From positions 1-64,000 of the forward strand of contig JAHYJE010000014.1 of the NCBI GenBank assembly GCA_019429105.1: DNA of 64,000 nt, written 5' to 3'. The DNA comes from Syntrophobacterales bacterium (lineage in GTDB: Bacteria > Desulfobacterota > Syntrophia > Syntrophales > UBA5619). The notes beneath the pieces are model-generated. The model had not been told where the DNA came from. It worked only from the letters and a program-made list of their open reading frames with translations, and did no database searches. Positions within the stretch are counted from its first letter, which is position 1; each line of letters opens with the position of its first letter. Shown here piece by piece: positions 1 to 64,000 of this stretch. A program made the translations under genes and the position numbers.

Positions 1-138
1 ATAGCGCAAGCACGGTTCTGAGAGGGGTCAGCGACAACTGATGTATGGTTGAGATGATGTGGCACCGCCGGGAAACCAGGCGGAAACGGAGAACACAAAC
101 ATCAGCCTACAGCGTCGGGAGAAGCTGCTCTACTCGAC
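1..138 (+). ncRNA. Group II intron 3' end (domain V partial, domain VI)
   Basis: The first 18 bases (to ...GCACGGTTC) match the 3' strand of a group II intron domain V hairpin, and the window begins inside that hairpin. The following stretch ends in CTCGAC, consistent with the usual AY 3' terminus. A second copy on the minus strand at 33121-33238 matches over most of this length and has a complete domain V. This copy has about 35 extra bases (from about 54) that can form a GC-rich stem with a GGGAAACC loop, absent from the other copy. The intron body and any reverse transcriptase would lie left of the window. Confidence 0.7.
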
Positions 139-177
139 TTAACAATGCTACTCTGACGCCAATTCTCCATAAGTGAA

Positions 178-1284
178 ATGATTATGAACATTAAACTCCG
201 TTTTATGAACATTAAACTTCGTTTTCAGCACCTGTGGAACGATGATGAAGCCAAAACCGGAGATATTCTCCCGCGGGCGCTGTTGCGGATGCTCTCGTTT
301 CCCTACGGCGGCGCCGTCTGGCTCAGGAACACCCTCTACGATCGGCACATCAGTCGTCAAAAACGACTGCCCTGCCCGGTTATCAGCGTCGGCAATCTTA
401 CCGTCGGGGGAACGGGCAAGACGCCGGCGGTAATTTGGATCGCTGATTTGCTGAAACAACACGGTTATCGCCCTGCCGTGCTGAGCCGCGGCTATGGGGG
501 CAAATCCGGAAGCCCGGTCAATGTTGTCTCCGACGGAAAAACAGTTCTGATGGGGTGGAAGGAGGCCGGGGATGAGCCGGTGTTGATGGCAAATTCCCTG
601 CCGGGGATTCCGGTTCTTACCGGGGCTGAGCGATTTCTCACAGGCAGTGCGGCAGTGGAGAAATTCGGCGCCGATATCCTGCTTCTCGACGACGCCTTTC
701 AGCACCGGCAGCTCTTTCGTGATCTCGACCTCGTCCTTCTCGATAGTGCCCGTCCCTTCGGAAACGGCTTTCTCCTGCCCCGGGGGCCTCTGCGCGAAGA
801 GCCCCACGCTCTCCTCCGCGCGGATATGCTGCTCAGAACAGGCGTTGCCGAAAAGGGCGAACCGCTGCCCGTGGATCTCGAACATCCGTCATTCCGGGGA
901 ATACACAAACCGACGGGGATCGTCTCTGGTAAGAAGGGAAATATCGATCCTCCCGAGACGCTGCGGGGACAAAAAATCATGGCCTTCTCCGGAATCGGCT
1001 CTCCGGAAGCCTTCCGGCGGGGCCTTGCCGCTCTGGGCGCGGCTGTGGTTTCGTACCGCGATTTTCCCGATCACCATCCGTACAGTGACTCGGATATTGC
1101 AGCGCTTCGGCGTCTCGCCGCCCAAAGCGGGGCATCCCTGCTTGTCACCACCGAAAAGGACGGGGTCAGGCTTGCCGATTTTCCCGCTTTTCTGGCAGAA
1201 ATTTCGCTTCTGCGGATCTCGATGGAAATTACCCCCCTCCTGCCGTTTACCGAGCTGCTTTTCTCCCGGTTCCCCCCCCGGTAG
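178..1284 (+). CDS. lpxK: Tetraacyldisaccharide 4'-kinase LpxK
   Basis: LpxK phosphorylates the 4' position of the lipid A disaccharide precursor at the inner membrane. The 368-residue product carries the family P-loop (VGNLTVGGTGKT, residues about 71-82), the GD-EP segment and an LDDAFQH motif near residue 175, followed by the LDSARPFGNG region. ATG codons lie at 178, 184 and 205. None has a good ribosome-binding site, and the first 16 residues come from a duplicated 21-bp sequence, so the start is uncertain. It is slightly longer than most homologues because of this extension. The LPS operon at 4715-8566 makes the same product but is separated by toxin-antitoxin debris. Confidence 0.93.
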   Translation: MIMNIKLRFMNIKLRFQHLWNDDEAKTGDILPRALLRMLSFPYGGAVWLRNTLYDRHISRQKRLPCPVISVGNLTVGGTGKTPAVIWIADLLKQHGYRPAVLSRGYGGKSGSPVNVVSDGKTVLMGWKEAGDEPVLMANSLPGIPVLTGAERFLTGSAAVEKFGADILLLDDAFQHRQLFRDLDLVLLDSARPFGNGFLLPRGPLREEPHALLRADMLLRTGVAEKGEPLPVDLEHPSFRGIHKPTGIVSGKKGNIDPPETLRGQKIMAFSGIGSPEAFRRGLAALGAAVVSYRDFPDHHPYSDSDIAALRRLAAQSGASLLVTTEKDGVRLADFPAFLAEISLLRISMEITPLLPFTELLFSRFPPR

Positions 1285-1457
1285 TCCCTGGTCCCCAGCC
1301 CCCTCACCAACCATCCGGGCTGATTCGGCCGGTTCATTGGAAAAAATGATTTTCGAAATTCAGAATATACAAGTCGGAAGATCAGTGATATACGCGAAAG
1401 CAAGCACACCTCCTGGTGAGCTTTGGCGTTAGATCCAAAAAATAAAGGAGGAACATC

Positions 1458-1700
1458 ATGGATATCCAGACAATGACAACATTCTTTATGTGGTGCACTA
1501 TCATAAATGGGGGCATCTTCATTTTGTGGACAGTGTTTTTCATGTTTGCCCCTGATTTCCTGTATCGCCTGCAAAACAAACTGTTCCCCATTCCCCGGGA
1601 AACCTACAACGTGGTCATGTACTCGTTTCTCGGGTTGTTCAAGATCGTTTTTTTGGTCTTCAATGTCGTGCCCTATGTGGCTCTGCTGATTGTCGGATAA
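1458..1700 (+). CDS. Small membrane protein, DUF6868-like
   Basis: This is an 80-residue hydrophobic protein with two likely membrane segments (about residues 8-30 and 52-78) joined by a polar loop with RLQNKLFPI. The pattern FFxWCTIIN near the N-terminus and NVVPYVALLIVG at the end resembles the small DUF6868 family of unknown function. An excellent ribosome-binding site (AAAGGAGG) lies just upstream of the ATG, so it is probably a real gene. No function can be inferred from its neighbours. Confidence 0.7.
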   Translation: MDIQTMTTFFMWCTIINGGIFILWTVFFMFAPDFLYRLQNKLFPIPRETYNVVMYSFLGLFKIVFLVFNVVPYVALLIVG

Positions 1701-1803
1701 AAAATGAGCATCCAGCAAAGACTGGGACTAACCGGTTCAAACAAGTGTGTATGGCAAGCCGCTCAGCCGTACCGTTATGTCACATCAAAAATGGGAGGAA
1801 GGG

Positions 1804-2436
1804 ATGACGGATGGGTGTTCTCATTGCTCTTTAGCTGAGCGTACAGGGCATTTACGGCAGGGCCGAAAGCTTGAATACTTTACCCTCGGCTGGAATGTGG
1901 TAGAGGCTGGCGTCGCGATCGGCGCTGGATGATATGCCGGCAGTATCGCCTTGGTAGGCTTCGGTGTTGATTCTCTTATTGAAAGTCTTTCCGCCTCGGT
2001 TCTCCTCTGGAGACTATTCTCTCCCGCTCATGACGAGAGCCGCGAGAAGCTTGCCCTCAAGCTTGTGGGTGTCAGCTTCCTTATCCTTTCGGCATACGTC
2101 GCCTTTGAGGCCATCAAGTCCCTTCTCGGCCATGAGCCGCCGCAAACCAGCCTTGTCGGTATCGGGTTAGCTGTCGTCTCGCTCATCGTCCTGCCCCTTC
2201 TCGCTCGCGCCAAACGCCGGTCGGCCGCGAACCTGGAAAGCCGGGCCATGAAGGCAGATTCCCGTCAGACTGATCTTTGTGCCTATCTTTCGGCCATCCT
2301 TCTGGGCGGGCTTGCGCTCAATGCACTATTAGGCTGATGGTGGGCTGACCCCGTAGCCGCGCTGATCATGGCGCCGATCATCGCCAGAGGGGGTTTTGAA
2401 GGCTTGCATGGTGAGGTTTGTGACGACTGCCATTGA
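1804..2436 (+). pseudogene. Cation diffusion facilitator-type transporter, two in-frame TGA codons
   Basis: The frame starts at ATG 1804 after GGGAGGAAGG and, if read through, gives about 210 residues. It has the family features: LEYFTLGWNVVEA near the N-terminus, VGFGVDSLIES with the metal-site Asp, RAKRR, ADSRQTDLC, WWADPVAALI, and a C-terminal CDDCH. TGA codons interrupt it at 1930-1932 and 2335-2337. The second sits exactly where homologues carry Trp in a WWWADP stretch. There are no frameshifts. The simplest reading is a young pseudogene of a heavy-metal or cation efflux protein; read-through or sequencing error are alternatives. Confidence 0.75.
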
Positions 2437-2584
2437 GAGACGGCCAAGAAAAAATGGTATAAATATAGAAAATCCTGAAAACATGTAGAATGCAGCGCCC
2501 TTCATTAGCCTTGCCTTCTGCCGGCTATTGTGTCACATTCGACAAGCAGGGGATGGAGAACGAAAACAACCCCGGAAGGCTCAA

Positions 2585-3000
2585 ATGAAACTGACATTTG
2601 AATGGGATGAAGTTAAGGCAAGCGCAAACTTCAAAAAGCACAGCGTGTTCTTTGAAGCAGGAAAGACGATCTTTAATGATCCTTTCCTGCTTACGTTTCC
2701 GGGGATTGACAATTCGAGACCTTTGCACAACTCCCTTATTCGTCATTCAGGTGAAAACCGGAATCAGTGAAGTCCTTGATAATACTGGATACCGGCCTTC
2801 GCCGGCATGACATAATTGCTGGTTTTATGTAGTTGTGCAAAGCTCTCAATCCGGAAACAGAAAAGCGTTATATCAGCATCGGTCTGTCCTATCGAGGCTG
2901 GTTTCTGGTTCTAATTCATACGGAGAGACAAGGCCGAATACGCATTATTAGTTGCCGTAAAGCAACGGCACGCGAAAGGAGAAGTTATGAAGAAGGTTGA
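2585..3000 (+). pseudogene. BrnT-like toxin interrupted by a MITE
   Basis: The N-terminal half (KLTFEWDEVKASANFKKH, then FPGIDN) is typical of BrnT-type ribonuclease toxins. It is cut at about codon 42. The C-terminal half resumes after the insert in another frame as NPETEKRYISIGLSYRG and ends in RIISCRKATARERRSYEEG. Removing the 132-bp element and one 5-bp target copy restores a single frame of the usual length, about 92 residues. The end overlaps the antitoxin start by 14 bp, the normal brnTA arrangement. The toxin should be inactive. Confidence 0.8.
2716..2847. mobile_element. 132-bp MITE inside the brnT-like gene
   Basis: The ends are imperfect 16-bp inverted repeats: GAGACCTTTGCACAAC on the left and the complement of GTTGTGCAAAGCTCTC on the right, one mismatch. 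The flanks AATTC and AATCC look like a 5-bp target duplication with one change, and excision rejoins the toxin frame exactly. The element has no coding capacity. Its centre holds a small GC-rich palindrome (CCGGCCTTCGCCGG). It is probably moved in trans by an unidentified transposase. Confidence 0.75.
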
Positions 3001-3292
3001 AACCAGGAAACCGACAACGATAGACGAAATGAGACCGGAATACGACTTCTCCACGATGAAAGGAGGAGTGCGGGGCAAATACTGTCAAGCCTGCCGGGAG
3101 GGCCATAAGGTCGTCGTACACAAAAAAGACGGCGCCGAATCGGTTCAATACTTCAAGATCGAAGACGGCGCAGTTATGTTGGAACCGGACGTAATGCAGT
3201 ACTTCCCAACCACTGAATCGGTCAATAAGGCCCTCCGCTCGCTGATCGAGATTATTCCGACAAAGAGGTCTGCATCCGCTCTGCGAAAATAA
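2987..3292 (+). CDS. BrnA-type antitoxin of the disrupted BrnT module
   Basis: This 101-residue protein starts with an IDEMRPEYDFS motif and a GGVRGKY segment, and ends with YFPTTESVNKALRSLIE. Antitoxins paired with BrnT/RelE-like toxins share the RPEYDFS leader and the DSESVNxALRSL tail. AGGAGAAGTT precedes the ATG, which overlaps the toxin end by 14 bp. With the toxin broken, it is an orphan that may still act as a DNA-binding autorepressor. Confidence 0.7.
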   Translation: MKKVETRKPTTIDEMRPEYDFSTMKGGVRGKYCQACREGHKVVVHKKDGAESVQYFKIEDGAVMLEPDVMQYFPTTESVNKALRSLIEIIPTKRSASALRK

Positions 3293-3296
3293 TAAT

Positions 3297-3403
3297 AGTG
3301 AGCAGATTGCAATAAGGAAATTCACCAATAAAAATGACAAAGGCATGATTGACGCAGTTATTTCAACGGAAACTTATCCATAATGAGGAAGTGACTGGCA
3401 AAC
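3297..3403. repeat. 107-bp direct repeat, left copy (flanks ParE-type module)
   Basis: It runs from AGTGAGCAGATTGC to GAAGTGACTGGCAAAC and matches 4576-4682 over the same length with roughly eight substitutions and no gap. The right copy forms the 3' end of the short ORF at 4441-4662 plus the spacer before the lpxL-type gene. This left copy is therefore a fragment lacking the rest of that ORF. Confidence 0.9.
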
Positions 3404-3537
3404 TTGGGCTAAGGATCGTTTTTGACCGTTTTAGCCAGTCGGCGCTCTCTGTGCCACGGATTCAGGGATAATTCCTGAAAGTAAAAAGGGCATAATATCA
3501 AAAGGGCATAATATCATTTGAAACACACACACAAATA

Positions 3538-3762
3538 ATGTACGATAAAACCATAAAATACGCGTGGAATCCTGAAAAAAAAGAATGGTTAAAGGTAGAA
3601 AGGAATGTATTTTTCGAACAAGCAGTAATTAATCTTTCGCGGGATGATATATGGGAAATAACTGATCATCCCGACCAGGTAAGCTGCCCAGGACAAAAGC
3701 TTCACTTTATTATTGGGGTAGGTGGAAAGGAGAAAAGGAAATGGGAGTTGCTTTATCTGTAG
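3538..3762 (+). pseudogene. Truncated toxin-like protein (WNxEKxxxLKxER family)
   Basis: A 74-residue ORF with YAWNPEKKEWLKVERNVFFE followed by HPDQ and PGQKLHFI. This resembles small BrnT-like toxins whose usual pattern is WNxEKNxxLKxERGIxFE ... HPNQ ... GQxxxxV. The usual C-terminal part is missing: after HFII the frame runs into the next gene's ribosome-binding site and ends inside its coding region. The upstream bases contain a short tandem duplication (AAAAGGGCATAATATC twice). Probably a remnant. Confidence 0.45.
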
Positions 3763-3959
3763 AGAAAATGTCGATTGAAGAGAAAATCCAAGCTATGGAA
3801 GCTCTTTGGGATGATTTATCTGAGAAAGCAGAAAGTCGATTGTCAGCGCCTTGGCACAAGGAAGTTTTGAATTATAGGGAAAAAGGAATTATTAGTGGAG
3901 AGGATGTTTTTATTGATTGGAATAATGCCAAGAAAAAAATAGAAAAATCAATATCATGA
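3741..3959 (+). CDS. Addiction-module antitoxin (PF09720-type)
   Basis: This 72-residue protein has the signature of the putative addiction-module component family: SIEEKIQAMEALWDDLSE near the N-terminus and a C-terminal DWNNAKKKI. GGAGAAAAGGAA precedes the ATG. The stop overlaps the next start by 4 bp (ATGA), so the pair is translationally coupled with the antitoxin first. Base composition is more AT-rich than the LPS genes to the right, suggesting acquisition. Confidence 0.85.
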   Translation: MGVALSVEKMSIEEKIQAMEALWDDLSEKAESRLSAPWHKEVLNYREKGIISGEDVFIDWNNAKKKIEKSIS

Positions 3960-4249
3960 AAATCAGAATCCTTTCATCTGCAAGCCAGGATTTAGTTGAT
4001 GGCTATCAATTTTATGAAAAACAATCGGAAGGCCTTGGTGCATATTTTTTGGATTCCCTTTATTCAGATATTGATTCATTGACAATTCATGGTGGGATTC
4101 ATCCCATATATTTTGATAAGTACAACCGTGCATTATCAAAACGCTTTCCTTTTGCTATTTATTATCGCGTAGAAAATAATACAGCACTTGTATATGCGAT
4201 CCTTGATTGTCGACGGAATCCAGCATGGATAAGAAAGAGAATTAACTAA
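3956..4249 (+). CDS. ParE/RelE-superfamily toxin
   Basis: This 97-residue protein has the ParE/RelE fold pattern: SASQDLVDGYQFYEKQ (first helix), a central helix, KRFPFAIYYRVE (strand) and YAILDCRRNPAWI at the C-terminus. ParE-type members poison gyrase, whereas RelE-type members cut ribosome-bound mRNA; the sequence does not decide which. It overlaps the PF09720 antitoxin by 4 bp. The pair sits inside a segment bounded by 107-bp direct repeats. Confidence 0.85.
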   Translation: MKIRILSSASQDLVDGYQFYEKQSEGLGAYFLDSLYSDIDSLTIHGGIHPIYFDKYNRALSKRFPFAIYYRVENNTALVYAILDCRRNPAWIRKRIN

Positions 4250-4351
4250 ATATATTGATGTTTTCGCCAATATAAAAAATGAAATTACGTATTTGAATAT
4301 TCAGGAGCAGTGGCAAACCATGGCACCAGAGAAGAGAAGAGAAGAGAAGAG

Positions 4352-4486
4352 TGTTCCATTCCCTGCAATTTATGCGGTTCCACAGCTGTTGAAACACTCT
4401 CTCTGAAAGACCGAAATGGTGATTATTTAAGAAACTGGAGTTGTCTCAGAGCCTTAATAAATTTGAAAATAATTACTCGAAAATAA
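4352..4486 (+). pseudogene. N-terminal scrap of a class I methyltransferase
   Basis: In this frame the sequence reads CNLCGSTAVETLSLKDRNGDY and ends at a stop after about 44 codons. The CxxC plus KDRxGxxL layout is typical of the zinc-binding start of many class I SAM methyltransferases in surface-sugar loci. No Rossmann domain follows. A pentanucleotide run of GAAGA units lies immediately upstream (about 4329-4351). Low-confidence remnant. Confidence 0.35.
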
Positions 4487-4662
4487 CGGATTTGCTTAAT
4501 ACTCATACAAATTTTAGGCACTTCACAAGTTTTGTGCCATACAGTAAAGTAGTTGCCAATGCTCGGGCTGCCATTAGTGAGCAGATTGCAATAAGGAAAT
4601 TCACCAATAAGAATGATAAAGACATGATTGACACAGTTATTTCAAAGGAAACTAATCCATAA
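4441..4662 (+). CDS. Hypothetical protein fragment ending in the direct repeat
   Basis: A 73-residue frame opening at TTG with no recognisable ribosome-binding site; no family recognised. Its last 29 codons (from ISEQIAIRKF) fall inside the right 107-bp repeat, and the left copy encodes nearly the same tail without the preceding part. The frame is open only from 4423, so it is more likely the tail of a lost gene than a complete one. It overlaps the methyltransferase scrap in another frame. Confidence 0.3.
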   Translation: MSQSLNKFENNYSKITDLLNTHTNFRHFTSFVPYSKVVANARAAISEQIAIRKFTNKNDKDMIDTVISKETNP

Positions 4663-4682
4663 TGAGGAAGTGACTGGCAAAC
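4576..4682. repeat. 107-bp direct repeat, right copy
   Basis: This is the partner of 3297-3403. It lies just upstream of the lpxL-type gene and is about 93% identical to the left copy. Between the copies lie a truncated toxin, the ParE-type pair, and the methyltransferase and ORF scraps. Confidence 0.9.
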
Positions 4683-4714
4683 AAAGTCGCTTCAGCGAAC
4701 ACTATAAGGCATAA

Positions 4715-5608
4715 ATGGTGAACAAGAATCAACTTGCCGGCATCCTGCTGGCCTTTTTTCAGGCAATTCCTGTATCGTTGCGCAGGAGGCTGTTTATAGG
4801 GCTTGCGAAGCTGTTCTACCACCTCGTTCCCCGTCAGCGGATGATCGCCTTGCACAACCTCCGGTGCGCCTTCCCGGAAAAAACGAATGGGGAAATACTG
4901 ACGATTGCCCGCGGCGTCTATCGCACAATGGGCATCGTGGCAGCGGAATTCTTTGATATCCCGAAGCTTACCAGCGAAAATGTTCGGGAAATTGTCGAGA
5001 CGGAGGGGCTTTCGAACTGCGAACAGGCGCTTGCCAAGGGGCGCGGCGTCCTGCTGTTCAGCGCCCATTTCGGCAACTGGGAGCTGGAGGCTGCAGCGAT
5101 CGCCCTGCTTATCAAGCCGGCGGTCGTCATCTACCGCCCCCTCGACAGTCCGCTTCTCGACAGGCTCGTCTTCCGGGTGCGCTCGGCGTCCGGCAACAAA
5201 CCAATACCAAAGGAAAACGCGATGCTGTCGATGCTCCGCACGCTGCGGAAAAACGGGATGCTCGGAATCCTGATCGACCAGAACACGGACTGGTACGAGG
5301 GCGTGTTCGTCGATTACTTCGGCAGACCCGCCTGCACGACGAACGGCCTCGCTCTTCTGACCCTGCACAGCGGCGCCCCGGTGCTGCCTGCTTACCTGAT
5401 CAGGTTGCCGGATGGGCGTTATCGTCTCGTTATCGAACCGGAGATCGAGATTATCGACACCGGGGAGCGCGACGCGGATGTAATCGCCAACACGCAGCGC
5501 TTCACGAAGGTTATTGAGGATACGGTGCGGAAATATCCCGAGCAGTGGCTCTGGATTCATCAGCGCTGGAAGACTCAGCTCTGCCAGGTTCCGCTGGAAA
5601 GCAGGTGA
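4715..5608 (+). CDS. lpxL: Lipid A biosynthesis acyltransferase (LpxL/HtrB type)
   Basis: It transfers a secondary acyl chain to a lipid A precursor at the inner membrane. The 297-residue product has the LPLAT catalytic HFGNWE motif (His118, Glu123), the HNLRCAFPEK segment upstream and a C-terminal PEQWLWIHQRWK, all typical of LpxL/LpxM. It is the first gene of a tight same-strand run with waaF, gmhB and waaC. Whether it adds laurate, myristate or another chain cannot be read from the sequence. Confidence 0.9.
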   Translation: MVNKNQLAGILLAFFQAIPVSLRRRLFIGLAKLFYHLVPRQRMIALHNLRCAFPEKTNGEILTIARGVYRTMGIVAAEFFDIPKLTSENVREIVETEGLSNCEQALAKGRGVLLFSAHFGNWELEAAAIALLIKPAVVIYRPLDSPLLDRLVFRVRSASGNKPIPKENAMLSMLRTLRKNGMLGILIDQNTDWYEGVFVDYFGRPACTTNGLALLTLHSGAPVLPAYLIRLPDGRYRLVIEPEIEIIDTGERDADVIANTQRFTKVIEDTVRKYPEQWLWIHQRWKTQLCQVPLESR

Positions 5609-5628
5609 AGTTATAACGGAAATTATAG

Positions 5629-6786
5629 ATGGAAGCCCCTGACAAAAATATGCCCCTGAAGGTCCGGGGCGATAAAAAACTGCCGGAAGGCGGGATCGAA
5701 CGACTGCTGATCCGGGGGACGAACTGGATCGGGGATGTGGTGATGACCCTTCCTGCGCTTGCGGCGATCCGCGCCAGGTGGCCGCAGGCACGAATAGCGG
5801 TTCTTGCGAAGCCCTGGGTGGCCGAGGTTTACCGGCTTTCGAACCAGATCGACGAGGTCATCATTTTCGAGGAGCCGGGGCGACATGCGGGGGCGCTCGG
5901 GAAGCTGCGCCTGGCCAAAGAACTGCGGGGAAAAGGTTTCGACTGCGCCATCCTGCTGCAAAACGCGATCGAAGCGGCGCTTCTCGCGAAGCTGGCGGCG
6001 ATTCCCCGGCGCGCCGGTTATAACTCCGACGGCCGGGGTTTCCTGCTTACCCACTCCGTCCGTCGGACCGCGGCAGTCCGCCGGGTGCGCCAGAGCGAGT
6101 ACTATCTCGAGATGGTCCGGGCGCTCGGTTGCCGCCCGGTAGAACGGGAACCCCGGCTCCAGACGGGAGAGGATTACGCCGTTCTTGCGGAATCACTATT
6201 TTCCCGCTTCGGTATCGCCGAAAGTGGCAAACTGATTGGTATTTCCCCGGGCGCCGCTTATGGCCCCGCCAAAAGGTGGTTTCCCGACCGGTTTGCCGCC
6301 GTCGCCGATTCCCTGAACGAGGAATTTAAGGCGCAGGCAATTGTCTTCGGAAGCAAGGCGGACCAGCCGAGCGCCGCGGAAGTTCAGAAGAGCGCTCACC
6401 ACCAACTGATCGACGTTGCGGGAAAGACAAATCTCCAGGAGGCGATCGCCCTCATTGCCCGCTGCGACATCTTTCTCTCCAATGATTCCGGATTGATGCA
6501 CGTTGCCGGGGCGCTTGGAATCCCGACAGTGGCGATCTTCGGCTCGACCAATCCCGCGACGACGTCGCCGGCCGGCGCAAAGAGCGTTGTCATTCACCAC
6601 GATGTTCCTTGCAGCCCCTGCCTGAAGCCGGTCTGCCCGACCGATTTTGGGTGCATGAAGCTGATAACAATCGCTGAAGTTCTTGAAACGGCGAGGAAAC
6701 TCCTTCAGGGAAACCCCGCGTCCCGACCAGCCGGACGCGACAAGGCGTGTTTCCCCAATTTTACGAACCCAACGGAGCCGGGATGA
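5629..6786 (+). CDS. waaF: ADP-heptose:LPS heptosyltransferase II
   Basis: This GT9-family enzyme adds the second heptose to the LPS inner core on the cytosolic face. The 385-residue product has RGTNWIGDVVMTLPAL near the N-terminus, GISPGAAYGPAKRW mid-protein and the ADP-heptose-binding DSGLMHVAGALG at about residue 286. The CSPC...CMK cysteine cluster near the end is common in the family. About 18 residues precede the usual start; ATG 5650 is an alternative. The stop overlaps gmhB by 4 bp. Confidence 0.93.
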   Translation: MEAPDKNMPLKVRGDKKLPEGGIERLLIRGTNWIGDVVMTLPALAAIRARWPQARIAVLAKPWVAEVYRLSNQIDEVIIFEEPGRHAGALGKLRLAKELRGKGFDCAILLQNAIEAALLAKLAAIPRRAGYNSDGRGFLLTHSVRRTAAVRRVRQSEYYLEMVRALGCRPVEREPRLQTGEDYAVLAESLFSRFGIAESGKLIGISPGAAYGPAKRWFPDRFAAVADSLNEEFKAQAIVFGSKADQPSAAEVQKSAHHQLIDVAGKTNLQEAIALIARCDIFLSNDSGLMHVAGALGIPTVAIFGSTNPATTSPAGAKSVVIHHDVPCSPCLKPVCPTDFGCMKLITIAEVLETARKLLQGNPASRPAGRDKACFPNFTNPTEPG

Positions 6787-7403
6787 CGCAAAAAAAGGGA
6801 AAAACACAGGCTGCGGTGTTTCTCGATCGCGACGGGACGATCAACGAAGAGGTCGGCTATCTGGACCGGCCGGAGAAGCTTTGTCTGATCCCCGGCGCGG
6901 CCTGGGCGATCCGTTTGATCAATGAAAGCGGCCTGAAGGCGATAGTTGTCACGAACCAGTCGGGGGTTGCCCGCGGTTTATTTGACGAGGCGACCGTCTT
7001 GGAGATTCACCAGAAATTGCAGAAGAACCTGAAAGAGCAGGGGGCCTGGATTGACCGCTTCTACTACTGTCCGCATCACCCGACGGACGGACTGGGGGAT
7101 TATCTGCAGGATTGCCCCTGCCGGAAGCCGGCGCCGGGGATGCTGCTCCGTGCGGCAGAGGAGCTGGCCCTTTCCCTGAATGATTCCTATATCATCGGCG
7201 ACACGCTGAGGGATATCGAGGCGGGCGGGCGGGCCGGCGTTCCGGGGGTGCTGGTGCAGACAGGCTACGGCGCGGAATCCGCCGCGGCGCTCGCCGGTTT
7301 CGACCGGGAAAAAGCCGGGGTGTGCCATCCGGTGTATGTAGCGAAAACCCTTGAGGAGGCGGTCCGGTGGATAATCGCCGACCGGGGTGGGCAGAAACTG
7401 TGA
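6783..7403 (+). CDS. gmhB: D-glycero-beta-D-manno-heptose 1,7-bisphosphate 7-phosphatase
   Basis: This HAD-superfamily phosphatase makes heptose-1-phosphate on the way to ADP-heptose. The DxD motif is FLDRDGT (Asp15 and Asp17 from this start). TNQSG is motif II, and the zinc loop CPHHP...CPCRKP and GDTLRDIEAG complete the family pattern. I chose ATG 6783 because it overlaps the waaF stop as ATGA. A longer frame from 6747 would lie inside waaF. The gene sits between two heptosyltransferases that use the product of its pathway. Confidence 0.93.
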   Translation: MTQKKGKTQAAVFLDRDGTINEEVGYLDRPEKLCLIPGAAWAIRLINESGLKAIVVTNQSGVARGLFDEATVLEIHQKLQKNLKEQGAWIDRFYYCPHHPTDGLGDYLQDCPCRKPAPGMLLRAAEELALSLNDSYIIGDTLRDIEAGGRAGVPGVLVQTGYGAESAAALAGFDREKAGVCHPVYVAKTLEEAVRWIIADRGGQKL

Positions 7404-8566
7404 ACATCCTGATTGTCAAGTTGAGTGCGATCGGCGACGTCATCCACACGCTGCCCTCGCTGGCTGCGTTGCGCTGCTTATGGCCGGAGGCCGACATCAC
7501 CTGGGTGGTCGAGGAGGCGGCAGCCGATCTGCTCCAGGACCACCCCGCGCTGAACCGGGTGATCGTCTCGGGCCGGAAGCGCTGGCTCCGGGAATTGCGC
7601 CAGGGAATGATCGTCCAGCCGTTTGGGGAAATGCGTGCATTTCTTGCAGAACTGCGCTCGCGCCAATACGATCTGGTGGTAGATTTTCACGGCCTGTTCA
7701 AAAGCGCCGTGATCGTTTTTTTGAGCGGCGGCAAACGAAAGCTGGGATATGCAAGCCTCCAGGAGGGAAGCGGGCTTTTCTACAACGAAAAGATAACGGA
7801 AGCGATGGAAAAACACGCCGTCGAGCGCTATCTCGATTTTGTCCACTACATTGCCCGCGGGGATGAGAAAACCTGCCTTTCCGGAACCCCGGAATTCGGG
7901 ATCGCCATCGGCGAAAACGAAAAAAGGAAAGTAAGTGAGTTGCTCGCTAAAAAGATTTTCGGAGTTCCCCCCCTCCCGCCGGGGAACTCCGAAAACAGAA
8001 TGCCAGCCTTGCCGCAAACAGTGGGAACCAATGATGAAAACGCTGCTTTACAACATGCGGATCGGCCTTTTATCGCCGTAAGTCCGGTTGCCTTCTGGGA
8101 AACGAAGCTCTGGGAAGACGAAAAGTTTGCACTTCTGGGCGACCGGCTCTGGCAGGAGCTGGGAATTACCGTCGTTCTGACCGGGGGAGACGCAAAACCA
8201 CTGGAAAAAATTATGAAACTTATGAAAACAAAGGCGCTGAACCTCGGCGGCCAAACCTCCCTCCGGGAGCTCGCGGCGCTCTACAAAAGGGCAAAAATCG
8301 TGGTGACAACCGACTCCGGGCCGATGCACCTGGCCGCCGCGGTTGGAACGCCGACGGTTGCCCTCTTCGGCCCGACCGATCCCGTCCGCACGGGTCCCTA
8401 TGGCCCGGGTCATCGCGTTATCCGCACCGGGATCAACTGCAGCCCCTGCTTTAGGAAGAAATGCCCTCAGCCCCGCTGCATGACGGAGATTTCAGTCGAA
8501 GAGGTTTTTAACGCTGTGCGCAGGATACTGGGGGAAACAGGAACTTTGCCGACAGCGAGTAATTAA
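7400..8566 (+). CDS. waaC: LPS heptosyltransferase I
   Basis: This is a GT9 enzyme that adds the first heptose to Kdo2-lipid A. The protein opens with NILIVKLSAIGDVIHTLPSL, has the TDSGPMHLAAAVGTPTVALFG nucleotide-sugar segment, and a C-terminal CSPCFRKKCP. GTG 7400 overlaps the gmhB stop (GTGA) and removes an unlikely 11-residue leader beginning at ATG 7367. A low-complexity insert around residues 190-215 (PPLPPGNSEN onward) separates the two GT-B lobes. Confidence 0.9.
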   Translation: MNILIVKLSAIGDVIHTLPSLAALRCLWPEADITWVVEEAAADLLQDHPALNRVIVSGRKRWLRELRQGMIVQPFGEMRAFLAELRSRQYDLVVDFHGLFKSAVIVFLSGGKRKLGYASLQEGSGLFYNEKITEAMEKHAVERYLDFVHYIARGDEKTCLSGTPEFGIAIGENEKRKVSELLAKKIFGVPPLPPGNSENRMPALPQTVGTNDENAALQHADRPFIAVSPVAFWETKLWEDEKFALLGDRLWQELGITVVLTGGDAKPLEKIMKLMKTKALNLGGQTSLRELAALYKRAKIVVTTDSGPMHLAAAVGTPTVALFGPTDPVRTGPYGPGHRVIRTGINCSPCFRKKCPQPRCMTEISVEEVFNAVRRILGETGTLPTASN

Positions 8567-8658
8567 CACTTCGTAATCTACAGGCAATTCCCCTGCTGCA
8601 AGGATGGTAGAGGCAGGATTTATTGGGTGATTAATACAAATAATTTGGGGAGGGAAAA

Positions 8659-8835
8659 ATGGGAATAAGGAAGGAATTGCTGGACATTCTGGCATGCCCC
8701 CGGTGCAAGGGGCCGCTGAAGCCGGCGAAGGGGGAAGACGGCCTCATCTGCGAAAAATGCCGGCTGCTCTATGAGATAAAAGACGATATCCCGATCATGC
8801 TGAGCGAAAAGGCCAGGTCGCTGCCGGAGCCGTAA
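8659..8835 (+). CDS. Trm112-family zinc-ribbon protein
   Basis: A 58-residue protein with ILACPRCKGPL and CEKC, the two CxxC pairs of the Trm112/YcaR family, followed by the conserved YEIKDDIPIML ending. AGGGAAAA lies in front of the ATG. Members are small zinc proteins, some of which support methyltransferases. YcaR lies beside lipid A genes in many proteobacteria, as here. Possible co-transcription with waaC across a 92-bp gap. Confidence 0.88.
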   Translation: MGIRKELLDILACPRCKGPLKPAKGEDGLICEKCRLLYEIKDDIPIMLSEKARSLPEP

Positions 8836-9024
8836 TTGAAACATTGCCTGCCGGAAAAAATAATTATCCGCTGTTTTTCTTTCCCGTTGACAAATGCCGG
8901 CAACGAATGCTACCCCCGCACATCGGGAAAAAGTTTAATTAAAGTGGGTTGTTGAAATGATGCGACTGTTTTTTGTTTACGATCAGTCCTGCCGCCGCAC
9001 GGCAGCAGGGCCGGGTCGCGACTG

Positions 9025-10701
9025 ATGGAAATTCTCCTCAGTTTGACGCAGGAGATGGCGGTCTTTGTAGTTATTGCCTACATCTACTCCAAATCCCCGC
9101 TTTTCAAATCGCTGACGACCGCGCCTATCCGCGGACGCGACAGAATCTACCTCTATTTAGTTTTTTCCGCCCTGTCGGTTATGGGCACCTATCTGGGGGT
9201 CCCCGTCCAGGACGCCATCGCCAATACGCGGGCGATCGGTCCGGTATTGGCGGGCCTCCTCGGGGGACCAGTTCTGGGACTGGCCGTCGGGTTTACAGGC
9301 GGACTCCACCGATTTTTACTGGGGGGTTTCACCGCGTTTTCCTGTGGCCTTTCCACAACAATCGAGGGGGGAATCGGGGGGATCGTGCATCTCTATCTCT
9401 ACCGGAAGAACCATTCCGGCCAGACATTGAATCCGAAGATAGCCTTTATGACGGCGTTCGGCGCGGAGATAACGCAGATGATCATCATTCTGCTCGTTTC
9501 CCGTCCCTACGCCAATGCAGTCGCCCTGGTGCAGGTGATTGCGCTCCCGATGATCTTGTCGAATGCAATCGGCGCCGCCCTGTTTGTAAATATCCTCCGC
9601 GACCAGAGGAATATGCTTGACCGGATTGCCGCCTCCTCTTACGAAAAGGCCTTTAAAATTGCGGAACGGTCGTTGAATATTCTTGCGGGGGGCATAAACG
9701 ACGCTTCGTCCGTAGAGCTGGCGAGGATCATCCACGAAGAGACGGGCGTCGGGTCGGTTGCCATAACCGACCGGGAGAAGGTCATTGCCTTTACCGGCCA
9801 TGGTTCCGATCATCACCGGCCCGGCGACCCCATTGCCACGCATTTTACGAAAAAGGCCATCAATGAGAACAAGGTCGTTTTTGCAGACGGTGTAACGCAG
9901 AGGTACCGCTGTTCGCTTTCCGGGGAGTGTCCCCTGCACTCCGTCCTGGTCGTTCCCCTCCATATCGATAATGATGTCATCGGTACGATCCAGCTCTTTG
10001 AGACCAAAGACAAAAAATTCCTCAATATGAACAAGACGCTTGGCGAGGGGATTACCCGCCTCCTGTCGAATCAGCTTTTGCTGGCCCGTTATGAGCTGCA
10101 GAAACGCCTGCTGGTGCAGTCGGAACTCAAGCTCCTGCAGGCGCAGGTAAACCCGCATTTTCTGTTCAATGCGCTCAACACCATCATCGCCATTCTCAGG
10201 ATCGATTCGTCGCGCTGCAAGGAGCTGCTGATCCATCTCTCCAATTTTTTCCGGAAAAATCTGAAGCGCGCAAGCGATCTGTCAACCCTTGAGGAGGAGC
10301 TCGACCAGGTAAATTCCTATCTGCAGATCGAAAAAGCCCGCTTTGACGACCGGCTGACCATCGAGATCGACATTGACCCTGCGCTGCTGCAGGTAATCCT
10401 TCCCACTTTCACCCTCCAGCCCCTTGTCGAAAACGCCTTCAAACATGGCATTTCCAACACAATCGGACAGGGAATAGCCAGAATCAGGGCCTTTCGCAGG
10501 AACGGCCGGGCGATCATCGAAATAGAGGATAATGCCGGCATTTTTCCCGAACAGAAAACGGGCGACGGCTACGGGATAAAGATTGTTGACAAGCGGCTTA
10601 AGTGTCAGTTTGGCGACGATGCGGGGGTTAGCATCTCATGCGAACCTGATAAATTCACTCGGGCGACGGTTATGTTGCCGCTGGAGACGAAAACATCATG
10701 A
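9025..10701 (+). CDS. LytS/BtsS-type sensor histidine kinase
   Basis: A 558-residue membrane sensor. Residues about 1-195 form the 5TM-5TMR_LYT domain with several membrane helices, including the Gly-rich GLLGGPVLGLAVGF. A GAF-like domain spans about 205-350. The His_kinase domain has AQVNPHFLFNALN with the phospho-accepting His378. The C-terminal ATPase domain has LVENAFKHG and DGYGIKIVDKRL. The stop overlaps the regulator start by 4 bp. Known relatives sense pyruvate or membrane/cell-wall state; the ligand here is unknown, although a TRAP importer follows. Confidence 0.9.
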   Translation: MEILLSLTQEMAVFVVIAYIYSKSPLFKSLTTAPIRGRDRIYLYLVFSALSVMGTYLGVPVQDAIANTRAIGPVLAGLLGGPVLGLAVGFTGGLHRFLLGGFTAFSCGLSTTIEGGIGGIVHLYLYRKNHSGQTLNPKIAFMTAFGAEITQMIIILLVSRPYANAVALVQVIALPMILSNAIGAALFVNILRDQRNMLDRIAASSYEKAFKIAERSLNILAGGINDASSVELARIIHEETGVGSVAITDREKVIAFTGHGSDHHRPGDPIATHFTKKAINENKVVFADGVTQRYRCSLSGECPLHSVLVVPLHIDNDVIGTIQLFETKDKKFLNMNKTLGEGITRLLSNQLLLARYELQKRLLVQSELKLLQAQVNPHFLFNALNTIIAILRIDSSRCKELLIHLSNFFRKNLKRASDLSTLEEELDQVNSYLQIEKARFDDRLTIEIDIDPALLQVILPTFTLQPLVENAFKHGISNTIGQGIARIRAFRRNGRAIIEIEDNAGIFPEQKTGDGYGIKIVDKRLKCQFGDDAGVSISCEPDKFTRATVMLPLETKTS

Positions 10702-11408
10702 TGCGCGCCCTGATCGTTGATGACGAAATCTATTCCCGCGAGGAGTTGGAGTCGCTGCTGGGCGAAACAGGGGAGTTTATTGTCGTGGGGAAGTGCGCCA
10801 ATGCGCCGGAAGCGATCAGGGCCATCAATCGGGAAAAACCCGATGTTTTGTTCCTGGATGTGCAGATGCCGGTCATAGATGGGTTTGAACTGCTGGGTAT
10901 GATCGATGAGTCGCTGATGCCGGCCGTTGTCTTCGTAACCGCCCATGATGCGTATGCCCTTAAGGCCTTTGAGGAAAACGCCCTCGATTACCTGCTTAAA
11001 CCGATCGAAAAGGGGAGACTTGCAAAAACCGTCGAAAAACTCAAAAAACGCCTCGGCGCCGGGATCAAACCGGTATTTGCGCTGCCGAATATCGAAAAAA
11101 TTCCCTGCCTCCATTCCTCCCGAATCAAGTTGATCAAACTGGCCGATGTCGAGCAGGTCAGATCCGGCGAGGCAGGGGTTTATGTGATCTGCGGTCAGGG
11201 AGATTTCTATACGGATATTACCCTTCAGGTTCTTGAGGATAAAACGGAACTTGTCCGGTGCCACAAGCAGTTCCTGATCAACATCGATCAGGTGGACGAA
11301 ATCGCCCTTCGTGAGAACGGCGGGGCGGAAATCAGGACAAAATCCGGTCGGTTTGTCCCGGTGAGCCGGAGATACCTGAAACTCCTGCGGGAGAAGCTGC
11401 TCTTTTAG
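10698..11408 (+). CDS. LytTR-family response regulator
   Basis: A 236-residue regulator. The receiver domain (about 1-120) has the acidic pair near residue 9, the phospho-acceptor Asp54 in FLDVQMP, Thr in VTAHD, and Lys in LLKPIEKG. A LytTR DNA-binding domain (about 135-234) ends in VSRRYLKLLREK. It pairs with the preceding kinase through an ATGA overlap. By genomic position it may control the TRAP genes that follow; this is an inference. Confidence 0.92.
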   Translation: MMRALIVDDEIYSREELESLLGETGEFIVVGKCANAPEAIRAINREKPDVLFLDVQMPVIDGFELLGMIDESLMPAVVFVTAHDAYALKAFEENALDYLLKPIEKGRLAKTVEKLKKRLGAGIKPVFALPNIEKIPCLHSSRIKLIKLADVEQVRSGEAGVYVICGQGDFYTDITLQVLEDKTELVRCHKQFLINIDQVDEIALRENGGAEIRTKSGRFVPVSRRYLKLLREKLLF

Positions 11409-11803
11409 CTGTTTACCGCTCACTACCGGGTTTCGACCTTTAAATGCTGCAGTTGGCCGCTTGACAAGTTATTTGTTGCGAATTATTTACCATTGTTGAT
11501 ACGGGTAAAATCAGTTAAATTTGCGTATCATTCAGGCATAAATATTTCTTGACAGAGAATTGGCAAGGTTTATAAGGGAAGCATGCAGTTTTGCCTCTAA
11601 AGGATTGGTTGGGGGCGTAAGACAGGCGATTGCGGGGGTGGTCGCCTTTTTTCTCCCGTTCAGTATAAAAATATTTCATAATTTCAGGACAGGAAAATTC
11701 ATCAAGTGCCCGGGGTAAGTGCGGTTCCCGGTGGTGTTGCGTGTGGTTTGAATTGTTCTTCAAGCGGACGGTTTTTTTCCATAACACTAAGGAGGGGTTT
11801 ATT
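11409..11803 (+). promoter_or_regulatory. Intergenic region with sigma70-like promoter for the TRAP operon
   Basis: There is no gene in this 395-bp stretch. TTGACA at 11549-11554 and TATAAG at 11571-11576 are spaced by 16 bp and form a convincing sigma70-type promoter pointing toward dctP, with a long leader of over 200 bases. Another TTGACA occurs at 11461. Direct or inverted LytTR-type sites could lie here but I could not define one. Confidence 0.5.
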
Positions 11804-12976
11804 ATGAAGAAGAAAGAACTGAACAAAGAAGCAAAGGCGACTGGCGTATCACGACGTAATTTTCTGACCACAGCGGCCGCGGTTACTGCCGGCGCGGCAA
11901 CCCTGGGTTTCCCGTCTATACTGAAGGCGCAGGGGCCAATCAATATGCGGTGGCAGAGCACCTGGCCCACCAAGGACATCTTTCACGAGTATGCCCTTGA
12001 TTATGCAAAGAAGGTAAACGACATGACCGGCGGGGATCTGAAGATCGAAGTTCTGCCCGCTGGTTCCGTTGTTCCTGCCTTTAACCTGCTGGATGCGGTC
12101 TCCAAGGGAACGCTTGACGGCGGTCATGGCGTGATGGTTTATCATTATGGAAAACAGAACGCCTTGGCGCTCTGGGGATCAGGCCCCGCTTTCGGCATGG
12201 ATGCAAACATGCTCCTTGCCTGGAACAAGTACGGCGGCGGCAAGGAACTGGCGGCCAAACTCTACGCTTCACTGGGCGCGAATGTCGTCTCCTTCCCCTA
12301 CGGCCCGATGGCGACCCAGCCGCTCGGCTGGTTCAAAAAACCGATCACCAAGCTTACCGATTTCAAGGGAATGAAGTTCCGCACCGTCGGCATTTCCATT
12401 GACGTTTTTAACGGTCTGGGCGCGGCGGTCAATGCGCTCCCCGGTGGCGAGATTGTTCCGGCCCTGGATCGCGGCCTGCTGGATGGGGCGGAGTTCAACA
12501 ACGCCTCTTCCGACCGTCTCCTCGGTTTCCCCGATGTTTCGAAGGTTTGCATGCTCCAGAGCTACCATCAGAACGCCGAGAGTTTCGAGATTCTCTTCAA
12601 CAAGACCAAGTTCGACGCCCTGCCCGACAAGATGAAGGCGATCATCGAAAACGCCGTCGAGGCGGCTTCGGCAGATATGTGGTGGAAGTCATGCGATCGT
12701 TACTCACAGGATTACCTTGAGTTGCAGACCAAGGACAAGGTAAAGTTCTACAAAACCCCCGACTCGATCCTGAGGACGGAGCTTACCTCCTATGATGCGG
12801 CGGCGGCGAAGAAGGCGGCCGGAAATCAGATGTTCAAGGATATAGAGGCGTCGCAGAAGAAATTCGCCGCACGCGTGGTGAAGTGGGATATGGACACCAA
12901 TGTCAATCGGCGCATGGCATATAACCACTATTTCGGCAAAAAGGCTGCTGCTCCCAAGGCGGCAACGAAGAAGTAA
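11804..12976 (+). CDS. dctP: TRAP transporter substrate-binding protein (DctP family)
   Basis: A periplasmic solute receptor of 390 residues. The N-terminus carries a Tat-type signal (VSRRNFLTTAAAVTAGAATLGFP), so it is probably exported folded. The mature part begins near ILKAQGPINMRWQS and resembles TakP-like 2-oxoacid/monocarboxylate receptors (MVYHYGKQNALALWGSGPAFGMD region). ATG 11804 has AAGGAGGGG upstream; a longer frame from 11741 lacks this. A basic Ala/Lys-rich tail ends the protein. The substrate is not determinable from sequence. Confidence 0.92.
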   Translation: MKKKELNKEAKATGVSRRNFLTTAAAVTAGAATLGFPSILKAQGPINMRWQSTWPTKDIFHEYALDYAKKVNDMTGGDLKIEVLPAGSVVPAFNLLDAVSKGTLDGGHGVMVYHYGKQNALALWGSGPAFGMDANMLLAWNKYGGGKELAAKLYASLGANVVSFPYGPMATQPLGWFKKPITKLTDFKGMKFRTVGISIDVFNGLGAAVNALPGGEIVPALDRGLLDGAEFNNASSDRLLGFPDVSKVCMLQSYHQNAESFEILFNKTKFDALPDKMKAIIENAVEAASADMWWKSCDRYSQDYLELQTKDKVKFYKTPDSILRTELTSYDAAAAKKAAGNQMFKDIEASQKKFAARVVKWDMDTNVNRRMAYNHYFGKKAAAPKAATKK

Positions 12977-13047
12977 CCAGTTTTTACTGACAACGGCCGG
13001 CCGTCCGGGAGTGATCCGGATAGCCGGCTTTTGATAAAGGTGTGACT

Positions 13048-13674
13048 ATGCAGAAAATTTTGCTTACCGTTGACAAAATCAGCACCTTTGTCGGGAAAAT
13101 CTTCGCCTGGCTCATTGTGTCGCTCACGGTGCTTATCACCTGGGAGGTGTTCTCCCGCTATGCCCTTGACCAACCGCACGATTGGGCTTTCGACGGGATG
13201 ATCCAGATGTACGGGATGCTTTTCATGATGGCGGGCGCCTACACCCTCGCGAAGAACGGCCACGTCCGGGGCGATGTCCTCTACGGCTTCTTCCCGCCGC
13301 GCGTACAGGCCGGTCTCGATCTTACGCTCTATTTTTTCTTTTTCCTGCCCGGGGTGGTCGCCCTCTGCTGGGCCGGCTACAACTATGCCGGAGAATCCTG
13401 GCGAATCCTGGAGCACTCGGGGATGACCGCCGATGGCCCGCCCGTTTACCAATTCAAGACGGTCATCCCGGTTGCCGGCGCCTTTCTGCTTTTGCAGGGC
13501 ATTGTGGAAATGGTCCGCTGTGCCCTCTGCCTGAAGACCGGCGCCTGGCCGTCGCGGCAGGAGGATGTCGAGGAGGTCAATGTCGAAGAGCTGAAAGAAC
13601 AGTTGCATGTCAAGGACGAGGATATTGCCAAGTTGGATGAGTTCGTGACGGCGAAGAAAGGGAGCGGTAAATGA
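13048..13674 (+). CDS. dctQ: TRAP transporter small permease (DctQ)
   Basis: An integral membrane subunit with four predicted helices (about residues 15-38, 52-72, 92-115 and 140-162), the WEVFSRYALDQPHDWAFD region typical of DctQ, and a charged C-terminal tail. ATG 13048 has AAAGG at good spacing; GTG 13042 is an in-frame alternative. It follows dctP and overlaps dctM by 4 bp (ATGA). Confidence 0.92.
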   Translation: MQKILLTVDKISTFVGKIFAWLIVSLTVLITWEVFSRYALDQPHDWAFDGMIQMYGMLFMMAGAYTLAKNGHVRGDVLYGFFPPRVQAGLDLTLYFFFFLPGVVALCWAGYNYAGESWRILEHSGMTADGPPVYQFKTVIPVAGAFLLLQGIVEMVRCALCLKTGAWPSRQEDVEEVNVEELKEQLHVKDEDIAKLDEFVTAKKGSGK

Positions 13675-15650
13675 AAAAAGGAGCATGGTTTGGAATCTCT
13701 CTGATTGCCCTCGTTTTGATCGCCCTTTTCGTTCTGATGCCGCCTGTCGGACAGATAACGAACGGTCATCTGGGGCTTTTGATGCTGGCCTTGATCGTTG
13801 TGGCAATTATGCTCGGGTTCCCGACGGCGTTCACCCTGATGGGGCTCGGGACGATGTTTGCCTGGTTTGCCTACCGCAGCGTAGATCCAAATTTGGCGGT
13901 CCAGCAGACTCTTGATTTGATGGTGCAGCGGGCCTACTGGGTGATGAGCAACGACGTTTTGATCTCGGTTCCCCTTTTCGTTTTCATGGGCTATCTGGTC
14001 GAGCGGGCCAGCCTGATCCAGGATCTCTTCAAGAGCCTGCATCTGGCGACCACGCGCATTCCCGGATCGCTTGCCGTTGCCACTGTTGTTACCTGCGCGA
14101 TTTTTGCCACCGCCTCGGGGATCATCGGCGCGGTGGTGACGCTGATGGGACTGCTCGCCTTTCCGGTAATGCTCAAGTCCGGATACAACGTCCGGCTTGC
14201 GGCAGGCGCCATCACCGCCGGCGGTACGCTCGGCATTCTGATCCCGCCGTCTGTACTGCTGATCCTCTACGGCGCCACCGCCGGCGTTTCGGTAATGCAG
14301 CTCTATGCCGGGGCCTTCTTCCCCGGTCTGATGCTGGCCACGCTTTATATCTCCTACATCATCATTTACTCGATGATCAATCCCGAAGTTGCGCCGCCGC
14401 TTTCCGAAGAGGAACGATATGTGCCCCTTCCCCTGTTTGCCGAGAAGATCGTCAAGGGGGGGGGTAATAATGTTGTGACGGGATTGATCGGCGCGATCAT
14501 GGGCAAGCGCAACGCCGATGTGCCCCTGAAAACGCTGTTTAGCCACCTCCTGATCGCGTTTCTGCCGGTGCTGGCGTCAGCGTTGATCATGGGGTCCGTC
14601 TATCTTATGGTAACAAAACCGGATGTGGTGGACACCTCCGGTTTGCAGGAAATGGGGTCTGTTGACACAACGGATATTGCCGCACCGCAAGAGGGCGGCC
14701 TGCAGGAACCGGAAGATGTCGGCGGCCTTCAGGAACCCCCTGCCGAAGCTGGTTTTCAGGAACCTCCCGCCGAATCAGGACTGGCGGAACCGGTTGCACA
14801 GGAAGCGGCGCCGGAGAGCGCCGAGGCTGCCGCCGCGCCGGCTGCATCTGCCCCGGATGCGGCGCCGGTTCCCGAGGCTGCCGCCTCACGTCTGCCCGCT
14901 CCGCTGGGCTTCTGGCTGACACTGGGACTTTGCGTGGTTTCGCTTGCAGTTTTCTATGCAATATTCACGTTTGTTCGTCTCGAGATATTCAAGATGATGC
15001 TTACCTCGTTTTTCCCTTTGTCCATCCTGATTGTCGGGGTGCTCGGCTCCATCATTGCCGGGCTTGCGACTCCGACCGAGGCGGCGGCGATGGGCTCCTC
15101 CGGCGCCCTGATTATGGCGATTGCCTATGGGCGGTTCAACGTGAAAATCTTCAAAGAGGCGGTCTTCCTCACGGCGAAGACCTCGGCGATGGTCTGCTGG
15201 CTGTTTGTCGGTTCGGGGATCTTTGCCGGGGCGTTCGCGCTCCTCGGCGGGCAGGAGATCATCAATACCTGGGTGCAGTCGCTTAACATGTCGCCCGTGC
15301 AGTTCATGTTGCTTGCGCAGGTCATTATTTTTCTGCTGGGCTGGCCGCTGGAATGGACCGAGATCATCATCATCTTCCTGCCGATTTTCCTGCCGCTGTT
15401 GACGCATTTTAACGTCGATCCGCTGTTCTTTGGTATCCTGGTTGCGCTGAACCTCCAGACGGCGTTCCTCTCACCGCCGGTGGCGATGGCCGCGTTCTAT
15501 TTGAAGGGCGTCTCGCCGCCGCATGTGACGCTCAACCAGATATTTCTCGGGATGCTGCCTTTCATGGCGATTCAGGTCTTCGCGATCTTTTTGCTGTACA
15601 TGTTTCCGGCGATCGGGCTGTGGCTGCCGTCTTTGCTGTACGGGCATTAA
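13671..15650 (+). CDS. dctM: TRAP transporter large permease (DctM) with repeat-bearing insert
   Basis: The main transport channel. Hallmarks include GFPTAFTLMGLGT, VSVPLFVFMGYLVERA, ASGIIGAVVTLMG, GGTLGILIPPS and a C-terminal region with EWTEIIIIFLPIFLPLL. At 659 residues it is far longer than the usual 420-440. An extra block (about residues 250-470) carries two added hydrophobic segments. Between them is an Ala/Pro/Glu-rich stretch (about 318-408) with degenerate tandem units such as GGLQEPEDV, GGLQEPPAEA and GFQEPPAES. Substrate unknown. Confidence 0.9.
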   Translation: MKKGAWFGISLIALVLIALFVLMPPVGQITNGHLGLLMLALIVVAIMLGFPTAFTLMGLGTMFAWFAYRSVDPNLAVQQTLDLMVQRAYWVMSNDVLISVPLFVFMGYLVERASLIQDLFKSLHLATTRIPGSLAVATVVTCAIFATASGIIGAVVTLMGLLAFPVMLKSGYNVRLAAGAITAGGTLGILIPPSVLLILYGATAGVSVMQLYAGAFFPGLMLATLYISYIIIYSMINPEVAPPLSEEERYVPLPLFAEKIVKGGGNNVVTGLIGAIMGKRNADVPLKTLFSHLLIAFLPVLASALIMGSVYLMVTKPDVVDTSGLQEMGSVDTTDIAAPQEGGLQEPEDVGGLQEPPAEAGFQEPPAESGLAEPVAQEAAPESAEAAAAPAASAPDAAPVPEAAASRLPAPLGFWLTLGLCVVSLAVFYAIFTFVRLEIFKMMLTSFFPLSILIVGVLGSIIAGLATPTEAAAMGSSGALIMAIAYGRFNVKIFKEAVFLTAKTSAMVCWLFVGSGIFAGAFALLGGQEIINTWVQSLNMSPVQFMLLAQVIIFLLGWPLEWTEIIIIFLPIFLPLLTHFNVDPLFFGILVALNLQTAFLSPPVAMAAFYLKGVSPPHVTLNQIFLGMLPFMAIQVFAIFLLYMFPAIGLWLPSLLYGH

Positions 15651-15683
15651 CGGATCAGACAAGCATTGGGAAGAGTTAATAAT

Positions 15684-15722
15684 AAAGCGAAAGAGGGTTG
15701 CCCTCTTTCGCTTTTTATTTCT
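15684..15722 (+). terminator. Rho-independent terminator of the TRAP operon
   Basis: A near-perfect stem AAGCGAAAGAGGG / CCCTCTTTCGCTT with a TTG loop is followed by TTTATTTCTT, 33 bases after the dctM stop. Confidence 0.92.
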
Positions 15723-15755
15723 TACAGTAGAGGTAATTACAAAACTCTCACATTC

Positions 15756-15883
15756 TGTCATTCCCGCAATGATTTTAAGCGGGAAAACGAAGTTTAATGT
15801 TCATAATCTGGTTCTAACTGCTTGAAAAACCGTATTCCCGATAGAAGCATTGTGTACATTAAGCTCCGCTTTCGGGAATGACA
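15756..15883. repeat. Palindromic-ended short interspersed repeat
   Basis: A 128-bp non-coding element with inverted termini TGTCATTCCCG and CGGGAATGACA. Internal pieces (AACGAAGTTTAATGTTCAT and GTACATTAAGCTCCGC) resemble the tandem sequence that forms the first codons of lpxK at 184-226, suggesting a repeat family in this genome. The remaining intergenic sequence to 16153 shows no further gene; a ribosome-binding site (AAAGGAGAAAAGG) lies directly before the next CDS. Confidence 0.6.
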
Positions 15884-16153
15884 AATAGTTTTGCAATTGG
15901 CTCAGTATTGTCCGTTAATTCTATTCATACCTGATCTCTTAAAATGGCGAAGACCGTTAAAGGCGGTTGGGCAGGCCCATAGTCTATTCATCGGAAATAT
16001 ATTGCATTTCCGGGGGAACATCGTTATTATCCGCCAATCTTCATCTTGATGATTTGTTAATGATCAGCAGACGGTTTCTTCCGGAAAAGGGCAGCGCAGA
16101 AACGCGAGGTCGCTTGTCCGCCTCTGCCGCAGCGCAATCAAAGGAGAAAAGGT

Positions 16154-18832
16154 ATGGGAGATTTGCACAAAATCTTCAATCCGCGGTCAATTGCCGTAAT
16201 CGGCGCGACCGATGAGGCAGGCTCGTTCGGGCGGGCTATTCTGGAAAACGTTCTTGCTCCCTCCAACCGCGTCATTTATCCGGTCAACCCGCATCGCGAA
16301 ACGGTGCTCGATCAAACCTGCTGGCCGGATATTGGCTCTGTGCCCAAAGAGGTTGATCTGGCAATAGTCGCAACCCCGGCGCCAACCGTTCCGGACGTGG
16401 TGGATGCCTGCGGGCGGGCCGGCGTCGGTGGGCTGATCATCATTTCAGCCGGTTTTCGGGAAACGGGAGAGGCGGGGGCTTGCCTCGAGGAGGAGATAAT
16501 CCGCATCAACCAGACCTATAAAATGAGGATTGTGGGTCCCAATTGTCTGGGAATCATCAGGCCGGCGGAGAATCTCAATGCCACCTTCCTCAAGGGGAAT
16601 ACGGAAAGCGGCGGCATCGCGTTTATCTCGGATGCGGGGAGCTTCGGCAGAACCCTATTCGACTGGGGGCTCAGTTCTCATATAGGCTTCAGCGCGGTTG
16701 TTTCCCTTGGTTCGGCGATCGATGTAACATTCTGGGACGTTATCGATTTTCTCTTTGAAGATCAGCACACGAAGAGCATTATTCTCTACATGGAGGATAT
16801 TCGGGGCGATGTTAAGCGTTTTGTCAGCGCCGCGCGCTGCTTTGCCCGCGTCAAACCGATTATTCTGCTTAAACCTCCGGGCTTGAAGGAAGGAAACTGT
16901 CAGGGAGCGACCCACACCGGAATGATGGCCGGCCATGAAGATGTTCTGAACGCCCTCTTCCGCCGCATTGGCGTAGTAAGAGTACGCGAGGCGCACGATC
17001 TCTTTAACGCGGCAAGCATCCTTTCTTCCGGGAATCGTCCCCGGGGACCGCGTCTGGCAATCCTGACAAACGCCGTGGGCATCGGCTTTATCGCTGCCAG
17101 ACAGCTCCTTGCTGATGGCGGAAAACTGGCAGAACTGTCCGAAACAACAATCCAGACTCTCGATGGCGTTCTTCCGTCCTGGTGGAACAGGGGCAATCCC
17201 GTTCATCTGCTCCGCGACGCGGATGTTTCCCGCTATGTGGCGGCAGTGGAGGTTGTCATCAAGGATCCGGAGGTGGACGGGCTTTTGACGATATATACGC
17301 CTCAGGATTTTACCAACTCGGAAGAGCTGGCGGAGGCGCTGGTCCTGCTTTGCGCAAAAACGGACAAGCCGCTGCTTGCGGCCTGGATGGGTGGAAACGA
17401 TGTTCAGCGCGGGCGCGAGCTGATGCGAGAAAAGGGGATTCCCTCATACGAGTCGGCGGAGGCCGCCGTTCGCGCTTATATCTATATGAATCAGTACGAG
17501 CGTAATCTGCAGATCCTGCATGAAACGCCGGCGGAACTCCCCCTCGATGAGACGCCGCCGAAAAATCATCTCAAGGCGATTATCAGGCGCTCCGGGCGGG
17601 GAGATTCGTTGATTCTGGCGGAGGATGAATCGCAAAAGTTTCTCCGCAACTACGGTATTCCTGTGATTGCCACACGAACAGCGGGAACCATCGATGCGGC
17701 CATCGACGCAGCCCGGGAAATAGGATATCCGGTGGTGCTCAAAGTTGCCTCGCCCGATATTGTCTTCAGACAGGATGTCGGGGGGGTGGTAACGGCGATC
17801 GACAGCGAAACAACACTCCGCAGCGCCTTTCAGCGAATCATGGACGGGGTAAGCCATTTTGCCCCCGAGGCGCTGGTGCGCGGGGTGGTCGTTCAGAAAA
17901 TGCTGGAACATATAGATTACGAACTTATTATCGGGGCAAGAAAGGACGGTCATTTTGGCGCCGTCATCCTCTTCGGACACGGCGGCACCGGGGTCGAGAT
18001 GTTGCGGGATTTTTCCGTCGGCCTGCCGCCCTTGAACCAGATGCTCGCCCGGTTGCTGATGGAGGAGACGGGCGTTTACCGCATGCTTCAGGGCTTCCGG
18101 GGAAAGCAGCCAGCCGATTTACGCCAGATCGAGCAGATACTGGTCGGTTTTTCCCGAATGATCGTCGATTTTCCCGAAATACTGGAAATGGATATAAACC
18201 CGCTGGCCGTATGCCAGGGAAAGGCCGTCGTGCTGGACGCCCGGATCCTGGTGGATCGGGAGGCGTTGGCGGCAAAAGCTCCGCCCTATAGCCACCTGGT
18301 CATTGCCCCTTATCCGACAAGACATGTAACCCCCTGGCGGCTGAAGGACGGCACGGAGTTGATCCTCCGCCCCATCCGCCCTGAGGATGAGCCTCTTGAA
18401 TTCGAGATGCTTTCTACCTGCTCGCAGGAAACCATCCGTTCCCGCTATTATCAGAACATCAAAAACATCAGCCATGCGATGCTGGTCCGTTCCTGTCATA
18501 TAGACTACGGTCGGGACATGACGATCGTCGCTGAGCTGCGCGCCGACAAAAAAAGGCGGCTTGTCGGCATCGGCAGCCTGACCGTTGATGTCAATGGCGG
18601 CAATGCGGGAGAATTTGCGATTATTGTGCACGACGATTTTCAGAAGCGGGGGCTTGCCTCCAAGCTCCTCGATGTGCTCATCGGCATCGCCGAGGAGAAG
18701 GGGCTGAAGGAATTCTATGGATTTCTGGAGCCGACGAATGGCCGGATGACTTATCTGTGCGAAAAGCTCGGAATGACCCGCAGCCGTTCTGCCGACGAAC
18801 TGGTCCGGGTCTCTCTGCCCTTGGACGGGTAA
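16154..18832 (+). CDS. ADP-forming acyl-CoA synthetase with C-terminal GNAT domain
   Basis: An 892-residue multidomain protein. Residues about 5-130 are a CoA-binding Rossmann domain (RSIAVIGATDEAGSFG). Residues 150-450 are the succinyl-CoA-ligase-like domains, with the candidate phospho-His254 in THTGMMAGH. Residues 480-700 are an ATP-grasp domain (VVLKVASPDIVFRQDVGGV). Residues about 725-890 are a GNAT acetyltransferase (RPIRPEDE...FAIIVHDDFQKRGLASKLL). Such enzymes interconvert acyl-CoA and ATP in fermentative or syntrophic metabolism, or act as Pat-type lysine acetyltransferases when the ligase part is dead. Here both halves look intact. Confidence 0.9.
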   Translation: MGDLHKIFNPRSIAVIGATDEAGSFGRAILENVLAPSNRVIYPVNPHRETVLDQTCWPDIGSVPKEVDLAIVATPAPTVPDVVDACGRAGVGGLIIISAGFRETGEAGACLEEEIIRINQTYKMRIVGPNCLGIIRPAENLNATFLKGNTESGGIAFISDAGSFGRTLFDWGLSSHIGFSAVVSLGSAIDVTFWDVIDFLFEDQHTKSIILYMEDIRGDVKRFVSAARCFARVKPIILLKPPGLKEGNCQGATHTGMMAGHEDVLNALFRRIGVVRVREAHDLFNAASILSSGNRPRGPRLAILTNAVGIGFIAARQLLADGGKLAELSETTIQTLDGVLPSWWNRGNPVHLLRDADVSRYVAAVEVVIKDPEVDGLLTIYTPQDFTNSEELAEALVLLCAKTDKPLLAAWMGGNDVQRGRELMREKGIPSYESAEAAVRAYIYMNQYERNLQILHETPAELPLDETPPKNHLKAIIRRSGRGDSLILAEDESQKFLRNYGIPVIATRTAGTIDAAIDAAREIGYPVVLKVASPDIVFRQDVGGVVTAIDSETTLRSAFQRIMDGVSHFAPEALVRGVVVQKMLEHIDYELIIGARKDGHFGAVILFGHGGTGVEMLRDFSVGLPPLNQMLARLLMEETGVYRMLQGFRGKQPADLRQIEQILVGFSRMIVDFPEILEMDINPLAVCQGKAVVLDARILVDREALAAKAPPYSHLVIAPYPTRHVTPWRLKDGTELILRPIRPEDEPLEFEMLSTCSQETIRSRYYQNIKNISHAMLVRSCHIDYGRDMTIVAELRADKKRRLVGIGSLTVDVNGGNAGEFAIIVHDDFQKRGLASKLLDVLIGIAEEKGLKEFYGFLEPTNGRMTYLCEKLGMTRSRSADELVRVSLPLDG

Positions 18833-18850
18833 GGGCCGCCTCCGGCCGAT

Positions 18851-19708
18851 CTATATCGAAAGCAGTTCTGCCATGTTGTCATAAAAGACAGCGGCTTTCT
18901 GCCTGGCGCTAAACCCCGCCGCGCTGGTCAATTCATTTATCCGGGCGATCTCGGCCTCGTGCTCAAACCACGGCCAGTCCGTGCCAAAAACGATATGTCC
19001 GGGGCCGAAGCGTTTGAGCAGGGCGACAAACTGCTCCTGTGTCAGGGTGTGGGCCGCATTGGACGTATCGAGCAGCAGATTGTCAGAAGGGGGCAGCTCC
19101 GTCCACAACTGCTCGAAAGGGGCGCTCAAGCCGCCCATGTGAGCGCCGATGAAGACCGTGTGCGGATAACGCCGGGCCAGTTCCGCGATCTGAGAGGGTC
19201 TTGTCGTACAGGTCTGATCCGTGCCAAAGTAGCTATGGGCGTGATAAAATGTGTCCAGCACGACGAACAGGGACTTTGCGCCGCTGCGGTTATGGAGGTC
19301 GATCAGGTCGAACAGGGCCAAAGCCGGCGGGCCGTCCAGCACAAAACCCTGGGAAAAAGAGCACAGTTTGATTCCCCGGATTCCCTCTTGGCAGAGGCGG
19401 TCAATTTCCTTCTGATTATGGGGATGAGCGGGGTGCAGGGTGCCTGCTGTGTGCAAAAAATCCGTCTTCCCTGCCTTTTCGATGAAAATCGTGTTGATCC
19501 GTTCCACATCCGCGGCCGCAGCCGTGGGCAGAATCAGCCCGGCGGCAACGCCGGAGGATTTCATGGAAGCGGCCAGCGTCGCGATATCCAGGCGGGCATG
19601 CGCGCCTGCGGCCTGCAGATTCAACAGGCCGACCAAATCCTGGCGGTGCGAGACATTGTCAATTATTTTTGCATTGAAAAGGTGAAGGTGGCTGTCAAAA
19701 ACCATCAT
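18851..19708 (-). CDS. Amidohydrolase-2 family metal-dependent hydrolase
   Basis: A 285-residue TIM-barrel protein of the amidohydrolase-related family. Metal-site motifs are DSHLHLF near the N-terminus, FIGAHMGG around residue 190 and FGTDWPWFE near residue 245. Relatives decarboxylate or hydrolyse aromatic and lactone-type carboxylates; the substrate here is unknown. It is convergent with the acyl-CoA synthetase gene, 18 bp apart. The start could be either of two adjacent ATG codons (MM). Confidence 0.85.
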   Translation of the reverse strand: MMVFDSHLHLFNAKIIDNVSHRQDLVGLLNLQAAGAHARLDIATLAASMKSSGVAAGLILPTAAAADVERINTIFIEKAGKTDFLHTAGTLHPAHPHNQKEIDRLCQEGIRGIKLCSFSQGFVLDGPPALALFDLIDLHNRSGAKSLFVVLDTFYHAHSYFGTDQTCTTRPSQIAELARRYPHTVFIGAHMGGLSAPFEQLWTELPPSDNLLLDTSNAAHTLTQEQFVALLKRFGPGHIVFGTDWPWFEHEAEIARINELTSAAGFSARQKAAVFYDNMAELLSI

Positions 19709-19908
19709 GGGCTTCGCTCTCCCCGATTTGTAATATTATGCTTTGCTGCAACATTGCCTGACGTCCCCTGAAAAATGGGGAAAGCAGTCAGGCGCCGTAA
19801 TTTTGTTTGACAAAACAAAGTATTTCAGGCGAGGGAGTATAGGCAGGACGGACTTGCCTGTCAACGAGATATTGCAGGCGCTATTGACCACAAGATATTA
19901 CTGGAAAC

Positions 19909-21723
19909 ATGAAAAACAGGATCCTTCAAACCCTGAACAAATATTGGGGGTATCAAAGTTTTCGCCTCTTCCAGGAAGAGGTGATTCTCTCAATCCTGGA
20001 AAACCGGGATACCGTGACGATCCTGCCCACCGGCGGCGGTAAATCGGTCTGTTTTCAATTGCCCGCGCTGATTGCCGAAGGAATGGCCGTGGTCATCTCC
20101 CCCCTCATTTCGCTGATGAAGGATCAGGTCGATTATCTGAAGGAACTGAAAATCCCCGCGGAATGCCTGAACTCCTCCCTGACCGGGGCGCAGCAGGCTG
20201 CTGTGCTCGGGAAAATTAGCGCCGGCCGCGTGCGGCTCCTCTACCTTTCCCCGGAGAGACTGCTGATGGAACATACCATTGCTCTTTTCAAAGGAGTGAA
20301 AATCTCCTTCTTTGTCATTGACGAGGCGCACTGCATCAGCCACTGGGGACACGATTTTCGCGAAGACTACCGGCATCTGAAGATGATAAAAAGGGAATTC
20401 CCCGCAACCGGGGTTCATGCCTTTACCGCGACGGCGACCGCGGAGGTCAAAAGGGATATCGTCGCGCAGTTAAAGCTGCAAGACCCGGCAATCTATATGG
20501 GAAGCGTGGATCGCCCCAATCTGACCTATCGCGTTTTCCCCCGCTCCGGAAACCTGCTGGGACAAATTACGGAGGCGATCCGAAAGCATCCGGGAGAACC
20601 GGGGATCATCTACTGCCTGAAGCGAACCGATGTGGATGAAATTTCCGGAAAACTCAATGAACATGGATATATAAACTGCCCCTATCACGCGGGTTTGTCG
20701 GATAAGGAGCGCAGGAAGAATCAGGAAGAATTTTCGTCGGAGCGGATCAATATTATCGTGGCGACAATCGCCTTCGGCATGGGGGTGGATCGCTCCAACA
20801 TCCGCTATGTAATTCATGCGGCGATGCCGAAATCGATCGAACATTATCAACAGGAGACTGGCCGCGCCGGCCGCGACGGCCTGCCCGCCGACTGCACCCT
20901 GTTCTATGCGGGAAGCGATTACCGGATTTGGGAGTACATGCTCCGCGACTCGCCGGAGAAGGAGGTAATGCTCGCAAAATTGGGGGCGATGTATGGATTT
21001 TGCGTACGTCCTGAATGCCGGCACCGCTATCTCTCCCGTTACTTTGCTCAGGAATATCTGCAAGCGAACTGCGGCGCCTGTGATTACTGCCTCGAGGAGG
21101 TGGAGGCAGTCGAGGAGCCGCTGATCGTCGGCCAGAAAGTTCTCTCGTGCGTTGCCCGGGTCAAGGAGCGGTTCGGTGCGGCCCATATCGTCGAAATTCT
21201 CAAAGGAAACATAACCCCGGCAATAGAAAAATGGGAGCACGACAAGCTTTCCACCTTTGCCTTGCTGCAGGGGGAAACGAAGAATTATATCCGCTACATG
21301 CTGGAGCAACTGATCGGCCAGGGGTTTCTGCGCCGCGAGGGCGAATTCATGACGATCGCGATCACCGAGGCGGGCTGGGAACTGCTGCGGGGAAAGGCGA
21401 TGCCGCTGCTGGCGAAGCCGCTCGTTGCCGGGAAGAAGAAGGAAATCGAAGCGAAACGAAAATCACGACGTGCGGAACAATGGGAAAATGTTGATGAAAA
21501 ACTGTTCGAGCTATTGCGAACCCTTCGTGCGGAACTGGCAAGGAGCAAGGGGATTCCCGCTTATATGATTTTCAGCGACAAGAGCCTCAAGGAGATGGCG
21601 CAGCGCAAGCCCAAAACCCTGGCGCAGTTCTCCACGATTTCCGGTGTCGGCGCCGCGAAACAGGAACAGTACGGCGCCGTTTTCCTTGATATTATCAATC
21701 AATACGCGTCATCAGGAAGCTGA
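19909..21723 (+). CDS. recQ: RecQ-family ATP-dependent DNA helicase
   Basis: A 3'-5' DNA helicase of 604 residues. Walker A is PTGGGKS (40-46) and Walker B is DEAH (138-141). HAFTATAT is motif III and QETGRAGRDG motif VI. The RecQ zinc-binding cysteines lie at CVRPEC...CGACDYC, with a winged helix following. An HRDC domain (about 525-600, LRAELARSKGIPAYMIFSD) closes the protein. The domain set is complete for a repair helicase. Confidence 0.95.
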   Translation: MKNRILQTLNKYWGYQSFRLFQEEVILSILENRDTVTILPTGGGKSVCFQLPALIAEGMAVVISPLISLMKDQVDYLKELKIPAECLNSSLTGAQQAAVLGKISAGRVRLLYLSPERLLMEHTIALFKGVKISFFVIDEAHCISHWGHDFREDYRHLKMIKREFPATGVHAFTATATAEVKRDIVAQLKLQDPAIYMGSVDRPNLTYRVFPRSGNLLGQITEAIRKHPGEPGIIYCLKRTDVDEISGKLNEHGYINCPYHAGLSDKERRKNQEEFSSERINIIVATIAFGMGVDRSNIRYVIHAAMPKSIEHYQQETGRAGRDGLPADCTLFYAGSDYRIWEYMLRDSPEKEVMLAKLGAMYGFCVRPECRHRYLSRYFAQEYLQANCGACDYCLEEVEAVEEPLIVGQKVLSCVARVKERFGAAHIVEILKGNITPAIEKWEHDKLSTFALLQGETKNYIRYMLEQLIGQGFLRREGEFMTIAITEAGWELLRGKAMPLLAKPLVAGKKKEIEAKRKSRRAEQWENVDEKLFELLRTLRAELARSKGIPAYMIFSDKSLKEMAQRKPKTLAQFSTISGVGAAKQEQYGAVFLDIINQYASSGS

Positions 21724-21936
21724 TAGCAGAGCCGGCTCTTCACCAAATTGTGATGAGGATCGGGAGCCGCCCGGGCGTGCGGACAGAAGATTGTGACCAG
21801 TCGAAGCCTGCCATTTTGACGCCCGCTTCCGTCAACGTTGACGGGCCTCTAAAATCAGCACTCGCCCGTTATGTTCAAAATAGCCCTTGAGCTTTTCCGT
21901 TTCGGCGCTGACGCAAAAATCGTGGCTGAATATCAT

Positions 21937-22602
21937 CTATCCCCATCCATGCCGTCCCAGAATGCAGGCGATCAAAACAAACAGGCCGCCGGCCAATGCC
22001 AGCCCATCCCGAATACCCATCCGGTACTCTTTGAGAAAGGTCCGCCCCGAGCGGCCAAATCCTCTCGCCTCCATCGCTTCGGCCAACGCCTCGGCCATCT
22101 GAAACGCCTGAATCAGGATCGGTCCCAAAAACGCCGGGTAATGCCGCAGTGCCGACCATCCCGGTTCCAGCGGGATTCCCCTGGCCCGCTGGGCGTCCAT
22201 GACGTTTCTTATCCTTCTTTTCATGATCGGCACGAACTGCAAGGAGGTGCTCAGAACAAAGGCGACGACATACGGCATTCCGGCTTCAACCAGCGAGTTT
22301 CCCAAATCGTCGGGGAGCGTGATGCTGAAGAAGACAAAAAAAACCGTAGCGAGCGTCAGCAGTTTCAGCGCCGCCTGCGCTGCAATCCGCGCATCCGCCG
22401 TCCACCAGACGACCGCGCCGAAGAACAGCGACATGGGCAGCGCCATCCGCAGCCAAGGCAGGTATAATCTTGTTTTACCGATGACAATGACGAAGAACAA
22501 CAGAATTCCCCCTGCGGCGAGCGACCAGAGCAGACTGGTTGACGCCACGGTGAGGGCGGCATACCCCATGGCCAATAACAGCTTGGTGCGCGGATCAAGC
22601 AT
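21937..22602 (-). CDS. ecfT: ECF transporter transmembrane component EcfT
   Basis: The energy-coupling factor T subunit. It has several membrane helices, the DPRTKLLL opening, and two coupling motifs with the ARG signature: DAQRARGIP and AMEARGFG. ATG 22602 has GGAGGAG upstream; a longer frame to 22635 is less likely. It overlaps the ATPase gene by 8 bp. With the fused ATPase and ThiW it forms a complete three-part importer under TPP riboswitch control. Confidence 0.9.
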   Translation of the reverse strand: MLDPRTKLLLAMGYAALTVASTSLLWSLAAGGILLFFVIVIGKTRLYLPWLRMALPMSLFFGAVVWWTADARIAAQAALKLLTLATVFFVFFSITLPDDLGNSLVEAGMPYVVAFVLSTSLQFVPIMKRRIRNVMDAQRARGIPLEPGWSALRHYPAFLGPILIQAFQMAEALAEAMEARGFGRSGRTFLKEYRMGIRDGLALAGGLFVLIACILGRHGWG

Positions 22603-24259
22603 GATTCTCTCCTCCAGACTGAGCTGTTTGCGCAAGGCTGCGGTTATCTGCCGAAAACAGTCGAAAAGAGTCGGTCGGTTCGAGATGGGCGCGCTCCATG
22701 ACGGCCTTGTCTGCCATCACCTTCCAGGGGGCGTCGTCGGCAACTACCTGCCCATGGGCCAGCAGGAGCCAGCGGTGGGCGTGCTGTTCGGCAAAGGCGA
22801 GGTCATGCGTGACCAGCAGGATGGCCTGTCCCTGCGCACGCAATTCGGCCAACAGGGTCCCCAGGATACTCCGAAAATACCAGTCCTGGCCGGCGGTCGG
22901 TTCGTCCAGCGCCAGGATCGCCGGGCGGTGGGCCAATGCCGCGGCAAACGCCACCCGCTTTTTTTCGCCGTCGCTTAACCGATACGGGGCGCGCTTCAGC
23001 AACGACTCAAGGCGGAACAACCTGATAAGCTTCCGGAGCCAAGCCTCATCATAGAGCCCCAAAGCCCTGGGGCCCACGAGCAGTTCATCCCATACCGTCA
23101 GCTTGAAAAACTGGCTGTTGGGATTTTGAAAAGCGATGCCCACCTGTCGGGCCAGTTGGGAGACTTTGACCTGGCCGGTCTCTTGCCCCAGCAAGCGGAC
23201 ACGCCCCCGGGTTGGGCGATACAGGCCATTGAGATGTTTGAGCAATACGGTTTTTCCGGCGCCGTTGGCCCCTACAATCGCCAAAGATTCTCCTCTGCGC
23301 AGCGTGAAACTGACGTCGCGCAGAATGGATGCGCCGTTTAAGTCAAAGGAAACGCGCTCGACTTCCAGTACAAGTTCCGCCGCAGTTGACGGGAGGGTCG
23401 GCGAAACGATCTTCAAGTCGGCAGGCAGCGGGGAAGTCAACTCCAGCGATTGGAGCGCCTCAACACTGAGAGGCAACCGGGGCAGTCCCAATCGCCGGCC
23501 GACGCGGACCGGCAGCGGCGATTCCAGTCCGAAAGGCTCCAGGTTTTGGGCAAGCTGCCGCTCAGGCGCTCCGTCCAGCACGATACGTCCCCGGTGAAGC
23601 ACCACCATTCGCCGAACGTCCGGCACGGTATAGGGCAGCCGATGCTCGCTGATCACCACCCCCACGCCCTTTCGTTGAATCGCTTGCAGCGCCGCCCGTA
23701 CCCGCCGAACGCTTACGGAATCAAGATTGGCATAGGGTTCATCCAGTACCAGCAGTTGGGGGGCGATCGCCAACACCGCGGCAATCGCCGACAATTGCTG
23801 CTCTCCACCCGACAATTCCTGGGGGTTGCGCTCCAGCAGGTCCGAAATATCAAGCATTTGCGCGGTTGCAAAAATCCGTTCCCGAATGTCGGCTCGGGGA
23901 AGTCCCAGGCTTTCCAGGCCAAAGGCGATTTCCCGAGCGACGCTGGAATTGAACAACTGGACTTCAGGGTTCTGAAATACCATTCCTACCCGCTCGAAAA
24001 GATCCGTGACGGATTGCCCGGAGGTGGGTTTACCGGCGATGCGTACCTCCCCATACAGACGTCCGCCGTAAAAGTGGGGGATCAGGCCGTTAAAAGTGCG
24101 GCAAAGCGTCGATTTTCCGGAGCCGCTGGCGCCGCAAACGAGCAGATACTCCCCAGGCGCAATGCGCAAGTCCACGCCGTCCAGGGCAAGGTTCGCATCC
24201 TCTTGCCGATAGGCGTACCCAAGTCGGTCGGTTTCCACCACCCATAAAGGCGACGTCAT
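22595..24259 (-). CDS. Fused double ABC ATPase of an ECF importer (EcfA1A2)
   Basis: A 554-residue fusion of two ABC ATPase domains. The first has Walker A GASGSGKS (43-50), signature LSGGEQQ and Walker B VLDEPYANLD. The second has GANGAGKT, LSDGEKKR and ALDEPTAGQD. Both sites look competent. ECF importers usually use two separate ATPases, but fusions are known. It powers uptake by the ThiW S-component and EcfT encoded on either side. Confidence 0.92.
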   Translation of the reverse strand: MTSPLWVVETDRLGYAYRQEDANLALDGVDLRIAPGEYLLVCGASGSGKSTLCRTFNGLIPHFYGGRLYGEVRIAGKPTSGQSVTDLFERVGMVFQNPEVQLFNSSVAREIAFGLESLGLPRADIRERIFATAQMLDISDLLERNPQELSGGEQQLSAIAAVLAIAPQLLVLDEPYANLDSVSVRRVRAALQAIQRKGVGVVISEHRLPYTVPDVRRMVVLHRGRIVLDGAPERQLAQNLEPFGLESPLPVRVGRRLGLPRLPLSVEALQSLELTSPLPADLKIVSPTLPSTAAELVLEVERVSFDLNGASILRDVSFTLRRGESLAIVGANGAGKTVLLKHLNGLYRPTRGRVRLLGQETGQVKVSQLARQVGIAFQNPNSQFFKLTVWDELLVGPRALGLYDEAWLRKLIRLFRLESLLKRAPYRLSDGEKKRVAFAAALAHRPAILALDEPTAGQDWYFRSILGTLLAELRAQGQAILLVTHDLAFAEQHAHRWLLLAHGQVVADDAPWKVMADKAVMERAHLEPTDSFRLFSADNRSLAQTAQSGGENHA

Positions 24260-24262
24260 CGG

Positions 24263-24793
24263 TTAAATCTTGAGATGGACGATGTCGGCCCGTTCCAGCA
24301 GCTTTATGGCCAGCACCCCCAAAACGGCGCCCGCAAGTGTGCTTGCCAAAAATGAGGGGATCAAGGCCAACAGGGGAATGACTTTCCCCATCAACACGGG
24401 AGCCACAAGCAGCGCGCAGACCAGAGGCGCGATTAATCCGGTGCCGACGATTTCGCCGACGGCGCCTGCGTAAATGTTGCGGGTATAACGATAGAAGAGA
24501 CCCGCCAGAAGGGCGCCGATCATGCCGCCGGGAAAGGCCAGCAAGGTTCCCAGCCCCATCGCGTTGCGCAGCGCGGCGATGATAGTCGCGATCGCCACTG
24601 CCCACCAAGGTCCCAGCAACAACGCTGCAACCACATTGACAAAGTGCTGGGTCGGATTGACCTTGGCGATGCCTACAGGGAATGACGTATAGGGCGCCAG
24701 CGCTACCCCAAGGGCCACCAACACCACAGCATAGGCCGCTTTACGGGTGTATGTTCCATTCAAAGAATTCAAATTTTTGACCTCCTCACTCAT
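24263..24793 (-). CDS. thiW: ECF S-component ThiW (thiamine precursor uptake)
   Basis: A 176-residue membrane protein matching ThiW. It has AVVLVALGVALAPYTSFPVG, then the diagnostic KVNPTQHFVNVVAALLLGPWWA, RNAMGLGTLLAFPGGMIGALLAG and five or six helices. ThiW proteins bind a thiamine precursor, thought to be the thiazole or a pyrimidine. GGAGGCGATTAA precedes the ATG. Its position directly after thiC and before the ECF ATPase supports a salvage role. Confidence 0.9.
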   Translation of the reverse strand: MSEEVKNLNSLNGTYTRKAAYAVVLVALGVALAPYTSFPVGIAKVNPTQHFVNVVAALLLGPWWAVAIATIIAALRNAMGLGTLLAFPGGMIGALLAGLFYRYTRNIYAGAVGEIVGTGLIAPLVCALLVAPVLMGKVIPLLALIPSFLASTLAGAVLGVLAIKLLERADIVHLKI

Positions 24794-24826
24794 TTAATCG
24801 CCTCCGCTTCCTCCGCGAATGGATAT

Positions 24827-25632
24827 TCATGCGGCGTTGCCGTCTATGAAGCGGCTGTACGTTTTAATTGCACACAGCTCGCCGCACATGGTGCAGACAT
24901 CCCGGTCCTTGTCTTCGGTCATGCAGCGGACCCGTCTTGCCTTCACCGGATCGATGGAAAGCTGGAACATCGTTTCCCAGTCGAAGCCTCTCCTGGCCCG
25001 GGACATGCTTTCGTTTCTCTGCCACGCCCCGGCGACCCCCTTCTCCAAATCCCCGATGTGCGCTGCGATGCGCGACGCGATCACCCCTTCGCGCACGTCC
25101 TGGACGGTGGGCAGTCCCAGATGCTCGGCCGGGTTGTGATGCCGCAGTGGAGGGTCATAAAATCTACGCCCATTTGCGCCTCGTGTTCGATATCCGCAAA
25201 GAGGGCATCCTCGGTTAGATCCCCGCAGGTTTGACCGCCGGCGAACAGGCGGCTGATGGAGCGATAGATGGGCACCGTTCCGATCATTATGGAGGAGTGT
25301 TCTATCATCCCTCTAAGGATCGCATCGATATCGCCTCCGGTCGAGAGATCCATCACGGCGTCCGCCCCGGCCTCAATGGCCGTGCGCAATTTTTCGATCT
25401 CCTCCGGGAGATTGGCATGGCTTGCCGAGGTTCCGATGTTGGCGTTGATTTTGGTCGAGAGCCCCCGGCCGATTGCCCTCGCCTTGAAGGCACGCAAACG
25501 GTTTTTCGGGATCACGACGGAACCGGCCGCCACCCTCCCGCAGAGCTCCTCCGGCGCCACCCCATCGTGTTTCGCCGCCTGTTCCATTTCCTTTGTGATT
25601 TTACCCTCTTTGGCCGCATCGAGCTGCGTCAT
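24827..25632 (-). pseudogene. thiC: thiC with internal deletion and frameshift
   Basis: ThiC is the radical SAM enzyme that makes hydroxymethylpyrimidine phosphate. The N-terminal part is clear (KINANIGTSA, DLSTGGDID, GVDFMTLHCGIT). At about 25133 it jumps to what should be residue 330 or so (PAEHLGLPTVQDVREGVIASRIAAH) in another frame. The C-terminal iron-sulfur motif CTMCGELC is intact. About 160 central residues of a roughly 430-residue protein are missing, so it should be inactive. The start ATG 25632 has GGAGGGG upstream. Confidence 0.88.
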
Positions 25633-25654
25633 TTCATTCCCCTCCGTTCAAAAC

Positions 25655-25693
25655 GCAAAAAGGCCGCCTCGCGGGGGGAAGCGGCCTTTTTGC
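25655..25693 (-). terminator. Riboswitch expression-platform terminator
   Basis: The inverted repeat GCAAAAAGGCCGC / GCGGCCTTTTTGC gives, on the minus strand, a strong GC stem followed by TTTTTGCGTTTT. It sits between the TPP aptamer and the thiC start and is the likely ligand-dependent attenuator. Confidence 0.85.
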
Positions 25694-25714
25694 ATGTTGC
25701 GCAATCGGCTCATT

Positions 25715-25798
25715 TCCCTACGCAGGCATTACCCTGATCAGGTCGGTAAAGGGTCGCCAAAAATTCGGCATCTCAGTCCCCTAAAGGACACCCCTAAC
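25715..25798 (-). ncRNA. TPP riboswitch (THI element)
   Basis: On the minus strand the conserved TPP aptamer blocks appear in order: GGGGTGTCC, GGACTGAGAT, ACCCTTTACC, GACCTGATCAGGGTAATG and CCTGCGTAGGGAA. These match the THI box consensus. It controls the thiC-thiW-ecfAA-ecfT transcript, with a terminator immediately downstream. Confidence 0.95.
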
Positions 25799-25837
25799 GA
25801 GCGGTTTGATTATGCGGTACAGATTTTCGATTGTCAA

Positions 25838-25940
25838 GAATTTTGTATGAATTTTGTATGACAGAATTTTGTATGAAAGTGTCCGCAAAAATCCTTGACA
25901 TTCTCATCTCCGGCGTTTATACTTTTAGACGTAAAAAGTA
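25838..25940 (+). promoter_or_regulatory. tetR upstream region: triple repeat and operator-like palindrome
   Basis: Three near-copies of AATTTTGTATGA occur at about 25840-25876. Closer to the gene, TACTTTT and AAAAGTA form an inverted repeat around AGACGT at about 25920-25940, a plausible TetR-family operator overlapping the promoter region. Confidence 0.4.
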
Positions 25941-25967
25941 CAATATTGTAATGCCGAGACATAAACC

Positions 25968-26570
25968 ATGAAAACCAACATAAAAGAAGCCATTTTGGAA
26001 ACGGCCTGGAAGATGATCCGCCGGCACGGCATAAATAAGACCAACATAGACGACATCGCCCGCGCCGCAATGGTTGCCAAGGCGACCATTTACAACTATT
26101 TCGGCAGCAAGGACCAGGTTTACACAGAGGCGCTCGACAGAAAAATCGGTCTTATGGCGGAACGGGTAAGCCAGGCGGTTGCAGCTCTGCCTTCGCCGCT
26201 CGAAAAACTCAATGCCTTCATCAAGGAAAGCCTGAAAATGGTCAGGGAAGAATCCCTGCTGTTTGCCGACGAACATAGCCAATCTTACCGTTTTGTGTCC
26301 AGAATAGCCGCCGCCAGGGAGAATTTTTTCTCCGCGCAGGAGCGGCTGCTGAGCGGAATCCTCGAGCAAGGGGCGACGGAAGGTTTATTTCCCCCCCAGG
26401 ATACGGCTAAGGCTTCAAAACTCATCGGCTACCTTATGCGGGGGTTCTCCTCACCCGCCGATAACCATCCAGACCTGCCGGCAAAGCTGGCAGATACAGA
26501 CTCAGAAGCGGCGTCCCTTTTCGAAATACTGTGTCATGGCCTTTTATCATCCAAAGAAGGGAAAACCTGA
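25968..26570 (+). CDS. TetR/AcrR-family transcriptional regulator
   Basis: A 200-residue regulator with an N-terminal helix-turn-helix of TetR type (TNIDDIARAAMVAKATIYNYFGSKDQVY, read in parts at residues about 24-52) and a variable C-terminal ligand domain. It is followed after 3 bp by the CmpB-HD gene, so the two are probably co-transcribed and autoregulated through the palindrome upstream. Ligand unknown. Confidence 0.9.
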   Translation: MKTNIKEAILETAWKMIRRHGINKTNIDDIARAAMVAKATIYNYFGSKDQVYTEALDRKIGLMAERVSQAVAALPSPLEKLNAFIKESLKMVREESLLFADEHSQSYRFVSRIAAARENFFSAQERLLSGILEQGATEGLFPPQDTAKASKLIGYLMRGFSSPADNHPDLPAKLADTDSEAASLFEILCHGLLSSKEGKT

Positions 26571-26573
26571 TCC

Positions 26574-27680
26574 ATGCAGATCCAACTAATCGAGATAGTG
26601 TTCGTATTTGCCCTGTTCTCCGTTGCCGGCTGGCTTCTCGAAAGCGTTTACCGGTCGCTGAAGATGCGGCGTCTGATCAATCCAGGATTTCTGACCGGGC
26701 CCTATCTGCCAATATACGGTCTCGGGGCAGTCCTGATCAGTCTGGTCAAACCTCAAATAATGGATTATTCATTTGTTTTTATCATTCTTGGATTTTTATC
26801 CTATTTACCGGGAGAGGAGCAGGCAGTGCTGCTGAAACCGCTTCTGCTCGCCATCCATATAGCAGTCAAGGCCATCATCTACATAGCGACCACGACGCTG
26901 CTGGAGTTATTCGCCGGCTGGTCGCTGGATCGGTTTTTTAACATTCGCCTGTGGAACTATAGCGACGGCCCCTGGTCGATACGCGGCTATGTGTGCCTGA
27001 AGTTTTCACTGTACTGGGTGGCCCTGGCCTTTCTTCTGGAATATTTTCTGCTTCCGCCTTCGCTGCTCCTTTATCGTGAATTCACCATGCCGACGACCAT
27101 TTTTGCCCTGTTGCTGCTGGAGATTATCATGGTGGATTTCCTGATAAAGGGCGACCAATTGGGCGCCGAGGCAGGAGAGAAAAGGCGCAGCGAAACAATG
27201 GCAAGCGAACGCGAATTTTTGAACATCATAGAACCACTTCTGAGTGATCCCCTTGTCGGCGCTTTGGAAAAGCACCTTCACCACTACCAGAAAAACCGCC
27301 TGGAACACTGCATAGACGTGGCGTGGTTGAGCTTCCGAATCGGCAGAAAATTTAATCTTGACACCCGGATGATTGCGAGGGGAGCACTTCTGCACGACCT
27401 TTTTTACTACGACTGGCTGCGTGAGGGGCCGCGCTGGCACGGTTTCAGACATCCCCGCATCGCCCTCGAAAATGCAAGAAAAGTAATAACTTTAACGAAG
27501 AAAGAGGAAGACATCATCCTTAGGCACATGTGGCCGCTGACCATCATCCCCCCGCTTTATCCGGAGGCGTGGATCGTTTCAGCGGTTGACAAGTATTACG
27601 GCACAAAAGATTATCTTTTCGGCATTGCCATGACGCTGAAGAGTGCGATCTTTGCCCGCATCGTCAATTTCCTCCGGTAG
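26574..27680 (+). CDS. CmpB-like membrane protein fused to an HD domain
   Basis: Residues about 1-210 form a membrane domain of the putative ABC permease CmpB family (PF06541-like): AGWLLESVYRSL, LINPGFLTGPYLPIYGLGAV and RFFNIRLWNYSDGPW. From about 230 a soluble HD hydrolase domain follows, with HCIDVAWLSFRIGR, ARGALLHDLFYYDW and RHMWPL as metal-site motifs. The two parts are usually found together or as such a fusion in Firmicutes-like proteins. Function is unproven. It is convergent with glnS, 7 bp apart. Confidence 0.82.
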   Translation: MQIQLIEIVFVFALFSVAGWLLESVYRSLKMRRLINPGFLTGPYLPIYGLGAVLISLVKPQIMDYSFVFIILGFLSYLPGEEQAVLLKPLLLAIHIAVKAIIYIATTTLLELFAGWSLDRFFNIRLWNYSDGPWSIRGYVCLKFSLYWVALAFLLEYFLLPPSLLLYREFTMPTTIFALLLLEIIMVDFLIKGDQLGAEAGEKRRSETMASEREFLNIIEPLLSDPLVGALEKHLHHYQKNRLEHCIDVAWLSFRIGRKFNLDTRMIARGALLHDLFYYDWLREGPRWHGFRHPRIALENARKVITLTKKEEDIILRHMWPLTIIPPLYPEAWIVSAVDKYYGTKDYLFGIAMTLKSAIFARIVNFLR

Positions 27681-27687
27681 AAACGGT

Positions 27688-29379
27688 TTACTTATTTTTG
27701 CCGGCAAGCCTGGTCCAGGAGTCTCTCAGGGTAACCGTTCGATTGAAGACAAGCGCCCCTTGCGCGGAATCTTCCGGGTCGGCAATGAAATAGCCCAGGC
27801 GCTCAAACTGGAGATGTTCCCCCGCTTTTCCATCGGCAAGGCTTCGCTCCAGGCGGCAGGAAGTGACAACCTCCTTTGACCCGGGATTCATGTAGCTGAT
27901 GAAGTCGCCCTCCTGCGCAAGCGGCTCGGCGACCTTAAACAGCCGATCATAGAGTCTTACCTCCGCCGCCACGGAGTGAGCTGCCGACACCCAGTGAATC
28001 GTTGCCTCGACCTTCCTTCCGTCCGGCGCAAAACCGCTCCTCGTTGCCGGATCGTAGGTGCAGTGGACCTCGATCACCTCGCCGGTCGCGTTGTTCTTGA
28101 CAACATCAACGCAGCGGATGAAATAGCCATAGCGCAGCCTCACCTCTTTGCCGGGGGCAAGCCGGAAGAATTTCTTGGGTGGATTCTCCATAAAATCATC
28201 CCGTTCTATAAACAGCACTCGTGAAAATGTTACCTTCCGCGAGCCCATCGCGGGGTTCTTCGGATGGTACGGACAATCAAACTCCTCGACAAGGTCTTCC
28301 GGATAGTTATTAATCACAACGCGCAGCGGGCGCAGCACCGCCATTACCCGCGGCGCCCGCTCGTTCAGATCCTCCCGGACGCAATTTTCCAGAAGCGACA
28401 TGTCGATCAGGCTGTCGTTTTTAGAAACGCCGATTATCTCGCAAAAATTCCGGATCGCCTCCGGGGTATAGCCCCGGCGGCGCATTCCGGAAAGGGTCGG
28501 CATCCGGGGGTCGTCCCACCCGCTCACCATATTTTTCTCAACCAATTCCATAAGCTTGCGTTTGCTCATCACCGTGTAGCTCAGGTTCAGACGGGCAAAC
28601 TCGATCTGCCGCGGATGCGGTTTTACTACCAGTTTCTCCAGAAACCACTCATAAAGGGGCCGGTTGTTTTCAAATTCGAGGGTGCAAAGGGAATGGGTAA
28701 TGCCTTCGCTGTAGTCGGAAAGGCAATGGGCGAAGTCATACATTGGATAGATGCACCACTTCTCTCCGGTGCGATAGTGGCTGCTTCTCTTGATTCGGTA
28801 GATAACCGGATCGCGCATAACCATATTGGGAGAAGCCATATCTATCCTGGCTCGCAGAACACGCGCCCCCTCGGCAAATTCTCCCGCCCTCATCCTCTCA
28901 AAAAGATTCATATTTTCCGCTACTGACCGGCTGCTAAAAGGGCTTTCCTTCCCCGGCTCAGTCAGCGTTCCCCGGTACGCGCGCGTCTCGTCCGCGTTCA
29001 GATCGCATACATAGGCATGGCCCTTCTGGATCAGCTCAACCGCATACTGATACAATCTTTCGTAATAATCGGAGGCGAAATAGAGCCTGTTTCCCCAATC
29101 GAATCCGAGCCATTTTACATCGCGGATAATCGACTCTACATACTCCATACTTTCCCCGCTCGGATCGGTGTCGTCGAGCCGCAGATTGCACGTCCCTCCG
29201 TACTGGGCGGCAATCCCGAAATTCAGGCAGATCGACTTGGCATGGCCTATATGGGGATAGCCGTTGGGCTCAGGCGGGAAGCGGGTCGCCACCGGCCCCG
29301 CACACTTGCCGGATTTGATATCGTCATCAATGCTGTCTCTGATAAAATCAGAAGGAGAAGGGGAGGGTGTCATTTCCAT
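27688..29379 (-). CDS. glnS: Glutaminyl-tRNA synthetase
   Basis: A class I aminoacyl-tRNA synthetase of 563 residues that charges tRNA-Gln directly. Motifs are [17 protein letters not shown] (HIGH at 43-46), [11 protein letters not shown] and the KMSKS-equivalent VMSKRKL near residue 271. Two C-terminal beta-barrel anticodon-binding domains follow. The length is close to the Escherichia coli enzyme. It stands alone as a monocistronic gene. Confidence 0.96.
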
Positions 29380-29433
29380 ATAGTTAAATCCCTTTTTTTT
29401 CAGTAAATTACAAATTCTGTCTCAACATTTTTT

Positions 29434-29925
29434 TCAATCCAGATCCAAAGGCGCCTTGCATTGATTGCATCTCATCGCGCCGCGAAAAACTTTATTGCCG
29501 CATTCCGGACAAATATAACGTGCCTCTTCGTCCCTTGCCCATTTTTCGTCGCCAAACTCCCGCCGATACGGGACAGCCCGGAGGATGACCTTCTTCCCGA
29601 CGGCCATGGGGAAATTGTCAATGTGACGACACGGAAATTCATCGCATTGATGACACCCGTCGTAACCTTTTTCTTTTGTGCAATTTCTGATCTCACATTG
29701 CTGACAATGCATAAATCGCTCATCGGACAAGCAGCCGCGACAGTGAATGTCTTCTGCCGAAAGAAACTCGCTGCCCGGCAGAGCGCCCTTGCCCGGAGTT
29801 CCTCCCCTGTAGAGTTTTGCCAGCCCTTCCTTTAGTCTGTCGTTGCCGTCGCGATGGGCAATGTAAATGGCACAGACGCCGCAATAAAGACCGCACGGAG
29901 AAAGTAAATCGGAATTTGCTGTCAT
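29434..29925 (-). CDS. DUF3795 cysteine-rich protein
   Basis: A 163-residue protein opening with LSPCGLYCGVCAIY, the DUF3795 hallmark, then CRGC, CQQCEIRNC, and a C-terminal zinc ribbon (CPECGNK...CNQC). DUF3795 proteins are common in anaerobes and presumed metal-binding; no function is known. It is on the same strand as, and upstream of, glnS with a 54-bp gap. Confidence 0.85.
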   Translation of the reverse strand: MTANSDLLSPCGLYCGVCAIYIAHRDGNDRLKEGLAKLYRGGTPGKGALPGSEFLSAEDIHCRGCLSDERFMHCQQCEIRNCTKEKGYDGCHQCDEFPCRHIDNFPMAVGKKVILRAVPYRREFGDEKWARDEEARYICPECGNKVFRGAMRCNQCKAPLDLD

Positions 29926-30069
29926 AATGTTTGCCCCTCCTGTTTAACTTTTAACGCCTCTGAGCATATCATCAATCGCATGAAATGCATATTCCTGATT
30001 GAGTTCGACCCGCAACTTTGTTCGTGCCGTAAATTTAATTGCTTTGCGGGTCGCCTCAATCCTTATAGG

Positions 30070-30876
30070 TTATGCCTTTGGTTTTACGGCCTCAATCGTC
30101 GCCGAAACCACATATTCCTCGACCTTGCTTCCCGGCGCCCACTCGCGGATAAAGGTTCTGCTTTCATCCTTCGGCCTGATCCGGATGTCCTCAAAACCAG
30201 TTCGCTTCAGCATGGTTTCGAGTTCGGGGATGAAAGATGCGCCCGCTATGCAGCCGGCGTACATGGCCATATCTTTCTTCACGGCGTCGGGCATCTCGGC
30301 GGTGGCAACAACATCGGAAATTGCCAGCCGTCCACCCGCCTTCAACACGCGGAAAGCCCCGCTGAATACCTTTTCTTTTTCGGGAGAAAGATTGACCACG
30401 CAGTTCGAAATGACGACGTCAACAATCCCGTCTGCAACCGGAAGGTTTTCCAGCTCTCCCAGACGAAAATCGACATTCCCGAACCCGACTTTCTCCGCAT
30501 TCAGGCGGGCCTTGGTGATCATCTCCGGCGTCATGTCAACGCCAATAACATGTCCGCTGTCTCCAACGGCCCGCGCCGCGAGGAAACAATCGAACCCTCC
30601 GCCGCTGCCCAAATCGAGCACCGTTTCGCCGGGCTGCAAAGAGGCAATCGCCTGTGGATTGCCGCACCCAAGCCCCATATTCGCCCCCTCCGGAACAGCC
30701 GTCACATCCCCGCCGGAGTAACCCAGGCCGATTGAAATTTCCGCTGCCGATACATCGTTTGCCGCTCCGCAACACGATGAGGCAGAACAACAGCCTACTG
30801 CGTCCCCTGCTAAAGCAATCTTTCCGTAATTTTCCCGAACCGCGCTGCGAATCTCTTCATTATCTTGCTTCTCCAT
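30070..30876 (-). CDS. arsM: Arsenite methyltransferase ArsM
   Basis: A SAM-dependent methyltransferase that methylates As(III). The N-terminus has the Cys-rich GCCSASSCCG, the SAM site is VLDLGSGGGFDCFLAAR, and family cysteines occur in ISNCVVNLSP and MYAGCIAGA, giving the expected arsenic-binding set. ATG 30876 has AGGAGGAGATT upstream; the frame extends to 30906 without support. It follows sigZ on the same strand, 85 bp downstream, suggesting one unit. Confidence 0.92.
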   Translation of the reverse strand: MEKQDNEEIRSAVRENYGKIALAGDAVGCCSASSCCGAANDVSAAEISIGLGYSGGDVTAVPEGANMGLGCGNPQAIASLQPGETVLDLGSGGGFDCFLAARAVGDSGHVIGVDMTPEMITKARLNAEKVGFGNVDFRLGELENLPVADGIVDVVISNCVVNLSPEKEKVFSGAFRVLKAGGRLAISDVVATAEMPDAVKKDMAMYAGCIAGASFIPELETMLKRTGFEDIRIRPKDESRTFIREWAPGSKVEEYVVSATIEAVKPKA

Positions 30877-30961
30877 GTCAATCTCCTCCTTAGGATTTAT
30901 GAGCATTGCTCACCCTAAAGACGGAAAAAGCCCGAAAAAGACGCACGCCCGCGTTCACTGG

Positions 30962-31513
30962 TCAACAAACATTACAGGCCTTGTTTTTTCGTTCATAATC
31001 ACTGAGCCGCCCTTTGTGATCGAACTCGAGTCGGCAGCAGTCGGCCAGCATTTCTTTGAGCAAGGCGCGTCCGCGTTGTACGCGGGATTTGGCGCCGGAA
31101 AGCGATGTGCCTTGCATCTGTGCGATTTCCTTATGCTTCAATCCTTTTAATTCCGATAGAATGACTGCTTCCCGATATATTTCGGGCAGTAATTGGATCA
31201 TGGGCCGCAAACATTCCGCCAACTCTTGAGTGGTCCTTTCGCCGGAATCAGGTTCGGGATGCGCAAACCACTCAGGAATATCTTCGGTGGGCCTTTGCAA
31301 ACGATAATAATCGACGATGGCGTTTCTTGCAATCTGGTAGAGCCAGCCTTGCAGCTTTGTCGCGTCCTGCAAAGAGTCCAATCCTGCATGCATTTTCAGA
31401 AATACGTCCTGCAGAACGTCATCCGCCGCCGTGTCGTCGGACATTTTGTTTTTAATAAAGGCGCGCAGCCTTGAATGATATTCCTTCCACACTTTTTCCG
31501 ATTTTTCCATCAC
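30962..31513 (-). CDS. sigZ: RNA polymerase sigma factor, SigZ-like (ECF type)
   Basis: A 183-residue ECF sigma factor. Region 2 includes DDVLQDVFLKMH and QGWLYQIARNAIVDYYR. Region 4 includes LPEIYREAVILSELKG and HKEIAQMQGTSLSGAKSRVQRGR. The C-terminus is SigZ-like, with CC near residue 160 and a terminal CNVC, so it may sense metal or redox state without a separate anti-sigma factor. arsM lies directly downstream. Confidence 0.85.
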   Translation of the reverse strand: MMEKSEKVWKEYHSRLRAFIKNKMSDDTAADDVLQDVFLKMHAGLDSLQDATKLQGWLYQIARNAIVDYYRLQRPTEDIPEWFAHPEPDSGERTTQELAECLRPMIQLLPEIYREAVILSELKGLKHKEIAQMQGTSLSGAKSRVQRGRALLKEMLADCCRLEFDHKGRLSDYERKNKACNVC

Positions 31514-31635
31514 GAAGCTCCGAAGGCATAACGATGAACTAACTGGTTTTTACGGGGCGCCGCAAAGGAGAAATTCAGTGCAGTGACTCGCCGTCAAAGT
31601 CAAAGCGCTGTTCCCGGAATACCCGGAATACACCA

Positions 31636-32301
31636 TCATCCTTTTTTCAACATGTGCTCGAAATATCGTTTCACGGCAATCCATGCATCATCGGCCAGGG
31701 GTTCGAAACGGCCGCTTTTTGCCGAAAACATGTTCACATTCAAATCCCTTTCCGCATCGTCGAAGTAGAGCAGGCTCTTCTTCAGTTGAAAAAGCATCTC
31801 TTCTCCGACCGAGTATTTCCGGCGGATGTCACGCATGAGAGCATCCATGGTCAGGCCGGTCTTTTCCATAATGCATTTCAGATCTATAAAATCCTTGCAC
31901 GCGCCGCGCTGATTGATGGCGATGAGTTTCATAAGCGCCAGATCGCGGAGGGATGCCAGCAAAACAGGCAGGGCAGTATCCGCCCCCGGTTCTTCGATGA
32001 GGGGATAGGGATAGGTAAAAATACTGAATCCCGTGCTGTTCATGTTTGCAACCAGCGTATTCTTCTCGATTTTTACGGCAGAGAGTCTGAAAATACCCGA
32101 AAACGCCTTTTGCAGTTCATGAAACCATTGCAAACTGTCCATGTCTTGGAGGGTAAAAAAGTCAAAATCCACGGACAGTCGGTGGCCAAGATGAAGAGCC
32201 ACGGCGGTGCCGCCCGCCAGATAGGTTTGTGGCGGAAGTTCCCTAATGACCGGGTTTTTCAGAATGGTTGCCATGTCCGCTGTGATGCATCGGAAAAACA
32301 T
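31636..32301 (-). CDS. AbiEii-type nucleotidyltransferase (toxin component)
   Basis: A 221-residue protein with the nucleotidyltransferase signature LAGGTAVALHLGHRLSVDFDF (Gly-Gly at 30-31, Asp45 and Asp47) and a KDFIDL motif in the middle. It belongs to the AbiEii/AbiGii family, whose members modify tRNA or act in abortive infection. The start may be ATG 32274. It overlaps the DUF6922-like partner by 16-43 bp, the usual layout of this toxin-antitoxin type. Confidence 0.85.
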   Translation of the reverse strand: MFFRCITADMATILKNPVIRELPPQTYLAGGTAVALHLGHRLSVDFDFFTLQDMDSLQWFHELQKAFSGIFRLSAVKIEKNTLVANMNSTGFSIFTYPYPLIEEPGADTALPVLLASLRDLALMKLIAINQRGACKDFIDLKCIMEKTGLTMDALMRDIRRKYSVGEEMLFQLKKSLLYFDDAERDLNVNMFSAKSGRFEPLADDAWIAVKRYFEHMLKKG

Positions 32302-32663
32302 CGTGCAGCCTCCCGGGGGATATCAAATAACAAGCAAAAATAGTTGACGGTTTTTGGACTCAGATTCCGACTGGTGCATACAACCTCCCGGACGAATTCC
32401 TCGCCGAAGCGGGAGACAACCTCCCGGGCTTCACGCTCCGTTCCAAACTCAAGAATCCTTTCGACGATGACGAATCTGTCTTTCTCGGGATCCAAGGCAG
32501 CTTTATCCCAGAAAAGCTCTTTACGGAAAGCAAGCACTTCCTGAAGAAAACCGTTCATTCGATAACCTGTCTCAATCAATGATCCATCACGCAGTGTACG
32601 CCCCCGCAGATCACGGGACGTTTTCGTGCCTTCAACTGTATAAAATCCGGAAATATTTGTCAA
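32259..32663 (-). CDS. DUF6922-like partner of the AbiEii-type protein
   Basis: An ORF of up to 134 residues containing ELFWDKAALDPEKDRFVIVERILEFG (in parts) and CTSRNLSPKTVNYFCLLFDIP. This layout (FWD ... ID ... IIERVLE.G ... SR.LS.KT..FW) is that of DUF6922 proteins found in front of AbiEii-like genes and is the probable antitoxin. The first 36 residues look atypical; ATG 32555 is the more likely start. Confidence 0.7.
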   Translation of the reverse strand: MTNISGFYTVEGTKTSRDLRGRTLRDGSLIETGYRMNGFLQEVLAFRKELFWDKAALDPEKDRFVIVERILEFGTEREAREVVSRFGEEFVREVVCTSRNLSPKTVNYFCLLFDIPREAARCFSDASQRTWQPF

Positions 32664-32698
32664 TTTTTAATTTGTAGGAGGGACAGAAACCTATTTTT

Positions 32699-32947
32699 CT
32701 ACGCAGAGTGAGGCCGTCCATCGCCGGTTGAGAAGCCTTCTATCTGCCTAATGAAAGCTTCTTGGCCGCAGGAACAGCCAATCCTTGTCGCCTTGATAGC
32801 GCTGGACGCAGCCTCCCGGTCCTGTTTATCTCCGAGGCGTTTTCCCGGATCTGCACCGTTTCCGCCAGAAAGCAGCGGGTACCGCAAGGGTAGGATCAGA
32901 AGCGTTTGCGCATGCGTTTTCGCCCTGAGCCAGCGATAGTTTTGCAA
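32699..32947 (-). pseudogene. Possible C-terminal remnant of a REP-associated tyrosine transposase
   Basis: The end of this frame reads IKATRIGCSCGQEAFIRQIEG, resembling the conserved tail of REP-associated (IS200-like) transposases (IrxaTrxGxplGxexFixxlE). The catalytic HUH and Tyr regions are absent. It lies just downstream of the intron remnant. The rest of 32664-33120 shows no gene. Confidence 0.3.
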
Positions 32948-33120
32948 GTCCGTTAAGATGCCGCCACAAACCGTGGCTTTACTCTACACAAAGAACTGCC
33001 GGATAAACATAAACACGGCCCCACCACAGGCACACCGCCGCGTTTTTCTCTCGGCCAACCGTCTTCAGCTCACGCCCGCTTACCTTCACTCCGGTCTCAC
33101 CCCCGCAAAAACGCTAAAAA

Positions 33121-33238
33121 GTCGAGCAGATCAGCTTCTCCCAACGCTGTAGGTCAATGTTTGTGTTCTCCTCAACCATACATCAGTTGTCGCTGACCCC
33201 TCTCAGAACCGTGCTTGCGCTATTTACGCACACGGCTC
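33121..33238 (-). ncRNA. Group II intron remnant: domain V to 3' end
   Basis: On the minus strand a full 33-nt domain V lies at 33206-33238 (GAGCCGTGTGCG, a TAAATAG loop region, then CGCAAGCACGGTTC) with the catalytic AGC triad. Domain VI and an AC terminus at 33121 follow. It corresponds to 1-138 but lacks about 35 bases there. The reverse transcriptase part is directly joined upstream with most of it missing. Confidence 0.8.
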
Positions 33239-33239
33239 C

Positions 33240-33392
33240 TCACATCGTCAATTCGCAGAAAATCCGAACATCCTGATTCACATTATCGAAAAAGCCTTTG
33301 ATATCGGCCTCCACGATGTGGTTGATCGGCTTGTCCTCCACCGGCTCCCCGCTTCCGTGAACGGCCAATGTTTCCTCACAACGCGCTGACAT
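33240..33392 (-). pseudogene. Group II intron reverse transcriptase fragment
   Basis: A 50-codon frame containing INHIVEADIKGFFDNVNQDV, which matches the RT-2/RT-3 region of bacterial intron reverse transcriptases, then stopping 1 bp before domain V. Everything from the YADD catalytic block through the maturase domain is gone. An ATG with AGGAAAGGAAG upstream starts the frame but probably by chance. Confidence 0.8.
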
Positions 33393-33465
33393 GTGTAGCT
33401 TCCTTTCCTCCCGCTCGATTACGCGACCTTGCCCGGCCGCACTAAAGAAATGACCCCCAAAAAAG

Positions 33466-34698
33466 CTAATTGGTGAATCTGTGGAGCTGATTTCTGGGAA
33501 TGAGCAATAACGAGCCCAGGATTTTTAGCCCCTTATCTTCACACAAAAGGGCACGGTCGCGCATCTTCCCAAGAACCCTGGAAGCCGCTGTTTCACCCCA
33601 GAACCAATTTGCCAGGGCGTCGGGACTGGTAGGGCCTCCGGGCTGTGCCGACAAGGCCTCGGTGTAATAGGCCTTGAGGTCTTCACTGGCAAGCTTCATA
33701 GTAATATCGACAGGCATGCTGCTAACCGGGCTTTCGGGCATATCCCCTTTTATAAAGACCGAAAATAATTCCACTATTTCTTTCAGGGAGAGATTTGACG
33801 TGCCGGTGGTAGTCCGCCCTCTTTTTTTTAACCCTATATCAAACCAGTTTTGCAATCCTTCCGCCTCTTCTCGAAAATCCGCCAACAGTTTACCGATATC
33901 GTCAATTTCTTCGCCTTGCCCAGTTTGAGCGCGAAAGCTTACGGGGCACGCGGTGGGCGTGAACTCATTTTCCGAAACGGGCGCATCCTCTAAAAAATCC
34001 TCGATGATTGGGCGCCCGGATTTTTCAAGCAAACTCAGCGCGGCCAGCAAGACCTTTTTTTGGAACTCAGGCTCATCCGGCGCTCCCAGCGGCCTGCCGA
34101 AATCGAAAGGCACCCAAAGAGCCCGCGGCGGATTTATACGTTCTGTGTGGTCGCGAACCAAGCTTATTTGGGTGGTGGGAACTCCTTCGCTTTCTATGTA
34201 ATGACTAAGCCCGCCCACGGCGCGCGTGCAGTTTGGTCAGACCGGTACAAGCAGAACTGCATCAACCCCCTCGGCTTTCATTATATGGGCAAGCTCTCTG
34301 GCCCGCTTTTCCATGGCTGTCGGGTCTGTTGCCCCCATAAAGGAGTAATGGTACTGGGCGACGCTGCCTATTTCACCTGCTTCGACAAGTTCCTTCAGGC
34401 GCTGGAGCGGAAAAACGATATTGATATCCTGCTGGTAGCCGGTGCGATCGAAATTGCTGGAGACGTGGCTCATCACGATCTCCGATGAGGGTGTGTCGAA
34501 GGCAATAATCCGATAATCGTTAGCTCCAACTCCAAAGGGGAGGTCATTTCTTCTCTGAAGACCGGCGGTGGAGAGAATGGCCACTCTTCGTTCATTTAGC
34601 GGAGGGCCCTTAACCAGGGGAGTCTCTTTATAATCGGGGCAGCGAAGCGCCAACAAATGCTCTCTCTCGTAAGATGGCAAACGATCCAATCGTGTCAT
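33466..34698 (-). CDS. GrdB-like selenoprotein (glycine/sarcosine/betaine reductase B family), Sec at in-frame TGA
   Basis: Two adjacent minus-strand frames are one gene joined by TGA 34237-34239. Read as selenocysteine, this gives 410 residues with a U-P-N-C redox motif (Sec154, Cys157) inside VDAVLLVPV-U-PNCTRAVGG. Flanking sequence is typical of GRDB family proteins (AHIMKAEGVD, ISLVRDHTERINPPRALWVPF, RPLGAP). A hairpin at 34204-34232, about 5 bases after the TGA, fits a bacterial SECIS. The start ATG 34698 has AAAAAGGAGAAAG upstream. Family members are reductases that work through a Sec thiol; the substrate here is unknown. It stands alone, without grd partner genes nearby. Confidence 0.85.
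34204..34232 (-). promoter_or_regulatory. Putative bacterial SECIS hairpin
   Basis: In the mRNA sense, ACU/AGU, GC/GC, CGC/GCG and CG/UG pair around a CCG loop with two purine mismatches, starting 5 nt after the UGA. Position and size match SelB-recruiting elements; it was folded by eye only. Confidence 0.5.
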
Positions 34699-34767
34699 TC
34701 CGTCTTTCTCCTTTTTCTGTAACCAAACGTGCGAGTTGAGCGCCCATATAAATCTTTTTAACCCCAA

Positions 34768-35193
34768 AAGGAAAGGAGTAATATTATTTCATCACTGCAA
34801 ACCCCATCGTACGACAAAGTAATTGGCTCAGAAGCCATAAAACGGGGGTAAATGGACAACGGGCGTAAACTGAAAAACCGCCATTCTCGTTTGTCTTTTT
34901 TAGAACGGTTTATAAACGGCCGGCGACAGTGTTGCCATGTTAAGGAATTGCAAGGCCTGCCCTCACCCCAACCCTCTCCCGGGGGGAGAGGGAGTATTTT
35001 CTGGCCTCTCGGGCCGGGGAGGGAGTATTTTCTGGCCTCTCGGGCCGGGGAGGGAGCATTTTCTGGCCCCTCGGGCCGGGGGAGTGAGTTTAAAAGGGGC
35101 AATTTTGTAAGGCAAGCGCGTTATGTAAAAGTCTAACCGGGCAATACTGAGACCGTGATTGTTATTGCCGGAATTATCAGCAATTGAGTCACG
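34768..35193. other. Intergenic region with three 31-bp tandem repeats
   Basis: No gene is seen. Units at 34990-35020, 35021-35051 and 35052-35082 share GGGAGTATTTTCTGGCC followed by TCTCGGGCCGGGGA; the third has two changes. The preceding CCCTCTCCCGGGGGGAGAGGG is a palindrome common in short dispersed repeats. Confidence 0.7.
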
Positions 35194-36549
35194 CTATTCG
35201 CCTTTCCGCTTCAGCACACGTTCCACCGCCCGGAACAGCCGGAGCAGTTGCGTCAACAGGCCCTTCTTCCGGGGGGCGTATGTCGTCTCGAGATTCTCCA
35301 TTTCCTTCCCGATCGCCACCTGAATCGACTCAGACTTATGCATGGAGAGGATTTGGGAATGATAGACGCTGCGATGTCCCGTCATCAGGAAACTAATGAC
35401 GCACGCCACTGTGGCATAGGGTGCGACAGCAGGGCCAAATAATTCGATTGCGAGGATGCTCGCCGCGATGGGGGTATTCGCCGCACCGGCCAGGAGACTG
35501 GTAAAGCCTATGGCGGAAAAGGTTATCGTATTGAGTCCCATAAGGGTGGCGTACAAAACTCCGGAAGTTGCGCCCACGTAGAAGATCGGCGTCACAATGC
35601 CGCCGCTGCCTCCAAAATTCAGCGTGATCGACGTGAATAGCGGCTTCAGCAGGAAGGCGTACCAGGAAACCTTGTCTCCGCGGAGACACGCTTCGATGGT
35701 GTCCAGGCCCAGCCCCAGATAGCGGCTCGAGAACAGGACTGTAAGAATCACCAGAGCCGCGCCGCCGATCAGCCCCTTCAACGGATCCCAGACGCGAAGC
35801 CGCCCAGAGATCTTTTCTCCCAGCTTCAGAATCTCGATGAGCATCATTGAGCACAGTCCAAAGAACATGCCCGCCAGGATAACCTTGAGGAAAAAGACCT
35901 CGCTGAAGCCGGGGACCACGTTAACCGGATGGTAGAAATACTGAATTCCCAGCGCTGAGGAAACCTGGTAGGCGGTAATGCCCGCGATGAACGAAGGCAG
36001 AAGGACATCGTAGAGAATCGCGCCGACGAAGAGCACCTCCACTCCGAAGATGGAACCGGCGATCGGCGTTCCGAACACCGTCGCGAATCCCGCACTGATG
36101 CCGCAAATGACCAGTTTCTTGTGGTCGTGCTCGTCGAACCTTAGGAGATCGGCCAGGATAGATGACACTCCGGCGCCGATCTGCGCGCAAGGTCCCTCCT
36201 TTCCGGCGGATCCCCCGATGCACAGCGTGATGAGCGTTGCCACAAGCTTGACGGGAACCACCGTAGCGTTTATCTTGCCGGCACGCTTGTGGATGGCCTC
36301 AATGACCTTTTCCGTCCCGTGCCCCTTCGCGTCCGGCGCTATCCTGGTCAACAGTGCGCTCAGAAACAGGGCCGCCGGCAGCAGCAAAAACGTGTAGGGG
36401 TGACTTTGGCCGGCAGCCGTTCCCCATGCCAGCAGTTTAAGAAAGAAGGTAACCACCAGCCCGATCAGGGCGCCCACGCCGGTCGCAAGCACGACCCACT
36501 TGATGACGCTGATAAATAGGATGGACTCTTCCGCGATGCGCTTCTTCAT
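35194..36549 (-). CDS. CLC-family chloride channel/antiporter
   Basis: A 451-residue membrane protein of the CLC family, exchanging Cl- or other anions, often for H+. The selectivity motif GSAGKEGP includes the gating Glu118. A further conserved Glu lies in IFGVEVLF, and GGSGGIVTPIFYVGA corresponds to the GxFxP block. Around ten helices are expected. The C-terminal tail is short and lacks CBS domains. No operon partner. Confidence 0.92.
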   Translation of the reverse strand: MKKRIAEESILFISVIKWVVLATGVGALIGLVVTFFLKLLAWGTAAGQSHPYTFLLLPAALFLSALLTRIAPDAKGHGTEKVIEAIHKRAGKINATVVPVKLVATLITLCIGGSAGKEGPCAQIGAGVSSILADLLRFDEHDHKKLVICGISAGFATVFGTPIAGSIFGVEVLFVGAILYDVLLPSFIAGITAYQVSSALGIQYFYHPVNVVPGFSEVFFLKVILAGMFFGLCSMMLIEILKLGEKISGRLRVWDPLKGLIGGAALVILTVLFSSRYLGLGLDTIEACLRGDKVSWYAFLLKPLFTSITLNFGGSGGIVTPIFYVGATSGVLYATLMGLNTITFSAIGFTSLLAGAANTPIAASILAIELFGPAVAPYATVACVISFLMTGHRSVYHSQILSMHKSESIQVAIGKEMENLETTYAPRKKGLLTQLLRLFRAVERVLKRKGE

Positions 36550-36788
36550 AATACAACACAGAAACCTTTTTCCCGCCGCGGAGTGAGGCAGTTCCCATCA
36601 ATATGATTGGCAACCTCACTTCTGAGGAGCGGCCTTCCCAAGTGTTCCTCTATGACGACCCGGTGCTCCAGCCTTTGCTTCCCAGCGACGGGGATCGGCC
36701 CGTCGCAAGCAGTCTTGCGGCGCGGAAAATATCTGATATGCCTTCCAGCGGGCGTTCTGCCGATTCCCATGCGGACGATCCCTCCCAT
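36546..36788 (-). pseudogene. HNH endonuclease fragment
   Basis: The frame contains EHRVVIEEHLGRPLLRSEVANHIDGN, written here only as a family match: the EHRxVxExxLGRpL...E.vHHIdGn block of phage-type HNH nucleases. The DNRxxNL tail that should follow is missing, and the first His of the HH pair is Asn. It ends at the CLC start. A remnant. Confidence 0.55.
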
Positions 36789-37017
36789 AATTATGAATTG
36801 GGTATCGTAATAGGCAACGCTTCATCAAAAGTCAACCAAAAACCCGGGGGAAACAGACGCGAAATATTTATTGACAGGCCAAAACGCCCCCCTATACTTC
36901 CATCGTCGAAAAGTGATAGATCCGCAACGATAATTGGACAGACGGACACAGCGAGGGCCGGAATCCGGCTCGCCCGCCTTGATAAGAAGCGGGAGTCTGG
37001 TGCGAGGAGGAATATTC

Positions 37018-37305
37018 ATGAAAATTCACTTGAGGATCGAGGGCTTGCCTGATCTTTATAAGCTAATGAAAAGACAGAAAAAAATAGATATTGTCTTTCA
37101 GGGAAACACCCTCCGGGATCTTGTGGACGGCCTGAGAAGCAGATTCGGTCCCACGGTGAACTCGATCCTGCTGGACCAGAATGACGAGATCGATATTCAT
37201 TACCGGGTGGTTGTTAATATGATCCGGCATCTTTCCTATGGCCAGCGGATGCATGAAACCCTGGATGAGGGGGATACGGTGCATATCATGATGGTGGGCT
37301 GCTGA
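37018..37305 (+). CDS. MoaD/ThiS-like small beta-grasp protein
   Basis: A 95-residue protein with the beta-grasp order FQGNTLRDLVDGLRSRFG, then DEIDIHYRVVVN, then LDEGDTVHIMMVG. The family normally ends in Gly-Gly for adenylation and sulfur transfer; this one ends in VGC, so it is unlikely to be a classical sulfur carrier. ATG 37018 has GGAGGAATATTC upstream. No molybdopterin or thiamine partner is adjacent. Confidence 0.7.
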   Translation: MKIHLRIEGLPDLYKLMKRQKKIDIVFQGNTLRDLVDGLRSRFGPTVNSILLDQNDEIDIHYRVVVNMIRHLSYGQRMHETLDEGDTVHIMMVGC

Positions 37306-37321
37306 GGGTAGAGCTGAGCAC

Positions 37322-37338
37322 GCGGTCGGTCCGACCGC
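37322..37338. other. Perfect 17-bp palindrome
   Basis: GCGGTCGG-T-CCGACCGC lies between two convergent genes. There is no T-tract on either side, so it is not a clear terminator. It could be a bidirectional transcript stop or a protein site. Confidence 0.35.
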
Positions 37339-37377
37339 AAAACCAAGACGCAAAAGAGAGCGCTTTAAAACAAACAA

Positions 37378-37806
37378 TTATCGCATCAATCCTGCAAGCG
37401 GAAGCATAAAGCCGGCTTGCGTCTCGTTGAGATTCAATAGTCGCGATAAAAGCAATGGTCCCATATCGGATACTGTTGCCCGCACCTGGTGCCCGGATTC
37501 GCCGAAAACATCCCAGAACACGGATGTGTTGGCGCGCGGTTTAAATTCTTTAATGCCGATTGATTCCAAACGCTTGAGGATTTTCTCGGAGGCACTGCCC
37601 GCTGCGCCGATGCCGGCGAGGTCACCCTTGACGTCCGCCATAAAGACCGGGACGCCGATGGAGGCAAAAGACTCGGCCATCTTTTGCAGCGTGACAGTTT
37701 TACCCGTGCCGGTGGCGCCGGTAATGAGCCCGTGCCGGTTGGACATGCCCGGCAGCAGGGCAATTTCTTTGCCCTGCGACATTGCAATAATTAAAGGTTC
37801 GTTCAT
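37378..37806 (-). pseudogene. Truncated HerA-like ATPase (DUF853)
   Basis: The 142 residues match the start of DUF853 HerA-type ATPases: [20 protein letters not shown] (P-loop 30-37), [15 protein letters not shown] and SVFWDVFGE...[15 protein letters not shown]. The normal protein is about 500 residues. Here it stops just after NETQAG with no continuation downstream, so Walker B and the C-terminal part are lost. A decent ribosome-binding site (GGGAG) is retained. It ends 137 bp from the CRISPR array. Confidence 0.8.
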
Positions 37807-37942
37807 AAAAACTCCCTCGTGCAGTATTGTTTATCCAGCTTTTTATAAACCCTTTGGCCAAGCCTGGTGAGGCTATAAGAAGAAGCCGCATAGAAGTCAA
37901 CGGGGAACAACTTTCGTTAATGAGACCGGCCGGTCACCGCAG

Positions 37943-40606
<2,664 letters not shown>

Positions 40607-40789
40607 TCACTTTCCATAACACTTCGATACCATTAATACTTCACTTACTGTTTCGCGAACCTGTGCAAAAAAAGTTGTTGTATTCAATTGTCAAAGAGCC
40701 TATCTCATAATAGCTTATAGAATCGATTGCTTGCAGATAGCGCGAACTCCCCGGAGAAATAGTAACCGCTTGGGGTTCGCACCCGTCTT
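40607..40789 (-). promoter_or_regulatory. CRISPR leader
   Basis: An AT-rich 183-bp stretch between cas2 and the first (newest) repeat. On the minus strand it contains GCGAACCCCAAGCGG, a motif common in I-C leaders, in an imperfect inverted repeat with GGGGAGTTCGC at 40742-40780. A second GCGAAC-like site lies near 40651. It should hold the array promoter and the adaptation site. Confidence 0.75.
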
Positions 40790-41080
40790 TCAGACTATCA
40801 ACGGACCTTCCTGGTCCAGCGATTTCTTTGCGCCAACATGTTCTATCCGGTGTTTCCAGTTCGACCCGAGAAAATAGAAACGCAGGCTGTCTTCCTCTGG
40901 ATTGATCTCCTTGATCAGTTTGTTTCGCAGTACAGTCCACTGCGCAGGATCAACAATGCACTCAAAAACAGAGTACTGCACGCGCTGGCCATAATTCTGG
41001 CAAGTCTTTGCCACGCGATGCAACCGTCTCTGCCCGGCCGGGGCAACCGTTGCTACATCATAGCTGACAAGAACAAGCAT
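40790..41080 (-). CDS. cas2: CRISPR endonuclease Cas2
   Basis: A 96-residue ferredoxin-like protein opening with MLVLVSYDVAT (the catalytic-position Asp) and including GQRVQYSVFEC and RFYFLG. With Cas1 it forms the spacer-integration complex. It is the last cas gene before the leader, 54 bp after cas1. Confidence 0.95.
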   Translation of the reverse strand: MLVLVSYDVATVAPAGQRRLHRVAKTCQNYGQRVQYSVFECIVDPAQWTVLRNKLIKEINPEEDSLRFYFLGSNWKHRIEHVGAKKSLDQEGPLIV

Positions 41081-41134
41081 GACACTCCCTCAACTCTTCT
41101 CAATTGATGCCTCTCCTGTCGGAGCATTTTCTCC

Positions 41135-42166
41135 TTATTTCCATATAAATGGCGGGTAACCATCCATATCGCCCCGTAAATACCTTGCCATTAACATTGC
41201 CTGTATATGAAAAAGCGTCCCTATCGTGACCTTTTCATCCAGAAAAGGATGCACGATTTCCTCCTGCTTTCGCTCCTGATAAGCCACCAGCACTGTCTTT
41301 CTGGTATCGTCCGTCATCAATACCGCCCCAGACTCACTTTTTTTAAACCCCTTTCCCTGCACCTGGCGCAGGTTGATCAGCGAAAGGGCCAACCGGTCCG
41401 CCAGAAACGAACGAAATTCTTCCATCATATCGAGGGCCAAGCTTGGTCTTCCCGGACGATCCCGGTGGAGAAATCCTACCGCGGGATCGAGTCCAACCAC
41501 CTCCAAAGCCGAACGGACATCATGCACAAGAAGCGTATAAATAAAAGAAAGCAGGGCATTGACATTGTCCAGAGGCGGGCGGCGGTTGCGCTCCTGAAAT
41601 GAAAAAGCCTCTTTCTGTACCACAATCAGATGATCGAAAACGCCGAAGTAGGTATGTGCCGCATCCCCCTCACAACCTCTGACTTCATCCAGCGGCCTTT
41701 TTTTATTCAACTGCTCCAGTTGATTGCTCAGGCGCTTGACGGCAAATCCAACCTCTTCCGCAGCGATCTTGTCCGCATGATCTCGAAGCGCACGTTGAAG
41801 GACTGTCCGGCTGTTGGCAATCTTACCGGTCAGAACTGCCCGTGCAATTTCGGCGGAGACGTTCATGTCATCGGCTTTTCGGTACTGCTCCCGCCGCAAG
41901 AGAACATTTCCGGAAACCGGCCCCTGAACGCGCGCAAGAAAGCGCCCGTGCTCAGTCAGGAAACTGACGCCAACGCCGTTTTCCGCGCAAAATCCCATTA
42001 GAAAAGGGCTACACGAAACATTTCCAAAACAGACAATCCCGCCGATCGTATGAACGGGAAGCCGAAGGCGAATTTCCTTCTCGACCTTCACAACGATGGT
42101 CTCACCCTCTTTGGCGAGATACGCGCCCTGGGTTGTGACAAACAGGGTATTGAGGTATTTCTTCAT
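41135..42166 (-). CDS. cas1: CRISPR integrase Cas1 (type I-C)
   Basis: The 343-residue spacer integrase. Metal ligands are visible as Glu166 (RGCEGDAA), His234 (GFLHRD) and Asp246/Glu249 (LALDMMEEFR). The N-terminal beta domain starts MKKYLNTLFVTTQGAYL, the Cas1c form. All key residues are present, so adaptation should be possible. It is separated from cas4 by the Fic gene. Confidence 0.97.
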   Translation of the reverse strand: MKKYLNTLFVTTQGAYLAKEGETIVVKVEKEIRLRLPVHTIGGIVCFGNVSCSPFLMGFCAENGVGVSFLTEHGRFLARVQGPVSGNVLLRREQYRKADDMNVSAEIARAVLTGKIANSRTVLQRALRDHADKIAAEEVGFAVKRLSNQLEQLNKKRPLDEVRGCEGDAAHTYFGVFDHLIVVQKEAFSFQERNRRPPLDNVNALLSFIYTLLVHDVRSALEVVGLDPAVGFLHRDRPGRPSLALDMMEEFRSFLADRLALSLINLRQVQGKGFKKSESGAVLMTDDTRKTVLVAYQERKQEEIVHPFLDEKVTIGTLFHIQAMLMARYLRGDMDGYPPFIWK

Positions 42167-42263
42167 CGCTCTCCCAATACAAGCTTCAGAGATTCAGAGC
42201 TTATTCATTGCTTCCCATATCACCCACAATACCTAATTTATTACCCATATCGGGCGTTATTAC

Positions 42264-43310
42264 CTAATTTTCTCGCTTGTTCCATTTTGCGTTCCTGCCA
42301 CGGCCAAGACATTCAATAGCCCCTTGAATCTGAAGGTCTTTAAGAACCCTGCGTATCATATCAATGCCGACGCCAGGACATTCTCTTTGCAGGTCAGCGA
42401 CACTGAAATTGCCGCTAAAACTCTCAACCGCCTTGTGAATTATTGTCGTTTTCTCACCCTTTGGCTGCGGAGATCCACTCAATCTGTTTTCGAATTCTTC
42501 ATAAGCCTTTTTAATTACGAAACAAACAAAATTTATATAATGCCACGGGTTATGCCTGCCTTCGTGCCATCCCTCCGAACTCATTTTCAATGTTTCATAA
42601 TATCGTTCCTTGTTCTGTTCGATGAGACGTTCGAGGCTTATAAACCGCCCGACCTCCATTCCGAGATGATAGCACATCAGAAGCATCAGCAACCTTGAGA
42701 CCCTTCCATTTCCGTCGCGGAATGGGTGTATGCACAGAAAATCGAGATTGAATGCCGCCATTGTCACCAGGGGAGGAATTTTCGTATCGCGCAGACATTC
42801 CTGCCACGAGGCTATCAGTTCATTCATGGACGATGCGGTTTTCACAGCCGGAACGGTTCGGAACCTTATACTGGAAGTACCGTCATGGCGTGTTTCTATA
42901 ATGTCGCTGTCTTTTTCCTTGTATTTGCCGGCATCCCATATTTCTCCCCGCATCTGAGAGTGAAGTTTCTTGCAGGTATCTTCCGTGAGGGGCAAGGTTA
43001 ACGCTGAATCATGTATAAGTTTGAGCGCCTCACGATAGCCGCGCACTTCTTCCTCGGAACGGTCTTGAAGTAGGGATTTTCCAAACAGAATCGTACCGAT
43101 GCGCTTCGTATCAACTTCAACGCCTTCAATACGATTGGATGAAACAGCGCTTTCAATAAGGGCATGTTCTTTAAGGGATTTCAGCCTCTGCGGCGACTGC
43201 TTTTTATAAAGTTCCTGTCTGCCCTTCGCCTCGCTTATATCGGCCAGATACCACGATGTCGATACCGGGATTGTGTCGAGACTCGATATGAACAATTTTA
43301 GAGTCATCAT
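42264..43310 (-). CDS. Fic-domain protein with N-terminal inhibitory motif, inside the cas operon
   Basis: A 348-residue protein. The Fic active site HPFRDGNGR (195-203, His195) is intact and should transfer AMP or a similar group. An inhibitory-helix motif SSNRIEG (57-63, Glu62) suggests class II autoinhibition. An N-terminal Fic_N-like region precedes it, and a C-terminal winged helix (about 285-348) may bind DNA. It lies between cas4 (98 bp) and cas1 (97 bp), on the same strand, with AGGAG upstream. It is not a known cas component. It could be a passenger or a toxin-like guard of the locus. Confidence 0.92.
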   Translation of the reverse strand: MMTLKLFISSLDTIPVSTSWYLADISEAKGRQELYKKQSPQRLKSLKEHALIESAVSSNRIEGVEVDTKRIGTILFGKSLLQDRSEEEVRGYREALKLIHDSALTLPLTEDTCKKLHSQMRGEIWDAGKYKEKDSDIIETRHDGTSSIRFRTVPAVKTASSMNELIASWQECLRDTKIPPLVTMAAFNLDFLCIHPFRDGNGRVSRLLMLLMCYHLGMEVGRFISLERLIEQNKERYYETLKMSSEGWHEGRHNPWHYINFVCFVIKKAYEEFENRLSGSPQPKGEKTTIIHKAVESFSGNFSVADLQRECPGVGIDMIRRVLKDLQIQGAIECLGRGRNAKWNKREN

Positions 43311-43408
43311 AGCACGGGGTCACTCCTTTTGTTTTCTGTCCTTGGCAGTTCCTTCCATCTTGGCAAACAACCGTTTCCGTTCCAACGGGTCCATCTAAAA
43401 GATATTTT

Positions 43409-44074
43409 CTATTGCGCTGCCCTGATCAGTGCCAAATAATTTTTTACCGAACGGTCTTTCTGCAGGGCCTTCGGCATACATTCCGCCACCAGCGAACAGC
43501 TCTCGCACCGCTTCGAATAAACCGGCGGGGGCGTTATCCCGGCGGCGATCAGCTCGTGTACTAGGCGGGCAATTTCCTCTGTTTCCCGGCGTAGCGGCTC
43601 GTCGAAAAAAACATCAAGCCGACGTCTGGTCTCGCCGTAGAAGAGAGCCCCTGTGGGAATTTTAATGGAGAGCATTTCTTCCAGACAGATTGCCTGCGCG
43701 CAGAGCTGCACCTTGTCGGAATTATCCTTCTTAGGCTTTCCCCGCTTGTATTCCACCGAGAAAGGAAGCCAGGAGCCGTCCGGCTGGCGGTGAAACTCCA
43801 CAACATCAGCCTTTCCAATCAGAGCCAGGCTTAGTGAACGAAGAGACACCCCGTAATCAATTCTGATCTCACCCCTGACGGCACGGTTTTCTTCATGCAC
43901 ATGCTCGTGCATGATTCGTCCCTCGGCGGTAAACCTGTTCTCATTCCATATTTGCTCAATATGGATTAAGGCGCAACGCCGCGGGCAGTAAGCATATTGA
44001 TTCAGAGCGGAAATAGGAATCAATTCCCGCTCTGAATCCCCCCGGAAACCATTTTCAGACATCCGTTTGCACAT
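43409..44074 (-). CDS. cas4: CRISPR exonuclease Cas4
   Basis: A 221-residue RecB-like nuclease with an iron-sulfur cluster. Cysteines occur in YCPRRCALI and [10 protein letters not shown]; nuclease residues are in IGKADVVEF and the EYKRGKP motif. It trims and selects PAM-side spacer ends. It overlaps the cas7 end by 20 bp from this start, or 8 bp if ATG 44062 is used. Confidence 0.95.
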
Positions 44075-45071
44075 TGGTTAAAGCACCTATGCCGTCATCC
44101 CACATCCACAGTTCAACACCAGCAGGGATTTTATCTTTGCTTATCGTTACTTTATAATGAGCAAATATGCGGGGGGTTGTCTCTTTGTCCCTGCTCATTG
44201 TTTCATCAGCTTTGCAAATATCTATCACGTTCCCGAGATCCAGAAGTGTATGAGCTGGCGCGCACCCGAGCATAGCCTGTCTAACTTTCTGCTCAGGATT
44301 GGTATCGGTACCCACATGTTTGAACACATATAGCCCTCGGCAGGACATCATTCCTTTGCTGGCGGAACGGTCGTGATCGTACATGTTGTAAAGTGCTTCC
44401 CAGAGATTTTTGAGATCGTCTTCGGAAAAGCCGGTTCCTTTGGCAAGGTTGGCGCTTATGAAGCCTTTGGCCACATAGAGACCATAAGGTATCAATGCCT
44501 TACGGCCCATCGTGCGAAGAGAATCCTCCGGAGCCTTTGCCTCCCATTCAGCATGCTGCTGATAAGAGGAATCACTCTTGATCTCCCTATCTGTAGGCGT
44601 TTTGGCAACTCTGGTAATGGAAAGGTCAAGTGGCATTATCGGATCGAGGGATCGGGCAAACGCAAACTGAACCGGGCCGCGCACCTGTCCGGCATTTGCG
44701 CCGGTGCTGAGAACCGCCCCAAACGTTCTGACATCAAAGAAGTTTTCGCACATCCATTTTCGAGCCTTGAGAGACTGGTCTTTTGTTGACTTGCTTTCTT
44801 TAGGCACAGCACCATTGGTCTTTTCATGTGCAAGAGCAATCGGCTTGTTCAGATTGGTAGCGTGTTCAACATAGATGGCATTTGGTGATTTATTCTCAAA
44901 TCGTTCCATGATGAAGTTCCGCACTCGCCGTTTTAGTGCTACGTCGGAGACAAGTCCGTGCATGTCCTCCGGGTCTATGCGCGGACTGTTGCCAGCGTCC
45001 GGGTCGCCGTTGGGGTTGCCGTTTTCACAGTCGAATAGATAAAGAAATTCGTAGCGATTCTGAACGTTCAT
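44055..45071 (-). CDS. cas7: Cas7 (Csd2), type I-C backbone subunit
   Basis: The 338-residue crRNA-binding backbone protein of Cascade. It opens with [20 protein letters not shown], typical of Csd2, with [25 protein letters not shown] (given as two blocks: [12 protein letters not shown] and GQVRGPVQ) in the middle. It overlaps the cas8c end by 4 bp (ATGA). Confidence 0.96.
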
Positions 45072-46786
45072 TGTATTTCTCCTTTGCTGGATTCGTTGGC
45101 GTCGTTATTCTTCCCAGCCCGATTGGCGGCAATCTGCTGGTAATAGCCGAGCGCAAAGATGGTCTGTTGTTCAAGGTCAAGTGTCCTTGGAATGTAGTCT
45201 TTAATACTGCTCATGACTTCGGCAATCTGCTCTTCGTACCGGAAAGCAAGCTTTGGCCTTTCCGACGCGACTTTGCCAAGATGGTTTTTCGCGTTTCCCA
45301 TCAGACGGCCAATTGTAAGACCCGGCGTCTGGCTGGCCGCCACATAGTAGCGTTGCACGACACCGGCACCGACATCCCCCAACGCCGCCCTTTGCAGGCT
45401 CGCCAGCATTGCCAGGATACGCCCACAATGGTACGCGGGTTCGGGGTGTTCTTTGTTCAGATAGGCACTCATACCGTGATTTCCTCCTTTGCGAATGAAG
45501 TATGCTTTGATTAAACCCATACGGGCATGGTTGAACGGTTTGTCGTCAATAAGGTCAGTGCGGAAACGGGCCAGTGCCTGGGCGATGAACGGCTGGGGAA
45601 TCGGCAACTCGGCCAGGGCGACACGCCAAAGCGTTGTTGCCGTTGGCGCAGGAAGGTCTTTTAAATCTCGTACGATTGCACCGCACACCGCCATAAATTT
45701 CGGATCAGGGGCAAGTTTGCCGCCGTTTCGGGCAACAATCTCCAGGTCGGAGAACCATTGTCCGATTCTGGCAACCAGTTCCTCAAAACTCCCCTCCATC
45801 CAGTCACGCACCATAACCCGTCCGGCCGCGCCCGATACTGTCATGGCAAAGTAACGGTTATTGGCCGGGATCGGTCGCTCTCCGGTACGCAGGGAGCCGA
45901 GGATCTTTCCGGCTGTGCTCTGTGCCGCCGCTTCAGTCTGTTCAGGTGGCTCAAACAGAAACGCCAACGGGTCGTTCTCAGTCCTGACAGCTTCCTTGAA
46001 CCAGTGGACAACTTTTGCACCAGCCAACATTCTTGAGTGGTTGGCAATGAGGAAGTTAAGCCCCTTTGAATAACTATTCACTGCACCTTCAGACATGGAG
46101 CAGTTCGCCGACTGTTCAAGCCGGAATGATTCGAAAGCTTTCTTGTCAAACCCAATCAGAATATCCTGACCTCTCCCTCCTACAGTTTTAAGGCCGGAAA
46201 TTTTAGGATGAGTTGCTTCGGGGTTGACATTCTCTCCGCTTAAAAAGCAGAGCATGCTCGCAGTGCCTTTCCCTTCATTTGTCAGAGAATTACGGAAATC
46301 TGACCACCATGTAAGACAGGGAAGATGCTTGAGGGGGTCCAGGCCAGCAATTGTGAAAAAAGCCTTATCGGTTGGCTTGGCCCCTTGTCTGACAAGATGT
46401 TCCCTTAACAACTCAACTTTTTCTGAATCGTTTAAAAAATGTGCTGCCATAAGCAACTCAGGAGCTACCTCGGCAGCCATCTTCAGTAATTCAACAAAAT
46501 ACTGGTTTTTCGCGTGATACTTTTCTTTGTCATCCTTCTTATCGAGCAGCAAAAGCATTACCTGTAATGTTTCTACCAGGAAATGACATCGTCCTCCGCC
46601 CTGGAGAAGGTTCGATGGGTATTCAGGGCACTTTTCCAGTTCACCACCATCATCACTGCCATAGGGTTGGACAACAGCGGTCCCTCTATTACTAATGTCA
46701 ACCCTCCATTTTACCCTTTTCGGCCCGAAACCAGGTTGTAAAGTTGATATATTTTTCGTAGCAAAGTCAGCCACATGATGCAGCAT
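45068..46786 (-). CDS. cas8c: Cas8c (Csd1), type I-C large subunit
   Basis: The 572-residue large subunit that recognises PAM and recruits Cas3. It includes [34 protein letters not shown] and the C-terminal [31 protein letters not shown] region (in parts), matching Csd1. It may also supply an internal Cas11-like small subunit, as in other I-C systems, from its C-terminal part. It touches cas5c by one base (TGATG). Confidence 0.95.
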
Positions 46787-47553
46787 CAGCTTCTCCCCCT
46801 TTCCGGTTTCCGAACTTTTTCGCTCTCAAAGGGTGGAACCGCTAAAACGCCCCCCTTCACGGTTGCATCGAAGAGGGTGATGAATGGCTCATCGTCCCGG
46901 ACGACATCTCGCCGTAAATCAAAGACATCGTAGAGCATCCAGCCAATGTGTTGATCAAAAGGAATCGCCTGCTTTGACGATAAGTCGCTGGCATGTACAT
47001 ATTCAAAGAAAGCCGGGAATTCGCTGCAACCAAAGAAGGGCTGCTGGAAGCACTTCCCTTGTTTTGCACGACGTTCGAATATGCTATCGAACTTGGCAAT
47101 TTGATCCGAGGCAGAAAACTTCGGTTTCGAGATGATCCGAGCGGTCATGAGGTAACGGACATTTTTCAGCGCCATAGTTTGTCGCTGTGTTCTACCTTTC
47201 TGGTCGGTGCCCAACTCATCCTTACCGCCATCAGCCCAAAGAGGTACCGGCTGTTCGCGCCCTTCCATCCAAGCCTTGATGGTCCTGTCTGACGGTACTT
47301 TGTCCTTGACCTCATTTCGTCGCAGGGCGATGTAGCGGGGCATCTCAAGGATTTCGATCCGTTCTACCTGCCAGTGGAAATAGGGACGTATGCCATTATC
47401 GTCACGAATTCCTTCCCAGTAGATAGCATCAAAGATCCCCCGTGCGGCGGACGGCGTGATAATGGGGTAGCTGAATCGTTCAACCTTCATTTCCGGCCTT
47501 GTGAAGCAGGCCAAGTCTCCCCATACTTCCAGGGTGTGGATCTTGCTATTCAC
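46786..47553 (-). CDS. cas5c: Cas5c (Cas5d), pre-crRNA processing nuclease
   Basis: In type I-C, Cas5c replaces Cas6 by cutting the repeat and capping the crRNA 5' handle. The protein has VWGDLACFTRPEMKVERFSYP and the ITPSAARGIFDAIYW helix. I chose GTG 47553 because AAAGGAGGAAAAAT directly precedes it; the frame also opens at ATG 47577, inside the cas3 end. No cas6 is present, consistent with the subtype. Confidence 0.95.
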   Translation of the reverse strand: MNSKIHTLEVWGDLACFTRPEMKVERFSYPIITPSAARGIFDAIYWEGIRDDNGIRPYFHWQVERIEILEMPRYIALRRNEVKDKVPSDRTIKAWMEGREQPVPLWADGGKDELGTDQKGRTQRQTMALKNVRYLMTARIISKPKFSASDQIAKFDSIFERRAKQGKCFQQPFFGCSEFPAFFEYVHASDLSSKQAIPFDQHIGWMLYDVFDLRRDVVRDDEPFITLFDATVKGGVLAVPPFESEKVRKPERGRS

Positions 47554-47569
47554 ATTTTTCCTCCTTTCT

Positions 47570-49894
47570 TTATGCAATCATAATTTGTTGTGATTGCGGC
47601 AGGCGCAGTCCCAAAATTTCATCATAAAATTTGCGGTCGGGGTCTTCCAATATGTACCACTCGTCAGAACTTCCCTTGCCATAGCGAAGCTTGGCTGGAA
47701 TTAACACTTCCCAGGCAGCGTGACCTTGCTCAGGCCGGAAGACGCTGACAGTAAGACCTTGCGCTTGCCGCATCCATTGAGCGTTTATCCCTTGTTTGTC
47801 CTGTCTTCTCTGTAAATCATTGAACTGATCAAATTTCTTTTCGTAGGGAACCAGCACCTGAATGGCTGACTGGTCTATCAACCGATATTCCTTAGCGACA
47901 CGAGCGAAGTCGACGGCAGTCATCGCCTCTAAGAGCTCTTTACTTTGGGTCTCAGGTTTGCTCAGATCATACAGCCGGTGATAGTAGTCGCGAAACACCG
48001 CAGGGTCGTTTAAATCAATACCGTCCTTACCAGACAGGGTCAGCATTGTACGGGTTACCTCTGCTGCCTGAAAATAGGCTCGTGTCGGATAACGCCTCCG
48101 ATAGTCTCCTTCGATATCCGGCTCGAATACTCTTACTTCCCCAAATATCCGCTTGCCTGCTTTGTCCGTAAGTTTCCCTTCCCTGTTGCAGCGACCGGCG
48201 GCCTGAGCAATGGAATCCAAGGGTGCGATTGCGCGATAGACAACGGGAAAATCAATATCTACTCCGGCTTCGACGCACTGGGTTGAAATCAATCGACAAG
48301 GTCTGCCTTGCCTCAATTTGTTGTGAACATCGTCCAGAACGGCTTGGCGGTGATAGGCACAGAGATTGGTTGAAAGATGAATGATCGCTTCATCATCCTT
48401 CATTTCGTCAAGGAGCGTTGCCGCATGGCTCTTGAGATTTACGACACAAAGCACTTGTTTCTCGTTCCGAAGTTCCTCCGCCAGCTTGGGCCATTCAGTA
48501 ACTTCATCTTTACTCGGCCAATGGATATTATGCCGCCTGAGCATTTTATAGAGGCGCGGGTAATCCGGAACTGTCTCTGTTGGTTGCCATCCACTGGGAA
48601 CGTAGGACTGTACCGCTTGATTCAAGGTGTCGAATGCCGGTTGGGTTGCGGTAGCAAAAAGAACGGTGGTCCGGTATGTTTTGGACAGATGCGACAAGGC
48701 TGCAAGTGTCGGCACAGTCAATGATTGTGGCAATGTCTGCGCCTCATCAAACATAATGACCGATTCCATAAGATTATGAAGTTTACGGCAAGCTGACGGC
48801 CGATTGGAAAAAAGCGATTCGAGTAGTTGCACATTGGTGGTGATGATAATCGGAGCATCCCAATTCTCCGAGAGAAGCCGACGAGCTCGTTCGGCGGCAA
48901 ACTCCGCGTCACCTTTCGCCTCTTCACTGCCCAGGCCGGCAAGGCTATGATGCTCTAGAACGTAGTGTTCAGGGAATAGCTGGAACACGGCCCGGTAGAT
49001 TGCCGCTGTCTGTTCGATGATTGACAAATAAGGTACAGCAAGGATGATTCTCTTTATGTGAGTATTATTAGATGCGTGCTCTAACGCAAATTTAAGCATG
49101 GCTAAAGTCTTGCCGCTGCCGGTTGGCGCGGTAAACGTGAAGAGTCCGGACTTCGCAGTTGCAGAGAAAGTGGCCATTTCCCAAAGGGCGTTTCTGGCAT
49201 TAAGCACGGTTTTATCAGCCTCATTGATTCCACGAATTTTAGTATCCATGAATAGCTCCAAGGCATTAAGTGATTCCTTGGCTTTAAGTTCAGGACCAGG
49301 GTTGCGACATTTTTTCCCCTCTTTATCCGCTTTAAAATGGGCTTCCGTATCCAGGAAATCGGCATCCGTTAAACAAGAGAAGAGCATTCTTACATTAAGC
49401 ATGGCAGCGATCGGATTTTTAAATCCCTTTTGAATATCAATGATGGGTTCCGAAGGTTTTGAATACTTTAGATTATCTTCTGAAAATCTATTATTCAGGA
49501 GATTTTCATCCGTATCGCTAAGTCTCAGATTGAGGGGATGATGCTTGTCAAGCGTTTCCGGGTTTAAAGCACTGAGCGCGCTCTTTCCTCCTTGCTGTAA
49601 TCCCACATGATGCCCCTGAATAGCCAAAGCTGCTGCGACGGCATGCTGTTTAAGTGCAATCCAAGCTCCTAATGACCAGTGATCTAAGCCGCTTACCTCA
49701 CCACGCAAGCGAGCTTGGAAAAGATCTGCATACTTTCCTATATCATGCAATTGTCCGGCAAGCACTGCCTCGTCAATCCAAGGTACGTCACCACAAAAAT
49801 TTTTGGCTTTTTCAGAAACTTCAGACAAATGATCTGCCAACGGGTGCTTTATTCCTTCCGTATTTGCACTATGTGCGTAGAAACGTTCCGTCAT
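47570..49894 (-). CDS. cas3: Cas3 helicase-nuclease (type I-C)
   Basis: The 774-residue effector. The HD nuclease domain has His22 and the HD pair His50-Asp51 (QLHDIGKYAD). The helicase has Walker A PTGSGKT (257-263), DEAQ box (383-386), FATATQ and QAAGRCNREGK. All look active. Its ATG overlaps the stop of the Bro-N gene by 4 bp, so translation may be coupled to that gene. Confidence 0.96.
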   Translation of the reverse strand: MTERFYAHSANTEGIKHPLADHLSEVSEKAKNFCGDVPWIDEAVLAGQLHDIGKYADLFQARLRGEVSGLDHWSLGAWIALKQHAVAAALAIQGHHVGLQQGGKSALSALNPETLDKHHPLNLRLSDTDENLLNNRFSEDNLKYSKPSEPIIDIQKGFKNPIAAMLNVRMLFSCLTDADFLDTEAHFKADKEGKKCRNPGPELKAKESLNALELFMDTKIRGINEADKTVLNARNALWEMATFSATAKSGLFTFTAPTGSGKTLAMLKFALEHASNNTHIKRIILAVPYLSIIEQTAAIYRAVFQLFPEHYVLEHHSLAGLGSEEAKGDAEFAAERARRLLSENWDAPIIITTNVQLLESLFSNRPSACRKLHNLMESVIMFDEAQTLPQSLTVPTLAALSHLSKTYRTTVLFATATQPAFDTLNQAVQSYVPSGWQPTETVPDYPRLYKMLRRHNIHWPSKDEVTEWPKLAEELRNEKQVLCVVNLKSHAATLLDEMKDDEAIIHLSTNLCAYHRQAVLDDVHNKLRQGRPCRLISTQCVEAGVDIDFPVVYRAIAPLDSIAQAAGRCNREGKLTDKAGKRIFGEVRVFEPDIEGDYRRRYPTRAYFQAAEVTRTMLTLSGKDGIDLNDPAVFRDYYHRLYDLSKPETQSKELLEAMTAVDFARVAKEYRLIDQSAIQVLVPYEKKFDQFNDLQRRQDKQGINAQWMRQAQGLTVSVFRPEQGHAAWEVLIPAKLRYGKGSSDEWYILEDPDRKFYDEILGLRLPQSQQIMIA

Positions 49895-50718
49895 TTTTTT
49901 TCCAACCGCTTTCGCTTTTCCGGCACAGCCAGATAGTTTTCTTTTGAGACAACCATTTTCTTCGTCTCTTTTTCCAGTCCTTCGCGGGCATCCCCGGCAA
50001 TCCGTCCGCCTTTTCTGGCGGCGGCGCGGTTTTCCGTAAAACCCTCGGCGTCTTGCGCTTTGGTGATCTCTGTTGTGGCAGCCTCGCCCAGCATCGAAAA
50101 GATCAGTTCCAGATCGTTCATGTGATCCCGCAGATTTTCGCGTTGCAGCCCCTTCAAATCCTTATACTCAGACGGGGTAAGGCCGAAGGTGGCTCTGGTA
50201 ATTTCGGCCGTCAGAATAGCGTGTTCTTTTTTCTGGCCGACCTGCCGTTTCTTCCATTCGCCAGTCAGCTCGTCCCGGATGGCAATGCCGCGCATCCGCT
50301 TTCCAATCCAGTCGTCGGAATATCCCTTGGCCTGGTAGAGGGCTTTTGTCCGTTTCGTGGATAGCTCTGGGTCTGCGATTTCCTGTACGCGGTCATAGCC
50401 GACCTTTGCCAGCCAGCGTTTGAAGGGTTCAGCCTTGGGCGACGGAAGCGACTGGATGATACGGAAAAGCCCTTCGGTGTTGGCGCAATCCGTTTCGCGC
50501 TGTTTTCCGTCCGGCGCGGTCAATTTCAACCCGTGACAAAATGCCACCACCCCGCTTCCCTCCGTCTTGAGCCTTTGCTTCAATTTTCTCCAGTAGGCGC
50601 CGGGATCGGCGCTCCCCGTCAGTAAGGCGCATACATCAACAACAGAAAACCACCATTCGTTGTTATGAACTACTTTTCTGACTTCGGCGCTATGAAAAAC
50701 TGCCAGTTTTGTTTCCAT
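49891..50718 (-). CDS. Bro-N domain protein overlapping cas3
   Basis: A protein of about 275 residues. The N-terminus (METKLAVFHSAEVRKVVHNN, then WWFSVVDVCALLTGS) is a Bro-N/antirepressor DNA-binding domain as in phage and KilA-type proteins. The C-terminal half is charged, with GRIAGDAREGLEKETKK. ATG 50718 starts the domain; a longer frame to 50772 is unsupported. The stop overlaps cas3 (ATGA). It could regulate the cas operon or simply be a phage remnant; undecided. Confidence 0.85.
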   Translation of the reverse strand: METKLAVFHSAEVRKVVHNNEWWFSVVDVCALLTGSADPGAYWRKLKQRLKTEGSGVVAFCHGLKLTAPDGKQRETDCANTEGLFRIIQSLPSPKAEPFKRWLAKVGYDRVQEIADPELSTKRTKALYQAKGYSDDWIGKRMRGIAIRDELTGEWKKRQVGQKKEHAILTAEITRATFGLTPSEYKDLKGLQRENLRDHMNDLELIFSMLGEAATTEITKAQDAEGFTENRAAARKGGRIAGDAREGLEKETKKMVVSKENYLAVPEKRKRLEKK

Positions 50719-50783
50719 AAATTCAACCCATGATATCGCACGGAATTTGTCCAACAATATTGCCGCCAGCACATTTTCCCCAT

Positions 50784-51543
50784 TCAGATGACTTCCTGTG
50801 GTTTATTCAGATTTTTTATGATCTTGTCAAAATCTGATTCATATAGCTGATCTTGTTTTCGTTTAAACTCTGAATACTCCTTGAGGGCAAGACTCCGGGC
50901 GACTTCATGGCTTACTTTTCCTGCGTCAAGAAGAATCTCGTACTCGGAGAACTGCAAGAATGCATTGAGTTTTTCTATCCAGTCTTTCATGAACATAGGT
51001 TTATTCCGCACCGCCTGCAGTTCCGCAAAATCCAGGTACATGCTCACGATTCGGTTCAGATGATCCAGTTCCTCTTTTCCCAGGTAGTTTTTGTTCGAGC
51101 AAATCATCAAAAAACCGCGCACTGAAACGGGAACCATATTTGAAACGATCGCTGTCGATGGCAAACCCTTTGTGAATATACTGTTTGAGAATAGCGATGG
51201 CCCACTGGCGGAATTGAGTGCCCCGTTCGGAATTGACGCGATAACCAACGGCAATAATGGCCTCAAGGGAATAGCAGATGATTCTCCTGGTCACTGCACG
51301 GCCGCCCTCTTTTTGAACTACCGAGAATTCCTCGGCAGTTGCCGCTTCACTCAGTTCTTTTTCCCTGTATATGTTTTTCAAGTGGAGCGATACGTTATCC
51401 GGGGTGCAATCAAAGAGCTCCGCCATTCGCTTTTGCGATAACCAGATGTTTTCGTTTGCGTACAGCACCTCGATATTGATATTGCCGTCGGGCGTCTGGT
51501 AAACCGTTATCTCGTTGTCAGGCAGTTTTTTCGATTTGCTCAT
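50784..51543 (-). pseudogene. RhuM-family virulence protein with internal deletion
   Basis: The first frame (MSKSKKLPDNEITVYQTPDG onward, with IWLSQKRMAELF and RVNSERGTQFRQWA) is the N-terminal half of RhuM. At about 51095 the sequence jumps to NYLGKEELDHLNRIVSMYLDFAE in another frame, running to LNKPQEVI. Some 80-90 residues are lost relative to the usual roughly 335. The function of RhuM is unknown; this copy is dead. Confidence 0.85.
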
Positions 51544-51699
51544 GTTGTGTCAACCTCCCTAATACTTGCGGGAAATGTGATGCGGATATTTTCGGCGTCA
51601 TTTTTCATCGGAATACCCCCTGGCCCGATCATTCAAAAACCGCACATTTTGCTTCCATCTTTTCGCCCCATGATTCCGTTCTTTCAAACTTACGCATAG

Positions 51700-52989
51700 T
51701 TATACATACATGCCTATAGCTGTGCAGTTGAATTCCTGCTTCATAGAGACCGGTTTCGTTCCGGTCTTGCGACCAGAGTCAGAGCCTTTCTCTCCACAGG
51801 CTGTCACCGGGGAACTCCCGGCGAGGTCGCCTACGACCATCTTTGCGTATGCCTCAAGGTTTATCGCGGCGTTTATGTCCCGGTCGTGGACGCTTCCGCA
51901 TTCGGGACAACTCCATGTACGGCAACTCAGCGGCAACTTGTCCAGTTTGTGACCGCAGAAAGAACAAGTTTTACTGCTTGGATGCCACTGGTCGGCAACC
52001 ACGACGATTCCTCCGTACATGGCAGCTTTGTAGTCAAGCTGTCGCCTGAACTCGAAAAAGCTCATGTCGGCGATTGACCGGGCTAACCTGCTGTTTTTCA
52101 TCATGCCGGAAACATTCAGGTCTTCGATTCCAATCAAGTCAAAACGGCGCGATAGTCCCGTGGTCAGCTTGTGCATGGCGTCATTCCGGATATTGGCAAT
52201 CCTCGCGTGAAGTTTCCCCAGTTTTGTCTTGGTCTTTAACGCATTCTGCGACAGGGGAATCCTTACGCCCTTCGGGATTGCCTGCCGGGGGCGCAGCCCC
52301 GCTTCAGCCTTTGCCGCTTCCATCTTCCGGCTCAGTAAACGGGATAACCGGCGTTGGCGATGAAGAAGAGCCTTGTGCGCCTTCGGCCCTTCAAGCTTTT
52401 CTCCCGTTGATAATGTTGCCAGCGCCGAGATTCCGAGGTCAACTCCGACAGAGCCGTGGTTTTTGGCTTCTGCCGGGATTGACCCGGTTTCTACGGTTAT
52501 ACTGACAAACCATTTGTCCGCCGTCCGGGAAATCGTGGCGGACATGATTTTTCCTTCAAATCTGAGTGATTCGCACATCCTCACCCAACCAAGGTTCGGG
52601 ATGCGGATACGTTTGCCTTTGACGTCGAACTGGTCGTTGGTGATGGTGAAACTGTCATGCAGACCTTTCTTGTGAAACCGTGGATGCTTTGCGCTCCCGT
52701 TGAAGAAATTCCTGAATGCCTGCCCCAACTGCATGATCGCCGTCTGCGGGGCGTTCTTCGTCACTTCCAGCATCCACGGAAACTGCTCCCGCTTGATGCT
52801 GTTGAGCTGCCTTCTCAACGCACCTTCAGAAGGCGCAGGAAGCATCGGATTGGCTTTGTGTTCCTGATACTGTCTGTCCCACTCACACAATGCCCAGTTG
52901 TAGGAAAACCTCGCTGTCCCGGCAGCCTTTTGAAAATAGGTGTGCTGCCTGTTATTCAGCGCCAAGGCTATTTTGTGGGAACGAATCAT
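51700..52989 (-). CDS. tnpB: Stand-alone TnpB (IS200/IS605-type RNA-guided nuclease)
   Basis: A 429-residue TnpB with an intact RuvC triad: Asp184 (GVDLGISAL), Glu289 (GIEDLNV) and Asp371 (HDRDINAA). The zinc finger is Cys342/345/361/364. The N-terminal HTH_OrfB region has ARFSYNWAL. No TnpA is adjacent, so this is an orphan or IS1341-like element. The guide RNA should come from the 3' end of the gene and about 51600-51700; I could not delimit it. Confidence 0.93.
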   Translation of the reverse strand: MIRSHKIALALNNRQHTYFQKAAGTARFSYNWALCEWDRQYQEHKANPMLPAPSEGALRRQLNSIKREQFPWMLEVTKNAPQTAIMQLGQAFRNFFNGSAKHPRFHKKGLHDSFTITNDQFDVKGKRIRIPNLGWVRMCESLRFEGKIMSATISRTADKWFVSITVETGSIPAEAKNHGSVGVDLGISALATLSTGEKLEGPKAHKALLHRQRRLSRLLSRKMEAAKAEAGLRPRQAIPKGVRIPLSQNALKTKTKLGKLHARIANIRNDAMHKLTTGLSRRFDLIGIEDLNVSGMMKNSRLARSIADMSFFEFRRQLDYKAAMYGGIVVVADQWHPSSKTCSFCGHKLDKLPLSCRTWSCPECGSVHDRDINAAINLEAYAKMVVGDLAGSSPVTACGEKGSDSGRKTGTKPVSMKQEFNCTAIGMYV

Positions 52990-53054
52990 ATACTTATCCT
53001 TTTTGTGTAGAGTTGTTCAAGTTTAGATATGTTTGACCTGAACTGTTCTAACCC

Positions 53055-53108
53055 CTTATACCACCTCCGGTACGACAAATGATGTCAGGCCAGATTATTT
53101 TTTAAAAA
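53055..53108. repeat. 54-bp direct repeat, left copy
   Basis: Identical to 54538-54591. It runs from CTTATACCACCTCCGGTACG through ATGATGTCAGGCCAG to a TTTTTTAAAAA tract. On the minus strand it lies 66 bp upstream of tnpB. Confidence 0.95.
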
Positions 53109-53123
53109 TCTTTTTAAAAGAAA

Positions 53124-54494
53124 TCATCGAGGAGTTTTCATGACATAGGTTTTCTTAGGGTCTTTCCGGCTGGTGCCGACTTCGGCCAGAATCCCTTTCT
53201 CGACGAGGCTGCGCAATCTTGTCCGCGCCGTTCTGTCGGTTGTTTCCCACAATTTCGCGGCGTTCTTCGTCGTGATCTCCCCGCAACCGGTGAAGTGCTC
53301 CATCAACGGAGCAAGCCAATCCGGGGCTGTCCGTTCGGAAACGACCCCGGAAAACAGGGTCACACGAAAACTGGCCCCGATTTCCTCGAAGCGCGGCGGT
53401 TGAATGCCTTGAGCCTTGCAGGCGGCGATAATTCGTCCTATCCCCGATCCCCATTGCTCAATCAGCTTAAGTTCCCGAAACACCCGACCGATAATCCGGT
53501 TACGAAGTCGGGACACTCCGGACAAGGCGGCTTCGAGAGTCAGCCCGAAGGGGAGAAAACCGGGATTGGTGATCTCAAGGCGGCCGTCGAAAATAGCTAT
53601 CTTGATGTCCATTCCCCCAAGGGCATAGTCCGCATGAACCACTGCGTTGATAATGGCCTCGCGCACTGCCTGAATGGGATATTCGGGCAAATCCGTCCGT
53701 CGTATCCGCCCGATTTCGGCGGATTGACGGGTATGGCGTTCGATAAAGGAAATAGCGGTCTCGATTGCCTTGGGAAGATATTCATCAATTTCCGTTTGAT
53801 CCAGGAACCGCTCCGTCCCGGTCCCCTGAAAACGGGCGCAGCGGATAACCGCGTCGGGGAATATCGTACGCCGGTTTTTCCCGAAAAGAAGGATGCCCCC
53901 TCGGGTGGGAATGTTCTTGCCCCCTCGATTCACCAACAAACCGAGGGTTGTCATTCTGGCTTCATTTAACGGCCGCGATACCTCGGCAAAAAACTCGGAA
54001 GCGGCTCGGAAGTCTATGGCTTCCGAGTTGACTTCCGTGCAGGGTTGTTCATCAAAAAAAGTATTTCTGGAAAGCCTCCGGATTTCTTCGATGATCTCCG
54101 GGCCGGCGCGCCGGTTCGTGGACCCCAGCCGAATATAGACCCCTTTTTCGATCCCTTCCGATTTGACATAGTAAGGCCCCGGGGTATGGGGCATCGAGAC
54201 GATGATCAATTCCCGGTCGCGCCAGGCGCTTATCTGGATGTCGGGAATCAGCAGAGGCTGTATGCTGTCGGCAAAGGCATTCGCCAACTTTTCCTCATCG
54301 GCGAGCGGATCCGGCAGACCGACGACATCCTTCGTTCGGTCCCTTATGCCAATGACGAGCACGCCGCCTGCGGTGTTGGCAAAGGCGACGACAGACTGAA
54401 CGATTCTGGGCAGAGAACGGCAATTTTCCTTGAATTCAATCGTCTTTCCCTCTTCCCTTGCCAAAAGGTTTTCGACGCTGTTCCAATCGGTCAT
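53124..54494 (-). CDS. AlbA_2 (Schlafen-like) ATP-binding regulator
   Basis: A 456-residue protein. An AlbA_2 domain (EGKTIEFKENCRSLPRIVQ, then AFANTAGGVLVIGI) occupies the first 130 residues. A GHKL-like ATPase part follows (YPIQAVREAIINAVVHADYA and GSGIGRII), then a C-terminal winged helix (ITTKNAAKLWETTDRTARTRL). Such proteins are called transcriptional regulators and often occur in defence or mobile regions. It is enclosed by perfect 54-bp direct repeats. Confidence 0.88.
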   Translation of the reverse strand: MTDWNSVENLLAREEGKTIEFKENCRSLPRIVQSVVAFANTAGGVLVIGIRDRTKDVVGLPDPLADEEKLANAFADSIQPLLIPDIQISAWRDRELIIVSMPHTPGPYYVKSEGIEKGVYIRLGSTNRRAGPEIIEEIRRLSRNTFFDEQPCTEVNSEAIDFRAASEFFAEVSRPLNEARMTTLGLLVNRGGKNIPTRGGILLFGKNRRTIFPDAVIRCARFQGTGTERFLDQTEIDEYLPKAIETAISFIERHTRQSAEIGRIRRTDLPEYPIQAVREAIINAVVHADYALGGMDIKIAIFDGRLEITNPGFLPFGLTLEAALSGVSRLRNRIIGRVFRELKLIEQWGSGIGRIIAACKAQGIQPPRFEEIGASFRVTLFSGVVSERTAPDWLAPLMEHFTGCGEITTKNAAKLWETTDRTARTRLRSLVEKGILAEVGTSRKDPKKTYVMKTPR

Positions 54495-54537
54495 GTTATT
54501 GTCCCGTGAGTTCCCTATTATGTGCCCTTCTGATTTT

Positions 54538-54591
54538 CTTATACCACCTCCGGTACGACAAATGATGTCAGGCCAGATTATTTTTTAAAAA
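54538..54591. repeat. 54-bp direct repeat, right copy
   Basis: A perfect copy of 53055-53108, located between the WYL gene stop (7 bp away) and the start of the AlbA_2 gene (44 bp away). Confidence 0.95.
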
Positions 54592-54597
54592 ATATTT

Positions 54598-55569
54598 TTA
54601 CCGGTAAATTTTCCCCATCCGGACGATTTCCCGTTTGACCGCCTCGCGGAGCTCGTCGGGGGCGACGACCTCGACATCCGCGCCGTATTTCAGGATTTCC
54701 CTTGTGATTTCATAAAGTCCCGATACGGGAAAGCTCAGGGTCAGAGAGCCGTCAGGGGAAAGAACGGTTTGCTGCGCCTCGTGCCACTGCTGTTCGGCGA
54801 CAAGCGGCGAGATCGTCGCTGAAAAGCGCAACGTCGCGGTGGTCGAATTGTCGCCCGTAATCACCCCGAAGTTGCGGCGGATGAACTCTTTGGGCGGGGG
54901 CAGGTCGGGCGGGAGCGGCAGTGTTTCAGCACAGGGTTCGACGGCAAGGATGCGGGAAACGGCGAAATCCCGGATCTCGCGCCGCAGGCCGCAGAAGGCG
55001 ATCAGATGCCAGTTTCCCATATAGCAAAGCAGGTGCAGCGGGCGGATGATCCGCTCGGTCGTCTCGTCGGCGTACGGGGTGTGATAGGAGATCTTCAGCG
55101 CGGTTTCCCCGAACAGGGCGGCCGTTACCGCATGGAAGGTTGCCTCCGGGACACGGTAGTAGGCGATATTTTTGATGGAAATCTTTTCCTCGATCTTCGC
55201 CAGATCAAGCGGTACGGAGGCGCTGCGGACGGGCAGGATATGTTCGACGAGCTCGCGCAGCGCTGTCTTGATTTTGTGGTCGGGAATCGCGGCAGCAAGC
55301 CGGAGCGAAAGGCTGAGCGCCTGAAGTTCTTCCTCCGTGAGCCATACCGGGGGCAGCTCGTAGCAGTTGTTTTCGTATTCGAATCCCCGGCGGCCGGGGT
55401 CGTAGCGAAGCGGGGCATGCAGCCGCTCCTGCATGAATTCGAGATCGCGCTGGGCCTGTCTGGGGGAGATGCCGAATTCGGCGGCCAGCTTCACCGCGTT
55501 CGGAAATGTCCCGGCGCGGATCCTGCCGTGAAACCAGGCGTATCGTTCGTAGGAGAGCTTTCGGGTCAT
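54598..55569 (-). CDS. WYL-domain transcriptional regulator
   Basis: A 323-residue regulator. An N-terminal winged helix (LAAEFGISPRQAQRDLEFM) is followed by a WYL ligand domain (KISYHTPYADETTERIIRPLHLL, then MGNWHLIAFCGLR) and a WCX C-terminal extension. WYL regulators often control defence or DNA-damage genes and sense nucleotides. Adjacent to the AlbA_2 cassette on the same strand; it could regulate it or the upstream divergent HD gene. Confidence 0.92.
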   Translation of the reverse strand: MTRKLSYERYAWFHGRIRAGTFPNAVKLAAEFGISPRQAQRDLEFMQERLHAPLRYDPGRRGFEYENNCYELPPVWLTEEELQALSLSLRLAAAIPDHKIKTALRELVEHILPVRSASVPLDLAKIEEKISIKNIAYYRVPEATFHAVTAALFGETALKISYHTPYADETTERIIRPLHLLCYMGNWHLIAFCGLRREIRDFAVSRILAVEPCAETLPLPPDLPPPKEFIRRNFGVITGDNSTTATLRFSATISPLVAEQQWHEAQQTVLSPDGSLTLSFPVSGLYEITREILKYGADVEVVAPDELREAVKREIVRMGKIYR

Positions 55570-55766
55570 GCGATTTCCCGAATAATAGTTACAGCAACCG
55601 CCGTACGCTGCTTGAAAAGGGTGATTGTCCCTGCGAATCTTTCAGGCCGGTTGTGTCAACAATTATTGGGACTGTCAAGTTTTTTGTGTAAAAGCCTGTT
55701 GAGTTATTCAGATGATTTTGTTATCAATAAAGCGTGATTCAGCATCAATTTGTGGCGTGATAATCA

Positions 55767-56519
55767 ATGGATCAAATACCAAATAAGGAATACCTGCGGG
55801 CCATGTCCCTTGCCCGCAAGCTCGCTGCCGAAGTGGGCGAGCCGCTGTTCTACCGCGAACGAACGCTTGAGCGAACCGCTTCCGAAGAGCTCTTTTCTTC
55901 CGAGCCCCTGGTGCGGGATATTTTGCAGATTATAGAAGCACGGGGGGACTATCTCGGACACGGCCTGATTCACGTCCGCAAAGTCGCCATTGATGCCGGG
56001 GCCTTGATTTTAACGGAAAACGACGAGGAAATGGTCGCTCCTACCGTCAGAAGAATGGTTTTACTGGGGCATCTTGCAGGACTTCTGCACGACATTTGCC
56101 GTCGGGAAAAAAAACATGCAGAAAAAGGCGCCGCCGAAGCATGCAAAATTCTGACCGGCTTTCCCCTCAGCGATCAAGAGCGCCGCTCGATCGCCGGCGC
56201 GATACAAAACCATGAAGCCTTCCGGCCTTTTCAGACGGACACCGCGCCTGCGGTGCAGCTTCTTTCCGATTCCCTTTACGATGCGGACAAATTCCGCTGG
56301 GGGCCGGACAATTTCACCGAAACCATCTGGGCGATGACGGCGCCGCGCGCGATTCCCCTGTGCGAACTTTTGCCGAAGTTCCCCGCCGGCATGCATGGCG
56401 TTGAAAAGATTAAAGAAAGCTTCCGCACGGCAACCGGCCGCAGATATGGCCCTGATTTTATTGAGCGCGGCCTGGAGATCGGCCGCAGACTTTATGCGAT
56501 TTTGACCACCGGCTGCTGA
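55767..56519 (+). CDS. HD-domain phosphohydrolase
   Basis: A 250-residue protein with an HD metal site: GHGLIHVRKVAIDAG, GHLAGLLHDICRREKKHAE and QNHEAFRP, a layout seen in nucleotide or cyclic-nucleotide phosphohydrolases. The substrate is unknown. It is divergent from the WYL regulator and convergent with suhB, 13 bp apart. Confidence 0.82.
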   Translation: MDQIPNKEYLRAMSLARKLAAEVGEPLFYRERTLERTASEELFSSEPLVRDILQIIEARGDYLGHGLIHVRKVAIDAGALILTENDEEMVAPTVRRMVLLGHLAGLLHDICRREKKHAEKGAAEACKILTGFPLSDQERRSIAGAIQNHEAFRPFQTDTAPAVQLLSDSLYDADKFRWGPDNFTETIWAMTAPRAIPLCELLPKFPAGMHGVEKIKESFRTATGRRYGPDFIERGLEIGRRLYAILTTGC

Positions 56520-56532
56520 GCATGCAGAAGTT

Positions 56533-57333
56533 TCAGGGCTCGGCCAGGGGATTGGTCGCGGCGAAGATGCGGACCATCTCGGCGTGAATCAGGCCGTTGG
56601 TGGCGAGGATCTGCGGAGAATGGACATTGTATGCGCCGCCGGCAAGATCGGTGACAACGCCTCCGGCCTCTTCCACGATCAGCCAGCCGGCGGCGGTGTC
56701 CCACGGGGCCAGCTTCAGTTCCCAGAAGCCGTCGAACCGCCCCGCCGCGATAAAGGCCAGATCAAGCGCCGCCGAACCCGCCCGTCTGATTGCCTGGGCA
56801 TGAAGCGCCATCGCCTTGAAGTAATTTATATTATTGTTTCGGTCGGTTCGTATGTCGTAGGGAAAACCTGTTGCTAAAAGAGATCGGGAAAGCGCTGCGG
56901 TAGATGATACATTCAGTCGCCGGCCGTTGAGATATGAACCTGCCCCCTTCTCCGCTGCAAAAAATTCGTCGGACATGGGATTGTAAACGGCGCCCAGAAT
57001 GATCGTTCCCTCAACCTCCAGGGCGATGGAAACCGCGAAAACCGGGTAGCCGTGGGCATAATTGGTGGTTCCGTCCAAGGGATCGATAATCCAGCGGGAT
57101 TCCGAAATATTTATTTTTTCCGGCGATTCCTCCGTCATTATGCCATGATCGGGAAACCTGTGGCTGATCCTCGCGACTATCAGTTCCTCAGAAAGGCGAT
57201 CCGCCTCGGTTACGATATTTATCTCCCCCTTGTACTGAACATCATGCCGGTCATAAAGCCTGCCGCGCAGAAGCGCCCCTGCCGCACGCGCAGTCTCCTC
57301 GATAAACTCTCTCAACTCGTCGTTATTTTGCAT
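56533..57333 (-). CDS. suhB: Inositol monophosphatase family protein
   Basis: A Mg2+-dependent sugar phosphatase. Metal motifs are MTEESPE, WIIDPLDGTTNY and PWDTAAGWLIVEEAGG. ATG 57333 opens the usual sequence; the frame extends to 57489 but that leader is hydrophobic and atypical. Members hydrolyse myo-inositol phosphate or fructose bisphosphate, or modulate ribosomal RNA transcription in Escherichia coli. Confidence 0.92.
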   Translation of the reverse strand: MQNNDELREFIEETARAAGALLRGRLYDRHDVQYKGEINIVTEADRLSEELIVARISHRFPDHGIMTEESPEKINISESRWIIDPLDGTTNYAHGYPVFAVSIALEVEGTIILGAVYNPMSDEFFAAEKGAGSYLNGRRLNVSSTAALSRSLLATGFPYDIRTDRNNNINYFKAMALHAQAIRRAGSAALDLAFIAAGRFDGFWELKLAPWDTAAGWLIVEEAGGVVTDLAGGAYNVHSPQILATNGLIHAEMVRIFAATNPLAEP

Positions 57334-57658
57334 GCATCTCATCCTCTGCCGCTCCGCGCTTTGCGCCGCGTCACAATTCATTAACGACCTGCCCGGCTGG
57401 GCCGTCGCGACGTCAATCACATCACAAAGGTGAACGAATAGCCAGAACAAAATATTTTCTCTCGCCCTGATTTTAGATTCGTTGCGCATATTTATTTCAT
57501 TGCATTTATCTATTTAATGATGCTAATCTTTATCACCATTTGGGAATGCTTGTAACACCGATATGAAAATGCACGCGACCACCGTCACTGGTCCGGAATT
57601 CAAGAGCGCTATCGAATAGAACTTAGCGGGTTATACTATCGGCGAGGACATCAAAAAA

Positions 57659-58504
57659 ATGAACGACAACAATAACATTCCCCCAGCAAATACAGGCTCG
57701 GCGCCGGAAGCAACTGAGGCTGATCTGAAGACTTTACGGGAAGCCCGCGGGCTGTCGCTGCCTGATATTTTCGCCACGACACGGATCAGCATCGTTAACC
57801 TTGCGGCGTTGGAAAATGGCGATTTTAAAAGCCTCCCCTCTCCGATCTACACGAAAAGCTTTATTAAGAAATACGCCATGACGGTTGGAATCGACGAAAA
57901 ACCGCTTCTCGACAGGTATGAAGTTTATCTTGCCGCCACCGACAAACCTGCCGAAACCGAAGAGGTCAGAAAGCCCTGGCCGGAAAGCGGTCGACGGTAT
58001 CTGTTCCTTTATGGAAGTCTCGCCCTGGCAATCATCGTCGGCATTATCGTCCTGACAATTTTTTTCTATAATGGGAATAAACCGGCGGCGCCCGTCTTGC
58101 CCGCTGTAAAACCTGCATCGGAACCGGCCGCTTTGCCTGCCGCAAGTAATGCGGCGCCAACGGCAATGCCCCCGCAAGCTGCGGCGCCAGTCAGCCTGGC
58201 CCCGGAAAAAACTGTTTCACCCTCCCCGGACCAGTCTCAAACAGGCAAGTACCATCTGGTTGTTGAGGCGCGTGAGCTGACATGGATGAGAATAGTTGCA
58301 GACAAGAAAAACCGCACTGAAGTCTTGTTGAAACCGGGCGAGAAAATCGAGCGGAGGGCAGCGGAGGGCTTCCAGCTCTATATAGGCAACGCCGGGGGCA
58401 TAGACCTCTTTTTCCAGGGGAAACCCCTGGGGGCGCCGGGGAAACGGGGCGCCGTTGTTACTGTAAATCTTCCGGCGGAAGAACCGAAAAAGGAAAATAA
58501 TTGA
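57659..58504 (+). CDS. RodZ-like helix-turn-helix membrane protein
   Basis: A 281-residue protein. A cytosolic HTH_25 domain (LREARGLSLPDIFATTRIS, then YTKSFIKKYA) is followed by one membrane helix (about 114-136), a Pro/Ala-rich linker and a C-terminal DUF4115 domain (about 208-275). This is the architecture of RodZ, which links MreB to the cell-wall machinery. It is shorter than RodZ of Escherichia coli. tatA follows. Confidence 0.88.
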   Translation: MNDNNNIPPANTGSAPEATEADLKTLREARGLSLPDIFATTRISIVNLAALENGDFKSLPSPIYTKSFIKKYAMTVGIDEKPLLDRYEVYLAATDKPAETEEVRKPWPESGRRYLFLYGSLALAIIVGIIVLTIFFYNGNKPAAPVLPAVKPASEPAALPAASNAAPTAMPPQAAAPVSLAPEKTVSPSPDQSQTGKYHLVVEARELTWMRIVADKKNRTEVLLKPGEKIERRAAEGFQLYIGNAGGIDLFFQGKPLGAPGKRGAVVTVNLPAEEPKKENN

Positions 58505-58603
58505 AAGCGGCCATTTACTGCTTGTAAAAGGTTATCATTTGACAATGGCTTTGCGATAGTTTAGGATCGCGTTGGAAAATTTAGAGAAAGAGGGTGTAAA
58601 ATT

Positions 58604-58804
58604 ATGTTTGGAATAGGCATGCCTGAATTGTTAGTCATCCTGGTTATCATTTTAATTATTTTTGGAGCCGGCAAACTCCCCGAAATCGGCAGCGCTCTGG
58701 GCAAGACCATCAGAAACTTCAAGAAATCCAGCAATGAGCCGAATGAGATAGACGTCACTCCCAAAAAAGAGGATAATAAATCCGACGACAAGAAATCATC
58801 CTGA
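58604..58804 (+). CDS. tatA: Twin-arginine translocase subunit TatA/E
   Basis: A 66-residue protein: an N-terminal membrane helix after [10 protein letters not shown], the [14 protein letters not shown] hinge, an amphipathic helix and a charged tail. This fits TatA. A ribosome-binding site (GAAAGAGGG) precedes it. The TRAP receptor at 11804 and others with Tat signals would use it. No tatC is nearby. Confidence 0.93.
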
Positions 58805-58877
58805 ATCCTCTACGACAAAGAATCCGCGACAATCTCTTTAAAACCGGCCGCGCCGCCTCTGCCGCCAACCTTCGTTC

Positions 58878-60059
58878 TCAGGCGAAAAGGCCGGTCTTTG
58901 CAAACTCTTCTATCTCTGCCTCCTGATAGCCGATGCTGGAAAGCACCTCTTTAGTATGCGTCCCCGCCGGCGAACCGGCCGGTCCGTATTCGGGAGGAGT
59001 CGCCGAGTAGCGGATCGGATGGCCGATTTGCCTGATTGTTTGCCCGTCGGGAAGCGGCGTCTCGATCACCAGCCCCCGCTCCCTCGTCTGGGGATCGTTT
59101 AGCATCTCGTCAAGCGAAAGCACCGGCTCGACGCAGGCATCCGTCTTCGCAAAGAGGGCGCACCACTCGTCTCTGTTTTTGCTTTTGATAATCGCCCGCA
59201 CCTCTTCTTTAATTTTTGACAGCCCCGGGGGAGCCACCCCGCCGGGAATCAGGTCGGAGCGGCCGATTACCGTACAGAAAGCGGTGAAGAACTGCGGCTC
59301 CAGTCCGCCGAAAGAGAGATATTTTCCGTCGCCGGTTTCGTAAAAATCGTAAAGGGAGCCGCCGTTGAGCAGTTCCGTTTCGAAGCCCGGCTCCTGTCCG
59401 CCGGCAAGAAAGGCCATTCCGGCAAAGGTGTTGAAGGCGACGACGCCGTCGGTCATCGAGACGTCAATATGCTGCCCCTCCCGGGTGTTTTGCCGATGAA
59501 TGACCGCGGCCAGAATGCCCACAAGCGCGTTGCCCGAGCCGGATGCGACATCTGCAATCTGCATTCCCGTTAGCGTCGGCCCCGTTTCTTTCCTGCCCGA
59601 ATAGGACATGACGCCAGCGCGGGACAAATAGTTTATGTCATGCCCCGCCCGGTTTTTCAGCGGTCCCGTCTGGCCGTAGCCGGTAAGCGAACAGTAGATA
59701 AGAGCTGGATTTGCAAGGCGAAGCGCTTCGTAATCCAGCCCCAGCCGCGCCATCACGCCGGGACGGAACTGTTCAATAACTATATCGTATTGGGCGATCA
59801 GCTTTTTTACAACCGCGGCAGCCCGTTTATCCTTAAGATTCAGCGTCAGGGAGCGCTTTCCCCGGCCGAGCATCGCCGAGGCGGCGGAAAGTTTTGTGCC
59901 CGGGATAAAAGGCGGCCAGAGGGCGGTCAGATCCGGCCGGGAGCCGGAGACAACCTGCAGAACATCCGCGCCGAGATCGGCCAGGGTCATGGTCGCGAAT
60001 GGCCCCGGCAGCAACGTGGTAAAATCGAGAATTTTCAGTCCTTTCAGCGGTCCAGCCAT
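58878..60059 (-). CDS. CaiB/BaiF-family CoA transferase
   Basis: A 393-residue class III CoA transferase that moves CoA between acids. It includes GPLKGLKILDFTTLLPGPFA, VIEQFRPGVMARLGLDY (with the RPG block), CSLTGYGQTGP and AGHDINYLSRAG with the catalytic-region Asp. ATG 60059 follows AGGAGGAAAAA. Its first codons are duplicated at 60913-61012. It lies downstream of acyl-CoA dehydrogenase and thiolase genes, fitting a CoA-ester degradation pathway. Confidence 0.92.
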   Translation of the reverse strand: MAGPLKGLKILDFTTLLPGPFATMTLADLGADVLQVVSGSRPDLTALWPPFIPGTKLSAASAMLGRGKRSLTLNLKDKRAAAVVKKLIAQYDIVIEQFRPGVMARLGLDYEALRLANPALIYCSLTGYGQTGPLKNRAGHDINYLSRAGVMSYSGRKETGPTLTGMQIADVASGSGNALVGILAAVIHRQNTREGQHIDVSMTDGVVAFNTFAGMAFLAGGQEPGFETELLNGGSLYDFYETGDGKYLSFGGLEPQFFTAFCTVIGRSDLIPGGVAPPGLSKIKEEVRAIIKSKNRDEWCALFAKTDACVEPVLSLDEMLNDPQTRERGLVIETPLPDGQTIRQIGHPIRYSATPPEYGPAGSPAGTHTKEVLSSIGYQEAEIEEFAKTGLFA

Positions 60060-60174
60060 TTTTTTCCTCCTGCGTAATTTTCTAAAGCCCCATAACACGG
60101 GCGGCGATAACGTTCATTATCTCGTTAGTCCCGGCAAAAATCTGCCTAACCCGGATATCCCGCCAGGCGCGGGC
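59962..60174. repeat. 213-bp direct repeat, left copy (CaiB start plus dehydrogenase end fragment)
   Basis: It contains the intact first codons of the CaiB gene and a degraded copy of the last codons of the acyl-CoA dehydrogenase (up to GCGCGGGC). It matches 60913-61124 at roughly 88% identity. The toxin-antitoxin pair lies between the copies. Confidence 0.9.
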
Positions 60175-60217
60175 GAGTTGATAATCATGCCCATGCAAGG
60201 TAATGGATATGCCTTTC

Positions 60218-60622
60218 TCAATCTGGAAATAGTTTCTCGAACTCCTTGGGAGTTACAATCCTTATCCCCTCATAATTCTTCAGAACCAGTAAGTCTGCAT
60301 CCCCGGTAACCAAGTAATCTGCAACTGCCTCCCTGGCACAGGCCAGAATCAAGTCATCATCCGAATCCCGGCAGATGGGTGTGATTGAATCAGTTTGTCC
60401 GAGAATTTCTTGCGTTGCCTCAGAAAGAATAGTCTTTGCTTCGGACGTTTCATGAGGAGAGGCGGCAAACTTTTTTTTAAGGACACGCTTAAATTCTTGC
60501 AGTATGCCATCGCATAAAACCAGGTCGAAATCCCGCCTGCGTGCACGGGTCAGGAGCTTGGCACAGATTCCCTCCGTGAGGAAGGCGGCGATAAGAACGT
60601 TCGTATCGAGAACAACCTTCAC
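60218..60622 (-). CDS. PIN-domain toxin (VapC-like)
   Basis: A 134-residue PIN-family ribonuclease: VLDTNVLIAAFL (first acidic residue), Glu in LQEFKRVL, then DSDDDLILACA and VTGDADLL, giving the acidic cluster. It belongs to the putative PIN toxin family. The start is GTG 60622, overlapping the antitoxin stop (GTGA). It is placed between the two copies of a 212-bp duplication. Confidence 0.9.
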   Translation of the reverse strand: MKVVLDTNVLIAAFLTEGICAKLLTRARRRDFDLVLCDGILQEFKRVLKKKFAASPHETSEAKTILSEATQEILGQTDSITPICRDSDDDLILACAREAVADYLVTGDADLLVLKNYEGIRIVTPKEFEKLFPD

Positions 60623-60846
60623 GATACCGCCTTAAAAACATCATCTTCGGCGACAACACCGGCAGCTTTGGCCTTGATGGACAGTTTCTTCTTTATATTA
60701 CGAAACTTCGTTTCCCAAAGAAACAACCCTAATGATTCTTTTACAATGTCGCTCTTGTTCCTGCCCATGGCTTTGGCAATGGCCTCAAGTTCCACCGCCA
60801 TTTCATCCGGCAAACTTACTGACAAGACGGTTCTCATATCATTCAC
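60619..60846 (-). CDS. Ribbon-helix-helix antitoxin
   Basis: A 75-residue protein with RTVLSVSLPDEMAVELEAIAKAMGRNKSDIV, described here only as the RHH pattern (beta strand LSVSLP, helix, GRNKSDIV, helix). The C-terminal tail would wrap the toxin. The start is ATG 60846 or 60837. It precedes and overlaps the PIN toxin by 4 bp. Confidence 0.88.
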   Translation of the reverse strand: MNDMRTVLSVSLPDEMAVELEAIAKAMGRNKSDIVKESLGLFLWETKFRNIKKKLSIKAKAAGVVAEDDVFKAVS

Positions 60847-60912
60847 CTCTTGTACTACAATACACTACACGTATGACTGCGTCAAGCAGGTCCTTTTAAA
60901 GAACCACGCAGC

Positions 60913-61124
60913 ACATCCGCACCGAGATCGGCTAAGGTCATTGTCGCGAACAGTCCCGGCAGTAACGTGGTAAAATCGAGAATTTTCAGTTTTTTCAGCG
61001 GTCCAGCAGTCTTTTCTCCTGCGTAATTTTCCTAAAGACCCATGAAACGGGCGGCGATAACCTTCATGATCTCGTTGGTCCCGGCAAAAATCCGCGTTAC
61101 CCGGATATCCCGCCAGGCGCGGGC
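60913..61124. repeat. 212-bp direct repeat, right copy (CaiB start fragment plus dehydrogenase end)
   Basis: This copy holds the true end of the acyl-CoA dehydrogenase and a decayed fragment of the CaiB N-terminus (GPLKKLKILDFTTLLPG reads through), whose start ATG is lost. Partner of 59962-60174. Confidence 0.9.
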
Positions 61125-62174
61125 AATCGGGTATTCCTCGCAGTAGCCGTACCCCCCGAAGAGCTGTACGCAACGATCGGCAACCCGGCAGGCCATCTCC
61201 GTCGTCCAGTACTTGGCCATCGAAACATCAATCACGATTTCCTTCCCCTCCATGTGGTCGGCAATCAGCTTGTCGATAAAGGTGCGCCCCAGTTTCACCT
61301 CGGTTGCCATCTCGACAATCTCGAACTGGGTGTTCTGGAACTTCGAGAGGGGCTTCCCGAAAGCGGTCCGCTCCTTGCAATATTTGATAGTAAGATCGAG
61401 CATGTATTCCGCCCCGGCGACGGCGCCGATCGCGCAGACGAGGCGCTCCTGCTGGAGTTTCAGCATCAGCTTCAAAAAGCCGGAGCCCTTTTCGCCGAGC
61501 CTGTTTTCCTTCGGTATCCGGCAGTCGTTGAAAAAAAGCTCTCCGGTATCCTGGCTGTGCCAGCCGATCTTCTTGATCTGCTTGCCCTTCTCGAAACCGG
61601 GAGTGCCCGCTTCGACAAGATAGAGATCAACCGCCTTGTGCGGGTTTTGTGTTTCAGGATCGCGGGCGGCAAGCACCACCAGATCGCAGTTGATCGCGTT
61701 GCTGATGAAGGTCTTCTGGCCGTTGAGGATGATCTCGTCGCCCTTTTCGAGGGCCGTTGTTTTCATCCCGGCCAGGTCGGTGCCTGCGTTCGGTTCGGTC
61801 ATTGCGACGGCGGTAATGATGTCGCCGGACACGCAACCGGGAAGGTATTTATGCTTCTGCTTGTCAGAGGCGAAGGACTGGATATAGGGAACAATGATGT
61901 CGCTGTGCAGGGACGCGGCAAGACCAGTATGGTTCGTCCGGGCCATCTCCTCGGCAACAATCACGGAATAGAGGAAATCCGCCCCCAGCCCCCCATACTC
62001 TTCGGGAACCCCCATCGCGAGGAAGCCCTGCTCGCCCATCTGCTTCCAGGCTGCCTTGGGGACGATCCCCGCCTCCTCCCACTCGTCAACGTGGGGGGTT
62101 ATCTCCCGCTCCAGGAATCTCCGGAGAGAATCTCTGAAAATTCTGTGTTCTTCTGAATATTTGAGTATATCCAT
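61032..62174 (-). CDS. Acyl-CoA dehydrogenase
   Basis: A 380-residue FAD enzyme that makes the alpha-beta double bond in acyl-CoA. It shows AMTEPNAGTDLAGMKT, TFISNA, a WHSQDTGELFF region, QLFGGYGYCEEYPIARAWRD (in parts) and the catalytic-base region IFAGTNEIMK. ATG 62174 has GGAGGAACGCCG upstream; the longer frame to 62369 lies in the thiolase gene. It forms a run with thiolase and the SCP2 protein. Confidence 0.94.
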   Translation of the reverse strand: MDILKYSEEHRIFRDSLRRFLEREITPHVDEWEEAGIVPKAAWKQMGEQGFLAMGVPEEYGGLGADFLYSVIVAEEMARTNHTGLAASLHSDIIVPYIQSFASDKQKHKYLPGCVSGDIITAVAMTEPNAGTDLAGMKTTALEKGDEIILNGQKTFISNAINCDLVVLAARDPETQNPHKAVDLYLVEAGTPGFEKGKQIKKIGWHSQDTGELFFNDCRIPKENRLGEKGSGFLKLMLKLQQERLVCAIGAVAGAEYMLDLTIKYCKERTAFGKPLSKFQNTQFEIVEMATEVKLGRTFIDKLIADHMEGKEIVIDVSMAKYWTTEMACRVADRCVQLFGGYGYCEEYPIARAWRDIRVTRIFAGTNEIMKVIAARFMGL

Positions 62175-62185
62175 CGGCGTTCCTC

Positions 62186-63394
62186 CTATCCTTCGTAGCG
62201 GCCGAGAATTGAGACGGCGCAGACATTCTGGAAAGGAAACCCGCCGAGATTGTGCGTCAGGCCGTAACGTGGGTTTTTGAGCTGCCTTTCCCCGGCGCGG
62301 TCGAGGAGTTGCAGGTACATCTCGTAGAGCATCCGCAACCCGGAGGCCCCGATCGGATGACCGAAGCATTTGAGTCCGCCGTCCACCTGGGCCGGGAGTC
62401 TGCCGTCGCGATCATAGAAGCCGTCGAGCGAGTCTTTCCAGGCATGACCGCGTTCAGAAATATGGAGGTCTTCGTAGGTGACCATTTCGGTAATCGAGAA
62501 GCAGTCGTGCAGTTCCATCATGCTGATTTCCTCACGGGGATTTTTGATCCCCGCCTCTTCATACGCCTTTGTGCTGCACTTGCTGGTTGTTACAAAATGC
62601 GCCCCATCCCACTCGTTGAAACTGCTCTCGCTGCCATCGGAGACGGCAAGCTGGATCGCCTTGACAGAAACGATCTCGGTTTTTCCCAGTGCTTTGGCTA
62701 TTTCCGGGGTTGTCACAATCGCGCAGGCCGACCCGTCGCTGACCCCGCAGCAGTCGAACAACCCCAGCGGGGAGGCGATGATCGGTGCGGTGATAATCTG
62801 CTCCAGTGAGACAGCCTTGCGCAGATGGGCCTTCGGGTTAAGAACGCCGTTGGCATGGCTCTTCATTGAAACATGGGCAATTGCCCTTTTCAGATCCCGG
62901 TCGGCAACACGGTATTTCGCCGCGTAGGCGGTCGCCAGTTGGGCGAAGCTGCCCGGCGCGGTGAGATTGGGCCACCACAGCCAGTTGAGCGAGCCAAACC
63001 CGGAGCCGGGATTGGGGAGACCTCCGTAGCCGGTGTCCTTCAATTTTTCCACTCCAAGGGCCAGGCAGATGTCGTAGGCCCCGGAGGCAACCGCATAGAC
63101 CGCCCCCCGGAAGGCTTCGGTGGCAGTGGCGCAGTAGTTTTCCGTCCGCGTTACCGGGATATTCGGCAGTCTCAAGGTCACCCCGAGCGGAATTGCCGAT
63201 TTGCCGACGCCGATCTCCTCCATGCAGGTTCCGAACCAGGCCGCCTGAATCCGGTTTTTCTCGATCCCCGCATCGGCGAGGCACTCCTGGAAGGCCTCAA
63301 CCATCAGTTCTTCGGCCCCGGCATCCCAACGCTCTCCGAAACGGCTGCACCCCATCCCGAGGATCGCCACCTTGTCTCTTATTCCAGAAGCCAT
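62186..63394 (-). CDS. Thiolase (SCP2-type, acetyl-CoA acyltransferase-like)
   Basis: A 402-residue thiolase-fold protein: VAILGMGCSRFGER, ENYCATATEAFRGA (the nucleophile Cys region), MELHDCFSITEMVTYEDL, and GGLKCFGHPIGASGLRM near the end (His and Cys-type residues in the active-site loop). It matches the SCP2-thiolase subfamily used in branched-chain or steroid side-chain oxidation, though substrate is unknown. It starts 11 bp upstream of the dehydrogenase start side. Confidence 0.92.
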   Translation of the reverse strand: MASGIRDKVAILGMGCSRFGERWDAGAEELMVEAFQECLADAGIEKNRIQAAWFGTCMEEIGVGKSAIPLGVTLRLPNIPVTRTENYCATATEAFRGAVYAVASGAYDICLALGVEKLKDTGYGGLPNPGSGFGSLNWLWWPNLTAPGSFAQLATAYAAKYRVADRDLKRAIAHVSMKSHANGVLNPKAHLRKAVSLEQIITAPIIASPLGLFDCCGVSDGSACAIVTTPEIAKALGKTEIVSVKAIQLAVSDGSESSFNEWDGAHFVTTSKCSTKAYEEAGIKNPREEISMMELHDCFSITEMVTYEDLHISERGHAWKDSLDGFYDRDGRLPAQVDGGLKCFGHPIGASGLRMLYEMYLQLLDRAGERQLKNPRYGLTHNLGGFPFQNVCAVSILGRYEG

Positions 63395-63489
63395 TGTTTC
63401 TCCTCCTTAAATATCATTTTTCCCCTCGCCCGGCCCCGCTGCGTCGCAGGTGGAGAAAGCAGAAAATTTTGCTGACCTGCACGAACGCA

Positions 63490-64000
63490 CTATCTTTTGA
63501 ATTTGAACAACCGGCCGATCAACTGCGATTTCATCAGGTCGCCTTCAACCTTCAGCTTGCCGGAGGTGTAGGCCGCCATCCCGTCCAGTTCGCCGGTGAT
63601 CAGTTTGATAAAATCCGTATCGGCCATGATGATTGTCGTAGTCGGCTTCTCCGCCTTGCCTGCTTCAATGCGGCAGGTTCCATCCTTGACGGCAACAATC
63701 CATTCCCCCCCGCCTCCGCCGGAGATCAAAAACTGAAAGACGACATCCTTCCCGGCGGCCGCCGCGGGGTCAAACGCCTCCGGCATCCTGGCAAAAACGC
63801 CCTTTACATCAGCGCTTCCGGCAGGCTTTTCTCCATTTTTCGCCTCCGGCGACGGAGGCATCAGAAACGAGGTGATGGCCGAGGCCGCGTCGGTTATCTC
63901 CCGCGCATTTTCCAGGCTGTTGATTTTCTCCCAGTTGTCGCGGATATCCTCGGGCGTCGGAAGCGTCGCGCCGTCGCTCAAAAGAGCCCCCGCCCCCGTC
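63490..64000 (-). CDS. SCP2 sterol-binding domain protein, 5' end outside the window
   Basis: The visible 170 residues end the protein: an SCP2 domain (about 105 C-terminal residues, with VVFQFLISGGGGGEWIVAVKDG, MADTDFIKLITGELDGMAAY and SGKLKVEGDLM). The preceding GAGALLSDGATLPTPEDIRDNWEKIN resembles the linker joining a short-chain dehydrogenase to SCP2 in peroxisomal-type multifunctional enzymes. The frame stays open to the window edge; a TTG at 63981 is not a convincing start. It is probably an SDR-SCP2 fusion continuing to the right. Confidence 0.8.
   Translation of the reverse strand, partial: TGAGALLSDGATLPTPEDIRDNWEKINSLENAREITDAASAITSFLMPPSPEAKNGEKPAGSADVKGVFARMPEAFDPAAAAGKDVVFQFLISGGGGGEWIVAVKDGTCRIEAGKAEKPTTTIIMADTDFIKLITGELDGMAAYTSGKLKVEGDLMKSQLIGRLFKFKR

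Follow-up and report, generated by a model that had tools for sequence, protein, structure and literature searches.

Of the marine families, PrdB-like UxxC selenoproteins are one of the most abundant (PMC1088965; PMC2398784), with 235 Sec and 110 Cys members counted in the second of these studies, and are also listed for Anaeromyxobacter and Geobacter (PMC1794560). Proteins of this type from marine bacteria and Deltaproteobacteria have carried the name 'proline reductase' in reports from 2005-2008 onwards (PMC1088965, PMC1794560, PMC2398784). A 2026 review includes GrdB and D-proline reductase (PMC13188914), the searched passages of which do not mention a long or arsenic-linked form, and no open-access paper was found that links a GrdB-like protein to an ArsS arsenosugar island.

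The gene analysed here (33466-34698, minus strand; 410 codons and a stop) is located on a 64,000-nucleotide stretch of DNA (the window) from a Syntrophobacterales bacterium. The preliminary description of this locus had suggested an unstudied branch of Sec reductases, which is only in part the case: PrdB-type UxxC selenoproteins are already known, the distinct part being a clade of long, two-domain proteins (here named long forms, as opposed to the short, single-domain forms). Also absent from that description were the second domain and the setting of another subclade in arsenic islands, as were two more genes of this genome: on contig C41 a second, truncated long-form copy, and on contig C6 a short-form Sec paralogue.

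Reading frame and selenocysteine codon

Reading of the minus strand gives a single frame which starts with an ATG (34698-34696), located 9 nt behind a probable ribosome-binding site AAGGAG (34708-34713, minus), continues through an in-frame TGA (34239-34237) and ends with a stop codon (33468-33466). When the TGA is read as selenocysteine, a protein of 410 residues is obtained in which U154 is part of a V-U-P-N-C motif, with Cys157 (34228-34230, minus) as its putative resolving partner. Translation with table 11 yields two ORFs (34237-34767 and 33466-34218), as had been foreseen for an automatic caller, and annotation as two broken genes means that the family is under-counted.

The same codon is TGA in all seven full-length homologues, which share 46-81% identity and originate from Desulfobacterium, Geobacter, Desulfuromonadaceae, Nitrospinota, a betaproteobacterium and one unclassified source. 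An alignment at position 154, proposed in the preliminary description, was performed on 98 family sequences and contains Sec or Cys in 97 of them: codon 154 (34237-34239, minus) corresponds to TGA in 82, to TGC or TGT in 15 (all of these being short forms from the Pseudomonadota search) and to GGA in one, while the long forms have TGA in 24 out of 24 cases. Among 395 genomes of the same phylum, nearly every profile match contains exactly one TGA, and across 34 aligned proteins Sec154 and Cys157 are invariant, Cys replacing Sec only in the Pseudomonadota forms. Bona fide PrdB has TGA at the same column (in the prdA-prdB operons of Ligilactobacillus and Enterococcus, and in Acetoanaerobium), in agreement with the previous assignment of a UxxC redox motif with Sec at the family position. 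The GGA codon (Gly) belongs to a short-form homologue (L048, G359:C12:67351-68001), where it may reflect either a T-to-G change of UGA or a sequencing error.

Comparison with the two 81%-identical genes revealed zero indels. For one of these comparisons (L004, spanning 1230 nt), differences at codon positions 1/2/3 amount to 18/13/42 before the TGA and 38/16/102 after it, the dominance of third positions being indicative of a codon constraint that persists downstream of the TGA. The earlier proposal, according to which two adjacent minus-strand frames constitute one 410-residue protein with Sec at the TGA, agrees with both the TGA conservation (24 of 24 long forms, with Cys in other homologues) and the constraint on either side. 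It is virtually certain, as judged from these comparisons, that TGA 34239-34237 is a selenocysteine codon and that the gene product is one 410-residue selenoprotein.

The genome encodes selA, selB, selD and tRNA-Sec (selC; anticodon tca), i.e. the complete set of sel genes for which a search had been suggested, and its own selD (contig C38) contains an in-frame TGA. A TGA is furthermore present close to the end of the ArsS gene of this genome (C41:3831-4718, L089; ...AGAGFT-TGA-GG...), and this codon probably specifies Sec too.

A SECIS-type hairpin (34209-34225, minus), composed of a GCGCGC/GCGGGC stem with one G.G mismatch and a CGUGG loop, is located 15-31 nt 3' of the UGA, positions +15 to +20 being paired with +26 to +31 at a fixed spacing. 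RNA folding of this hairpin, as previously advised, returned an energy no better than that of shuffled sequences (z -0.20, single sequence); such single-sequence SECIS energy is uninformative, and covariation was therefore used. Across 68 non-redundant Sec sequences taken at fixed spacing, the stem is paired in 90.5% of cells and covariation reaches 0.279, versus a maximum of 0.075 in shuffles and at most 0.042 at slid positions. The main source of this signal is the short forms, and in the 19 long forms alone covariation is weaker (0.045, versus at most 0.013 when slid). Cys homologues have no hairpin at that position. The SECIS-like hairpin that had been described right after the TGA is thus supported by family covariation, but not by folding energy alone.

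Domain architecture and family placement

An AlphaFold model, generated from the 34-sequence alignment (pLDDT 89.4, pTM 0.88), comprises an N-terminal alpha/beta domain (residues 1-240; 33979-34698, minus) that is homologous to PrdB, a linker of low confidence (243-263) and a C-terminal all-helical domain (residues 268-410; 33469-33897, minus) which is found in long forms only. In this model Sec154 is positioned immediately ahead of a helix (155-170). When the C-terminal domain was folded separately, with one sequence as input, pLDDT was only 36. The helical domain has no credible Pfam match, searches of PDB sequences returned nothing credible, and a Foldseek comparison of the whole model with the PDB returned nothing at E up to 0.001. 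The best-ranked structures of this comparison, photocobilins, were set aside with a TM of about 0.2. Our guess is that specificity for a substrate or a partner probably depends on the helical domain.

With regard to family profiles, the gathering score of Pfam GRDB (PF07355) was passed (35.9 bits, cut-off 22) by a match that covers only the Sec-proximal part of the profile (272-345 of 347). The top NCBIfam model was PrdB (TIGR04483), which matched residues 27-226 at 106.6 bits without reaching its cut-off of 300, and the two GrdB models also remained under their cut-offs (TIGR01917, 47 versus 602 bits; TIGR01918, a broad GrdB-type model, 53 versus 65.45 bits). By these scores the protein is nearer to PrdB than to GrdB, yet it is neither, and its former designation as GrdB-like is not retained.

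In quick trees the long forms group as a single clade (SH-aLRT 97-98), to which neither PrdB (100) nor the short forms, whether Sec or Cys, belong, and the window gene clusters with two Desulfobacterium genes (support 100); on this basis, the long two-domain clade represents a distinct and well-supported branch. The long form was found in none of the 40 relatives searched, short forms occurring in several genomes of the same family, and the long-form gene was likely acquired horizontally. Viral contigs contain no relatives of the protein.

The same genome carries a short-form Sec paralogue (C6:13695-14324, L002; approximately 292 aa) with a U-P-V-C motif and a well-formed hairpin, relatives of which are present in the same family of genomes.

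Genomic neighbourhood and arsenic context

Several other features are present in the window. On the minus strand these are a TPP riboswitch (25698-25805; RF00059, 63.9 bits), an AbiEii-type nucleotidyltransferase gene with an upstream DUF6922 gene (31636-32663), the two being a possible type IV toxin-antitoxin pair, and, at about 33240-33400, a short peptide that resembles a fragment of a group II intron reverse transcriptase (VEADIKGFFDNV) and has no Pfam match. A CRISPR array of about 41 repeats (GTTTCAATCCACGCCCCCGCGCGGGGGGCGAC; 37938-40640) is accompanied by cas1, cas7 and csd1 genes, with a Fic/DOC gene (42264-43310) between cas1 and cas7, and adjoins an apparently truncated HerA-like helicase gene (37378-37806; about 131 of 502 profile positions).

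An arsenite methyltransferase gene (ArsM; 30070-30906, minus; NF008823, 371.6 bits, cut-off 263), whose functional link to the selenoprotein is only putative, is located downstream of the selenoprotein gene with a gap of 2.6 kb. This neighbourhood may be a coincidence; ArsM was discarded as a shared neighbour of long forms, since no long-form locus other than that of the window matched it. Directly upstream of arsM is a SigZ-type sigma factor gene (30962-31513, minus).

The neighbours of long forms mostly vary between genomes, the exception being one subclade (G358, G005, G254, G101, G047 and G368; support 96 in the tree), to which a frame-disrupted copy in G331 and the C41 remnant of the present genome were assigned outside the tree, by sequence resemblance and neighbours. 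Within this subclade, the G254 gene is 161 bp from ArsS and adjoins an ArsS-associated peroxidase-like gene, with TIGR04282 and TIGR04283 matches near; the G101 gene has ACR3 and ArsG nearby; the G331 copy is about 10 kb from TIGR04282/TIGR04283 matches; and in the vicinity of the G358 gene are a MerA-like reductase and a glucokinase, both resembling genes of the C41 island. In the L010 genome the distance to ArsS is about 16 kb.

The C41 remnant is a truncated second long-form copy corresponding to the first 50 codons (G000:C41:5254-5403, L089, minus), which lies 518 bp from ArsS inside an arsenosugar-type island (ArsS, TIGR04169, TIGR04282 and TIGR04283). It runs into a stretch of which the second frame resembles the tail of the excisionase-type HTH located after the long-form gene in G254, G047 and G368. 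ArsS being on C41, the window copy (on C14) lies outside the ArsS cluster, whereas the remnant on C41 and the gene of G254 each lie inside such a cluster. Moreover, the genomes of the two nearest relatives of the window gene lack ArsS, and the subclade of the window gene shows no arsenic island.

When counted strictly, arsenic markers occur at 4 of the 8 loci of the exceptional subclade versus none of the 17 other long loci (Fisher test, p 0.006), or versus 1/17 if the window ArsM is included (p 0.02), and versus 2 of 40 short-form loci (p 0.005), although loci were grouped after the pattern had been seen and the flanks are unequal. All long loci taken together are not enriched relative to short forms (4/25 versus 2/40, p 0.19). 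Because of the post hoc grouping, the unequal flanks and this lack of overall enrichment, the arsenic association of one long-form subclade is suggestive only. At the level of whole genomes, co-occurrence with ArsS is higher for short forms (54/76, versus 10/16 for long forms), a comparison confounded by selenium use and lineage.

A role as an arsenical enzyme, performing selenol redox or cleavage in arsenosugar or organoarsenical metabolism, would be in keeping with the proximity of ArsS to the G254 gene, the C41 remnant and the L010 gene, with the G101 and G331 neighbourhoods, with the ArsM gene of the window and with the marker counts of the subclade. It is considered unlikely for the window protein, given the post hoc grouping, the absence of arsenic context from its own subclade and of ArsS from the genomes of its nearest relatives, and the stronger (if confounded) co-occurrence of ArsS with short forms. 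Equally doubtful is the broader proposal that the long-form clade consists of partner-free selenium enzymes of which at least one subclade performs a redox or cleavage step on arsenosugars or organoarsenicals, the helical domain binding the substrate or a partner. The ArsS-island subclade nevertheless provides a testable candidate for an unassigned redox step of bacterial organoarsenical metabolism.

Proposed function and comparison with known systems

The preliminary description had called the gene solitary, and a profile search for PF09338 (the pyruvoyl-type component-B family, of PrdA/GrdE type) extends this observation: no match was obtained in this genome, the positive controls (G296 and G256) being matched. 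PF09338 is missing from 14 of the 19 long-form genomes, i.e. from this one and 13 of the 18 others, and present in five. The corresponding part of the claim that concerns GrdA is less firm, as GrdA had no match in the genome and none in the control genomes of that search either. Because PF09338 is absent and its controls matched, it is improbable that the protein serves this organism as an ordinary Grd/Prd subunit, although partners could be too diverged for detection or could be shared from another complex.

The protein is most likely a UxxC selenol redox enzyme. SelB and tRNA-Sec almost certainly decode UGA codon 154 as Sec, aided by the hairpin just downstream. In the alignment and the model, the N-terminal PrdB-like domain carries the UxxC pair, Sec154 and Cys157, where a helix begins. 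The Sec154 selenolate is then envisaged to attack the electrophilic centre of a small substrate, upon which Cys157 would resolve the adduct to a selenenylsulfide, and a thioredoxin or a flavoprotein disulfide reductase (MerA/Lpd-like) would restore the reduced state. This sequence of selenolate attack, resolution by Cys157 and re-reduction is put forward with moderate confidence. Classical Schiff-base amino-acid reductase action would not be expected, because a pyruvoyl component-B subunit is lacking. Taken as a whole, a Sec protein with a UxxC redox pair and an added helical domain, acting without a pyruvoyl partner, is likely to be the best explanation; if it is true, a Sec domain with PrdB-type selenol chemistry has been reused for other chemistry.

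That the protein functions as a GrdB or PrdB, namely as the Sec subunit of a reductase acting on glycine, betaine, sarcosine or D-proline, and has a partner that is hidden or distant, is improbable: the Pfam GRDB score, the PrdB homology across residues 27-226 and the PF09338 proteins of five long-form genomes would fit such a role, but every GrdB and PrdB model stays below its cut-off, PF09338 is absent here and from most long-form genomes, and the long-form clade has an extra domain and is separate from PrdB. Termination of standard translation at the TGA is what a true stop would produce, but a stop, a sequencing error or a pseudogene mutation is extremely improbable, the latter two having been rejected on the TGA conservation in long homologues (with Cys in others) plus the constraint across both sides.

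The partner-free UxxC selenoprotein thus favoured can be set against four described systems. With PrdB (TIGR04483), the Sec subunit of D-proline reductase, it shares a homologous domain, the Sec column and UxxC; PrdB, however, measures about 240 aa, is encoded in prdA operons and needs PrdA, whereas the window protein measures 410 aa, scores far under the PrdB cut-off (106.6 of 300 bits) and is without a PrdA-type partner. With GrdB of glycine/sarcosine/betaine reductase (PF07355, TIGR01917/01918) it has the Pfam family and the Sec position in common, but it matches only the Sec-proximal part of the profile, falls below the cut-offs and is without a GrdE-type partner. ArsS arsenosugar islands (TIGR04167, TIGR04169, TIGR04282, TIGR04283) form the neighbourhood of one long-form subclade and not of the window copy. 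Short solitary PrdB/GrdB-like selenoproteins, frequently called proline reductase or 'selenoprotein B family protein' (PMC1088965, PMC2398784, PMC1794560) and represented in this genome by the C6 paralogue, resemble the window protein in their UxxC and in having Sec with Cys homologues, but they end without the helical domain and are not part of the long clade.
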